NCBI GenBank assembly: GCA_946498375.1
Contig: CAMMOI010000006.1
Coordinates: 1-43,890, forward strand
Direction: 5' to 3'
DNA from: an uncultured Mycoplasmatota bacterium
GTDB taxonomy: Bacteria; Bacillota_I; Bacilli_A; RF39; UBA660
DNA length: 43,890 nt
The position numbers were made by a program, and so were the translations under genes. Shown one piece after another: positions 1-43,890 of the stretch. The first letter of the stretch is position 1. Every line of letters begins with the position of its first letter. The notes under the pieces are model-generated. The model was not told where the DNA came from, did not search any database, and saw nothing but the letters and a program-made list of their open reading frames with translations.

Positions 1-181
1 TTTACAAGGGTTTGAGAGATTTTGCATTTCTAAAACTGATAAATTTGAGATTATATATTTTTATATTACCATTTATATATCTATAAAGTCAATAATAGTT
101 GTTTTTTTAGTTTCAGGTTTTACAAAAAATGATTAATAATTCAGCTTACAAAATAGTTTATCTATTTTAAATTTTTAAGAT
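1..181. other. AT-rich non-coding edge
   Basis: No supportable gene is visible. A weak 7-bp hairpin (150-168, AAAATAG with CTATTTT) lies downstream of the C1 peptidase gene and could help end its transcript, but it is too AT-rich to call a terminator. Confidence 0.4.
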
Positions 182-3100
182 TTAAGCTTTTCCAAAATAA
201 GTTTTTATTAAAATTAAAATATCAGTCAAGTCTATCTTTTGATTTTGGTTCATATCTCCAACTATATTGTAATACTCACTAGCATCAATTTTCTTAAAAT
301 ATAATTTAATCAACAGCAAAACATCTGTTAAATCAACTTTCGCATTTCTATTCATATCTCCCATTAAATAAGATGCATTCCCAGTTACAATTACTTTAAT
401 ACTAGCGGTTTGATTATTTAAAGCTTTTACCGTAATAACTGCCTCTCCTAAAGATTTTGCTGTAATTTTCCCTTCATTATCAACACTTACAATATTAGGA
501 TTACTACTTGAAAAACTTAAAGTAGGCTTATAATCTGGTACACTAGCTGTAACTTTTACATCCAATTTCATAGATTTATAACAATCAAGCTCTATTTGGT
601 TAGTATCAAAAGAAATTGTATAATCATTTAATTCCCATTGAGCGTATAACCTTAGTGTATCATTTTCTACATTATTTAAATTCACAATCTCATCAACTGT
701 ATAAGACGTTCCTGTTCCATCTGCTTTTGTGTTCCACTCTTTAAATTCATATCCCTCTTTTTCATATAAATTCTTATAAATAACTTTATCCTGGCCATTT
801 TTTGCATATGTTGTAGCTAAAGAATCAGAGTTCAAATAAACTTTATAATCATTATCATAATCCTCTTGAATAGTTCCACCATTTGCATCATATATAATTG
901 TATATGCATCTTCTTCCCAGGAAGCAGTTAGTTCTAATCCTCGAACTGTACTAAAAGCATCAAGAAAATAATGATTTTTTAAATCATCCCAACCATTAAA
1001 ACCATATCCTGGTCTTGTTGGTATTGGTAATTCTCCATATTCTGAACGAACACGAACTACTTTTCTTTCGGGAGTTACAGTTCCACCATTTGCATCAAAA
1101 TTAACAATTCTTTCCTTACCCTGCCATTGCACATATAGGGTAATTTCATCTTTGTCTTTCATAGCAGGTATTTCCGATAAATCAGAATACGATGTTCCTG
1201 TTCCATCTGCTTTTGTATTCCATTCTTTAAATTCATAATATTCTTGGGTAAATTTATTTGCAGGTAATGTAAATGATTTCCCTGCTTCAACTTCAATACT
1301 ATCCATTGTTCCTGTAATATCTTTATAATAATCTTCTGTATCATTAGGATCAAAATGAATTGTGTAATGAGGTACATAATCAATAGTTATTGGTACATCT
1401 TTTATATATCCATCATAATAACTTTCAATATGAATTGTAGTATTACCAGTTGATTGTGGGATTATTGTTCCATTTTCATCTAATTTAACAATATCTTCAT
1501 TATTGGATTTATAAATAATTCTTTTAGCTGAATCAATATTCGGCTCAATATAATCATAAATTTTAGAATATTTATTAAGTTCTTGTTTAATTGATATATT
1601 ATCAATAGTTGTATATTCAAAATCAACAAATTTTAAAACTGGTAATCTCGGGATACCATCAATTGTTTCTATAACCCAATTGTTATCAAAATTTTCCCAA
1701 GTAGAATAATTTGTTTTATCAGTTAATTTATATATTTCAGTATCTTGATTATAAATATTTACATTTGATGTATTTGAACAACCCCATCTACAAAGTGATT
1801 TATCTTCAATACTTAATGCATTGACTCCATCTATAATTGCACTACCGCCCTGATAATATAAAAGTCCAGCAACATTTTTACCAGTTACAGTCGATAAAAT
1901 ATTTTTTGTAGATACAACACCATTATCTATTATTGTATGAATCAAGACTGCATCTCCACTACCATCATCATATTTTCCATTAATATTACCTTTTAATTGA
2001 ATATCTTTAATATTAACATCATTTCCTTGAATATAACTTAATAAATAAGCATTGCTGTGTAAACCATTGGGCTCAAGTTCAAAATCTAAATATATATTAG
2101 AAATAGAAATATTTCCATTAATAGATTCAAAATTACCCAATAGTCCACCACCATATGAATATCTTAAACTGTTATTACCATTTTTCCTATTATATATTCC
2201 ACTTACTTTACTATTTTTTAAAATAATATTTTCAAATGTAGCAGTATATTCATTATCATCTTTGTAATCTCCATTATTAGCCTTATAATTTGATAATAAT
2301 GCACTACAATAACCACCTTGACAATTTATATCAAAATCTTCTAATACTAAATTTTTAATAGTTACATTTCCATATGCAGAGCCAAACAAACCGTTTCCTG
2401 CATTATTCCACTCATACCAAGTTGTTTTTTCCTCATTGCAAGTTAAATAATTATTTTGGTACAATCCCTTAATAGTATATCCTTTTCCATCTAATGTTCC
2501 ACTAAAGCCATTAATTGATTCCCATCCAAAACCTTGTGGACAAACTTCTGAAGCAAGTGATAATTTACCGCCTTCACGAGTATCTTCAGTTAAATCAATA
2601 TCATTTGCAAGTTCATAATAACCATCTAAATCATCTCTAATTTGGCTTAGCTGTGTAGAATTTGTAATAATGTAAGGATTATCTTTAGTTCCAAGTCCTG
2701 ACATTTTAATAATTTTTATCTTTGTTGACCCTATCACATTAGAATTATAAATTACATCTATTCTATATTCTCCACTTTCTAAAGCACTAGAAAATTCCAC
2801 TAAAGTATTTATATTGTTTTCAGCAACTATATTATTTGAAAAAGCAACACCAGTAGTGATTTCTTGATTTTCTGAATTATATAATTTATATGTTAAAGTT
2901 GTTTCAGAAGGTATATTTTTTGTTTCAGAATATAATCTTATTTGTGTTTCAGAAATTTCTTTATTATTATATTCAGTTAAATCAATATATGGTGTAGTAT
3001 CTATATTTGAAGTAAATATACTTACTCTATCAATAAATCCACTATCACTACTTACAATTATCTTTGCATTTTCATCAACAACAATATCTTCTGTTATTTC

Positions 3101-4519
3101 AATAGTAATCAATCCAGGTAAATCAGTAGTTTTAGAAAATGTTTCATAAGTGCCATCTTTTTTATAAATCTTAACATCATAAACAGCATCAGGTTTTTCT
3201 GTAATAAACTTTATTTTTTCTATCTTTTCATTATCTTTAATTTTTGTGTCACTTAAATAATAAGTTTTTTCATTTACATTTTCAGTACCTTTTCCTAATA
3301 CATAATTATTATCCCAAATGTTATCATCAGAACTTGTCATTTCATCAATAAAATGTATTGAAGTAAATAATGAGTCATATGTTAAATATGGATACTGTAA
3401 TTGTTCTCCCCAAGAATTTTTTAAAATCCATACTCCTTTACCTTTGACTACATTATCACAACTTGATATATTTGCATTATGTGTTCTTGTATCAGCACAA
3501 TATGAATATTCTAGGTCATCATCCCATCCAATAATTTGCATCGCATGACTATCAGAAATATTACAATTATAAACATCTATTACTAAATTATTTAAATTAG
3601 CATCAGTATATTGACAAGAAGAACTCATATAAGTTCCAACATAAGCTCCACCATTTTCCATAATGTTCTTTTTAACTTCTTTCAAATAACTATCTCTAGT
3701 TTCTATTTCTTCTTCAGTTAATATACTTGTTGATTCTCTTAAACTCATCCTTGGAATATTTATAGTAGAATTAACTTCATATTGAGATTTTCCATAATTT
3801 ATAACATCTGAAAGTTCCATTTTTGTTAAATCAGTATCATTATATTCTTTAAAAGAATTATAATTAAACAATGAAATACCATTTGCCATAGCAATAGTAG
3901 AAATATAAAAATTACCACCATCTCCAAGAGAACGATTTATAAATGATACATATTCACTTTTATAATCTTTTATACCATTTCTAGAAGTAACATAATCAAT
4001 TTGCCTTTCAGAAATTAATAATGGAGACTCTATTGTTATTTCTTCATCATTTTGTAACAAATAAGATTCTGCAACTCCAGCAGTAGCAAATGTCCAACAT
4101 ACCCCTAAATCTCCTTGATCTCTAACAGGAGTAACATAACTGTTTCTCATATCATACTTCTTAGGAACATTTATGTTTTCTGTTTCTTTTCTAATTGCAT
4201 AATCAATTATCATAGAAACAGGAATTTCTCCTAAACTTTCTTTTTCCTTATCAGAATAAGTAAGATACTCTACATACTGAGGATTTAAGTATAATTCATT
4301 TTCTTTTTTATTCTTTTCAGTAAGAATTACTTTTCCTGTTTCTTCATATACCTCTTTTATATAATTTTGAGCTGCTTTTGGTAAATATGCATAAGATTCA
4401 GTTTTTAAAACTCTTTCTATCTTACTAGTTTTATTAAAGCAAAAAAAACTAATTAATCCACCGATAAGAAGTACGCAAGATACTATCATAAATATTCTTT
4501 TTTTATTTTTTAATTTCAT
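182..4519 (-). CDS. Secreted papain-like (C1) cysteine peptidase with InlB-type repeats and C-terminal dockerin
   Basis: About 1445 residues. The N-terminus has a lysine-rich stretch and one hydrophobic segment (signal peptide or anchor). The peptidase domain follows: oxyanion Gln135 and nucleophile Cys141 in RDQGDLGVCWTF, His325 in SDSHAMQIIGW, Asn368 in ILKNSWGE, so the C1 triad is complete. The middle has a GLUG-like, beta-helix-like stretch and an Ig-like (Big_2-type) segment. Then come about three Listeria-Bacteroides (InlB B) repeats, two sharing FKEWNTKADGTGTSY, and a second Big_2-like domain. It ends in two dockerin type I half-repeats, GDMNRNAKVDLTDV and GDMNQNQKIDLTDI, with Ca2+-loop Asp/Asn spacing. 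An upstream GTG at 4531 abuts the Shine-Dalgarno (SD) AAAGG, so ATG 4519 is preferred. Likely an extracellular protease docked to a cohesin partner; no cohesin is seen here. Substrate unknown. Confidence 0.9.
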   Translation of the reverse strand: MKLKNKKRIFMIVSCVLLIGGLISFFCFNKTSKIERVLKTESYAYLPKAAQNYIKEVYEETGKVILTEKNKKENELYLNPQYVEYLTYSDKEKESLGEIPVSMIIDYAIRKETENINVPKKYDMRNSYVTPVRDQGDLGVCWTFATAGVAESYLLQNDEEITIESPLLISERQIDYVTSRNGIKDYKSEYVSFINRSLGDGGNFYISTIAMANGISLFNYNSFKEYNDTDLTKMELSDVINYGKSQYEVNSTINIPRMSLRESTSILTEEEIETRDSYLKEVKKNIMENGGAYVGTYMSSSCQYTDANLNNLVIDVYNCNISDSHAMQIIGWDDDLEYSYCADTRTHNANISSCDNVVKGKGVWILKNSWGEQLQYPYLTYDSLFTSIHFIDEMTSSDDNIWDNNYVLGKGTENVNEKTYYLSDTKIKDNEKIEKIKFITEKPDAVYDVKIYKKDGTYETFSKTTDLPGLITIEITEDIVVDENAKIIVSSDSGFIDRVSIFTSNIDTTPYIDLTEYNNKEISETQIRLYSETKNIPSETTLTYKLYNSENQEITTGVAFSNNIVAENNINTLVEFSSALESGEYRIDVIYNSNVIGSTKIKIIKMSGLGTKDNPYIITNSTQLSQIRDDLDGYYELANDIDLTEDTREGGKLSLASEVCPQGFGWESINGFSGTLDGKGYTIKGLYQNNYLTCNEEKTTWYEWNNAGNGLFGSAYGNVTIKNLVLEDFDINCQGGYCSALLSNYKANNGDYKDDNEYTATFENIILKNSKVSGIYNRKNGNNSLRYSYGGGLLGNFESINGNISISNIYLDFELEPNGLHSNAYLLSYIQGNDVNIKDIQLKGNINGKYDDGSGDAVLIHTIIDNGVVSTKNILSTVTGKNVAGLLYYQGGSAIIDGVNALSIEDKSLCRWGCSNTSNVNIYNQDTEIYKLTDKTNYSTWENFDNNWVIETIDGIPRLPVLKFVDFEYTTIDNISIKQELNKYSKIYDYIEPNIDSAKRIIYKSNNEDIVKLDENGTIIPQSTGNTTIHIESYYDGYIKDVPITIDYVPHYTIHFDPNDTEDYYKDITGTMDSIEVEAGKSFTLPANKFTQEYYEFKEWNTKADGTGTSYSDLSEIPAMKDKDEITLYVQWQGKERIVNFDANGGTVTPERKVVRVRSEYGELPIPTRPGYGFNGWDDLKNHYFLDAFSTVRGLELTASWEEDAYTIIYDANGGTIQEDYDNDYKVYLNSDSLATTYAKNGQDKVIYKNLYEKEGYEFKEWNTKADGTGTSYTVDEIVNLNNVENDTLRLYAQWELNDYTISFDTNQIELDCYKSMKLDVKVTASVPDYKPTLSFSSSNPNIVSVDNEGKITAKSLGEAVITVKALNNQTASIKVIVTGNASYLMGDMNRNAKVDLTDVLLLIKLYFKKIDASEYYNIVGDMNQNQKIDLTDILILIKTYFGKA

Positions 4520-4549
4520 ACTACTAAACACACCTTTACTATTTACTTT

Positions 4550-4579
4550 AGAATATCATTTATTTCCTAACCAAGTCAA
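4550..4579 (-). promoter_or_regulatory. Sigma-A-type promoter of the C1 peptidase gene
   Basis: TTGACT (4574-4579) and TATTCT (4550-4555) are separated by 18 bp. The predicted start lies about 24 nt before ATG 4519, which supports that start codon. Confidence 0.5.
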
Positions 4580-4665
4580 ATATATATGAATAGATTTCGG
4601 CTTTACCTTAAAATAAAAATCTTATTTTCTTAATAATTTGATAACTTTATGCCATGTATGAAAAC

Positions 4666-4694
4666 ACTAAAAAAGCAAGTTTGTACACTTGCTC
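4666..4694 (-). terminator. Rho-independent terminator of proS
   Basis: A 7-bp stem AGCAAGT/ACTTGCT (4674-4693) with a 6-nt loop is followed on the minus strand by a run of T. It lies about 90 nt past the proS stop. Confidence 0.75.
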
Positions 4695-4782
4695 TTAATA
4701 ATGGATAGATATTATTTATACACTTTTAAAATTAGTTTAACATAAGTTACAAATATATAAATTTTTGATATCTACCACCATT

Positions 4783-6207
4783 TTAATATTGTTTTCCAAA
4801 ATAAACTTTATATTTGGCATCTTTTTTACATACACAACAAGGTCCATCAACTGCTTCATTTTCTATAATACAGCGGGATTTTAAAGTGGTATCTTCTTTA
4901 ATTTTATTTTCACAGTCGACATTACCACACCAATTAATCTTAATAAATCCTGGTTTAGATGCAGCTATTTGTTTAAATTCATCATAATCTTTTGCTGAAT
5001 GTAACATACTATTACGTCTTTTTAAGGCTTTATTATACATATCTTCTTGCATAGCTTTAAGTAAACTATTAATATTTTTAATTATATTTTCTATATCAGC
5101 CGATATAGTTACTTTTTCTAGAGTATCTCTTCTTACTAACGTGATATTATCATTTTCTAAATCACGAGCACCAATTTCAATCCTAAGTGGATATCCTTTA
5201 ACCTCAGCCTCAGCAAATTTAAATCCTGGAGTTTTATTACTACTATCTATTTTAAATGTAATATTCTCCTGGGTTAGCCTATTTGTTAGTTCATCTACTT
5301 TTGTGTCTAACTTGTCTGAACTACCAATTGGAATAATAATAATTTTTATTGGTGCAATTTTAGGAGGCAAAACTAATCCGTTATCATCACTATGAGTCAT
5401 AATAAGTCCACCTATCATTCTTGTTGATACTCCCCAACTTGTTTGATATGGCGTTTTAAGTTTATTATCCTTATCTAAATATTCAATTCCAAAGGCTTTA
5501 GCAAAGCCTTGGCCAAAATAATGACTTGTCCCATTTTGTAAGGCAACTCCATCATACATCATCGCTTCAATTGTATAAGTTTCTTCGGCCCCGGCAAATT
5601 TTTCTTTTTCTGTTTTCTTTCCAGTAATTACAGGCATAGCTAAATAATTTTTTTGGAAGTCTTCATAAACTTTAAACATCTTTAAAGTCTCTTCTATAGC
5701 TTCTTCTTTTGTTGCATGCATTGTATGACCTTCTTGCCATAATATTTCACGAGAACGTAAAAATGGCCTAGTAGTTTTTTCCCATCTAACAATTGTACAC
5801 CACTGATTATATAGTTTAGGCAAATCTCGATAAGATTTTATAATTTTTTTGTAGTGTTCACAGAATAAAGTCTCACTAGTAGGGCGAATACAAACTCTTT
5901 CTTCTAATTTTTCGTCTCCACCATAAGTGACCCATGCTACTTCTGGAGCAAATCCCTCTACATGTTCTTTTTCGCGATTTAAAAGACTTTCAGGAATAAA
6001 CATAGGCATTTGAATATTTTCATGACCTAATTTTTTAAATTCCTGATCTAATATCTTTTGCATATTCTCCCATATAGCAAAACCATATGGTCTTATAATC
6101 ATACTCCCCTTCATCGAAGAATAATCAACTAAATCTGCCTTTTTTATAACATCTGTATACCAGGCAGCAAAATTCTCTTCACGTGATGTAATTTCCTTAT
6201 TTTTCAT
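4783..6207 (-). CDS. proS: Prolyl-tRNA synthetase, archaeal/eukaryote-like type without the INS editing domain
   Basis: 474 residues. A class II synthetase that charges tRNA-Pro with proline in the cytosol. The N-terminal block (FAAWYTDVIKKADLVDYS, then KGSMIIRPYGFAIWE), motif 2 region (RWEKTTRPFLRSREILWQEG) and GTSHYFGQGFAKAF are typical of the short ProS3/archaeal-like form. There is no roughly 180-residue insertion between motifs 2 and 3, so cis-editing of Ala-tRNA-Pro is absent. The C-terminal extension has paired cysteines (WCGNVDC, CCVC), a probable zinc site of this subtype. SD AGAGG stands 6 nt before the ATG. It is preceded by a proline T-box and followed by its own terminator, so it is probably monocistronic. 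A separate ProX/PrdX-like deacylase is encoded at 35499-36110. Confidence 0.95.
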   Translation of the reverse strand: MKNKEITSREENFAAWYTDVIKKADLVDYSSMKGSMIIRPYGFAIWENMQKILDQEFKKLGHENIQMPMFIPESLLNREKEHVEGFAPEVAWVTYGGDEKLEERVCIRPTSETLFCEHYKKIIKSYRDLPKLYNQWCTIVRWEKTTRPFLRSREILWQEGHTMHATKEEAIEETLKMFKVYEDFQKNYLAMPVITGKKTEKEKFAGAEETYTIEAMMYDGVALQNGTSHYFGQGFAKAFGIEYLDKDNKLKTPYQTSWGVSTRMIGGLIMTHSDDNGLVLPPKIAPIKIIIIPIGSSDKLDTKVDELTNRLTQENITFKIDSSNKTPGFKFAEAEVKGYPLRIEIGARDLENDNITLVRRDTLEKVTISADIENIIKNINSLLKAMQEDMYNKALKRRNSMLHSAKDYDEFKQIAASKPGFIKINWCGNVDCENKIKEDTTLKSRCIIENEAVDGPCCVCKKDAKYKVYFGKQY

Positions 6208-6225
6208 AACTAACCTCTTTTCTAT

Positions 6226-6426
6226 AAAATAAAAACCACATTAAATGCTAAGGAGCAAATAATGCGGTACCATCCTTTTTTTCACTTAATTTAGATAACG
6301 GTCTTCCCCGGTAGCTGTTAACTACTCTCATAGGTAGGATTAGCAAAGTTTATAATTAGGTTCTCACTATTTCCTAAATCACTTTATATAAGAGCTTTAA
6401 CTAACATGTCCTAATCACAGATTTAT
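6226..6426 (-). promoter_or_regulatory. T-box riboswitch, proline (CCU specifier), controlling proS
   Basis: The T-box core GGATGGTACCGC is at 6264-6275. UGGU would pair with an ACCA tRNA end, fitting A73 of tRNA-Pro. Stem I has the AG-bulge segment (AAGTGA) and an apical loop (ATAGTGAGAA). The specifier-loop strand reads AAT-CCT-A-CCTATGAG, matching the family pattern specifier-A-CCUUUGAG, which puts CCU (Pro) at 6336-6338. The terminator arms CCGCATTA/TAATGTGG with a TTTTTATTTT tail share the CCGC of the T-box core, as expected for mutually exclusive folds. Uncharged tRNA-Pro should stabilise the antiterminator and allow proS expression. Confidence 0.92.
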
Positions 6427-6432
6427 AATTAA

Positions 6433-6461
6433 ATTGTAATTTATTTATATTTATTAGTCAA
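6433..6461 (-). promoter_or_regulatory. Promoter of the proS T-box transcript
   Basis: TTGACT (6456-6461), a 17-bp spacer and TACAAT (6433-6438). The expected start near 6426 is just upstream of stem I. Confidence 0.65.
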
Positions 6462-6464
6462 GGA

Positions 6465-7259
6465 TTATCTTGTTAAAACGTATGATTTTTCAGCAATACT
6501 ATTAGTAGCATTTTTTACATCCATTCTTCCCTCAGGACGTTTCATATATATTTTATTTTCTATAATATATTCAAAATCCGTTGCATATATATTTGTGTAA
6601 TTACTAGCATCTACTAAATAATTTATACCATTTTTGGAAATTTCACAAACGTAGCCATCTTGATCTGGGCCACCATTAATTTGATTTAAATATTCAACAT
6701 AATATGCTTTCTTTATATTATCATATTCAGCTAAATATACTTTGGTGTAATCACTAGCATCTACTAAATATTTTTGACCGTTTTTGGAAATTTCACAAAC
6801 ATAGCCATCTTGATCTGGTCCACCATTAATTTGATTTAAATATTCAGCATAATCTGCTTCACCTATATTATCATATTCAGCTAAATATACTTTGGTGTAA
6901 TCACTAGCATCTACTAAATATTTTTGGCCATTTTTGGAAATTTCACAAACATAGCCATCTTGATCTGGTCCATCATTAATTTGATTTAAATATTCAGCAT
7001 AAAAATTATTTGAAACTTCATCTATATTTAAAACTGTATTATTATAAAACATATTATTTGCTACATTTTGATCAAGCGTAAAAGTATCTTCTTTTCTTGG
7101 CCAAACATCTTGAGTATTTTCTGTTTCTTCTACAATATTATTCTTATTTTCTTCATTTGATGAATAACAGCTACTTAAACTTAAAGCTAAAGATAAGCTA
7201 GTTAGCATTGCAAGTAATTTTGAGTTATTTGTACTTTTTATTTTCGTTACTTTTTTCAT
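6465..7259 (-). CDS. Lipoprotein with three 50-residue tandem repeats
   Basis: 264 residues. It has a lysine-rich start, a hydrophobic stretch and a lipobox-like LSSC with Cys31, so probably a surface lipoprotein. Residues 87-236 are three copies of a 50-residue unit beginning Y-[AV]-EYLNQIN and containing GPDQDGYVCEISKNG and YLVDAS. Each unit has a single Cys. The first two copies are almost identical in DNA as well. SD GAGGGGG stands 8 nt before the ATG. I do not recognise the repeat, and no enzymatic motif is visible. A binding or spacer role is possible but not shown. Confidence 0.8.
   Translation of the reverse strand: MKKVTKIKSTNNSKLLAMLTSLSLALSLSSCYSSNEENKNNIVEETENTQDVWPRKEDTFTLDQNVANNMFYNNTVLNIDEVSNNFYAEYLNQINDGPDQDGYVCEISKNGQKYLVDASDYTKVYLAEYDNIGEADYAEYLNQINGGPDQDGYVCEISKNGQKYLVDASDYTKVYLAEYDNIKKAYYVEYLNQINGGPDQDGYVCEISKNGINYLVDASNYTNIYATDFEYIIENKIYMKRPEGRMDVKNATNSIAEKSYVLTR
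6552..7001 (-). repeat. Three direct 150-bp repeats inside the lipoprotein gene
   Basis: Units begin near 7001, 6851 and 6701, read on the minus strand. The period is 150 bp (50 codons), so gain or loss of a unit keeps the frame. Units 1 and 2 are nearly identical in nucleotides; unit 3 is more diverged. Confidence 0.85.
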
Positions 7260-7275
7260 TTTTATTTCCCCCTCA

Positions 7276-7302
7276 TAAAAAAATCCTTAACAATAAGGAT
7301 TA
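7276..7302 (-). terminator. Terminator-type hairpin ahead of the lipoprotein gene
   Basis: AATCCTTA/TAAGGATT with a 4-nt loop and a T7 tail on the minus strand. It lies about 80 nt after the MFS gene stop and only about 17 nt before the lipoprotein start. It may simply end the MFS operon. However, a candidate promoter (TTGACA at 7365-7370, weak TAAAAG at 7342-7347, 17-bp spacing) lies upstream of it, so it could act as a leader attenuator. Confidence 0.7.
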
Positions 7303-7379
7303 ATAATCATATATTGCCAACCAATCCCCATTGATAAGTATCTTTTATCATATTTTTCTTAAAATGTCAATAAATGTCT

Positions 7380-8579
7380 TTAGCCTAGGCAAAAATATTT
7401 TCTTTTTTTATAAATTAAATAATATGCCATTATAATTTGAATAATAGTTATTAAAGCAGCAAGTAAAAAAATATATCTAAATCCATAAACATACATAACT
7501 CCTACTAAAAATACTCCTGTTGCTTCTCCTAATAAATTAAAAATATAATTAATTACAGTAGAATCTAAAATATATTTTTCTTTAACAGTATTGGTCATAA
7601 AACCAGAAATAAGATTACTATAAGCAATATTGGTAATCAAGCTATAAGCTATAGCTATTAATAGTATTAATTTGTTATTAGTTATGAAAACTAAAAGATA
7701 TAATATAATTCTTATTAAAAATTTAATAGATATATTAAAATAGTCATTTTTACTTTTTAATTTATTTATAGCAAGAGCCCCAAATATAATATCAATAATA
7801 GAAAACATTAATACAAAATAAGTCGCTGTTGAAGTAGTATAATCATTGTAATTTGTCAACATAATCATCTTTAAGCCAACTGCAATATTAAATGACATAT
7901 TGGTAATTCCATTATAAAATAAATAAAAAACTAATAATTTATGGTTTTTTAAATATTTAAAAACTTTTTTGTTATTATCTTTATACTTAACCTTTTGTTT
8001 ATCCGTAGTTAATGTTAAAACAAATAAAGCTAAGAAGTCAAAAAATATTGTAACCAATAAACAGGTTTTATACCCAATTACTATTTTATATAAAATACGG
8101 CCAAATATTAATGATCCTATTAATATTCCTAAAGTTTTACCCAAATTTTCTACTACACTTTTCTTCCCATATAATTCTTCACTTTTTTCAAAAGACATGA
8201 CATATGGATAGACACTAGATAATATTATATTTTCACAGGCGATATCAAAAAATGATAAGAATTTAATTAAAAATAGATTGTTAGTACCATCAATTAATAA
8301 TAAAAGAACAGAAATAAATATTTTAGTTATTAACGTACTCAAGATTCCTATTTTTATTTTAGCAACAGAAAATTTTTTAGTATAAAATAGTAAACAAAAA
8401 GCAGCTACTAAGGAAGCTATTGATATTACTTTAGAAATAGAAGTAGCACTAAGATTATTACTTGCTAACCAAAGTTGGCGAAAATTTCCCCATAGGCCAA
8501 CTGATATACAAAAAAAGGCAAGCATTAAAAGAATTAGATGTTGATTATTTAAATACTTTTTATTCAATATTTTTATCAT
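7380..8579 (-). CDS. MFS-like multi-pass membrane transporter
   Basis: About 399 residues with roughly 12 hydrophobic segments and a basic central loop (TTDKQKVKYKDNNKKVFKYL) between two six-helix halves, as in major facilitator proteins. The substrate cannot be read from the sequence. The frame opens at 8621, which would overlap the upstream gene by 62 nt. The ATG at 8579, with GTGG 5 nt upstream and a 20-nt overlap, looks more natural. It is the last gene of the GNAT / 393-residue protein / transporter operon, and translation is probably coupled to the gene before it. Confidence 0.7.
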   Translation of the reverse strand: MIKILNKKYLNNQHLILLMLAFFCISVGLWGNFRQLWLASNNLSATSISKVISIASLVAAFCLLFYTKKFSVAKIKIGILSTLITKIFISVLLLLIDGTNNLFLIKFLSFFDIACENIILSSVYPYVMSFEKSEELYGKKSVVENLGKTLGILIGSLIFGRILYKIVIGYKTCLLVTIFFDFLALFVLTLTTDKQKVKYKDNNKKVFKYLKNHKLLVFYLFYNGITNMSFNIAVGLKMIMLTNYNDYTTSTATYFVLMFSIIDIIFGALAINKLKSKNDYFNISIKFLIRIILYLLVFITNNKLILLIAIAYSLITNIAYSNLISGFMTNTVKEKYILDSTVINYIFNLLGEATGVFLVGVMYVYGFRYIFLLAALITIIQIIMAYYLIYKKRKYFCLG

Positions 8580-9741
8580 ATTCCACATCACTAACTTCAT
8601 ACTTGCGTTTTTTAGAAACATATCTTAACAGTTTAGTAGCACCCCACCCTAGTAGTGCAAGGGCAAAAAAGTAAAGTACGCCAAAAACTGTAAATGTAGG
8701 AGCAGAATCAGTAAGTAAACCAATTATTGATGCTCCAGCTGGCATAGATGTTACAATTGTTAAATTATCTACTGAACTAGATGTAACATCTTCTTTAAAA
8801 CCTTTGAATAATGTTTGGGCTGATGAAAGATATGTCTGAGTCATATCCCAAAGATATTTAATATAATCTAAAGTGTCTCTTAAAGTTTCATAGCGATATC
8901 CTGAAATAGCTAAAAACTCAGCAAGTTCCGGATCATTTTTGGCTATTTTTTCGCGTGTTGAGATATAAGTTCCCATTTGATTTATTCTTCCATCTATTAA
9001 ATTTACTGTTTTGGCATATCTTTCAAGTTTTGTTGTAAATTTAACTATATCAGAACCCTTTACATTAGCTTGTTCTTTAACAGCATCAATTTTCTCCCAA
9101 ATAATTCTATGAATATTTAAATATCGGTGTAATTGTCCTTTAAACTCACGAATAAAAATTTGCTCTTCTAAATATTTTTCAATGTTTTCAATAGACTGTT
9201 TCTTATTATTAATAAAATAATACTTATCTCCTCTAACAACATCATATTTAGCATTATTAAATTCAAAATACTTTTGTTTTTCTGTTCTAGATAAAAGATC
9301 AGCAATATTTTCTTTAGTTGCATTATCTAAAACAATAAAATAAGGATATACAGTCTCAATATTAGCAAGTTCCTTAGGAACTGGTGCTCCTAAACTAAAT
9401 AAATAGTTTATAGCTGGAGAAAGTTTATTTTCATAATAATCTGTTACTTTATCTATATCGGCAAATAAAGTATCTTCACTAACCTGCATGTTATTTAAAA
9501 CTATTAAACCATCTTCAAAAATTTTTACCTTAATATTCTGAGCGGTTGTAAAAGCAATATATTCTTCTCCAGAAACTTCATAATCAATTTTCCCGATTTC
9601 TAAAGCCTTACGATATTCTAATAATTTATCATTATCTAATTTAAGTTGCGATTTTACATCTCTTAAAAAATCATAAATTTCTGTTAATTGAAGCATAGTT
9701 CTTTGAAACCAGCCCCCAACATATACATTACTTATTTTCAT
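8560..9741 (-). CDS. Unknown protein with one C-terminal membrane anchor
   Basis: 393 residues, not assigned to a family. It begins MKISNVYVGGWFQRTMLQLT with no signal peptide. The mostly helical body has charged amphipathic stretches that could form coiled coils. One strongly hydrophobic segment lies at about 350-373 (TVFGVLYFFALALLGWGATK), followed by a short basic and acidic tail. This suggests a tail-anchored protein with a large cytoplasmic domain, although an outside orientation cannot be excluded. SD GAGGAG stands 5 nt before the ATG. It starts 12 nt after the GNAT gene and overlaps the transporter gene, so all three share one transcript and the G-tract promoter at 10221-10247. Confidence 0.75.
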   Translation of the reverse strand: MKISNVYVGGWFQRTMLQLTEIYDFLRDVKSQLKLDNDKLLEYRKALEIGKIDYEVSGEEYIAFTTAQNIKVKIFEDGLIVLNNMQVSEDTLFADIDKVTDYYENKLSPAINYLFSLGAPVPKELANIETVYPYFIVLDNATKENIADLLSRTEKQKYFEFNNAKYDVVRGDKYYFINNKKQSIENIEKYLEEQIFIREFKGQLHRYLNIHRIIWEKIDAVKEQANVKGSDIVKFTTKLERYAKTVNLIDGRINQMGTYISTREKIAKNDPELAEFLAISGYRYETLRDTLDYIKYLWDMTQTYLSSAQTLFKGFKEDVTSSSVDNLTIVTSMPAGASIIGLLTDSAPTFTVFGVLYFFALALLGWGATKLLRYVSKKRKYEVSDVEYDKNIE

Positions 9742-9753
9742 ATTACTCCTCTT

Positions 9754-10191
9754 TTAAATAGTCTTGAAAAAAAATCCAGCGTTTTTTTTAATAAAACCAT
9801 AATGTTGATAACAAGCATGAGCTGCTTTTCTAAAGTTCATAGACCATAACTCTATTGTCTTACAATTATTCTTTTTACATATTTTAGTAACTTCATCTAA
9901 CATTTTTGTAGCGATATTGTGGCGTCTAAATTGTGGGTGAACACAAACATGATTTAAAATAGCATATGTATTCATATCTTCATACATCGTTTTAATTATC
10001 GTTATTTTAGCATGAGCCACAACTTGATCTTGCATTTGTCCGATTAAATATATATCATTTGGATTATCCTTAGTTTCTTCAAATATTTTTTTTGCATATT
10101 CAAGCGATGTTTTCTCCTCAAATACAAAATTGCATAAATTAACTATGCTTTCTACATCTGAAGATGTTGCAATTTTAAATTTTACTTCCAT
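9754..10191 (-). CDS. GNAT-family N-acetyltransferase
   Basis: 145 residues, the usual size for a single GNAT domain. The acetyl-CoA-binding region reads HVCVHPQFRRHNIATKML, an Arg-Arg-His-Asn-Ile-Ala version of the Q/RxxGxG/A loop. It is followed by CKTIELWSMNFRKAAHACYQHYGF, typical of motif B and the final strand. The acceptor substrate is not predictable. SD AAGGAG precedes the ATG. It is the first gene of a three-gene operon whose promoter spacer contains a G8 homopolymer. Confidence 0.88.
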   Translation of the reverse strand: MEVKFKIATSSDVESIVNLCNFVFEEKTSLEYAKKIFEETKDNPNDIYLIGQMQDQVVAHAKITIIKTMYEDMNTYAILNHVCVHPQFRRHNIATKMLDEVTKICKKNNCKTIELWSMNFRKAAHACYQHYGFIKKNAGFFFKTI

Positions 10192-10220
10192 AAATCTACT
10201 CCTTACTTTACGTTGTCTTT

Positions 10221-10247
10221 AGTATACCCCCCCCGATTTTTTGTCAA
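10221..10247 (-). promoter_or_regulatory. Promoter with G8 tract in the spacer, possibly phase-variable
   Basis: On the minus strand a perfect -35 TTGACA (10242-10247) and -10 TATACT (10221-10226) are separated by only 15 bp. That spacer contains eight consecutive G (10227-10234). Such a run is very rare in this AT-rich DNA. Slippage changing G8 to G10 would restore the optimal 17-bp spacing, so expression of the GNAT operon may switch or be tuned by tract length. Confidence 0.6.
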
Positions 10248-10273
10248 ATAAAAAACTTGTGCTTTACACAAGT
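10246..10273 (-). terminator. Terminator of valS
   Basis: ACTTGTG/CACAAGT stem (10255-10273) with a 5-nt loop and a TTTTTATTT tail on the minus strand, 22 nt after the valS stop. Its T-tail abuts the -35 box of the GNAT operon promoter. Confidence 0.8.
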
Positions 10274-10295
10274 TTGCGTTTTCCTAAATTGTATT

Positions 10296-12707
10296 CTATT
10301 CGATATCTAATTGAATATTATCAATTTTATATCCTTTATTATATTCATTTAAGTTAAGATTTTCTATAAATAATGTAGCTTTAAAATCTTTGTTTGAAGC
10401 TTCTAATGCTTTTTTTAATTCTTTATCTACACTAATTTCCATTAATTTTATTGGTGTTTTTAAAGATAAATTATTATTCGATTTTTCACCTCTAGCTTGA
10501 CTAATGATTTCTACAATTAAATCTCCATTTTTTACTTCCTCAGCAAAATTAAATTCTAAAGGTTTAATTTCTGTTATGTGAATAGATTTTTCTTGATGGT
10601 ATAATTCTTGGTAAATTTCTTCTGTAATATATGGGAAAAATATACTAAAATCTTGTAATAATTTATAAAGTAAAGTATAGACTGTTTTTTGAGATGAATA
10701 TCGTGCTTCTTGACCAAACTCTTCAGGACGATATAATCGATGTTTTACAATTTCAATGTAATTATCACAAAAATTCCAAAAGAATTTTTCTAAAGTATTA
10801 AGTGCCAATCCAACTTCATAATCATCCATATATTTAATAAATCTTTTTTCCATCTCTTGGTATTTTCCTAAAATCCATTTATCAATATATTCATAGTTAT
10901 CTAATTTTCTATCTTCATAATCCTGAAGGTGCATTTCAATAAATTTAGATACATTCCATATTTTATTAATTAGTTTACGACCTCTTTGTAATGTTTCTTC
11001 GCTATAAATTATATCAGTTCCCAAGCGTCCTGATCCTGCCCAATATCGCATTACATCAGCTGAAAATTGATTTATAAGAGTAAGTGGATCAATTTTGCTA
11101 TTTCCTTTACTTTTGCTTATTTTTTCTCCTTTACTAGCCATTACAAATCCAGATATCATGACATTATCCCATGGTCTTTGACCAAAATGATAAAAACTTT
11201 TAACAATTGTATAAAAATCCCATGTTCTAATGATTTCTGATGCATTTGTTCTTAAACTCATTGGTTTTAAAATATCTTCGTAATTATCTTTTTCTTTATA
11301 ACGCATATTAATAAGTGGCGTTACTGATGATGTTGCCCAAGTATCCATAACATCTGCCTCAGCTATAAATTCTTTACAGCCACATTTAGGGCATTTATCT
11401 ATATTTGGTAAATCTACTAATGGATTTACTGGTAAATCTTCTTCTTTAGCAAAAATAGCTTCTTTACAATCTTTACAATACCATACTGGAAATGGTACTC
11501 CAAAATATCTTTGTCTAGATATACACCAATCCCACATTATATTTTCAACCCATTCATTATACCTATTTTGCATATGAGCAGGATGCCATTTTATTTCATT
11601 ACCAATTTTTAAAAAGTCTTCTTTATGACTCATGATATCAATAAACCATTGATTCATTACAGCATATTCTACTTCTTTTCCACATCTTTCATGAGTCTGT
11701 ACTTCATGTTCTAATTCTTCAACTTTTTCTACGAATCCACCATTTTGTAAATCTTCTACTATTCTTTTTCTAGCCTCTTTTATTTTTAGTCCTCCATAAT
11801 TTGGAACACTATCTATTATTTTACCATCTTCAGTAAAGATATATTTAAGGGGCAAATTATATTTTTTCCACCATTCGATATCAGTTTGATCTCCGAATGT
11901 ACAGCACATTACTACTCCAGTTCCTTTATCTAAAGCAACTTTTTCATCTGCCATAATAGGAACATCTACATCTATAATAGGAATATGAGCATTCTTTCCT
12001 ATCAAAGACTTATGCTTTTCATCATTAGGATTTACAAATACACATACAATAGCTGGTAATAATTCAGGTCTAGTTGTAGCAATAATAAATTCTTCATTAT
12101 CTTCGACTGTTTTAAATTTGATATAATTAAATGTTGTTTTGATACTTTTAGTTTCTAATTCTGCCTGGGCAATAGAAGTTAAACATTCATTACACCACAA
12201 AGCAGGAGATTCTTTATGATAACAATGACCTTTATCAACTAAATCCAAAAAAGATGCTTGACTAATTTTAATTGTTGAAGGACTAACAGTTTTATAATGA
12301 ATAGACCAATCTGTACTTACACCCATTTTACTAAATAATTCTTGAAATTCAGCTTCATATTTATCTGTAGTCTGATAACATAATTTAGAAAATTCTTCTC
12401 GTCCAATTTCATGAGCTTTTTTACCTTGTTCTTTTTCTACTAATCTTTCGCTAGGAAGACCATTGTCATCAAATCCAAATGGGTAAAAAACATTAAACCC
12501 TCTTAATCGTTTATATCTTGCAATCATTTCTGTTTGAGAATATGAAAAAATATGACCAATATGAATCTTACCACTTACTGTTGGTGGTGGGGTATCAATA
12601 GAATATACCGCTTTGTTATTTGGAACAAATTTGTATATATTATTTTCTTTCCAATAATCTCTCCACTTTGCTTCTTTTTCTTGATAGTTATATTTCTTAT
12701 CTAACAT
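10296..12707 (-). CDS. valS: Valyl-tRNA synthetase (short form)
   Basis: About 803 residues. A class Ia synthetase charging tRNA-Val. It shows TPPPTVSGKIHIGH (HIGH signature near residue 50) and KISKS in GEKISKSKGN near residue 520. The editing domain lies between them (TTRPELLPAIVCVFVNP) and cysteine pairs suggest zinc sites (CNEC, CKDC, CPKCGC). It ends soon after the anticodon-binding domain and lacks the roughly 60-residue C-terminal coiled-coil arm of longer bacterial ValRS. The frame opens with a GTG at 12716 that forms part of the SD AAAGGTG; the ATG at 12707 is properly spaced. It has its own promoter; no T-box was found upstream. Confidence 0.95.
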   Translation of the reverse strand: MLDKKYNYQEKEAKWRDYWKENNIYKFVPNNKAVYSIDTPPPTVSGKIHIGHIFSYSQTEMIARYKRLRGFNVFYPFGFDDNGLPSERLVEKEQGKKAHEIGREEFSKLCYQTTDKYEAEFQELFSKMGVSTDWSIHYKTVSPSTIKISQASFLDLVDKGHCYHKESPALWCNECLTSIAQAELETKSIKTTFNYIKFKTVEDNEEFIIATTRPELLPAIVCVFVNPNDEKHKSLIGKNAHIPIIDVDVPIMADEKVALDKGTGVVMCCTFGDQTDIEWWKKYNLPLKYIFTEDGKIIDSVPNYGGLKIKEARKRIVEDLQNGGFVEKVEELEHEVQTHERCGKEVEYAVMNQWFIDIMSHKEDFLKIGNEIKWHPAHMQNRYNEWVENIMWDWCISRQRYFGVPFPVWYCKDCKEAIFAKEEDLPVNPLVDLPNIDKCPKCGCKEFIAEADVMDTWATSSVTPLINMRYKEKDNYEDILKPMSLRTNASEIIRTWDFYTIVKSFYHFGQRPWDNVMISGFVMASKGEKISKSKGNSKIDPLTLINQFSADVMRYWAGSGRLGTDIIYSEETLQRGRKLINKIWNVSKFIEMHLQDYEDRKLDNYEYIDKWILGKYQEMEKRFIKYMDDYEVGLALNTLEKFFWNFCDNYIEIVKHRLYRPEEFGQEARYSSQKTVYTLLYKLLQDFSIFFPYITEEIYQELYHQEKSIHITEIKPLEFNFAEEVKNGDLIVEIISQARGEKSNNNLSLKTPIKLMEISVDKELKKALEASNKDFKATLFIENLNLNEYNKGYKIDNIQLDIE

Positions 12708-12746
12708 TAATATCACCTTTTTTCAAAATATGTTTTTTCTTTAGTT

Positions 12747-12775
12747 ATTGTATCATTTAAAAAAAAGAACGTAAA
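12747..12775 (-). promoter_or_regulatory. Candidate valS promoter
   Basis: TTTACG (12770-12775), a 17-bp spacer and TACAAT (12747-12752), about 40 nt before the valS start. The -35 is weak. Confidence 0.45.
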
Positions 12776-12838
12776 GTAATTAAAAAATAAATTTTGCTTA
12801 TTATTTTTTTATATATATAAATATAATATTGTATCAAG

Positions 12839-13648
12839 CTAGTAACTAATTTTTTTTAAATATTTTATATTTTTAGGTGTTTGTAGCTTATCTAAGGCTG
12901 TTTTTAATAATTCGCTCACTCGTTGATGACTAATTTTTAAAATATCTGCAATTTCTTTTTGCATCTTAGGATTATTATCATCAAAACCAAAATATAATTT
13001 AACTACCGCCCTTTCTTTAAGTGTTAATGATTGAAACGCTTTATTAATAATTTGCTGATTGTTTTTATCACTAATTAAATCTAAATCTAATAGATCATCT
13101 TCCAAAGTTTGATAATCATCTATATTATCTGGATAATTAATATTAATCATTCGTTTAGTTACAACCACATTATTTATCATATTATTTAAATACATAAGTT
13201 TAACTATTTCATCTTTTATCCATGAGCATTGTTCAGCAATTATTTTTTTCCCTGTATTCATAAAATATTGTTCTTCAATCACTTTTTTACATTTAACAAA
13301 ATTGCTATATGATTGAGCAGGATAAAAATTAATTATTTTAGGAATTACATTACGTATTGCATTTTTAATATAAGTATTAGCTACATCAAAAAAACAATCA
13401 TTCATATCATAATTTTCTACTGCTTTTATTAATCCTTCATAGCCATAACTATTTATATAATCAATATCAATTTTATAATCATTGTTTTTAAAATGTGCAG
13501 TTGCTTTTTTTACTAAAAAAAGATTATTTTCGACAATCTTATTTCGCAAATATAAAGTTTTTTCTGATTTAGAATCAATATTTTTTTCTTGAAAATATTT
13601 TTCAAATAATAAATTATTTAAGGCTTTTATATCTTCTATATTATCCAT
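12839..13648 (-). CDS. Sigma-70-family RNA polymerase sigma factor-like protein
   Basis: About 269 residues. The N-terminal half resembles sigma region 2 (NNLFLVKKATAHF, then YGYEGLIKAVENYD and YIKNAIRN, compare the GLIRAVEKFD / W-I-RQAI pattern). The C-terminus is a good region 4: SLTLKERAVVKLYFGFDD, then KEIADILKISHQRVSELLK as the helix-turn-helix. Region 1.1 is absent and region 3 is weak, so it is an alternative or diverged sigma rather than the housekeeping one. The start at 13648 has SD GGGAG and overlaps the HExxH gene stop by 8 nt; an earlier ATG at 13666 lacks an SD. Last gene of a unit with a kinase-fold protein and an HExxH protein, which may control it. Confidence 0.78.
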   Translation of the reverse strand: MDNIEDIKALNNLLFEKYFQEKNIDSKSEKTLYLRNKIVENNLFLVKKATAHFKNNDYKIDIDYINSYGYEGLIKAVENYDMNDCFFDVANTYIKNAIRNVIPKIINFYPAQSYSNFVKCKKVIEEQYFMNTGKKIIAEQCSWIKDEIVKLMYLNNMINNVVVTKRMININYPDNIDDYQTLEDDLLDLDLISDKNNQQIINKAFQSLTLKERAVVKLYFGFDDNNPKMQKEIADILKISHQRVSELLKTALDKLQTPKNIKYLKKISY

Positions 13649-14606
13649 AATGTCTCCCTTGTTCATATTTTTTTAGAATTTTAAATGCTTCCTTTTTAGC
13701 TTCTTTAGCAAAATAGCTATTATTTTCATAGCTTTTAACTATACAATCCATAAGTTTTACTAACATTTTCTCATCGTGATTTAAATTATATAAATAATTA
13801 TAAAATTTTTCTAAAGCATCTTTTTCATATCTAATAGACTTTAATTTTCCCTGACTTATTATATCTAAAACTTTTCCAAATTTTGGATTTGGAGAAATAT
13901 AATTTGAATCAATTTTTAAACAATCTAAATCATTAAATATTTCTTCTAAAATAACAGCATTAATATCAGGTTCTACGTTATTATAAATAATTATTTGCTC
14001 GTTTTGAGTTCCCCAAAACTTGTGTATTGGAATATTTAATTGATAAAAACCGGTTTTAACTAAAATATAATTATTTTCCAATTGAAGAAGTGATGCTTTT
14101 AAATGACCAACCTCATGTAAAAGAACGCAAAAAAATTGATACTTATCTTTTAAGGAAAGTTTTTTATACGAAGTTTCATCTATATTAGTAATAATCGAAT
14201 TTTCCAAAATATTATAAGCTCCATTTATTAAAATGGGAGAATTAACAAATAGTTGAGGCATAAAGCTAGTTTTATAATTTTTTTTATTGTCCTCTAGCAT
14301 ATAAGTTGGTAGATCATTTTCTTGATTATATTTTATATGTTTAAAAAAGCAATCGTTTAAAAGCTTACGCATAAAATAGATGTTTTTACTATCAGAAAAA
14401 GGCAACGTAACTGTTTCTAACCACGGTTTTTTTAAATTTTTTTGAGGATCAAATTTGCGCAAATAATTCTCCCCCATAAAGATGTTGTCTTCATTAAAAT
14501 GAGTGAAATAACATTTTTGAGATGTATTAAAATCTCTGCCAACAAATCCTACATTCATATCTAACCAACTATTATAAAGTGGCTCTAAATAAACTATTGT
14601 ATTCAT
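13641..14606 (-). CDS. Unknown protein with HExxH zinc-metallopeptidase-like motif
   Basis: 321 residues, with no signal peptide and no membrane segment, so cytosolic. A single recognisable motif, LLHEVGHLKAS (His164, Glu165, His168), matches the HExxH zinc site of gluzincin/ImmA-type peptidases. A third ligand cannot be fixed by eye; acidic residues in NAVILEEIFNDLDCL about 45 residues on are candidates. The rest is not recognised. SD AGGAAAG is 6 nt before the ATG. It lies between a kinase-fold gene (10-nt gap) and a sigma-like gene (8-nt overlap), so cleavage of a regulator is an attractive but unproven role. Confidence 0.65.
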   Translation of the reverse strand: MNTIVYLEPLYNSWLDMNVGFVGRDFNTSQKCYFTHFNEDNIFMGENYLRKFDPQKNLKKPWLETVTLPFSDSKNIYFMRKLLNDCFFKHIKYNQENDLPTYMLEDNKKNYKTSFMPQLFVNSPILINGAYNILENSIITNIDETSYKKLSLKDKYQFFCVLLHEVGHLKASLLQLENNYILVKTGFYQLNIPIHKFWGTQNEQIIIYNNVEPDINAVILEEIFNDLDCLKIDSNYISPNPKFGKVLDIISQGKLKSIRYEKDALEKFYNYLYNLNHDEKMLVKLMDCIVKSYENNSYFAKEAKKEAFKILKKYEQGRHYG

Positions 14607-14616
14607 AGATACTTTC

Positions 14617-15390
14617 CTATCTTTTTTTATAAGGAACTAATTTATAATGAGAAGAAACACCATTAATTAGTTCACTTAGATTTACACCGTCTTGAGCATA
14701 CGTTATAGCTAGCATTGTATCTTTAAGATAACAATCAATATCTAAATTATAAATTAACATTCTTACTTCATCTAAATCCATATCATCATCATACATTGTA
14801 GTCCATAAACTTAAAGCTAATCTTAATAAAGCATAATTTTCAATCAAAATCCCATTTCTTTGACAATTGTTTCTATATATAAAATCAGCAATATAGTTTA
14901 GCTTTTTTTCAGAATCATACTTACCAATTCGCAAATTATCAACATCAATGCCTTTCATTTTATTATATTTTGATAAATAAAAATTTTCTAATTGTAAATC
15001 AAAATTATAGATATTATATTTATTACCTTGATTTAAAATATCAAGTATTTTCAATAAAATTATATTTTTTTGTTCAAGATTATATTTAAAAAGGTCAAAA
15101 AATTTATTTAATTTATTATCCTTTAAGTATTCCATTTTATAAGCCCAAATTAAATCTTTATTATAATCCTCATAATAATATAACTGTTTAACTTTAACAT
15201 AAATAGGTAAATCTAATTTTTTTAATATTTTTAATTTATGATTAACACTATTTGCATTTTTTATTTCATATATAGAATATGGAGTTTTTAAAACTTTAAC
15301 TGCATTATTAAAATATTTATAAACAGTTCCATTTTCGCCACACCCAATTATTGGATAGTGTTTAAAATAGTTTATATTATTTCTTTTCAT
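14617..15390 (-). CDS. Small protein-kinase-fold protein
   Basis: 257 residues. Residues 15-25 read IGCGENGTVYK, a glycine-rich loop. AVKVLK supplies Lys32; NFDLQLEN supplies Asp131 and Asn136 with the spacing of the HRDxxxxN catalytic loop; GIDVDN supplies Asp149 in place of DFG. The key residues of a protein or small-molecule kinase therefore seem present, in a short AT-rich version without a recognisable activation segment or C-lobe motifs. No membrane segment. First gene of the kinase / HExxH / sigma unit. It could be a Ser/Thr kinase acting on the other two, or an antibiotic-kinase-like enzyme. Confidence 0.62.
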   Translation of the reverse strand: MKRNNINYFKHYPIIGCGENGTVYKYFNNAVKVLKTPYSIYEIKNANSVNHKLKILKKLDLPIYVKVKQLYYYEDYNKDLIWAYKMEYLKDNKLNKFFDLFKYNLEQKNIILLKILDILNQGNKYNIYNFDLQLENFYLSKYNKMKGIDVDNLRIGKYDSEKKLNYIADFIYRNNCQRNGILIENYALLRLALSLWTTMYDDDMDLDEVRMLIYNLDIDCYLKDTMLAITYAQDGVNLSELINGVSSHYKLVPYKKR

Positions 15391-15477
15391 AACCTTTTTA
15401 TTTCCTTTTCTTTAATCTAAATTTACAATGTCCTATTAAAGCATAGATTAAACAAATATTCAACAATTTTTCTATAA

Positions 15478-15502
15478 TTAAAAAGAGGAATCTCCTCTTT
15501 TA
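15478..15502 (-). terminator. Terminator after the tiny membrane-protein genes
   Basis: The minus strand reads AAAGAGGA, a 2-nt turn, then TTCCTCTTT and TTAATT. It begins at the stop codon of the 46-residue ORF. Confidence 0.65.
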
Positions 15503-15640
15503 ATAATAAATAATTCCTGCAAGTATTATTGCAAGTAATATGTATAAGACAATTATAAAACATGAGTTATTAAAATTACATGATTTATTTTTTCCTTTAT
15601 TACAATTAGGTTCTTTTTTGCAACAATTATTTGTAGACAT
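15500..15640 (-). CDS. Tiny cysteine-rich membrane protein (46 aa)
   Basis: Begins MSTNNCCKKEPNCNKGKNKS, a polar, Cys/Lys/Asn-rich head, followed by a single hydrophobic helix (FIIVLYILLAIILAGIIYY). It has a strong SD AAAGGAGG. The tail resembles that of the neighbouring 28-residue protein and the YjcZ/YrzR-type tiny transmembrane proteins of Bacillota, several of which are sporulation-associated. Function unknown. Confidence 0.65.
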   Translation of the reverse strand: MSTNNCCKKEPNCNKGKNKSCNFNNSCFIIVLYILLAIILAGIIYY

Positions 15641-15659
15641 AGGACAAACCTCCTTTAAA

Positions 15660-15746
15660 TTAAATAAATGCACCTACAATGATTATAAGTAAAATGAATA
15701 ATACAAGTATTATTGCTGGTCCTAAACATCCGCAGCCATTATTCAT
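15660..15746 (-). CDS. Tiny transmembrane protein (28 aa), YjcZ-like
   Basis: The sequence begins MNNGCGCLGPAIILVLFILL, a short Gly/Cys head then one helix ending IIIVGAFI. This closely follows the pattern of the conserved tiny transmembrane family that includes YjcZ (small Gly-rich head, FALIVVLFILLIIVG-type helix). SD AAGGAGG precedes the ATG. It lies 19 nt upstream of the 46-residue gene on the same strand. Confidence 0.68.
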   Translation of the reverse strand: MNNGCGCLGPAIILVLFILLIIIVGAFI

Positions 15747-15817
15747 AAATCATTCCTCCTTTTTTGTCTTTTCATTAATATAGTATACGAAACCCAGGAT
15801 TTGTGTGAGTGTTCTGC

Positions 15818-15846
15818 TTGTTTTTTTAATAGATGACTGATATAAT
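15818..15846 (+). promoter_or_regulatory. prsA promoter
   Basis: TTGTTT (15818-15823), a 17-bp spacer and a perfect TATAAT (15841-15846), 23 nt before the ATG at 15870. Placing the transcription start after 15850 excludes the upstream in-frame ATG at 15852. Confidence 0.75.
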
Positions 15847-15869
15847 TAAAGATGTTTAAGGAGGATTTT

Positions 15870-16889
15870 ATGAAAAAGAAAATAGCTTTATTGGCATTAT
15901 GTTCTTTATTGGTTGCTGGTTGTGGTAAAACTATTCCTACACTAAAAGATGGTAGCCAAGCTGTAGTAACTTTAGAAAAGGGTAATATTAGTGTTGATGA
16001 TTTATATGAAGAAATTAAAGATACCTACGGTTTATCCGCTTTAGTTAACATGGTAGATAAAAAAATATTAGAACAAGAATATGAAGATAGTTTAGAAGAT
16101 GCTAGATCTTCTGCTGAATCACAAATTGAACAAATAAATAGTTATTATGGTGATGATGCTTTATCTGCGGTACAGCAATATACTGGCTATTCAACTATGG
16201 AAGCCTATGAAGATTATTTATATTTAGCTTACTTGCAAAATTTAGCAGTTGAAGATTATGCTAAAGATCAAATTACTGATGATGAAATTCAAAAATATTA
16301 TGATGATGAAGTTGTTGGTGATATTAAAGTTAGTCATATTTTAATTACTCCTGAGGTAACTGATGATATGAGTGATGAAGATAAAGAAAAAGCTGAAAAT
16401 GAAGCTAAAGAAAAAGCTGAAGAAGTTATAGAAAAATTAAATGAAGCTGAAGATGTAAGTAAAACTTTTGAAGATCTTGCCAAAGAATATTCCTCAGATG
16501 AAGCAACTAGTGAAGATGGTGGCGATTTAGGATATATTAATAAGGACACTTTATCAACTGATTATGATGGATTTACTGATGCTGCTTATGAATTAAAAGA
16601 TGGTGAATACACAAAAGAAGCTGTACAAACATCTTTAGGATACCATGTAATTTTAAGAGTTGAGAGTAAAGAAAAAGCTGAATTGGACGAAATTAAAGAT
16701 ACTATAAAAGATACTTTGGCAACTGATTTAATTTCTAATGATGCTACAGTTACAATTAATGCCCTTCAAGCTTTACGTAAAGAATACGGTATGGAAATTG
16801 TAGATAGTGAACTTAATAAACAATATAATACTTATATTCAAAACGCTCTTGCCTCAGCTGTTGAATCAAATAATAGTAATGAGCAATAA
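15870..16889 (+). CDS. prsA: PrsA-like peptidyl-prolyl isomerase lipoprotein
   Basis: 339 residues. It has a basic start, a hydrophobic stretch and the lipobox LVAGC (Cys18), so it is anchored to the outer face of the membrane. A helical N-terminal chaperone region is followed by a parvulin/PpiC domain (IKVSHILITPE, then FEDLAKEYSSDEATSEDGGD and LGYHVILRVE) and a C-terminal helical region. This is the domain order of PrsA, which folds exported proteins; the exported peptidase and lipoproteins of this window would be plausible clients. SD AAGGAGG. Single gene ending at a shared terminator. Confidence 0.9.
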   Translation: MKKKIALLALCSLLVAGCGKTIPTLKDGSQAVVTLEKGNISVDDLYEEIKDTYGLSALVNMVDKKILEQEYEDSLEDARSSAESQIEQINSYYGDDALSAVQQYTGYSTMEAYEDYLYLAYLQNLAVEDYAKDQITDDEIQKYYDDEVVGDIKVSHILITPEVTDDMSDEDKEKAENEAKEKAEEVIEKLNEAEDVSKTFEDLAKEYSSDEATSEDGGDLGYINKDTLSTDYDGFTDAAYELKDGEYTKEAVQTSLGYHVILRVESKEKAELDEIKDTIKDTLATDLISNDATVTINALQALRKEYGMEIVDSELNKQYNTYIQNALASAVESNNSNEQ

Positions 16890-16891
16890 TA

Positions 16892-16921
16892 AAAAAAGGA
16901 ATTTTTAAGATTCCTTTTTTA
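16892..16921. terminator. Bidirectional terminator between prsA and recX
   Basis: AAAAAAGGAAT and ATTCCTTTTTT around a 7-nt loop. It works in both directions, and the recX stop codon lies inside the hairpin. Confidence 0.8.
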
Positions 16922-17684
16922 TTTTCTCAATAAATTCATTAATTTGATTTGTATTATATCCTTTTGAATATAATTTGTTTTTTAAAACAAAATATAACTC
17001 TTCATTAGAACATTTTCTTTGTAATTTTTTATATAAATTATTAGCTTGTTTAATAAAATTACTATTATCTTCAATTTTAATATTATTTAAAATATCATTA
17101 TATAATACCTTATTATAACCATTACTTTGTAAGTATTTAGTAGTCTTTAAAATAAAGCTTTGGCAGCTATCTTTATTTGTTTTCAATCGTTTAGCAATTA
17201 TTTTCTTAAGTTTTAAATGCCAAATTATCGAATCTACTTTTGCTAATTCTTGATCTATATCATCTTTTATTAAGCCCAATTTTAATAAATTATTTCTAAT
17301 TTTATCCGGACCATTTAAAGATAAAGTTATTTGATCTTTAATATATGCTTTAATATAATCTTGATCATTTAAATACCCTTCTTTTTCTAGTTGAGCAACA
17401 CTTTTATTAATAACATCTAATGAAAAGTCCTTATTTTTTAAATAATTTATAATTTCCAATTTAGTGCGCAATTTTCGACCAATATATTTTAAAGCTATGT
17501 AATACGCTTCTAGATTGTAATTATACTCTTTTATTTTAGCAAGTTCTTCCTTAGTTATATTTTTCTTAATTAATAAATCAAATTTTAAAATAGTTTTATC
17601 AAATAAATTTATTGGCTTATTATTTCCCTTAATATATACCTCATAAATATTATTTTTTACTTTATTATATTTAACTATTTGCAT
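16905..17684 (-). CDS. recX: RecX family regulatory protein
   Basis: About 259 residues, the length of Bacillus-type RecX. It shows the three-helix repeats of the family: IALKYIGRKLRTKLEIINYL, then LEKEGYLNDQDYIKAYIKD and GPDKIRNNLLKLGL. RecX binds RecA filaments and modulates strand exchange. Starting at 17684 (SD-like GGTGAT) is preferred over the ATG at 17711, which has no SD. The gene is divergent from the S41 peptidase gene and convergent with prsA. Confidence 0.85.
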   Translation of the reverse strand: MQIVKYNKVKNNIYEVYIKGNNKPINLFDKTILKFDLLIKKNITKEELAKIKEYNYNLEAYYIALKYIGRKLRTKLEIINYLKNKDFSLDVINKSVAQLEKEGYLNDQDYIKAYIKDQITLSLNGPDKIRNNLLKLGLIKDDIDQELAKVDSIIWHLKLKKIIAKRLKTNKDSCQSFILKTTKYLQSNGYNKVLYNDILNNIKIEDNSNFIKQANNLYKKLQRKCSNEELYFVLKNKLYSKGYNTNQINEFIEKIKKES

Positions 17685-17757
17685 TTTATCACCATAAATA
17701 ATTATTACCATACATTTGTTTGTAAGTCAATGAGATATGGACAAACTCATTATTGTT

Positions 17758-17773
17758 TTGATAAAATTATCAA
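17758..17773. promoter_or_regulatory. Palindrome upstream of the S41 peptidase gene
   Basis: TTGATAA-AA-TTATCAA is a perfect 7-bp inverted repeat 18 nt before the start codon and close to the likely promoter. It could be an operator or a simple AT-rich palindrome. Confidence 0.3.
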
Positions 17774-17791
17774 TATAAAGGTATGGTGGTT

Positions 17792-18796
17792 ATGAATAGA
17801 GAAAAAATACAAGAAATATTAGAAAATAAATACCAAAGTTTGACTTCATATAAAGATAAAATAATATTTTTATATGCATTAATTATGCAAAGTCAAGGAT
17901 ATTATCTTGAATACAGTAAAAAAATAGGAATTATCAATTTAAATGATATTATAAAAAAAGCAAATAATATTCATAATGATAACGAGTTTATAGATTTTAT
18001 TAATACGGAAATATTAGATAAATTAAATTTAGGTCACTTAAAATTAAAATTCAACGAAAAAATAGCTTATGACTTATTACCTGAAGAATTAAAAATTAAA
18101 AAGACAGAATATGATTTAAAACCAAATACTAGTTTTCAAATAGAAGATCATACAATGATTATAACAATACCTAGTTTTTCTAGAAAGCATTTTGTTAAAG
18201 AAAGCGAAAAAGAAGTTTATAAAAAAATACAAATATATTTAGCTAATAATGAAATAGATGATATAATTATAGATATAAGAGGAAATACCGGTGGTACAGA
18301 TGAATATTTTGACCTTATTTTTCCATTAATAAGTAATAAAGATTTAACTGTAAATTGTTCATTTAAAAATTTATTTACCAACCAAAATGAAGATCATAGC
18401 TATGTTATAAAAACCAATCATAATAATCCAAAATATAATATCTATTTATTAGTAGATAGAAATGTTTTTTCAACAAGCGAGGCTTTTACAAAATGCTGTA
18501 AAGACAATAATCTGGCAACAATCATAGGAGAACCAACTAGAGGAGAAGGATATGGATTAACCCCACTAGCAATTACTCTAACTAATAAAGCATATACTGG
18601 CAAGTATAAAAAAAATTATGTCCAAATACAAGGGGTACAAATAGTTTTTCCAATAGAAGCTCCTATAAATGAACTAGGAGAAATAGATTATATAAATAAT
18701 TACAACACAAATCCAGATATAAGATGTTCAAAAGAAGAGGCATTAGCTGTAGCACTTGATATTATTAATGAAAACAAAATTACCAATAAATATTAA
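17792..18796 (+). CDS. S41-family (tail-specific-like) peptidase without signal peptide
   Basis: About 334 residues. The C-terminal half carries the S41/CtpA core: IIIDIRGNTGGTDEYF, VFSTSEAFTKCCKD (Ser of STSEAF as nucleophile) and IGEPTRGEGYG. No PDZ domain, signal peptide or membrane segment is visible, so it resembles the intracellular tricorn-like or lantibiotic-associated S41 group rather than exported CtpA. The start is uncertain: the frame has ATG at 17783 and at 17792; AAAGG is too close to the first and about 10 nt from the second. Single gene with its own terminator. Confidence 0.8.
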   Translation: MNREKIQEILENKYQSLTSYKDKIIFLYALIMQSQGYYLEYSKKIGIINLNDIIKKANNIHNDNEFIDFINTEILDKLNLGHLKLKFNEKIAYDLLPEELKIKKTEYDLKPNTSFQIEDHTMIITIPSFSRKHFVKESEKEVYKKIQIYLANNEIDDIIIDIRGNTGGTDEYFDLIFPLISNKDLTVNCSFKNLFTNQNEDHSYVIKTNHNNPKYNIYLLVDRNVFSTSEAFTKCCKDNNLATIIGEPTRGEGYGLTPLAITLTNKAYTGKYKKNYVQIQGVQIVFPIEAPINELGEIDYINNYNTNPDIRCSKEEALAVALDIINENKITNKY

Positions 18797-18841
18797 GAAA
18801 AACTTTATAAAAATCAAATTTATTATAAATTTATATAAATT

Positions 18842-18884
18842 AAAAATCTTTCCATTTTTTACTTTATCATGGAAAGATTTTTTT
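18842..18884. terminator. Bidirectional terminator between the S41 gene and nrnA
   Basis: AAAATCTTTCCAT pairs with ATGGAAAGATTTT, with T-runs on both strands. Confidence 0.85.
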
Positions 18885-19845
18885 ATTGATTATCTAACTG
18901 GTATTTTTTACAAGCATCATCTAAAGCTTGAATTAACTTATCCATATCTTCTTTAGAATCACTTCTTACTCCACTAGCAAATTTATGGCCTCCACCATTA
19001 AAGCAAGCAGCAACTTCATTAATTACTGGTCCCCTACTTCTAATATTTGCCTTATAAATATTATTTTTTTCATCATAAGTAATAAAAACCCAAGCAATTA
19101 CACCTTTTATAAAATTAAAATCATTAATCATATTAGAAGGCGTTGCTAAATCAACCTTATATTCTTTAATTATTTCTGGAGTTATTTTTAAATATCCCAA
19201 CCCATTTTCTGTAATTTGCATATTTTCTGATAAATAACCATGAAATCTAATTTCTTCTATGGGTCTTTCATATAGTTTAGGATATAAATTAATAAAATCC
19301 AAATCATTTTCTTCAATTAGTCTTGTTATTAATTCAAAGGTTGTAGAAGTAGTATAACTAAGTAAGAAACGATCACTATCAGATACTACCCCCAAAAATA
19401 AATTTCCTGCTACTTGTTTTGTAAATTTTAATTTTGTTGAAAAAATAAGTTCAATTATTAATTGACATGTTGAACTAGATGTAGTATCCACCCATTCAAC
19501 ATCGCCCATTTTATCTTCATATGGGTGATGATCAATTTTGATAATTTCTTTAAAGCAATCAATATTTTCCACTTCAATTCGATGTAAATTTGGAACATCT
19601 AAAACAATAAGTAATGGATTATTTAAAGTTTTTATATCTACTTTATCTAATTGACCATAATATTTAAATTTGTTTACTCCTTTTCCAACTGCAAAAACAT
19701 TTTTTTGAGGAAAAGTTTCTTTAATTGAATCTCGTAAAGAAATTTGAGAAGCTACAGCATCAGGATCAGGCCCAACATGACGAGCAATAACTATATTATC
19801 ATATTCTTTAATTTTTTTATAAATTTGTTTGATAATTTGTTTGAT
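18883..19845 (-). CDS. nrnA: DHH-family oligoribonuclease/pAp phosphatase (NrnA-like) without a standard start codon
   Basis: The conserved frame runs from an in-frame TAG near 19863 and includes the essential first motif RHVGPDPDAVASQ, then LDVPNLHR, the DHH motif IDHHPYED, and C-terminal FNGGGHKFASG of the DHHA1 domain. NrnA degrades nanoRNA and dephosphorylates pAp. No ATG, GTG or TTG occurs before the first motif in this frame. A strong SD (AGGAAGTGAT) lies 7 nt upstream of ATC at 19843-19845, where a start is expected, giving 320 residues, the family length. The first in-frame GTG (19572) would delete the catalytic N-terminus. It begins 11 nt after ackA in the same operon. Either AUC/AUU initiation or a mutated or misread start. 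Confidence 0.8.
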   Translation of the reverse strand: MKQIIKQIYKKIKEYDNIVIARHVGPDPDAVASQISLRDSIKETFPQKNVFAVGKGVNKFKYYGQLDKVDIKTLNNPLLIVLDVPNLHRIEVENIDCFKEIIKIDHHPYEDKMGDVEWVDTTSSSTCQLIIELIFSTKLKFTKQVAGNLFLGVVSDSDRFLLSYTTSTTFELITRLIEENDLDFINLYPKLYERPIEEIRFHGYLSENMQITENGLGYLKITPEIIKEYKVDLATPSNMINDFNFIKGVIAWVFITYDEKNNIYKANIRSRGPVINEVAACFNGGGHKFASGVRSDSKEDMDKLIQALDDACKKYQLDNQ

Positions 19846-19856
19846 AAAATCACTTC

Positions 19857-21038
19857 CTAACTAATTAAATCAAACGTGTCTTTTGCTATCATTAATTCTT
19901 CATCAGTTGGGACTACATAAACTGGTATTTTAGAGTCTTTTGTACTAATAAGTCCAAATTCGGCAAAAACTTCCTCATTTTGTTCTTCATCTAATTTAAT
20001 GCCCAATGAACTAAACTTTTCCATAATTGCTTTTCTAAAAAATGAACTTCTTTCGCCAACACCAGCCGTAAAACATATTACATCAGCGGTATTTAACATA
20101 TTATTATACATTGCAATATAATTAGCTATCTTTTGAGTATAAATATCATAAGCAAGTTTAGCTCTTTCATTGTTTTCTAAAACAGAGGCCTTTATATCAC
20201 GAGCATCACTACTAATCCCACTAATACCTAAAAGACCAGATTTTTTATTAATATCATTCATTACCTCATCTAATGTTTTATTAGTTTTTTTCATAATATA
20301 AGGAATAATACTAACATCTATATCTCCAGCACGAGTTCCCATTACAACACCTGGGGTTGGAGTAAATCCCATTGACGTATCAATAACTTTACCACTATCA
20401 ATTGCACAAATCGAAGCACCACTTCCAATGTGACATGAAATAACTTTTAAATCTTCACGGCCTAATTTTTCACAAATTGTCTTATTTATAAATCTATGAC
20501 TAGTTCCATGAAAGCCATATTTTCGAACTCCATATTTTTCATAATATTCATATGGTAATGCATAAATAAAAGATTCTTTAGGCATAGTTTGATGAAATGC
20601 TGTATCAAAAACTCCAATCATCGGTGTATTAGGCATATTTTTAATAAAAGCTCTGACGCCAATTAAATTGGCAGGATTATGCAAAGGAGCTAGATCATTA
20701 AATGATTCAATATCTTTGATAATCTCTTCATTTAAAATTACACTTTGAGAATATTTATCTGCTCCATGAACAATTCTGTGTCCTACCCCATCTATTTCAT
20801 CAAGTGATGAAATAACTTTATTATTAATTAATTCTTCTATCAAGTACTTAACAGCAACAGAATGATCTTTTAAATCAACTTCTCTTTCAAATTTTTGATT
20901 ATTTATTTTTATAGTATAAAAACTATTACCAATTCCAATCTTTTCAAAATAACCACTTATTAAATTTTCCTTAGATGGTAGTTCAAACAATGTAAATTTT
21001 AAAGATGAGCTACCGGCATTAACTGATAATATTTTCAT
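19857..21038 (-). CDS. ackA: Acetate kinase
   Basis: 393 residues beginning MKILSVNAGSSSLKF, the phosphate-binding signature of the family. It also contains GHRIVHG, IGVFDTAFH, YGFHGTSH and GVVMGTRAGDID. It interconverts acetyl phosphate and acetate with ATP formation. ATG 21038 has SD GAGGTGA at correct spacing, so the upstream in-frame start at 21065 is not used. First gene of the ackA-nrnA operon; no pta is seen in the window. Confidence 0.96.
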   Translation of the reverse strand: MKILSVNAGSSSLKFTLFELPSKENLISGYFEKIGIGNSFYTIKINNQKFEREVDLKDHSVAVKYLIEELINNKVISSLDEIDGVGHRIVHGADKYSQSVILNEEIIKDIESFNDLAPLHNPANLIGVRAFIKNMPNTPMIGVFDTAFHQTMPKESFIYALPYEYYEKYGVRKYGFHGTSHRFINKTICEKLGREDLKVISCHIGSGASICAIDSGKVIDTSMGFTPTPGVVMGTRAGDIDVSIIPYIMKKTNKTLDEVMNDINKKSGLLGISGISSDARDIKASVLENNERAKLAYDIYTQKIANYIAMYNNMLNTADVICFTAGVGERSSFFRKAIMEKFSSLGIKLDEEQNEEVFAEFGLISTKDSKIPVYVVPTDEELMIAKDTFDLIS

Positions 21039-21056
21039 TTCTCTCACCTCTTTTTT

Positions 21057-21085
21057 ATTATACAAAAAAAAAGTAACTTTGCCTA
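21057..21085 (-). promoter_or_regulatory. ackA promoter
   Basis: TAGGCA (21080-21085), a 17-bp spacer and a perfect TATAAT (21057-21062). The annotated ATG follows after a short leader. Confidence 0.55.
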
Positions 21086-21161
21086 TCTTTTTAAAATTAA
21101 TTATTTATAATTTACTGTATATTTTCACTTAAATAAGCCATATTAATAATGGTGATTTTAT

Positions 21162-21335
21162 ATGAAAGAAGAAAATCCATATTATAATCAAAGCATTGAA
21201 TGTAGTGTACATAATTGTCAATTTTGTGATTGCGATGCTAATAAATGTAACTTAGCTCAAATTAAAATTTGCAATATGGACTCTACCTATGCTAAAAGTT
21301 CTACAATATGTGATAGCTTTATGAAAAAAAATTAA
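21162..21335 (+). CDS. DUF1540-like small cysteine-rich protein
   Basis: 57 residues. The Cys pattern IECSVHNCQFCDCDANKC, then LAQIKICN and a final STICDSF, matches the DUF1540 arrangement I-x-C-x-V-x-x-C ... C ... I-x-V ... T-x-C-x-x-F. These domains probably bind a metal; their role is unknown. SD GGTGAT stands 6 nt before the ATG. It is divergent from ackA and ends in a bidirectional terminator. Confidence 0.75.
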   Translation: MKEENPYYNQSIECSVHNCQFCDCDANKCNLAQIKICNMDSTYAKSSTICDSFMKKN

Positions 21336-21336
21336 T

Positions 21337-21367
21337 AAAAAATGCGTTTGTAATAAACGTATTTTTT
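21337..21367. terminator. Bidirectional terminator
   Basis: AAAAATGCGTTT pairs with AAACGTATTTTT around a short loop, between the converging DUF1540 gene and the 64-residue ORF. Confidence 0.8.
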
Positions 21368-21378
21368 GTTACCATAAA

Positions 21379-21573
21379 TTATCGTTTAACATTAATAAAA
21401 TCTTTATTAATAATTTTTTTGGGTTTCATAAATAATTCTTCTTCATTTATTATGCGTTTGCTTTCTGAGGCAAAATTATACCCATATTCATTAGTCATCT
21501 CAAAACGATATCTTTCTAAATCATTAGCATAATTTAAAGATGCTTGTTTGTAATGATAATCTATATATTTCAT
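21379..21573 (-). CDS. Hypothetical protein (64 aa)
   Basis: A small, charged, Tyr-rich soluble protein (MKYIDYHYKQASLNYANDLE...), ending in a basic KPKKIINKDFINVKR tail. The good SD AAGGGTGAG and isolated position between terminators argue it is real. No family recognised. Confidence 0.6.
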   Translation of the reverse strand: MKYIDYHYKQASLNYANDLERYRFEMTNEYGYNFASESKRIINEEELFMKPKKIINKDFINVKR

Positions 21574-21657
21574 ATTTTCTCACCCTTATTATTATAATGG
21601 TACCTTTTTTTATATTTATGCTTTTTAATATTTTTTTTAACTACCAAAATATGCCAG

Positions 21658-21707
21658 TTGCTTTTAATTTTATTTTTTCTTATAATGAAATAAAGAACAA
21701 ATGTTTG
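21658..21707 (+). promoter_or_regulatory. Promoter with overlapping LexA (SOS) box
   Basis: TTGCTT (21658-21663), a 17-bp spacer and a perfect TATAAT (21681-21686). Immediately downstream, AGAACAAATGTTTG (21694-21707) matches the Bacillus-type LexA site GAAC-N4-GTTY. LexA bound there would block transcription start, so the operon should be induced by DNA damage. Confidence 0.75.
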
Positions 21708-21720
21708 ATAAGGTGATAGT

Positions 21721-22974
21721 ATGGAAAATAACAAACATATTTTATGTATAGATTTAAAAAGCTTCTTTGCCTCTTGCGAATGTGTAGAAAGAAATTTAGA
21801 TCCTTTTAACTACCCTCTAATTGTAGCTAACAAAGCTCAAAAAAGTGGTGCAATTAGTTTAGCTGTTACTCCCTATTTAAAAAATAAAGGAATAAAATCT
21901 AGAGGTAGATTATATGAAATTCCTAAAAATATTAAATATGAAGTTGTTAATCCTCGCATGAGCTTATATATTAAAAAAAGCAAAGAAGTAGTAAGTATTT
22001 ACTTAGATTTTATTTCAGAAGAAGATATGCATGTATACTCTATTGATGAGGCATTTTTAGATGTAAGTGATTATCTACAATTGTATAAAAAAAATGATTA
22101 TGAATTAGCTGAAATTATTTTAAAAACCATTTATCAAAAAACCGGATTAACAGCAACTTGTGGTATTGGTCCTAATTTGTTATTAGCTAAAATAGCAATG
22201 GATATTGAAGCTAAACACAATAAAAATAATATTGCTAAATGGGAATATAAAGATATTCCCAATAAATTATGGCCAATTACTCCCTTATCTAAAGTATGGG
22301 GCATAGGAAAAGGTTTAGAAAAGAAACTAAATGCTTTAAAAATCTATAATGTTTATCAACTTGCCCACTATCCTAAAGAAAAATTAAAACATAAATTTGG
22401 GATAATTGGCACTGAATTATGGAATCATGCTAATGGAATTGATTTTAGTAAAATTAAAGATTATAAAAATTTAACTAAAGATAAATCTTATTCTCATTCT
22501 CAAGTATTATTTAAAGATTATAATGCAAATAATATTCGTTTAATTATTGAAGAAATGTGTGAAGTATTAACTTCTCGATTACGTCAAAATCACAAACAAA
22601 CTAAATGTATTGGTTTGGGTATCGGTTATTCTAAAATTTATGGTGGTGGTTTTTTTCATAATATAAAATTAGATACTGTTACAGACAATCAAAATGATAT
22701 TTTAAAATATTTATATTTATTATTTGATAAATATTATATAGATCTTCCCATTCGAAAAGTTACTTTATCTTTTAGCAATTTACAAGATAAAAGTAGTATT
22801 CAATTAGATTTATTCAATTCATTTGATGAAATAAAAAATTTTAATAACTATAATCAAGCAATAGATAATATTAAAAATAAATTTGGTAAAAACAGTTTAT
22901 TAAAAGCCTCTTCTTTACTAGAAGATTCTACGGCAAAAGAAAGAAATTTAAAAATTGGAGGTCATAAATCATGA
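21721..22974 (+). CDS. Y-family DNA polymerase (UmuC/DinB-like, UvrX group)
   Basis: 417 residues. It begins with the catalytic ILCIDLKSFFASCECVERNL (first Asp; CECVE is typical of the Gram-positive UvrX/UmuC group). YSIDEAFLDVSDYL carries the Asp-Glu pair, and TATCGIGPNLLLAKIAMDIEA, VWGIGKGLEKKL (HhH) and the little-finger domain follow. A translesion polymerase. SD AAGGTGAT. It overlaps yolD by 4 nt (ATGA), as in many Bacilli SOS operons, and is preceded by a LexA box. Confidence 0.92.
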   Translation: MENNKHILCIDLKSFFASCECVERNLDPFNYPLIVANKAQKSGAISLAVTPYLKNKGIKSRGRLYEIPKNIKYEVVNPRMSLYIKKSKEVVSIYLDFISEEDMHVYSIDEAFLDVSDYLQLYKKNDYELAEIILKTIYQKTGLTATCGIGPNLLLAKIAMDIEAKHNKNNIAKWEYKDIPNKLWPITPLSKVWGIGKGLEKKLNALKIYNVYQLAHYPKEKLKHKFGIIGTELWNHANGIDFSKIKDYKNLTKDKSYSHSQVLFKDYNANNIRLIIEEMCEVLTSRLRQNHKQTKCIGLGIGYSKIYGGGFFHNIKLDTVTDNQNDILKYLYLLFDKYYIDLPIRKVTLSFSNLQDKSSIQLDLFNSFDEIKNFNNYNQAIDNIKNKFGKNSLLKASSLLEDSTAKERNLKIGGHKS

Positions 22975-23285
22975 AAGATCGGGGTATAATAAAATGGCAG
23001 CCATTTAATAGTTTAATACCATCTCAAATTTTAATTAATTCCATATTAAAAGATAAGAGAAAAGTTAAAAAGCCAGTATTATCATTAGATCAATTATATC
23101 AATTAAATAACTTAGTTATTGAATGTTTTTATAACAACTTAGAAGTTAATATTAAATATTATAAAAACAATCAAATTAATTTTATTAAAGGACAAATAAC
23201 AAAAATAGATAGAAATAATCAATTTATATATGTAAATGATAACTTAAAACTACATTTTTCCCAGCTTTTACAAATTTATACTTGA
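22971..23285 (+). CDS. YolD-like protein
   Basis: 104 residues, RGIIKWQPFNSLIPSQ at the N-terminus and a small beta-rich C-terminal part (INFIKGQITKIDRNNQFIYV). This is the YolD-like family that accompanies UvrX-type Y-family polymerases and is thought to act with them, analogous to UmuD. It is translationally coupled through the ATGA overlap. The tRNA-Ala promoter overlaps its stop codon. Confidence 0.85.
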   Translation: MKDRGIIKWQPFNSLIPSQILINSILKDKRKVKKPVLSLDQLYQLNNLVIECFYNNLEVNIKYYKNNQINFIKGQITKIDRNNQFIYVNDNLKLHFSQLLQIYT

Positions 23286-23310
23286 TTTTACTTTAATTAT
23301 TTGGTACTAT
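23282..23310 (+). promoter_or_regulatory. tRNA-Ala promoter
   Basis: TTGATT (23282-23287), a 17-bp spacer and TACTAT (23305-23310), 15 nt before the tRNA. Confidence 0.55.
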
Positions 23311-23325
23311 TAATATGTTCCTTTT

Positions 23326-23402
23326 GGGGAATTAGCTCAGCTGGCTAGAGCACCACGTTTGCACCGTGGGGGTCAGGGGTTCGAATCCCCTATTCTCCAC
23401 CA
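23326..23402 (+). tRNA. tRNA-Ala (UGC)
   Basis: A complete cloverleaf with acceptor GGGGAAT/ATTCTCC, D-arm GCTC..GAGC, anticodon loop TTTGCAC (anticodon TGC), T-arm GGGGTTCGAATCCCC and an encoded CCA. A decayed integrase lies just downstream, so its 3' end is a likely old attachment site. Confidence 0.97.
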
Positions 23403-23416
23403 AAATGATAGTTAAG

Positions 23417-23441
23417 CCCTTGTTTTTCAAGGGTTTTTATT
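23417..23441 (+). terminator. Terminator after tRNA-Ala
   Basis: CCCTTG/CAAGGG with a T5 loop and a TTTTTATTTT tail. Confidence 0.85.
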
Positions 23442-23483
23442 TTACAATATCATATTTATATCACTTTTTTGTAAAAAATTCTA

Positions 23484-23518
23484 GGAGCCATAAAAATGAC
23501 TCCTAGTTTTTATTATAA
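23484..23518. terminator. Terminator-like hairpin after the integrase remnant
   Basis: CTAGGAG and CTCCTAG flank a roughly 12-nt loop, followed by TTTTTATT on the plus strand and a T-run on the minus strand. It is placed where an integrase gene would have ended. Confidence 0.6.
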
Positions 23519-23640
23519 AACTTTTAATTCTTCAGCTATTCTTGTAATTCACTTTTAAACATATGCGAATATATATTTGATTTTGTGGCTATATCACTAT
23601 GACCTAAATATTTTGAAACTAGAGCAACGCTTGTTCCTCT
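23513..23640 (-). pseudogene. Remnant of a tyrosine recombinase (integrase) C-terminus
   Basis: The minus-strand translation gives GTSVALVSKYLGHSDIAT, then NIYSHMFKSELQ, the end of a phage/ICE integrase: LGHSDIATT-type box plus the catalytic Tyr in IYSHM. A frameshift follows, after which RIAEELKVL and a stop complete the usual ending in another frame. The N-terminal domains and the HxxR part are missing. Its position 110 nt past tRNA-Ala marks a decayed tRNA-integrated element. No attR copy of the tRNA end was found in the window. Confidence 0.75.
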
Positions 23641-23684
23641 ACTTTTTATTATTTAAATAAAAATATTAAAATTATATTGAATTT

Positions 23685-23703
23685 TATAACAAAAAATGTT
23701 ATA
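23685..23703. repeat. Conserved palindrome, copy 1
   Basis: TATAACA-AAAAA-TGTTATA, 131 nt before the first paralog gene. The same element and the adjoining TTATTAG... sequence recur at 24288. A candidate operator or RNA hairpin. Confidence 0.55.
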
Positions 23704-23834
23704 TAGTTTATAAATTATTAGGAAGCAGAAAGTTTGCTACTAAAATAATTTATTTCTTACATTTTTATTTCATTTTGGTGGCAAATTATATATTTTTGTC
23801 GCCTTTTAATTTATAAGTGAAAAAGGAGAGAAAT

Positions 23835-24200
23835 ATGAATAATAATCAATATACTTTTACTTATGAGAATGAACCGAATGATAAGAATATTTATTATATG
23901 TTTCAACGCTTAATATTACCGACTATTATTTCTTCACAATATAAGCCTTATGAAAAGTATTGGGAAGATTATAAACGTTTACTATCAATTTTTACAAAAT
24001 GGATAGGTATCTATTATAATGGTAATAGTTTAAAACTTATAAATCAAGATGATTTTAAGGAAACTGATTCTTTAATAACTGATCTTAAATTCAATTGTTT
24101 AGAAATAGAAACAGAATACATTGAAGAAATAGATATTTGGTATAATGAGTTTTTAGAATTATGGGAAAAATCAGAATTGGTTAAAGAAAGGAAAAATTAA
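23835..24200 (+). CDS. Hypothetical island protein, paralog A
   Basis: 121 residues, acidic, soluble and Tyr/Trp-rich (RLILPTIISSQYKPYEKYW, then LLSIFTKWIGIYY). It aligns along its length with the next gene (RLI-P--I-S, LL-I--KW, EIDIWYNEFLELWEKSE against DEIVIWIWQIIELRKD). ATG 23835 with SD AAAGGAGAG is preferred over a GTG at 23817. No known family recognised. Confidence 0.65.
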   Translation: MNNNQYTFTYENEPNDKNIYYMFQRLILPTIISSQYKPYEKYWEDYKRLLSIFTKWIGIYYNGNSLKLINQDDFKETDSLITDLKFNCLEIETEYIEEIDIWYNEFLELWEKSELVKERKN

Positions 24201-24287
24201 TATATCAAAATAAAGCAAAACACCATTTAAACATAGAACAAATATTAAATGATCATTTTCTTTCTTTTTCAAAGTTTTTATATTTAT

Positions 24288-24306
24288 TATAACAAACAAT
24301 GTTATA
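24288..24306. repeat. Conserved palindrome, copy 2
   Basis: TATAACA-AACAA-TGTTATA, 107 nt before paralog B. Only the spacer differs from copy 1, and the following ATAATTATTAG segment is also similar, so the upstream regions were duplicated together with the genes. Confidence 0.55.
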
Positions 24307-24413
24307 TAATTATTAGAAAATAGAAATTTTTGTGATTAAATAATTATTATATTTTTATTGATTACAAGTTATTTTTTGACTTCATTTAATTTCATAAAAA
24401 GAAAGGAGAAAAA

Positions 24414-24773
24414 ATGAATAAAAAACAAGAAGAAAACGTAAAAAATAATATACAAATAGCTTTTTCCAGACTAATTGGTCCATTAACTATAATGTCTGTA
24501 TTAGATTCTTATAAATCGAAACATGATGAAATTAAGCAATTACTAAATATAATAATCAAATGGGGAGTGCAATTTGAATTAGAACAAAATTTAGATTTTA
24601 TTAAATCTGGTGAATTGCTAAATGTATATGAAAGAATTAATGATTTAAACACCGAATTCTTGTATAATCCGAATTTAGGAAATGAAAGCTTTTTAAGTGA
24701 TGAAATTGTTATATGGATATGGCAAATTATAGAATTGAGAAAAGATTTAATTAATAAAAAGGATAAGAAATAA
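24414..24773 (+). CDS. Hypothetical island protein, paralog B
   Basis: 119 residues, soluble, mostly helical. Shares RLIGPLTIMSVLDSYKSKHD and IIKWG with paralog A but is clearly diverged. SD AAAGGAG. It ends one nucleotide before the CYITT-motif gene, so the two are probably co-transcribed. Function unknown; paired paralogs inside an old island suggest a defence, toxin/antitoxin or element-maintenance role, but nothing in the sequence proves this. Confidence 0.65.
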   Translation: MNKKQEENVKNNIQIAFSRLIGPLTIMSVLDSYKSKHDEIKQLLNIIIKWGVQFELEQNLDFIKSGELLNVYERINDLNTEFLYNPNLGNESFLSDEIVIWIWQIIELRKDLINKKDKK

Positions 24774-24774
24774 T

Positions 24775-25167
24775 ATGGAAAAAGAAAACAATAAAGAAAT
24801 AAAAGTTACTGAGTATGGAAATAAAAAAGGCGCTAAAATAGATATATATAGTCCTGATCCTCGAACAAAACCTCATGATTCTATTCATATTAAAGTCGAT
24901 ACAGAAAAAAAGACTTTTGAAACTGTTACCAAAATAGATGGCAAAAAGGAAACATCTTCAGGTGGTTGTTATATAACTACTAATTGCATGAAACATTTCC
25001 AAAATAAATTTGATGATAATTGCTACGAATTAACTGTTTTAAGATGGTTTAGAGACAATTTCGTTTCAAAAGAAGATATTGAGCTATATTATAAGGTTGC
25101 TCCTATAATAATTAAAAATATTGAAGAAATAGATGATAATGACAAAAATATACGAATATATTTATAA
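24775..25167 (+). CDS. CYITT-motif protein, N-terminal part (frameshifted)
   Basis: 130 residues. The C-terminal half holds GGCYITTNCMKHF, then DDNCYELTVLRWFRDNFVS and YYKVAPIIIKNIEE. This is the CFITTA...DDCYELxxLRxFRD domain that I recognise from small uncharacterised proteins of Bacillota and phages. In those proteins the domain continues with an IYEYIYxxxVxxCVxAIxxGxYxxAYxxYK segment; here that continues in another frame (25133-25327). Losing one A from the A5 run at 25144-25148 would fuse the two into a roughly 184-residue protein. Confidence 0.6.
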   Translation: MEKENNKEIKVTEYGNKKGAKIDIYSPDPRTKPHDSIHIKVDTEKKTFETVTKIDGKKETSSGGCYITTNCMKHFQNKFDDNCYELTVLRWFRDNFVSKEDIELYYKVAPIIIKNIEEIDDNDKNIRIYL

Positions 25168-25327
25168 TCATATTGTAGAGGCTTGTGTTAAAGCTATCGA
25201 AAATGGCAACTATGATTTTGCATACAATAGATATAAAAGTAGTGTTTTAGTTTTAAATGAACAATTTGGAAAAAAAGAAAATGTTCAAGCAACTGATTTT
25301 ATAAAAAAATTAAGTTTAACTATATAA
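25133..25327 (+). pseudogene. C-terminal part of the frameshifted CYITT-motif gene
   Basis: The frame encodes TKIYEYIYNHIVEACVKAIE, then NGNYDFAYNRYKSSVLVLNEQF, which reads as the natural continuation of the preceding protein rather than an independent gene. There is no SD at its ATG. A one-base change at 25144-25148 separates the frames: a real mutation, programmed slippage on AAAAA, or an assembly error. It converges with the amidoligase gene with one base between stops. Confidence 0.55.
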
Positions 25328-25328
25328 T

Positions 25329-26396
25329 TTAATTGGTAATATTTTTATTATTGGTATTTTTAGTTAAAATACACATTTTAGGTAAATCTTGAGATTTTTG
25401 ATACATTTGAGAAGATTTTAGATATTGTTTCAAAAAATACATTTTATCAAGGTTGAGAGTAAAAATCATATCACATAGCTCTAAAGCTTGATCTAAATTT
25501 ATTTCATCATATGATTGTAAATTTAAATGATTATCTATGTTTGTTTGGAATCTTTTTTGAACTATATCATCATTAAAATGATTACTTTGACAATAATTTA
25601 ATATACTTACAAAAAAATTAGTATTGTTTTGCCACACTTCAGGAGTTAAAGTGCCATTTGGACATCTAAATTCAATAGTATTTTTCTTTTTTTTAGGAGC
25701 CTTTAAACAAATATTACAAAAATTGATCGCTTGATATTTACTTCGAGAAAGACGAAAAAGTATTTCTTCTAAACTAGCATGGTCTTTTTTTAGTATTGTG
25801 TAATCTGACCAAAAATATTTTGCCATTGGTTTAGCATATTTTTGCAAAGTTGATCTAGCAGATAACCATTCTCCATAACTAAAGCGAAAAATTATATTTT
25901 CATAAACTGACCAAAGCTTAATAAGATTTAACCATGTTTCGGGTTTATTTTTTAAAATATCACTCCCAATATGAATATGAGCACCACTATTTTGATCTAT
26001 TGATGAAACTGATTCTAAAATTGAACAAATTTGCTTTAAATCTTGCCAACTTTTTTCCTCATCTATTAGAATTGGAGAGCAAACCTCTACTCCATCTTTT
26101 AAAGTCCAATCATGAATTACTTTCCAATTACTATTTACACTACTATTATAAAATTCGTTTTTTACTGCAGGAATTGAACTATGTTCACTTTCTATTTCAA
26201 ATCCCATAGTTATATTTTTATTTAATGATAAATCTTTTCTTAATTGAAGATAAAAATTATTATTTAATATCCATTGTAATTCTTGTAAGCTAAAATTTAT
26301 TTTTAGTAAATCATCATTATTATATGGTTTAATAAAATTAAAAATTGGTGCATTATCTAAATTTGTTGAACTTTGATATTTACTGATATTTTCCAT
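25329..26396 (-). CDS. Amidoligase-family protein
   Basis: 355 residues. Shows the amidoligase (glutamine-synthetase-like COOH-NH2 ligase) signatures: MGFEIESE near 65-71, SGAHIHIG near 138-145 and NTIEFRCPNGTL near 243-254, where acidic and histidine residues would bind Mg-ATP. Members are predicted to form amide or isopeptide bonds, and many occur in mobile elements and peptide-modification clusters. No obvious peptide substrate gene is adjacent. SD GGGGG is 6 nt before the ATG, and promoter TTGACT-17-TTTAAT is at 26420-26448. Single gene next to the IS. Confidence 0.8.
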   Translation of the reverse strand: MENISKYQSSTNLDNAPIFNFIKPYNNDDLLKINFSLQELQWILNNNFYLQLRKDLSLNKNITMGFEIESEHSSIPAVKNEFYNSSVNSNWKVIHDWTLKDGVEVCSPILIDEEKSWQDLKQICSILESVSSIDQNSGAHIHIGSDILKNKPETWLNLIKLWSVYENIIFRFSYGEWLSARSTLQKYAKPMAKYFWSDYTILKKDHASLEEILFRLSRSKYQAINFCNICLKAPKKKKNTIEFRCPNGTLTPEVWQNNTNFFVSILNYCQSNHFNDDIVQKRFQTNIDNHLNLQSYDEINLDQALELCDMIFTLNLDKMYFLKQYLKSSQMYQKSQDLPKMCILTKNTNNKNITN

Positions 26397-26419
26397 AAAA
26401 TCCCCCTTAATCTTTTCTT

Positions 26420-26448
26420 ATTAAATAACCTTCTTAAATAAAAGTCAA
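26420..26448 (-). promoter_or_regulatory. Amidoligase gene promoter
   Basis: TTGACT (26443-26448), a 17-bp spacer and TTTAAT (26420-26425). Its -35 box touches the outer arm of the hairpin that flanks the IS. Confidence 0.5.
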
Positions 26449-26505
26449 ATAAAAAATAACTAGCTAGAACTGACATGATAAATTTATACACGAAATAAAA
26501 AGTCC

Positions 26506-27330
26506 TTAACTATGACAACATCGATAATTAATCGCTGTTGTTTTTAGTTTATTTTTAATTTTTATGTTATTATTATAGTATACAAATTGTTTTAGAGCAA
26601 TTTGTAATTCATCAAGATTTTTTGGGTAATTGTTCTTGATGAATTCTTTAAATTGACCGTTGAGTGTTTCTATCCAAGGATTGTGAGTGCATGTATAAGG
26701 TACAGACATACTTGGAATAAGATGCATTTCAGCGGTTTTTGTATTATATATTCCACTTCTATACATTCCACCACGATCTGAATGTAATATTATATTATCT
26801 AATTTATAATTACTATCACTTAATAAATTTAAATTATATTCTATAAAATCATTATTTAGTGATTTCCCAATACAAGATACTAATATTTCTGTACTATATG
26901 CATCAATAAAGAATGATACATTTTGTTTTCCATTTTTTTCTAACTGGACTTCTGTTGTGTCAGTAGATATCACTTTATAAATATCATCTATATCAATATT
27001 TTCTGCTATATTCTGATAAGTATATTTTTTTACATCATCTTTTGTTGCAACTGTATATTTACCTTTATTTTTGTTTTTAATTCTAATCTCAGGTAATTTC
27101 ATAATACAACATTTCATTAAGAATGCCATATAATATGAGATAATTATTCCTTCATGATACTCAAGTTGTTCTTTTATCTGTCTATATCCCGCAGTGCCAT
27201 TTGATAAATCATAATATTTTTGAATTAGTGGTTTTAATGCTTCATGATTTAATTCATATCTATTTTTTATGTTTTCCCTTTTCAACCATTTGTAATAAGT
27301 ATCTCTAGATATTTCTAATTCTTCACACAT
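26506..27330 (-). CDS. IS3-like transposase OrfB (DDE/rve domain)
   Basis: 274 residues from the internal ATG. The first part carries an HTH_21-type segment (ISRDTYYKWLKRENIKN, GTAGYRQIKEQL). The integrase core follows: VISTDTTEV (first Asp), IILHSDRGGMY (second Asp), NPWIETLNGQFKEF (Glu), so the DDE triad is intact. The frame extends upstream past the ATG without a stop (RNTYKFQFIKKFKNQYPINI), overlapping orfA. It is therefore probably made as an OrfAB fusion by -1 slippage near GGAAAAAG around 27397-27404. Confidence 0.85.
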   Translation of the reverse strand: MCEELEISRDTYYKWLKRENIKNRYELNHEALKPLIQKYYDLSNGTAGYRQIKEQLEYHEGIIISYYMAFLMKCCIMKLPEIRIKNKNKGKYTVATKDDVKKYTYQNIAENIDIDDIYKVISTDTTEVQLEKNGKQNVSFFIDAYSTEILVSCIGKSLNNDFIEYNLNLLSDSNYKLDNIILHSDRGGMYRSGIYNTKTAEMHLIPSMSVPYTCTHNPWIETLNGQFKEFIKNNYPKNLDELQIALKQFVYYNNNIKIKNKLKTTAINYRCCHS

Positions 27331-27335
27331 TATAT

Positions 27336-27659
27336 TTATTGGGTATTGGTTTTTGAACTTTTTGATAAATTGGAATTTGTATGTATTTCTTTTTCCAGGA
27401 AGGCGTTGAATTTTTTTAATATTTCATACCTCATATTTTCTTCTGTTATTTCTACCTTTTTTAATCCTTTTGTCTTTTTAAAACAATTTTCTTCGCCTTC
27501 CTGGATATACTCTCTAATCCATCTATTAATAGTACCTGTGCATTTCTTTTTGCCTAAAACAGTTCTTTCAACTTCCATTTGAGTTTTCTTATCAATCAAA
27601 ACCATTTTAACTGCCTTAATTTTTTCTTCTCTAGTGAAAGTTCTATATTCTCTTGCCAT
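27336..27659 (-). CDS. IS3-like OrfA (helix-turn-helix)
   Basis: 107 residues. REYRTFTREEKIKAVKMVLI and GTINRWIREYIQEGEE form the transposase_8/HTH domain that binds the IS ends. It overlaps the extended orfB frame, and its last residues (SNLSKSSKTNTQ) are low-complexity, as expected past a frameshift site. SD AAGGAGG. Confidence 0.8.
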   Translation of the reverse strand: MAREYRTFTREEKIKAVKMVLIDKKTQMEVERTVLGKKKCTGTINRWIREYIQEGEENCFKKTKGLKKVEITEENMRYEILKKFNAFLEKEIHTNSNLSKSSKTNTQ

Positions 27660-27690
27660 TTGTATTCCTCCTTATTCTAATTTTAACATA

Positions 27691-27729
27691 GAAAAATCTA
27701 CACGCTTTTTATTTCGTGTAGATTTTTTT
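27691..27729. terminator. Hairpin inside the IS upstream end
   Basis: ATCTACACG/CGTGTAGAT with a 10-nt loop and T-runs on both sides. It would stop outside transcription from entering orfA. Confidence 0.65.
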
Positions 27730-27758
27730 CAAATCACTTCTAGCTAGTTATTTTTTAT

Positions 27759-29330
27759 TTAATTTAAAGAATTTACACTATTTTTATATTCATCTATTTT
27801 TTGTTGATATTCTTGTAACTGTTCTTCATACATAGCTTTAATCTCTTCATTTTCTTCTTTTAGAAGTTCATTGCTATCTTTAAGATTATTGTTTTCTTCC
27901 TCTAAGTTATCAATATGTTGGTATAATTCATTTATTTGATCTTCATATATATCCTGTTCTTCTTGTTCATAATATGTATTTATATTTTCTTGTAATTTAG
28001 TAATATTTTCTTTATTTGCACTAATAGTTATAATTAAATGAGAAAGATCATTATAATTATGAAATTCTCGATTCCTTAAATCTTTAAGTATTAATTCATA
28101 AATAGAATTAAATGAAATACTTTGAACAGATGTTGGAGCTATGTATAAAATAGCATCATCCTCATCAATTGAAAAATTAGAATACATAGGAGCGTATTTA
28201 ACATTTATTTTTATATTAGAAATATTTTCATCCTCTACCCATTTTATAGAATCGTTAAAATAATAATCTATAAGTACTAAGTTATTATTCATTTCATATT
28301 CAAATGTTTTATCTTCCCATTTAACATTTGGTGCAGTATCAATATATTTAAAAGATGCAATATCAATTGATGTAATGCCTATACCTACGCCTAATAAAAT
28401 CAAAGATATTATGATTTGAATAAATAATCTTTTAGCTTTTAATTTAATATTAAAAACAAAATTAAATAAAATTTCTAATATAACAATATTTAGACTTATA
28501 CAAGCAATGATTCCTAAAATAACTCCTAAAAATACAACCTTATTAAATATTAATATTATACTAACTATTAAAATAGCACACAAAATAAGAATAGTAAATA
28601 CAAAAGGTATTGCAATAACTATAGCCATAAACTTTACAAAATATAATATTATTTTAGCCATAAAATCTAATAAAGAATTCGAATGATCTTCCTTCTTTAA
28701 GATTTTTTGGGAATTAGTTATTTCAGTATTAGAAGTTTGTTCATTAATATTTTTTAACTTTTTATCATCTCTACTTTTTTTAATTTCATAAAAATTATCT
28801 AAAAATTTAACTTTATAAATATATATAAATATAATAATTGCAATAATAAAATAAACTAAATCTATTATTACTGACCAAATATTTATTAAAATATTGCTAA
28901 TTAAATCAGGAAAAATGTCAAAAAACTTACTTCCTATTGACTGAATATAGTCTACCGGTAATTTAAAAACACATAACATTCCTATTACTAATAGCATAAC
29001 TAAAATTAATTTTATTATTTCAACTAAAGACATATTACTAAACATTTTAATACTTTTTTTCAAAAAATATACAACATCATTTTTATAATCTTCAATATTC
29101 TTTTTTAAAGTAGTTTTATCAACATTATTTTTTGTATCTTCATTAATTAAGCTATCTATAGAACAATTAAATATTTTAGACATAGCTATAATCTTATCCA
29201 TCTCCGGATAAGAAAAATTTGACTCCCATTTTGAAACAGCTTGTCTAGAAACATTTAATTTTCCAGCCAACTCTTCTTGAGATAGATGATGTTCCTTTCT
29301 TAACTTTTGCAAATTTTCTCCAAAATTCAT
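27759..29330 (-). CDS. XRE-type HTH membrane protein with C-terminal coiled coil
   Basis: About 523 residues. Residues 1-65 are an XRE helix-turn-helix (NLQKLRKEHHLSQEELAGKL, NVSRQAVSKWESN). Several hydrophobic segments in two blocks (about 95-180 and 220-330), an extracytoplasmic beta-rich part (VKWEDKTFEYEMNNNLVLID) and a Glu/Asn-rich coiled coil from about 445 to the end follow. This looks like a membrane-bound one-component regulator. ATG 29330 with SD GAGGTGAG is preferred to GTG 29339. A palindrome upstream (29373-29393) may be its operator. The stop codon touches the arm of the hairpin interrupted by the IS. Confidence 0.75.
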   Translation of the reverse strand: MNFGENLQKLRKEHHLSQEELAGKLNVSRQAVSKWESNFSYPEMDKIIAMSKIFNCSIDSLINEDTKNNVDKTTLKKNIEDYKNDVVYFLKKSIKMFSNMSLVEIIKLILVMLLVIGMLCVFKLPVDYIQSIGSKFFDIFPDLISNILINIWSVIIDLVYFIIAIIIFIYIYKVKFLDNFYEIKKSRDDKKLKNINEQTSNTEITNSQKILKKEDHSNSLLDFMAKIILYFVKFMAIVIAIPFVFTILILCAILIVSIILIFNKVVFLGVILGIIACISLNIVILEILFNFVFNIKLKAKRLFIQIIISLILLGVGIGITSIDIASFKYIDTAPNVKWEDKTFEYEMNNNLVLIDYYFNDSIKWVEDENISNIKINVKYAPMYSNFSIDEDDAILYIAPTSVQSISFNSIYELILKDLRNREFHNYNDLSHLIITISANKENITKLQENINTYYEQEEQDIYEDQINELYQHIDNLEEENNNLKDSNELLKEENEEIKAMYEEQLQEYQQKIDEYKNSVNSLN

Positions 29331-29372
29331 TTCTCTCACCTCACCACAAATATATTATTTATCCTAAAATTA

Positions 29373-29412
29373 AACAACCAACTAGTGGTTGTTTTTTGTC
29401 AACTGTCGGTTG
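29373..29412. promoter_or_regulatory. Inverted-repeat operator candidate upstream of the HTH gene
   Basis: AACAACCA-ACTAG-TGGTTGTT is a perfect 8-bp inverted repeat (29373-29393). A second, imperfect CAACTGTCGGTTG (29400-29412) lies beside it, and a minus-strand TTGACA lies between them. Autoregulation by the adjacent XRE protein would fit. Confidence 0.5.
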
Positions 29413-29430
29413 CATAGCTTATAATATATA

Positions 29431-30165
29431 TTATTTTATATTAGATTTTCTATTTTTAAACTTTTTTATAACTTGAAATCTTGGAAACGACTTTACAAAT
29501 CTTTTAGTAAAATAATTATATTCTAATAAAGCAGTTTTAATTTTTTTCTCAAGATTATTTTTATTATAAGTAATTTTCTTTAACTTATCTAAAATAGCTT
29601 TTTTAACTTTAGAATTAACTTCTTCTGTATTATCCCTAACTATTGATGAAGTGATTGTCTTTATATTTGTAATAACTTTACAAGAAATACCTACATCTAA
29701 TAAAAATATGATAAATAATATATAAAATATTATATTAATAGTTAGATTAGAAAAATTAGTTAAAATATTAAAAAAAAACGGATTTATAAAGTAAAGTAAT
29801 AAGCAACCGATAATTCCAAATGGAATCATTGTTTCCAAACAAATACGGCCATTAATATTATATTTTTTATTAGAATAATCCCACCATCTAATTTTAAATA
29901 ATTTTTCTAATAAATAGCCTGTAGTATATTCCAAAATAGAACAAATTACTATAGCAAGAATAAATAATACTATTGGTTGATTAGTAAAATCATTTAACAA
30001 AAAAATTATTAATAATCCTCCAAAGCCATAAATTGGACAAACAGGACCAATTAAAAAGCCTCTATTAACTAACTTCTTAGTTTCAAAATATATATCTATT
30101 ATTTCAATTATCCACCCAATAAAAGAATAAATAATAAATAGGATAAACCAAATCTTAAATTCCAT
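29431..30165 (-). CDS. CmpB-like (putative ABC transporter type IV) membrane protein
   Basis: 244 residues with about five membrane helices. It carries the family pattern GWIIEIIDIYF, NRGFLIGPVCPIYGFG, LEYTTGYLLEKLFKIRWWDY and NGRICLETM, as in PF06541 (CmpB/putative ABC transporter type IV). The C-terminal cytoplasmic tail is basic. The true function of this family is not established. It follows the HD hydrolase gene by 17 nt and is probably co-transcribed. Confidence 0.82.
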   Translation of the reverse strand: MEFKIWFILFIIYSFIGWIIEIIDIYFETKKLVNRGFLIGPVCPIYGFGGLLIIFLLNDFTNQPIVLFILAIVICSILEYTTGYLLEKLFKIRWWDYSNKKYNINGRICLETMIPFGIIGCLLLYFINPFFFNILTNFSNLTINIIFYILFIIFLLDVGISCKVITNIKTITSSIVRDNTEEVNSKVKKAILDKLKKITYNKNNLEKKIKTALLEYNYFTKRFVKSFPRFQVIKKFKNRKSNIK

Positions 30166-30182
30166 AAACTACTTACCTCTAA

Positions 30183-30683
30183 TTATCTAATTTTAATTCC
30201 CAAAAGTAATAATAACATACTTGGATATCTTAAAACTTCCATTGCAACAATTTTATCTGCCGAAGTGACTATCCAACCAATTTTATGTTTTGGTGGTTTA
30301 ATATTAAGAGGAAACATATGCCTTAAAATTGCATTTTCAATTTTAGGATTTAAATACTCAGGAAAGTACCTACGAGTATTTTCTAAAGCATTTTGAGCAT
30401 GAGTAAAACCATGTTGTTCAAAAAATTTGTGTTTTTCTTTATCTTCTTGCCAAGGAGACTCAAAAAAATCATGAAGTAATCCTGCTATTGCTGCACTTTT
30501 ATAATCTAAATGTAAAATTTTTGCTATTTTATATGAAAGAAAAGAAACTTTCAAAGAATGATCATAAACACTAATCTTACCATGATGAAGATAAGTCTTA
30601 CGCTTTTGAAACTCTTCGCTTAATAAGATAGGATTAATAATACTATAAAATTCTGCGTTTAATTTTTGTTTCTTTTTTATCAT
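30183..30683 (-). CDS. HD-domain phosphohydrolase
   Basis: About 166 residues. KTYLHHGKISVYDHSLKVSF, then AAIAGLLHDFFESPW and NAILRHMFPL supply the His/His-Asp/Asp metal ligands of an HD hydrolase, a group that cleaves phosphates from nucleotides or signalling nucleotides. The frame is open to 30770, but that ATG lies inside the terminator hairpin of the previous gene. ATG 30683 has SD AGGTGAT and gives the usual family length. Operon with the CmpB-like gene. Confidence 0.82.
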   Translation of the reverse strand: MIKKKQKLNAEFYSIINPILLSEEFQKRKTYLHHGKISVYDHSLKVSFLSYKIAKILHLDYKSAAIAGLLHDFFESPWQEDKEKHKFFEQHGFTHAQNALENTRRYFPEYLNPKIENAILRHMFPLNIKPPKHKIGWIVTSADKIVAMEVLRYPSMLLLLLGIKIR

Positions 30684-30751
30684 ACTATCACCTATAATAA
30701 TATTATCATAATTTTCATTTTTTAGTAGTAAAATTTCATTTTTACTTAAAG

Positions 30752-30783
30752 AAAAATCGGTCTTTATCATTTAACCGATTTTT
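30752..30783 (-). terminator. Terminator of the envelope protein gene
   Basis: AAAAATCGGT/ACCGATTTTT with a 12-nt loop, immediately after the stop at 30787. It overlaps the spurious upstream start of the HD gene. Confidence 0.8.
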
Positions 30784-30786
30784 ATC

Positions 30787-32220
30787 TTACATATATTTAG
30801 TCACACCAGTAAATTTATATCCGCTTAAGTTTCTACTAGTTGACCATTTAATTTGATTATAATCTGTAGTCTGAGTTATATAACGATAATAATGAACTGT
30901 CTTAGTATAAGCATAGCTTCTAGTATAACCACTATACTTATAAGCGTTAGCCTCAGTATCTAAGATTTTATTGCTTTTTGAATTATAAGATACTTTAAAA
31001 TATACTGGAACATAATATAAACTTTTTCCTAATTTAGCATCATAATAAGGATTTACTCCTATTCTATTTTTAAGAGTAATAGTTACCTTAACTCTCCATA
31101 CTCCATTTGATTTATATGGATTGCTTAAAGAATAAGTAAAATTACCTGATTTCAATGAAGCGTTACGCATAATAGTTGCTGAATTATTACTAGAATTAGC
31201 CAACATATCATTACCGGTCATATATAAATTAGTATTACTATTCTTTAAATATAATGAATAGTCATTAGTGTTAAAAAATCTGTCTGTTGTAATTGATACA
31301 TTAGTTGTTGATGATGGTATGTCTATTAATTGTAATTCATAAGAATATTTATATCCTGAGCGTAAATCATTACTATCTACATAAGAAGATGTACGATAAG
31401 CAGAAGTATTTGAACTGTTATTAGTATAATAGTAATATTTTACAGATTCTGTTTTATTATCAATATTACTTCCGGTTTTATAGCCTTCAATCCAATCTCC
31501 ATATTTTTTTACAATTTTAGCATGTTGATAATATAATTTCTTTGATCCTAAATTAGTAGAAGAACTACTTGAACTACTTGAACTGCTATTTTTTATGCTA
31601 CTATAATATTTATAAGTTTTAGTTGTAGTAGTTGTAGTGGTTGTTGTATTAGATGAATTAGAATTTGTTGCTCCTACAACTGGATAATAATAAGTAGTAT
31701 TTTTGCCATTACCTGTTGAACTATAAGAATAAGAATTATCTGAATCATTAGCAGTATCACTTACTGAAGAAACATTAGATGTATTATTAACCTCAGATAA
31801 TAAGCAAGTACCATTACATCCTATAGTATCAATTATATAATCTGATTCATCTCCACAAGTTAGTTGTACTTTTAATGCATATTCGCTATCAAGCGTTTTA
31901 GTTACCTGAACGTAACTATTTGTTGTATCACATGTATTGCCGTCTTTGTCTTTGAACTCTAGAATTAATTTGTTATCTATTAGTTGTTTTAAACTCATTG
32001 TATTAGTTTCCCCAATAGATGATGGTAATCTATCGGTTGTATAATAGTTTCTAGCTGCTTCTTTCATTGTTTGAATGTTATTATTAAAAACCTGATCATA
32101 AAAAGTATCTAATTTAGGCATTGGAAATAACCAACAAATTAGTAAAACAAATAATACGACTAAAATGATTTTTATAATTAAGTCAACCCAATTAATCCCA
32201 TATCTTCTTTCTTCACTCAT
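30787..32220 (-). CDS. Membrane-anchored, Ser/Thr/Asn/Tyr-rich envelope protein
   Basis: About 477 residues. A short KR-rich cytoplasmic start, one membrane helix (LIIKIILVVLFVLLICWLF), then a small domain with AARNYYTTDRLPSS and paired Cys (C in DGNTCDTT, LTCGDE, IGCNGTCL) that could be disulfide-bonded outside. A low-complexity linker (poly-Ser, poly-Thr, Tyr) and a C-terminal beta-rich domain follow. No enzyme motif. The N-terminal layout is pseudopilin-like, but no pilin cleavage site is evident. The frame opens at GTG 32262, but a promoter with perfect TTGACA (32276-32281) makes ATG 32220 the likely start. Confidence 0.65.
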   Translation of the reverse strand: MSEERRYGINWVDLIIKIILVVLFVLLICWLFPMPKLDTFYDQVFNNNIQTMKEAARNYYTTDRLPSSIGETNTMSLKQLIDNKLILEFKDKDGNTCDTTNSYVQVTKTLDSEYALKVQLTCGDESDYIIDTIGCNGTCLLSEVNNTSNVSSVSDTANDSDNSYSYSSTGNGKNTTYYYPVVGATNSNSSNTTTTTTTTTKTYKYYSSIKNSSSSSSSSSSTNLGSKKLYYQHAKIVKKYGDWIEGYKTGSNIDNKTESVKYYYYTNNSSNTSAYRTSSYVDSNDLRSGYKYSYELQLIDIPSSTTNVSITTDRFFNTNDYSLYLKNSNTNLYMTGNDMLANSSNNSATIMRNASLKSGNFTYSLSNPYKSNGVWRVKVTITLKNRIGVNPYYDAKLGKSLYYVPVYFKVSYNSKSNKILDTEANAYKYSGYTRSYAYTKTVHYYRYITQTTDYNQIKWSTSRNLSGYKFTGVTKYM

Positions 32221-32252
32221 AGTAAGACCTAAACCTCCATTTCTTGGCATAT

Positions 32253-32281
32253 ACATTACCACTTTTGCAATGATTTGTCAA
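32253..32281 (-). promoter_or_regulatory. Promoter of the envelope protein gene
   Basis: Perfect TTGACA (32276-32281), a 17-bp spacer and a weak TAATGT (32253-32258). Transcription would begin past 32250, which removes the earliest in-frame start codons from the mRNA. Confidence 0.5.
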
Positions 32282-32289
32282 TTTTTTTT

Positions 32290-32336
32290 GCATATAAAAA
32301 AGGACTTAATTTTGAATTACTTTAATTAGGCCCTTC
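32290..32336 (-). terminator. Terminator overlapping the end of rpoZ
   Basis: AGGGCCTAATT pairs with AATTAAGTCCT (one mismatch, one wobble) followed by TTTTTT on the minus strand. The left arm lies within the last rpoZ codons. Confidence 0.6.
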
Positions 32337-32506
32337 TCTACTTCCTCTAAAGCTCGTCCTAGCTCTTTTTTGTTTTTATAATCTTTTTCGTCCATTTGAA
32401 AATGTTTAGTTTCAAGCATTTCTTTACTACGAAATGATGCTACATGAACAAGCTTATACTTTGAGTCAACAATATTTAGTAATTTATCTATTGAAGGGTA
32501 TAGCAT
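32306..32506 (-). CDS. rpoZ: RNA polymerase omega subunit
   Basis: 66 residues beginning MLYPSIDKLLNIVDSKYKLV, then VASFRSKEM, KNKKELGRALEEVEKGLIKV. This matches the omega pattern (PS-D-L-----SKY-LV--A--RA), including the acidic C-terminal helix. It stabilises the beta-prime subunit. Usually next to gmk in Bacilli, but no gmk is seen here. Confidence 0.88.
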   Translation of the reverse strand: MLYPSIDKLLNIVDSKYKLVHVASFRSKEMLETKHFQMDEKDYKNKKELGRALEEVEKGLIKVIQN

Positions 32507-32606
32507 ATTATATCACGTCCTTTACATTATTAATATTACTATAAACTTCAGCACTTATTCAATTTATTCTCAATTTTTTTACAAATTATTTACAATTAAA
32601 TGTAAA

Positions 32607-33401
32607 TTATTTACTATTTTTATTGTTTTTATAGTTTTGACGCTTATTAATTGGTTTTGATTTTTTAGTATTAGTTTTAGCTTTATTTGGTTTTGGTTTA
32701 GTAGCATAAGATTTAGATGACTTATTTTTAGTAGTTGATTTATTATTTTGAGATACATAAGGTTTAGTTTTAACTTTATTTACTTTATCTTTTGCCACGT
32801 TATTATCAGATAACTCTTTAGCCATATTTTCTTTTATAATTATTGGTTTAGATTCACTGCTAATACTTTTTATTTTTTTATTAATAAGGAAATCAGCTAT
32901 AGGATCAAATAATTCTAAAATAGATACGCTAATTAAGAAGAATCCTAACATTAACGATTGAATTTTAATATTATAATATAAATTAACACAAGTTAAAGTA
33001 CCTATAATTAAAAATAAAACAAATGTTATTGTGCGAATAAACCATAAAATGTCATTACGATCATGATAATAATCCATTTTAATTAATTTAATAATAGCTA
33101 CCATAGAAATCCAAGCAACTAAGGACAATGATAGTACCAATGTTGAACTTTCATCATGAAAAATAACTCCAGCAGTTCCAGCAATAACCGAAGCTAAAGC
33201 TATAAATAAATATTCATAATCATCTTTACGTCTGATAAACATATATAATGTATAAGATACTAATCCATAAAATAGCATTACTATAAAAAACAAGTAATTT
33301 ACATCATCCATACCTAAAGATGGACTTATCATAAGCATTGCTCCTAAAAACAATATTAAAAAACAGCTAAAAAATTGAACTATATGATACCTTTTCATCA
33401 T
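32607..33401 (-). CDS. Membrane protein with Lys-rich cytoplasmic tail
   Basis: About 264 residues. Six or seven membrane helices in the first 180 residues, arranged like the DUF308/HdeD-type small membrane proteins. A long basic, low-complexity tail (KPYVSQNNKSTTKNKSSK, then KPKPNKAKTNTKKSKPINKR) could bind nucleic acid or acidic lipids. ATG 33401 with SD AGGGAAG is preferred to GTG 33407. Family assignment is tentative. Confidence 0.6.
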   Translation of the reverse strand: MMKRYHIVQFFSCFLILFLGAMLMISPSLGMDDVNYLFFIVMLFYGLVSYTLYMFIRRKDDYEYLFIALASVIAGTAGVIFHDESSTLVLSLSLVAWISMVAIIKLIKMDYYHDRNDILWFIRTITFVLFLIIGTLTCVNLYYNIKIQSLMLGFFLISVSILELFDPIADFLINKKIKSISSESKPIIIKENMAKELSDNNVAKDKVNKVKTKPYVSQNNKSTTKNKSSKSYATKPKPNKAKTNTKKSKPINKRQNYKNNKNSK

Positions 33402-33463
33402 TTTCACTTCCCTATCCTATATTTATAATAATAAAACAATTTCTAAAAGTCAATTAGATAAGG

Positions 33464-33489
33464 GAAAAAAACTAGAATTTAATCTAGTT
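33464..33489 (-). terminator. Terminator of the 139-residue hypothetical gene
   Basis: AACTAGA/TCTAGTT with a short loop and a T-run on the minus strand, overlapping the stop codon at 33488. Confidence 0.75.
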
Positions 33490-33907
33490 ATCTTTTAACT
33501 AAAACTGAATTATTTTTTTCATTTAATTTAGCTTGTAATGCTTCTCTTTCTTGAGCAATAAGAATTTGAAAACCATTGGGAATAGTTCCAGAAAACAAAT
33601 ATAATGCTAAAAGCTTTTCTTCACTATCCTCACAATGTAATATCGCCTCAGCCAAACGATTGATATTAACACCTGGTATTTGAGCTTTACCAATTTCTGC
33701 AATTAATTTAGGATTTCTAGATTTAATAACATGATTTTCCATAATTTGAGTTTTCACCTTAGATTGAGGATGTTCTTCAAAAAACTTAATAATATAATCA
33801 GCTTTTAAAGTAGTTATTATTAAAGAATATAAAGGATATCCTGTTTTTTTTGAAAACTCAGATAATTGCTCATAAGTCATATTATAAATATCTAAATTAT
33901 TGTTCAT
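33488..33907 (-). CDS. Hypothetical cytosolic protein (139 aa)
   Basis: A helical soluble protein (YEQLSEFSKKTGYPLYSLII, then LIAEIGKAQIPGVNINRLAE, ALYLFSGTIPNG). The repeated short helices resemble alpha-helical repeat proteins, but no family is recognised. SD GGGAGG is 7 nt before ATG 33907. It lies downstream of the DsbD-like gene (a gap of about 70 nt) and ends in its own terminator. Confidence 0.6.
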   Translation of the reverse strand: MNNNLDIYNMTYEQLSEFSKKTGYPLYSLIITTLKADYIIKFFEEHPQSKVKTQIMENHVIKSRNPKLIAEIGKAQIPGVNINRLAEAILHCEDSEEKLLALYLFSGTIPNGFQILIAQEREALQAKLNEKNNSVLVKR

Positions 33908-33979
33908 CAATCTAACCTCCCTTTTTGCATGATAATATATTATAAATATTACAAATTGTCAAGAAAAGATTAAATCATT

Positions 33980-35158
33980 TTAAAAATTAAACATTAACCA
34001 CTCTGGCTTAATAATTAACAATAATCCCATTATAATCATTAATATTCCACCAATTAAATGAGTTAATTTATTATATTTAGTAGATATTCCACTTACCCTT
34101 AAACTAATCATAGCTATTAAAAATACTACCAAATCATCTATTAAATAAAATATAATATATAATATTAGATATAGAATGCGACTTATTCCTGTTATATTAT
34201 TTAAAGATAAAATTTCCGTAAAAATCATTGGAAAGCCTAAAGAACATGATAGCTCTATTAAATTAACACTAACAGCTAATAAAAGTACTCCAATTAAAGC
34301 TAAAATCAAGTTTTTTTCATGAGTAAATTTATTAATAGTTTCTAATATCTTTTTTCGCTTTTTACTATTCACTACCTTACAACCAGTATCTTTTCTTTCT
34401 TGAATATAACTTTTTAGATTAATAATTCCAAATATTAAAGCCACTATAGCTATTAAAGTTCGTAGCCAAATTATAGAAGTTGCATCTAAAATTAGTGAAA
34501 TGCCAAGCATTGATAAAAAATAAACTAAACCAGAAGTAAATAAAAATATTAAGCCAAATAGCCACATTCTTTTTTTATTTTTCATTCCTAATAACATATT
34601 AATTAGAAATAATAAAACCCACATAGCACAAGGATTAAATCCATCTACAAAGCCTAAAATAATAGCCACCAGTGGAATAGACACACTTTTCATATCTATT
34701 TTACCAAGTATAGGAATATTTACTGATTGATTATTTTGATCATCATTTAAATAATTATCTATAGTATTTTTAATACTATCAGAAATAGTTTGACTATAAC
34801 CAATAAAGTATTTATTTCCAATAACTGTAAAGGGTACACTATTCTGATTTACATTTAAAGTATTTTTTACCTCTGTCATTATTTGAGCATTTTGCTCATC
34901 ATGCCAAACTTCATAAAAAACAAAATTAACTTTATCTTTATAATTATTTTCTAAAGATTCTAAAAATTCTTTTTCTTCTGCGCAATGAGGACACTCTTGA
35001 CCATGAAATAAATAAACAGTAATTTTTTGATCATCTACACTTTTATTAGCAATAGGTGCTACAATATCTTTATAATCATCATCAAGAGCTGATACATTTA
35101 ATGGTACAAGAAAAAGTAAAAATAAAATTAAACTAATTATAAAAGTATTTTTACTCAT
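33980..35158 (-). CDS. Thioredoxin-fused DsbD/CcdA-like membrane disulfide reductase
   Basis: 392 residues. A signal peptide (about 1-24), an extracytoplasmic thioredoxin-like domain with CPHC (Cys56, Cys59; LFHGQECPHCAEEKEFL), then about six to eight membrane helices. The membrane domain contains GFVDGFNPCAMWVLLFL (Cys177) and NLIELSCSLGFPM (Cys305), placed like the electron-carrying pair of DsbD/CcdA. It likely moves electrons from a cytosolic thioredoxin to extracytoplasmic disulfides. The domain order (thioredoxin first) differs from DsbD. It overlaps the upstream thioredoxin gene by 8 nt, so the two are coupled. Confidence 0.82.
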   Translation of the reverse strand: MSKNTFIISLILFLLFLVPLNVSALDDDYKDIVAPIANKSVDDQKITVYLFHGQECPHCAEEKEFLESLENNYKDKVNFVFYEVWHDEQNAQIMTEVKNTLNVNQNSVPFTVIGNKYFIGYSQTISDSIKNTIDNYLNDDQNNQSVNIPILGKIDMKSVSIPLVAIILGFVDGFNPCAMWVLLFLINMLLGMKNKKRMWLFGLIFLFTSGLVYFLSMLGISLILDATSIIWLRTLIAIVALIFGIINLKSYIQERKDTGCKVVNSKKRKKILETINKFTHEKNLILALIGVLLLAVSVNLIELSCSLGFPMIFTEILSLNNITGISRILYLILYIIFYLIDDLVVFLIAMISLRVSGISTKYNKLTHLIGGILMIIMGLLLIIKPEWLMFNF

Positions 35159-35414
35159 ATTTTTTTATTACCTTTTCTATATCTTGATATTTTTTTTCGC
35201 CAACAATTCTTGTAAGTTCATTACTATCTTTATCTAAAAAAATAAGTACCGGTAATATTTCTCCCACATTATAATATTTTATTTCTTCACTATCAAAATC
35301 ATAATCATATTCTAAAATTTCTATATTAGGATAATCTAATTTTATTTTATTTATTTCTTTATCGACAATTAAACAAGCAGGACACCACATGGCACTAACT
35401 TTTACTATTTTCAT
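35151..35414 (-). CDS. Small thioredoxin
   Basis: 87 residues, MKIVKVSAMWCPACLIVDKE (Cys11, Cys14), cis-Pro region VGEILPVLIFLDKDSNEL. It is shorter than TrxA, of the YtpP/glutaredoxin-like size. SD GGTGA. It precedes and overlaps the membrane reductase gene and is the likely cytosolic electron donor to it. Confidence 0.85.
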   Translation of the reverse strand: MKIVKVSAMWCPACLIVDKEINKIKLDYPNIEILEYDYDFDSEEIKYYNVGEILPVLIFLDKDSNELTRIVGEKKYQDIEKVIKKYE

Positions 35415-35498
35415 TTACTTCACCATCTTAATTTTACTATAATATTATTAAAATTAAAAGAATAAGCCCTAAATTAATCAAAACTTTATAATTAATAA

Positions 35499-36110
35499 TT
35501 AAATTTTGTATACCAACTTTTTTTCTTTATCAGGAATAGGCATTACTTTTGCAGCTCTTCCCAAAATGGCAAGAAAATTAAAGCATTCGGATAATGGCAT
35601 GAATATGCTAAAGCCATTATATAAAGGATGAAAAGCCACTTCACTTGCATTTAATAAATCTTCATCAATGATCAACTCTATTTCTTTATTTTCATCATAT
35701 ATTAAGTTAAAAATAGAAACATTACCAGGAGTTGCATTAATTAAACTAGCCATATCATTTGGCGTAACAAATTCCAATTTACAACAATCTAATTCCTCTT
35801 TTAATGCTTTTAAATCTACTTGCTTAGAACTATCTGTTATAACTAAATATTTTCTTTTTTCTCCTTTTCTTTCTTGAATCAATAGGTGTTTTCCTACAGC
35901 ATAATCATCTTTTAAATAATTATGCCATCTACTATAATCAACACAACCAGTTGGTTCCTTATGCCTGATACAGCAATCATATTTAATTCCCTTTTCTTCT
36001 AAGGCATCGCAAAACATAAAAGCTTTTTTTGTTTGTTCAATTTTGTATAATTCTTCTTCTGATAAAGAATAAATTTCAGATAATTTATCAATTGTTTCTA
36101 AACTATACAT
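35499..36110 (-). CDS. ProX/PrdX-type (YbaK-like) aminoacyl-tRNA deacylase
   Basis: 203 residues. After a 40-residue N-terminal extension, GKHLLIQERKGEKRKYLVIT, QVDLKALKEELDCCKLEF, NATPGNVSIFNLIYD and ASEVAFHPLYNGFSIFMPL reproduce the ProX/PrdX pattern (K-N-L-L ... D-L-K-A-L ... G-x-x-P-G-x-V-S-x-F ... F-H-P), including the conserved Lys and the GxxPG-like loop. Known members hydrolyse misacylated tRNA such as Ala-tRNA-Pro. This would complement the editing-deficient ProRS at 4783. However, its T-box appears to read tRNA-Asn. SD AGAGGG. Confidence 0.85.
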   Translation of the reverse strand: MYSLETIDKLSEIYSLSEEELYKIEQTKKAFMFCDALEEKGIKYDCCIRHKEPTGCVDYSRWHNYLKDDYAVGKHLLIQERKGEKRKYLVITDSSKQVDLKALKEELDCCKLEFVTPNDMASLINATPGNVSIFNLIYDENKEIELIIDEDLLNASEVAFHPLYNGFSIFMPLSECFNFLAILGRAAKVMPIPDKEKKLVYKI

Positions 36111-36138
36111 AATAATCCCTCTTTCTTAAAACAAATAT

Positions 36139-36416
36139 AAAAAAGACTAGTCGTATTCCCAATACTATGGGACGAAACTAGTCTTCTTTTTCCGCGGTGC
36201 CACCCAACTTATCATATTACATGATCACTTTTGATTCTAACAAATCTAGTAATTTTAACGGGTTACAACCGGCTTAGTCTACTGAAGGTATTTTACCTCT
36301 TTTGGTAAGCGACTCCAAAGTGTTATTCATAGTATTATATTAACTTAGTTCTCACTATCCTAAGCTCACTTTATAATATTGAATACTACTACTTCTCTTC
36401 ATCAAATGTCTTTATA
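36139..36416 (-). promoter_or_regulatory. T-box riboswitch upstream of the deacylase gene, apparently tRNA-Asn (AAC)
   Basis: The T-box core GGGTGGCACCGCGG lies at 36192-36205. Stem I starts GATGAAGAG and has AG-bulge AAGTGAG and apical loop GATAGTGAGAA. The specifier strand reads AAT-AAC-A-CTTTGGAG, parallel to AAT-CCT-A in the proS T-box, giving AAC (36322-36324). The acceptor-pairing bases are UGGC rather than UGGU, predicting a G73 discriminator, as in tRNA-Asn but not tRNA-Pro. The terminator GACTAGT...ACTAGTC with a T-run is at 36139-36185. Confidence 0.85.
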
Positions 36417-36422
36417 CATTAT

Positions 36423-36451
36423 ATTATATTACAAATAATATTATTCGTCAA
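36423..36451 (-). promoter_or_regulatory. Promoter of the second T-box transcript
   Basis: TTGACG (36446-36451), a 17-bp spacer and a perfect TATAAT (36423-36428), directly after the stop of the upstream gene at 36452. Confidence 0.75.
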
Positions 36452-38023
36452 TTATTTTAAAGTATGCCATTGATCTGACAAAGTATTATTCGCATGTACT
36501 TGGAAAACTACTGTTTGACCATTATCTAAAGTTAATTGTAAAGCCCATTCATATTCTGATGTTTGATAGCCAAAATCAAGATTAGCTACTTTAAATGTAC
36601 AATTATTTTCCTGACCATCTACTTGAGTATAATAACAAGTTCCACCACTATTTAACTTTAAAGTTTCAGTTTGAGTACTATCCTCTTCACTTGTATAAGT
36701 ATAAGTTTTATAATCAAGAGTATAATCTCCAACTTTTAATTTTGAAGAATTGCTATTTGTAGAACTTTGTTGCTTATTTTGTTCCTCTTCTAAGGCTTTT
36801 TGTTCTTCCTCTTTCTTTTTTTCCTCTTCTTCTTTTTTACGTTGTTCTTCTTCTATAGCTTGTTCTTCGGCTTTTTTTTGCTCTTCTATTTGTTCTTGAA
36901 TCTCTTTAATGCTAGTATTATTATCTTCTAATACTTCTTCATTAGAAAAGGCCTTGTCTATTACTTCATTAATTGGTTTAGTTAAATCTTCTTCATCAAG
37001 ATTAATTTCTTCTGATTGATCAAATATTTCCTCATCTTGATATTGTTTAGTTATTTCATAGTAATTGTTATCAAATTCTTCTTGATCAACTGTTTTATCA
37101 TTAAGCGAAATAATTGTCTTTTCATCATTATTATCTATATACCAATAAACTTTTTCATTAATTTGGTTATAAACTAATCCTAAATCATCAGATGAAGAAA
37201 CATCATAATCATTAGCAAATTCTATTTCTGTGTCTATTTCATATGTAAATATTTTTTGCTTAGAACTATCCTCTGCATATACAGTTATTTCATAATCTGA
37301 GTCAGAATCAATATCTAGTAACATTAAATTTACTTCATCAGTTGTAATATCTAAGTCTTCTAATTCATCTTTTAGCTTTTTAGTTAAAGTTCCATCTTTG
37401 GCCTCAGATTTTAAAACACTTTCCCAAGTAGTATTTTCTGTTTTTTCTTTTTCTTTCTCTTCTTCTGGTTTTAATAAAATATAACCAACTATAATTGCCC
37501 CAATTAATAAAATTCCTATAATAACTGATATAATTATTATTTTTTTCTTACTCTTTTTGCTATTTTCATTTTTTTGCTTAATTGGTTTATCTTTTTTTTC
37601 TTCACCTTGATTATCTTCTTTTTCTTTAGTATTTTTTTTATTTTCTGAATCTTTTTTCTTATCTGAAGATTTTAAATTATTATGGTCTTTATTTTTATTA
37701 TTAGTTGTTTCTTTATTTTTAATAATTTCTTCATTTTGTTTTTGATAAGGTAAATCATTTTGATTTGAGCTTATTTGCTCTTCTTTATCATTTTCTTCTA
37801 TAGTCTCATCAATTGTTTCAACATTTTCTTCTTCATCTACCTCTTCGGCTTGTTTTAATATTTCAAGGATTTCATCTTCAGTAGTTACTTCAAAATTTTC
37901 AATAATAGATTGATAAATATCCTCTATTTCTTCTTCGCTAATATCTTCATAACGATTTTTAATTATTTCTTTGATTGTTTCTTCATTTATTATAGAATCA
38001 TTATCTTTTTCTACTTTATTCAT
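36452..38023 (-). CDS. Acidic coiled-coil protein with one membrane helix
   Basis: 523 residues. A highly charged cytoplasmic N-terminal third (Glu/Lys/Asn-rich), one membrane helix near 165-188 (KIIIISVIIGILLIGAIIVG), then an outside part. That part has an Asp-rich segment (LLDIDSDSDYEITVYAEDSS, EF-hand-like and perhaps Ca2+-binding), a Glu/Lys/Gln coiled coil near 365-415, and a C-terminal beta domain with two Cys (GGTCYYTQ, ENNCTF) that may form a disulfide. No enzyme signature. An envelope sensor or scaffold is possible. Confidence 0.65.
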   Translation of the reverse strand: MNKVEKDNDSIINEETIKEIIKNRYEDISEEEIEDIYQSIIENFEVTTEDEILEILKQAEEVDEEENVETIDETIEENDKEEQISSNQNDLPYQKQNEEIIKNKETTNNKNKDHNNLKSSDKKKDSENKKNTKEKEDNQGEEKKDKPIKQKNENSKKSKKKIIIISVIIGILLIGAIIVGYILLKPEEEKEKEKTENTTWESVLKSEAKDGTLTKKLKDELEDLDITTDEVNLMLLDIDSDSDYEITVYAEDSSKQKIFTYEIDTEIEFANDYDVSSSDDLGLVYNQINEKVYWYIDNNDEKTIISLNDKTVDQEEFDNNYYEITKQYQDEEIFDQSEEINLDEEDLTKPINEVIDKAFSNEEVLEDNNTSIKEIQEQIEEQKKAEEQAIEEEQRKKEEEEKKKEEEQKALEEEQNKQQSSTNSNSSKLKVGDYTLDYKTYTYTSEEDSTQTETLKLNSGGTCYYTQVDGQENNCTFKVANLDFGYQTSEYEWALQLTLDNGQTVVFQVHANNTLSDQWHTLK

Positions 38024-38090
38024 TTTACACCTCTACTTTTAAATTATATTATCATAAAAATGGTTATAGGACAAATTTATTTTAAAATAT

Positions 38091-39455
38091 TTACTTTTGA
38101 TTATCATACATTAAGCCCTTATAGTATTTCCAAGCAATTACTTTAAAGGCTAATCTATTTATTAAATCTTCACTTACTTCTTTTTTATCTATTGCTTCTT
38201 TTACTTCTTTTAGGCTATTTTCATAATCTGATGTTATTATTAAATTATTTCCTGCTTGAATGGCTTTAGTATTAACACTATTAATAGAACTCACTGCTTT
38301 CATTGTTAAATCATCACTAATTATTACCCCACTAAAAGATAATTCGTTTTTTAATAAATTATGAACACTTATTGATAATGATGCAGGCATGGCTGAATCT
38401 ATACTATCTACTATATTATGGCTGATTAAAACTGCTTCGGCACCTGCATTAATTCCACTTGCAAATGGTGGTAAATCATTTTTTAAAATACTTTCATAAC
38501 TGCGATTATCTACAGTACTTGTAGTATGTGTATCTGCATTTGAGCCATATCCAGGAAAATGTTTTAAAGTATAAGACACACCCGTATTCTTAGATGCATT
38601 TATTACTACAGAAGCATAAATTGATGTTAATTTAGTATCCTGTTTAAGAGTACGATCATACATATAATCAGAAGAAGAAGTTGAAACATCTACTACTGGA
38701 GCTAAATTTAAGTTAATTCCTAAATTTTTTAATACTTGGCTTTTTAAAATGGTGTCTTTTTTAATTTCATTAAAGCCCCCTATATTATAAAGTTCAGAAG
38801 GAGATTTAAATTTTTCTGATGCTAAAGAAGAATTAGAACTTATTCTAACTACACTTCCTCCCTCTTCATCTACAGCTGTTAATATAGGAATCCTAGCAAC
38901 ATTTTGTAATTCTTGGATCATTTGTTTAACTTCATTTTCAGTTTTATTCAAAAAATCTTTAGCAAAAAATATATATCCTGAAAATTGATACTTTTCTAAA
39001 AGCTCAACAGCATCACTAGAGTAATGAACTAAAAAAAGTTGCCCAATTTTTTCTTCTAAAGACATCGTGTTTAATTTTTCATAGGCTAAAATATAATATT
39101 GACTAAAAATACCATCATCTATATATTCTAAAGGGATCTCGTTTAAGTTTTGAGATACTTCTGCTGTTTTTATTTCAATAATTGTATTATCTTGAAATTC
39201 AGTGTTTTTATTAAGAACCCCTGTATACTCTAAAATAATATTAGTTCCTATTTCTTGTTTTACGTTTTCTACATTAAAAGTATAATAAATATCATTTTTA
39301 TCTACTACGGTAAGATAATCTTTATTTTTATTAACTACTTTAGCATTTAAAATAGATGTGTTTTTTTCTTTTGCCTTTAAAGATATTAAGCTAAAAAAAG
39401 TTGCTATGATTAAAAAGCACGCAAAACAAAGTGGTATAATATTTCTTTTTTTCAC
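38091..39455 (-). CDS. Secreted glycoside hydrolase family 3 (NagZ-like)
   Basis: 454 residues from a GTG start (SD AAGGGG). An N-terminal signal anchor, a roughly 80-residue beta-rich extension, then a GH3 barrel: EEKIGQLFLVHYSS, AVDEEGGSVVRI, LNLAPVVDV, YTLKHFPGYGSNADTHT (His310 dyad region) and FSGVIISDDLTM (Asp381, nucleophile). This layout is that of beta-N-acetylglucosaminidases releasing GlcNAc from peptidoglycan fragments or host glycans. No (alpha/beta) C-terminal second domain, as in NagZ. Confidence 0.88.
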   Translation of the reverse strand: MKKRNIIPLCFACFLIIATFFSLISLKAKEKNTSILNAKVVNKNKDYLTVVDKNDIYYTFNVENVKQEIGTNIILEYTGVLNKNTEFQDNTIIEIKTAEVSQNLNEIPLEYIDDGIFSQYYILAYEKLNTMSLEEKIGQLFLVHYSSDAVELLEKYQFSGYIFFAKDFLNKTENEVKQMIQELQNVARIPILTAVDEEGGSVVRISSNSSLASEKFKSPSELYNIGGFNEIKKDTILKSQVLKNLGINLNLAPVVDVSTSSSDYMYDRTLKQDTKLTSIYASVVINASKNTGVSYTLKHFPGYGSNADTHTTSTVDNRSYESILKNDLPPFASGINAGAEAVLISHNIVDSIDSAMPASLSISVHNLLKNELSFSGVIISDDLTMKAVSSINSVNTKAIQAGNNLIITSDYENSLKEVKEAIDKKEVSEDLINRLAFKVIAWKYYKGLMYDNQK

Positions 39456-39520
39456 ATTACTCGCCCCTTATTTACATACTTATTAATTATTTTAGCAAAT
39501 ATACCTTGTTTCCTTCAATA

Positions 39521-39979
39521 TTATTTTAATTTAACGTATTGCAAAAACCATTTTGCAAAACCTTTTTTTGAAGTATATGATTCTACATCTTGATCTTTAT
39601 CAGCTTCTAAATAATCTATTACTTTTCCTTTTTTAAATATAATAAAAGATGGATAATATTTTATATATTTTTTTAAAGTGGTTTTACTTATATTGGAAAA
39701 AGATATTTTATAAAAACCAACTTGATAATCTTTTTGAAATTTTTTTAAAACACTTTCAAAATCATCAGATGAAAAACACATTGATTGATAAACGAATAAA
39801 CCAAAAGACTCCTTTTTATTAATTAAATTATTTAACTTTTTTATATTTATTTCTTCTAATGAAGTGTCTTTATAATATTTATTCTCTAAATAAAATGGCT
39901 TTTGATTTTTAAAAATTAAAACTAATATTATAATAAACAATAAAGTAATTCCAAAAATTAAAACAAAATGCTTTTTCAT
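39521..39979 (-). CDS. Membrane-anchored thioredoxin-like protein without CxxC
   Basis: 152 residues: N-terminal membrane helix, then a thioredoxin-like fold (FGLFVYQSMCFSSDDFESVL, then VGFYKISF, YYPSFIIFKKGKVID). The usual CxxC is reduced to a single Cys68 in MCFSS, so it cannot do classic dithiol exchange but could form mixed disulfides or be structural. Its start overlaps the stop of the rhodanese gene by one base (TAATG), so the pair is translated together. Confidence 0.7.
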   Translation of the reverse strand: MKKHFVLIFGITLLFIIILVLIFKNQKPFYLENKYYKDTSLEEINIKKLNNLINKKESFGLFVYQSMCFSSDDFESVLKKFQKDYQVGFYKISFSNISKTTLKKYIKYYPSFIIFKKGKVIDYLEADKDQDVESYTSKKGFAKWFLQYVKLK

Positions 39980-40692
39980 TATTTAACCTCGTGCAAAGTA
40001 TTAAAATCAATATTATAATAAGGAACTTTACTAAAATTATAATAATCTTTATCATTTTTTTCTTCTTTTACTTGAATACTATTTTTTCCTTTATAATACC
40101 AATATCCACCTATATTACGAATTTTTTTACTATTCCATCCCAAGGATACTAACATATCTTTCACTTCTTTGGCATAACCACCTGCTCCACACATAATAAA
40201 TATATTTTTATCTTTAGGGAAAATAGCTTCTAAAATGTCCATTGATTCTTCGTAATTAGCTTTATAACCCCCTTCATCAGTTACAGAAAATAAAGTAGTA
40301 CCAACATATAAACCACTTATATTTTCTTCTTGCTTTTGTTTAATATATTCATCTGTAAAACTAGTTAAATAAACTGCAGGAATTATTTCAAATCCTTTAA
40401 TGTAGCCACTTAAATAACGATCTCCGCCCTTATTTTCCCAAGTTGCCGTATCTTCTAGCATTCGAACATCTCTATATACAGTATCTGTTCTGTATAAATA
40501 ATTATCAATAGTTGATTCATTAATATTTTTATCAATTCCATATACTCCCCTTAAACCTTCTGATAATTCTGGTTCTGGCAATAAAACTTCTGATTTTTGA
40601 TTAGTTTGGTTATATAAAATAAAATAGCTAAATCCACCTCCTATTATCATACCAATGATTATACTTATTATTACAATTATTTTTTTTATCAT
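39979..40692 (-). CDS. Membrane-anchored rhodanese-domain protein
   Basis: 237 residues. A hydrophobic N-terminal segment (about 3-26) is followed by an extracytoplasmic rhodanese domain: YRDVRMLEDTATWENKGGDR, SGYIKGFEIIPAVYL and the active loop IMCGAGGYAKEVKDMLVSLG with Cys168. Such domains carry sulfane sulfur or oxidise thiols. The loop CGAGGYA is close to, but not identical with, the thiosulfate sulfurtransferase CRxGx[RT] loop. SD GGAG. Operon with the thioredoxin-like gene. Confidence 0.78.
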   Translation of the reverse strand: MIKKIIVIISIIIGMIIGGGFSYFILYNQTNQKSEVLLPEPELSEGLRGVYGIDKNINESTIDNYLYRTDTVYRDVRMLEDTATWENKGGDRYLSGYIKGFEIIPAVYLTSFTDEYIKQKQEENISGLYVGTTLFSVTDEGGYKANYEESMDILEAIFPKDKNIFIMCGAGGYAKEVKDMLVSLGWNSKKIRNIGGYWYYKGKNSIQVKEEKNDKDYYNFSKVPYYNIDFNTLHEVK

Positions 40693-40755
40693 AACTTTTT
40701 CTCCTTTCTACTTTAATTTAAAAAATTTAGCAGTAAAAATCGATAACGAAAAAGT

Positions 40756-40781
40756 TGAAAAAACTCAACCTAAAGTTGAGT
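40756..40781 (-). terminator. Terminator of the HTH membrane gene
   Basis: ACTCAAC/GTTGAGT stem (40763-40781), 5-nt loop and T-run on the minus strand. Confidence 0.8.
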
Positions 40782-40791
40782 AAAAATATAT

Positions 40792-41481
40792 TTAACAATT
40801 ACTTTTTAATTTAAGAGGAATTTCATAAGTCGTTATTTTACCATCTTGATTTGTAGCATTAATAGATAAAAACAAACTATTAGTTTTGTATTCCTTACAT
40901 GCTTTTTCATAATTATCTACTGTAAATGTTACTTGCTTTAAAAAATCTTCTAATTTTATAGGACTTTTACCTTCATATTCATGTAAATCTATTTGTCTTT
41001 GAATATCATTATTTTTCTCATACAAAACACACTCTATTTTCTTATAATCTTCTAAATCATCACCACCACAATATTTAATATTAGTTATATATATTGCTGA
41101 TTTAGTATCATTATAAGCAATATTACCAGATATAGTAAAGTTTTTACAATTTGTAGATAAAATTTTAAATTTAAAATCTTGATTTCTAAAAATAAATATC
41201 GATGCTATTCCCAAAATAATTATAAATATAATAATTAATATCCATATTTTTAAATATTTAGAATGCTTATTATTATATTTTCCGTTATAAAATTCATCTA
41301 TACTAACATTAAAATCTTTGCTAATTTGTTTTATAAGAGAATAATCAGGCAAGTTTTTACCATTTTCCCATTTGCTAACAGCTTGATAGGTTATATTATA
41401 TTTATCAGCAAATTGTTTTTGAGTTAAATTATGTTTTTTTCTAATTGATTTAATAAAATTGCCAATCTTTTCTTGATCCAT
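40792..41481 (-). CDS. XRE-type HTH protein with one membrane helix and an outer domain
   Basis: 229 residues. N-terminal XRE domain (IGNFIKSIRKKHNLTQKQFA, NITYQAVSKWENGKNLPDYS), a membrane helix near 77-98 (IWILIIIFIIILGIASIFIF), then an extracytoplasmic beta-rich domain with several Cys. The architecture is a DNA-binding domain linked across the membrane to a sensor, similar in plan to the protein at 27759-29330. Single gene with own terminator. Confidence 0.78.
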   Translation of the reverse strand: MDQEKIGNFIKSIRKKHNLTQKQFADKYNITYQAVSKWENGKNLPDYSLIKQISKDFNVSIDEFYNGKYNNKHSKYLKIWILIIIFIIILGIASIFIFRNQDFKFKILSTNCKNFTISGNIAYNDTKSAIYITNIKYCGGDDLEDYKKIECVLYEKNNDIQRQIDLHEYEGKSPIKLEDFLKQVTFTVDNYEKACKEYKTNSLFLSINATNQDGKITTYEIPLKLKSNC

Positions 41482-41555
41482 ATTAATTCCCCTTTTATCA
41501 ATTACTTAGTACTTACATTATATCATTTAGTAAATTATTTTTATATATGAACTAT

Positions 41556-43268
41556 TTATTTTTTAAGCCTATAGTATATATTTGCATCTAATCTTTTAGC
41601 AAAAGCTATTTCTGGAATTGTTGGATTATTCTCACAAAGTATTCCAATAGGCATAATTGGATTACGATCTATTAAATAAGTAATTTCATTATAATATTCA
41701 GTTGCTTCCATTAAACTTTCTAACGTATAAAGGCGACTTTTATATTTTACATTTTGCCACACAACTTCATTTATTTTATAAGAATATGCATCTTCATGGT
41801 TTATAATACCAACTCTTTTAGGATCTAATACTCCATAAACTAATTTAAGCGTGTCTTTATTACCATCTTTATAAAATTTTTGATGATTTGGATCTTGTAA
41901 ACTTAAACATATATATTCTGTATCACCATTTTTAATTTTACCAATCAACTTATTAAGATCATTTTGATTATAAATATTAACATTAGTTTCATGAACAAGT
42001 ATTACACTATCTAAATTAGTAATATCATAACAAGTAATACCATATTCATTTACTGTAAAAGATAAGTCATTTAATTTTATAATATTTTTATTTATTTGTT
42101 TTATTAAATTCTCTTTTTGGATATTCCAATCATCATAAAAAATACCTTTTAGATCTAAATTCTTAATTTTTTGATAAAAGCTTACAATTTCATCTATATT
42201 CAAACATTCAGCATTTATTAAAAACTCATAAATAAAACATCCTTTTAGTTTTCGATTGTTGTGCAAAGCAAATTCAGACAATGTTTTTATATCATCAAAT
42301 AAATCACATGGACTAGTTTCAAAGCAATAACTTATTAATAAACTTAATGCAATATATTTGGATAAGTGTTGGTAAAATTGAAGTTTGGGAATTTGTTTGA
42401 GATTTTCAGTTTTAAAAATTTTAGGAATTATTTTATTATTTAAAAAGTTATTATTATAATTAAAATCATCTATTGTTATATAATTATTAGATTGATTATA
42501 ACTTTTTATTAAACTGGGAAGCATTTTATTTTGAATATGAGTCAACTCATAATCACAAAATTTTTTGTGTTCTTCTATAATCATCATGCCACTATTCTTT
42601 TGCCAAATAAAATTCATATTATAATAAAAATTTTCCACATTAATATCATAGGCTATTTTCTTTAAACGCTTATCAAAAAATAAATTAGAAGGAACTTTTA
42701 TGTTTGGATGCATTTTTAAAAGTTCTATAAATTGATTAGTATTTTCTAAATAATATGAAGAATAATTATCATAAGTTAAAAATTTACTTATTCCAATATC
42801 TTCAAATATTTCTAATACTTGGGGAGGAAAAATTTGTGAGTGTTTAAGAAAATAATCTAAAAAATCTTTTTTATTAAATAAATTATCTAAAATTTTTAAT
42901 TGTTGATTAGCAGAAGATAAAAATTCAACTAAATGACTAGCAAACTTTTGCCACTTATATTCTAAATCAAATGCAACAATTTTATTTGTTAGATATTTAT
43001 TATAATCTTCATCAATATTATATTTTTGAGTTAAAACTTTAAAGAAATAATAATACTGTTGAATAGTTTGGTATCGTTGATAAAAATATTTTCCATAAAC
43101 AAAGATGTATTCAATATTATTATATAGCCATTGCTCATCAATAAGTAATGAATTATTAGGAATACTAATCACTAAATCAATATCACTTTGCTTTTCGATC
43201 GAATAATTATTTATATCAAAAGTTGCTTGAGCTTTCTGAACTATCAAATCGTAAATATTACCATACAT
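41556..43268 (-). CDS. Large unknown cytosolic protein (about 570 aa)
   Basis: About 570 residues starting MYGNIYDLIVQKAQATFDIN at ATG 43268 with SD GGGGG; the frame opens further up at 43322 without an SD. No signal peptide or membrane helix. The Tyr/Asn/Phe-rich, helical N-terminal two-thirds are not recognised. The last 150 residues alternate strands and helices (VILVHETNVNIY, YICLSLQD, LKLVYGVLDPKRVGI, DAYSYK). The H...S...YG spacing is faintly reminiscent of ADP-ribosyltransferase folds, but too weak to call. It lies between an HTH gene and a tRNA cluster. Confidence 0.6.
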   Translation of the reverse strand: MYGNIYDLIVQKAQATFDINNYSIEKQSDIDLVISIPNNSLLIDEQWLYNNIEYIFVYGKYFYQRYQTIQQYYYFFKVLTQKYNIDEDYNKYLTNKIVAFDLEYKWQKFASHLVEFLSSANQQLKILDNLFNKKDFLDYFLKHSQIFPPQVLEIFEDIGISKFLTYDNYSSYYLENTNQFIELLKMHPNIKVPSNLFFDKRLKKIAYDINVENFYYNMNFIWQKNSGMMIIEEHKKFCDYELTHIQNKMLPSLIKSYNQSNNYITIDDFNYNNNFLNNKIIPKIFKTENLKQIPKLQFYQHLSKYIALSLLISYCFETSPCDLFDDIKTLSEFALHNNRKLKGCFIYEFLINAECLNIDEIVSFYQKIKNLDLKGIFYDDWNIQKENLIKQINKNIIKLNDLSFTVNEYGITCYDITNLDSVILVHETNVNIYNQNDLNKLIGKIKNGDTEYICLSLQDPNHQKFYKDGNKDTLKLVYGVLDPKRVGIINHEDAYSYKINEVVWQNVKYKSRLYTLESLMEATEYYNEITYLIDRNPIMPIGILCENNPTIPEIAFAKRLDANIYYRLKK

Positions 43269-43333
43269 AACTTGCCCCCATTTAATAAAAGTTATTTTAT
43301 CACAAAGCAGATAAACTAACAATTAATTTAGAT

Positions 43334-43373
43334 CAAAAAAACTCTTGCTTTAATTTAAAAACAAGAGTTTTTA
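43334..43373. terminator. Terminator of the tRNA cluster (bidirectional)
   Basis: AAAAACTCTTG pairs with CAAGAGTTTTT around a 14-nt AT-rich loop, between the tRNA-Phe 3' end and the 570-residue gene. Confidence 0.75.
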
Positions 43374-43404
43374 TATAACCATTAAAGGTTTACTTGAATT
43401 CTTA

Positions 43405-43480
<76 letters not shown>

Positions 43481-43483
43481 AAA

Positions 43484-43559
43484 TGGCGGTTCCGACGGGA
43501 ATTGAACCCGCGATCTTCTGCGTGACAGGCAGACGTGATAACCGCTACACTACGGAACC
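43484..43559 (-). tRNA. tRNA-Asp (GUC)
   Basis: Acceptor GGTTCCG/CGGAACC, anticodon loop CTGTCAC, discriminator G, encoded CCA. Confidence 0.95.
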
Positions 43560-43562
43560 AAA

Positions 43563-43639
43563 TGGTTGCGGGAGCTGGATTTGAACCAACGACCTCCGGG
43601 TTATGAGCCCGGCGAGCTACCAGACTGCTCCATCCCGCG
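43563..43639 (-). tRNA. Initiator tRNA-fMet (CAU)
   Basis: Anticodon loop CTCATAA on a stem ending in three G:C pairs (CCGGG/CCCGG), and a C1-A72 mismatch (CGCGGGA against TCCCGCA). Both are initiator features. Encoded CCA. Confidence 0.94.
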
Positions 43640-43650
43640 ATAATAATAAA

Positions 43651-43743
43651 TGGCGGAGGAAAAGGGATTCGAACCCCTGCGCCGGTTACCCGACCTTCCG
43701 GTTTTCAAGACCGGTCCCTTCAGCCAGACTTGGGTATTCCTCC
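43651..43743 (-). tRNA. tRNA-Ser (UGA)
   Basis: 93 nt with the long variable arm of a class II tRNA. Anticodon stem CCGGT/ACCGG with loop CTTGAAA (TGA), T-loop GGTTCGAATCC, encoded CCA. First tRNA of the cluster. Confidence 0.95.
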
Positions 43744-43767
43744 GAGTTGTCTTTTAACAACAAATCG

Positions 43768-43797
43768 ATTATATCATAAACTTTTTTTAAAAGTCAA
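43768..43797 (-). promoter_or_regulatory. tRNA cluster promoter
   Basis: TTGACT (43792-43797), an 18-bp spacer and a perfect TATAAT (43768-43773), about 25 nt upstream of tRNA-Ser. Confidence 0.8.
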
Positions 43798-43890
43798 CGA
43801 TTTATCTTATTTTTTCTTTATTTTACTAATAAATTTCTTATCAAACAATATTTAAAGACCATTTTTTTAGATTTTTATTAATTAAGACTT

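Follow-up and report, generated by a model that had tools for sequence, protein, structure and literature searches.

The promoter in front of a GNAT acetyltransferase operon in the window (i.e., the whole 43,890-nt stretch of DNA analyzed here) carries eight consecutive G between its -35 and -10 hexamers, which raises the question of whether the length of this tract randomly switches the genes behind it, and whether such a switch arose for this operon. The initial annotation had described TTGACA and TATACT on the minus strand with a 15-bp spacer containing G8, in DNA otherwise lacking G-runs of such length. Both points were confirmed by direct reading: the minus strand reads AAACTTGTGTAAAGCACAAGTTTTTTATTTGACAAAAAATCGGGGGGGGTATACTAAAGACAACGTAAAGTAAGGAGTAGATTTATG at the promoter (coordinates in Table 1), and besides the tract (C8 on the plus strand) there is no other G or C run of at least 6 in the window. 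The hexamers alone are unremarkable in AT-rich DNA, with 31 promoter-like sites versus 30.5 expected in a scan that missed this site because only 16-18-bp spacers were tested. A leader of 29 bp lies between the -10 hexamer and the GNAT start. Since the upstream valS-like gene is followed by a terminator-like hairpin, the promoter and its operon are probably insulated from it. For the 393-aa protein encoded by the second gene, nothing scored above the cut-off in Pfam and NCBIfam gave no match. Just downstream of the MFS gene, a 264-aa lipoprotein-like protein is encoded on the minus strand (window 6465-7259); its gene includes 2.8 tandem copies of a 150-bp unit (6587-7002, 93% matching), and variation in repeat number is possible.

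Table 1 Features of the poly-G promoter and the GNAT operon, in window coordinates.
Feature	Position	Strand	Evidence
-35 hexamer TTGACA	10242..10247	minus	sequence read directly
G8 tract, slippage-prone portion of the 15-bp spacer	10227..10234	minus	sole G/C run >=6 in window
Spacer AAAAATC + GGGGGGGG, 15 bp	10227..10241	minus	sequence read directly
-10 hexamer TATACT	10221..10226	minus	sequence read directly
Repeated promoter cassette of ~90 bp (hairpin, promoter, leader, RBS)	10186..10275	minus	87-88% identity to G000:C9:302-391 and G000:C3:37716-37806
Terminator-like hairpin 3' of valS, 10-bp stem, U-rich tail overlapping the -35 region	10253..10275	minus	
AGGAG, likely ribosome-binding site of the GNAT gene	10199..10203	minus	sequence read directly
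GNAT acetyltransferase, 145 aa, first gene behind the promoter	9754..10191	minus	ORF; PF00583 2.3e-14
393-aa protein with C-terminal membrane segments, second operon gene	8560..9741	minus	ORF
MFS transporter, third gene	7380..8621	minus	ORF; PF07690 9.2e-11
Valyl-tRNA synthetase-like gene (valS), upstream neighbor in the same direction	10296..12716	minus	ORF; name from sequence resemblance

The promoter belongs to a block that recurs from hairpin to start codon on two other contigs of the window's MAG (G000), C9 (88%) and C3 (87%). Both copies also have the hairpin, with stem bases changed, and the tract is G8 in the window and C9 copies and interrupted (GGGAGGGGG) in the C3 copy. The strict pattern TTGACA-N-GGGGTATACT gave three matches in the MAG and its reversed control gave none. 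The C9 and C3 cassettes both precede secreted proteins with an SYAYF-type signal/transmembrane start, the C3 protein matching Peptidase_M73 just above and DUF6273 just below the cut-off. Related members of these protein families on C4, C13 and C27 lack poly-G. A rule that poly-G precedes every surface paralogue fails at these three loci, and likewise at 7 of 34 loci in the sister species (G001) and 7 of 22 in the relative G006 when loci are anchored on the protein. Poly-G tracts also occur at the position of the ribosome-binding site at G000:C4:10587-10642 and G000:C17:3098-3153 (AAAAAAGGGGGGGGAATATTATG; CAAGGGGGGGTGAAAAATG), as possible length-variable translation signals.

Across the taxonomic family, the pattern TTGAC-N-G7-N(0-6)-TATAMT was detected in 73 of 386 genomes and the reversed pattern in 0 of 386. 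Pattern scans gave 21 copies in G006, 21-27 in G007 and 15 in G084, and most G-runs of at least 7 in the genus lie between a -35 and a -10. Two pattern scans of viral contigs returned no match. Among 225 promoters from 49 genomes, sampled as one assembly per species from short-read MAGs with many promoter copies at contig ends, the tracts were mostly G7-G12. The -35/-10 distance stayed within 13-23 bp, mostly 15-20 (15 bp, n = 22; 16 bp, n = 23; 17 bp, n = 18; 18 bp, n = 41; 19 bp, n = 92; 20 bp, n = 17), and the G-run was offset from the -10 by 0-6 nt between species. The homopolymer sits between -35 and -10, as in promoters of the porA and tp0126 type, both at the window site and in these 49 genomes. 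As a class, slippage-variable promoters are well supported.

Hypervariability of the tract was tested at loci selected for the similarity of their proteins, not for a promoter pattern; with one assembly per species, the tract length in a MAG consensus represents the commonest state only. In G001, 22 promoters of one type carried G7 (n = 3), G8 (n = 8) or G9 (n = 11), and their 97-bp flanks were nearly free of indels and differed by 3.8% substitutions. Tract length differed in 63% of promoter pairs and, among the 73 pairs whose flanks had two differences or fewer, in 46; the tract-to-flank indel ratio was ~840 per bp. This pattern reads as the signature of slippage and is the best evidence for it. 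All 39 tracts with readable flanks in the protein-anchored set (24 from G001 and 15 from G006) were uninterrupted G, so purity is kept. That the tract varies faster than the surrounding DNA is true of the promoter family in G001 but not in G006, where 13 of 15 tracts were G9, the flanks were more diverged and the indel ratio was ~1.2, i.e., without a tract excess; tract length in G006 appears to be constrained. G9 was also found in 20 of 25 tracts in G007, and the narrow lengths in both genomes suggest that some species hold the tract near a preferred length instead of switching freely. Promoters selected by pattern ranged from G8 to G11 in G006 and from G6 to G10 in G007, and among such more divergent promoters the indel excess in the tract was only ~2-fold. 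Tracts of G11, G12, G13 and G16 were detected in a genome of another genus (G220). No longer tracts were seen in any other genome (maximum G16, spacer 23), and one of those in G220 precedes a short surface ORF whose end lies immediately ahead of a DNA-ligase-like gene.

The narrow lengths in G006 and G007 favor the main rival to a switch, namely that the G-run is a fixed promoter element (a regulator site, a DNA-shape element or an aid to a default-weak promoter) whose length is not used for switching. Consistent with it, total spacing often stays at 19 despite a differing split between G and non-G bases, and the run stays pure G even as the rest of the spacer drifts, as would equally be expected of a binding site. 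However, the fixed element is difficult to reconcile with G7-G9 variation between otherwise nearly identical promoters in G001 and with the long and differing tracts of G220, and the shift of the tract relative to the -10 between species is awkward for a fixed contact. We regard this explanation as unlikely on balance.

The reading that we prefer, and consider probable, is a sigma-A-type promoter in which a slippage-prone poly-G tract sets the -35/-10 distance and the genes behind it are switched randomly and reversibly. If slippage during replication adds or removes G, at whatever rate, the spacer would shift between poor and workable lengths, and transcription of the downstream genes would go up or down, at random and reversibly. 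By analogy with porA and tp0126, spacer length set by the G tract most likely tunes promoter strength. Of the phase-variable switch that the initial annotation proposed, the length-variable poly-G spacer element stood up. It is supported by the near-identical paralogous promoters of the sister species, by recurrence across the family and by the poly-G promoter that the GNAT operon also has in G007. The assignment of G8 as OFF and G10 as ON did not, since species modal spacers cluster at 15-16 or 18-19 rather than at 17 and these states therefore cannot be read from the sequence. For a standard promoter, neither a 15- nor a 19-bp spacer mode is favorable, which counts against the preferred reading.

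A DUF6273-like C-terminal domain (WWxxSP...A...PVINL) was found in 34 of 42 complete ORFs of at least 300 aa behind sampled poly-G promoters, a sample weighted to the genus. DUF6273 has been described as a C-type-lectin-like target domain of diversity-generating retroelements (DGRs) in phage tentaclins (PMC10743442). Other clients, judged by eye, were dockerin-like, pilin-like and LPxTG-like proteins. The AlphaFold model of the G000:C3 protein had a mean pLDDT of 52, with the variable region below 50, and was too poor for a search for the C-type lectin fold; a sequence search for a relative of the DUF6273-like domain with a solved structure found none. Poly-G also precedes 91-94-aa proteins that resemble secreted partners of the WXG100 type (MALGNSAI...; L133 on G002:C11 and L126 on G008:C16), and the regulon therefore seems wider than surface lectins. 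Type IV prepilin-like starts (GFTLVELLAVI / GFTLMELLAVI) follow poly-G promoters at L132 (G002:C6) and L318 (G220:C4). At L323-L325 (G303, G439 and G198), the secreted proteins behind poly-G promoters have a C-terminus of a different kind, rich in glycine and aromatic residues (W..RGG.Y..G...G.F.F...SR..L), and may form a further family of DGR-type targets.

Near-identical leaders and N-termini precede divergent C-termini in both G001 and G006. Together with the cassette shared by an unrelated operon and the many contigs that break at poly-G genes, this is what would be expected if the G-run were mainly a handle for recombination or gene conversion that moves promoter/N-terminal cassettes between loci, the GNAT operon having received its copy in this way, with little direct effect on transcription. 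Yet the homology spans the whole leader, so ordinary repeat recombination suffices, and a handle would not account for why the run sits so regularly between -35 and -10 with a spacing close to that of a promoter; we consider such a handle very improbable as the main role of the tract.

The last G of the run might instead belong to the -10 of an alternative sigma factor. The sigma-B-type consensus is GTTT-N13-15-GGGTAT, and the C9 copy, reading GTTTGA-N14-GGGTAT, has a formal resemblance to it. In other species the G-run is followed by GTTATAAT, GTATATTATACT, GTTGAGATATAAT or GTAAGTTATAAT, and TTGACA and TATAAT are conserved but GGGTAT is not. As the offset of the G-run from the -10 varies while the -35/-10 distance stays near the promoter range, spacer length rather than a fixed GGGTAT appears to be the constrained quantity. 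A sigma-B-like -10 is scarcely credible and is ruled out by this offset, the intervening bases varying in number and kind among species. A chance G-run in an ordinary promoter, for which the ordinariness of the hexamers might speak, is the least probable reading of all and is ruled out by the three MAG copies, the hundreds in the family, the zero reversed-pattern matches and the expectation, at 25% GC, of ~0.005 G8/C8 per window (~0.1 in the 0.97-Mb MAG).

DGR targets stand behind poly-G promoters in the genus. RVT_1 matches were found in 8 of 9 genus genomes, with PF00078 over the cut-off, and the RTs of G001, G003, G006 and G007 contain IGNLSSQ, in agreement with the [I/L]GxxxSQ motif of DGR RTs. 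Several genus genomes share a layout of target gene, template repeat, Avd-like 117-aa protein and RT; the accessory protein of G006 matched the Avd models NF033474 (2.8e-7, below the curated cut-off) and phrog_3206 (3.6e-10). Several poly-G genes match DGR template repeats with mismatches concentrated at template A, and remote targets on other contigs match the same template. Under an alignment scoring that favored A mismatches (control runs of the same alignments that tolerated C, G or T mismatches gave a lower score each time), the template and variable repeats of G003 mismatched at 21 of 38 A and 0 of 78 other bases, a remote gene in G007 (L110) at 21 of 41 template A and 1 of 61 other bases, and L146 in G005 at 16 of 32 and 1 of 49, respectively. 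The DGR target gene on G007:C5 itself has a poly-G promoter (TTGACT-A-G9-CAAGTAGACG-TATAAT, spacer 20), upstream of target, TR, avd and RT. At this locus (L316, G007:C5:25500-31500), a switch may act jointly on target, template, avd and RT.

In the window's own MAG (68% complete), RT, avd and template of a DGR were not found. The C3 gene is target-like, with mismatches at 15 of 38 A and 12 of 74 other positions when aligned to the G008 template. A short RT-like fragment (YRDD) at L292 (G000:C14:24899-25189) is unlike the DGR RTs of relatives and adjoins a possible recombinase-like gene. The DGR on G008:C45 (L313/L294) has an intact avd and an RT split into several ORFs, and is apparently decayed or mis-assembled.

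Against this background, the GNAT operon is an unusual, occasional client of poly-G promoters. The gene for the 393-aa protein follows GNAT in 12 of 13 orthologous loci, and a poly-G promoter is present in two of the 13, i.e., G000 and G007; at the other 11 loci, G-runs are of at most 3 bases, with no trace of a tract. The G007 operon promoter (TTTACA-AGCATA-G8-TAAGT-TATAAT) is built differently from that of the window, the two differing in -35, spacer and G-run position. A valS-like gene precedes each operon but the two genes are only 31% identical, so that, judging from the sequences, the site may be shared by descent or may have been acquired independently. A poly-G surface gene stands immediately in front of the operon in G001, and the G000 state could therefore also have come about if a surface gene that once separated GNAT from the promoter was lost. 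The simplest reading, because of the identity between the cassette and surface-gene promoter copies, would be that the GNAT operon captured the cassette from the surface-gene family. The view that the switch evolved for the GNAT operon is not supported, given that the usual clients are DGR-type surface proteins and that few orthologues have poly-G. Client functions were surface-type in the sampled loci of the promoter family, and the window operon encodes a GNAT, a membrane protein and an MFS transporter. These are no obvious surface antigens, which counts against a surface-switch reading of this operon.

Poly-G promoters in the genus mainly drive large paralogous sets of secreted proteins, many of them DGR targets; in combination with slippage, poly-G length would pick the members expressed, and the DGR would rewrite their binding surface. 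The copy of the ~90-bp cassette before the GNAT operon would put this operon under the same type of switch, whichever tract length is the ON state. We put forward the joint scheme tentatively, as one that could well be wrong in part: slippage picks surface-lectin members at random, DGRs rewrite their binding surfaces, the G007:C5 DGR mutator is perhaps phase-variable itself, and the GNAT/MFS operon joined via a captured cassette.

The best-known poly-G promoter switches are those of a handful of pathogens (porA, tp0126 and tpr). Here, poly-G promoters make up a genome-wide family in uncultured gut Bacilli, and the surface proteins to which they are coupled are diversified by a retroelement. 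A search of the open-access full-text literature found no paper joining poly-G promoter switches to DGR-diversified surface proteins. Whether commensals add random on/off switching to targeted hypermutation, and whether ordinary operons are recruited to such a regulon by copying of a promoter cassette, can now be tested in existing metagenomes. These gut bacteria appear to shuffle their surface proteins at two levels, the choice of those produced and their form, and the window copy instead controls an acetyltransferase/transporter operon.

Among known systems, Mycoplasma-type lipoprotein families such as vlp of M. hyorhinis have poly-A in the promoter, and their non-promoter variation is in repeat number. 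The poly-G family is like vlp in that the promoter regions of a multigene surface family contain a homopolymer, and unlike it in the base, the proteins and the use of a DGR instead of repeat-number variation. In N. meningitidis, surface expression of porA is high with 11G, ~2-fold less with 10G and ~13-fold less with 9G (PMC3639595). As in porA, a homopolymeric G tract fills the promoter spacer (PMC3639595), but porA is one gene in a Gram-negative pathogen, whereas a multi-locus promoter family in uncultured low-GC Bacilli serves many clients here, including a transporter operon. According to the parts of the T. pallidum study drawn on here (PMC7864442), tp0126 performs best at a tract length that gives a 17-nt spacer, and the tprL tract has 7-11 G with 9 predominant. 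The likeness to tp0126 and tprE/G/J/L is that several paralogous surface proteins each have a promoter poly-G; T. pallidum differs in having fewer loci and in a tprL tract that overlaps the -10 region, and those same parts do not mention coupling to a DGR (PMC7864442). As in DGRs with C-type-lectin/DUF6273 targets, the relatives of the window's genome have an RT, an Avd-like protein, a template and a DUF6273-like variable region; unlike in the known DUF6273 DGRs, targets here stand behind poly-G promoters and include remote ones on other contigs.
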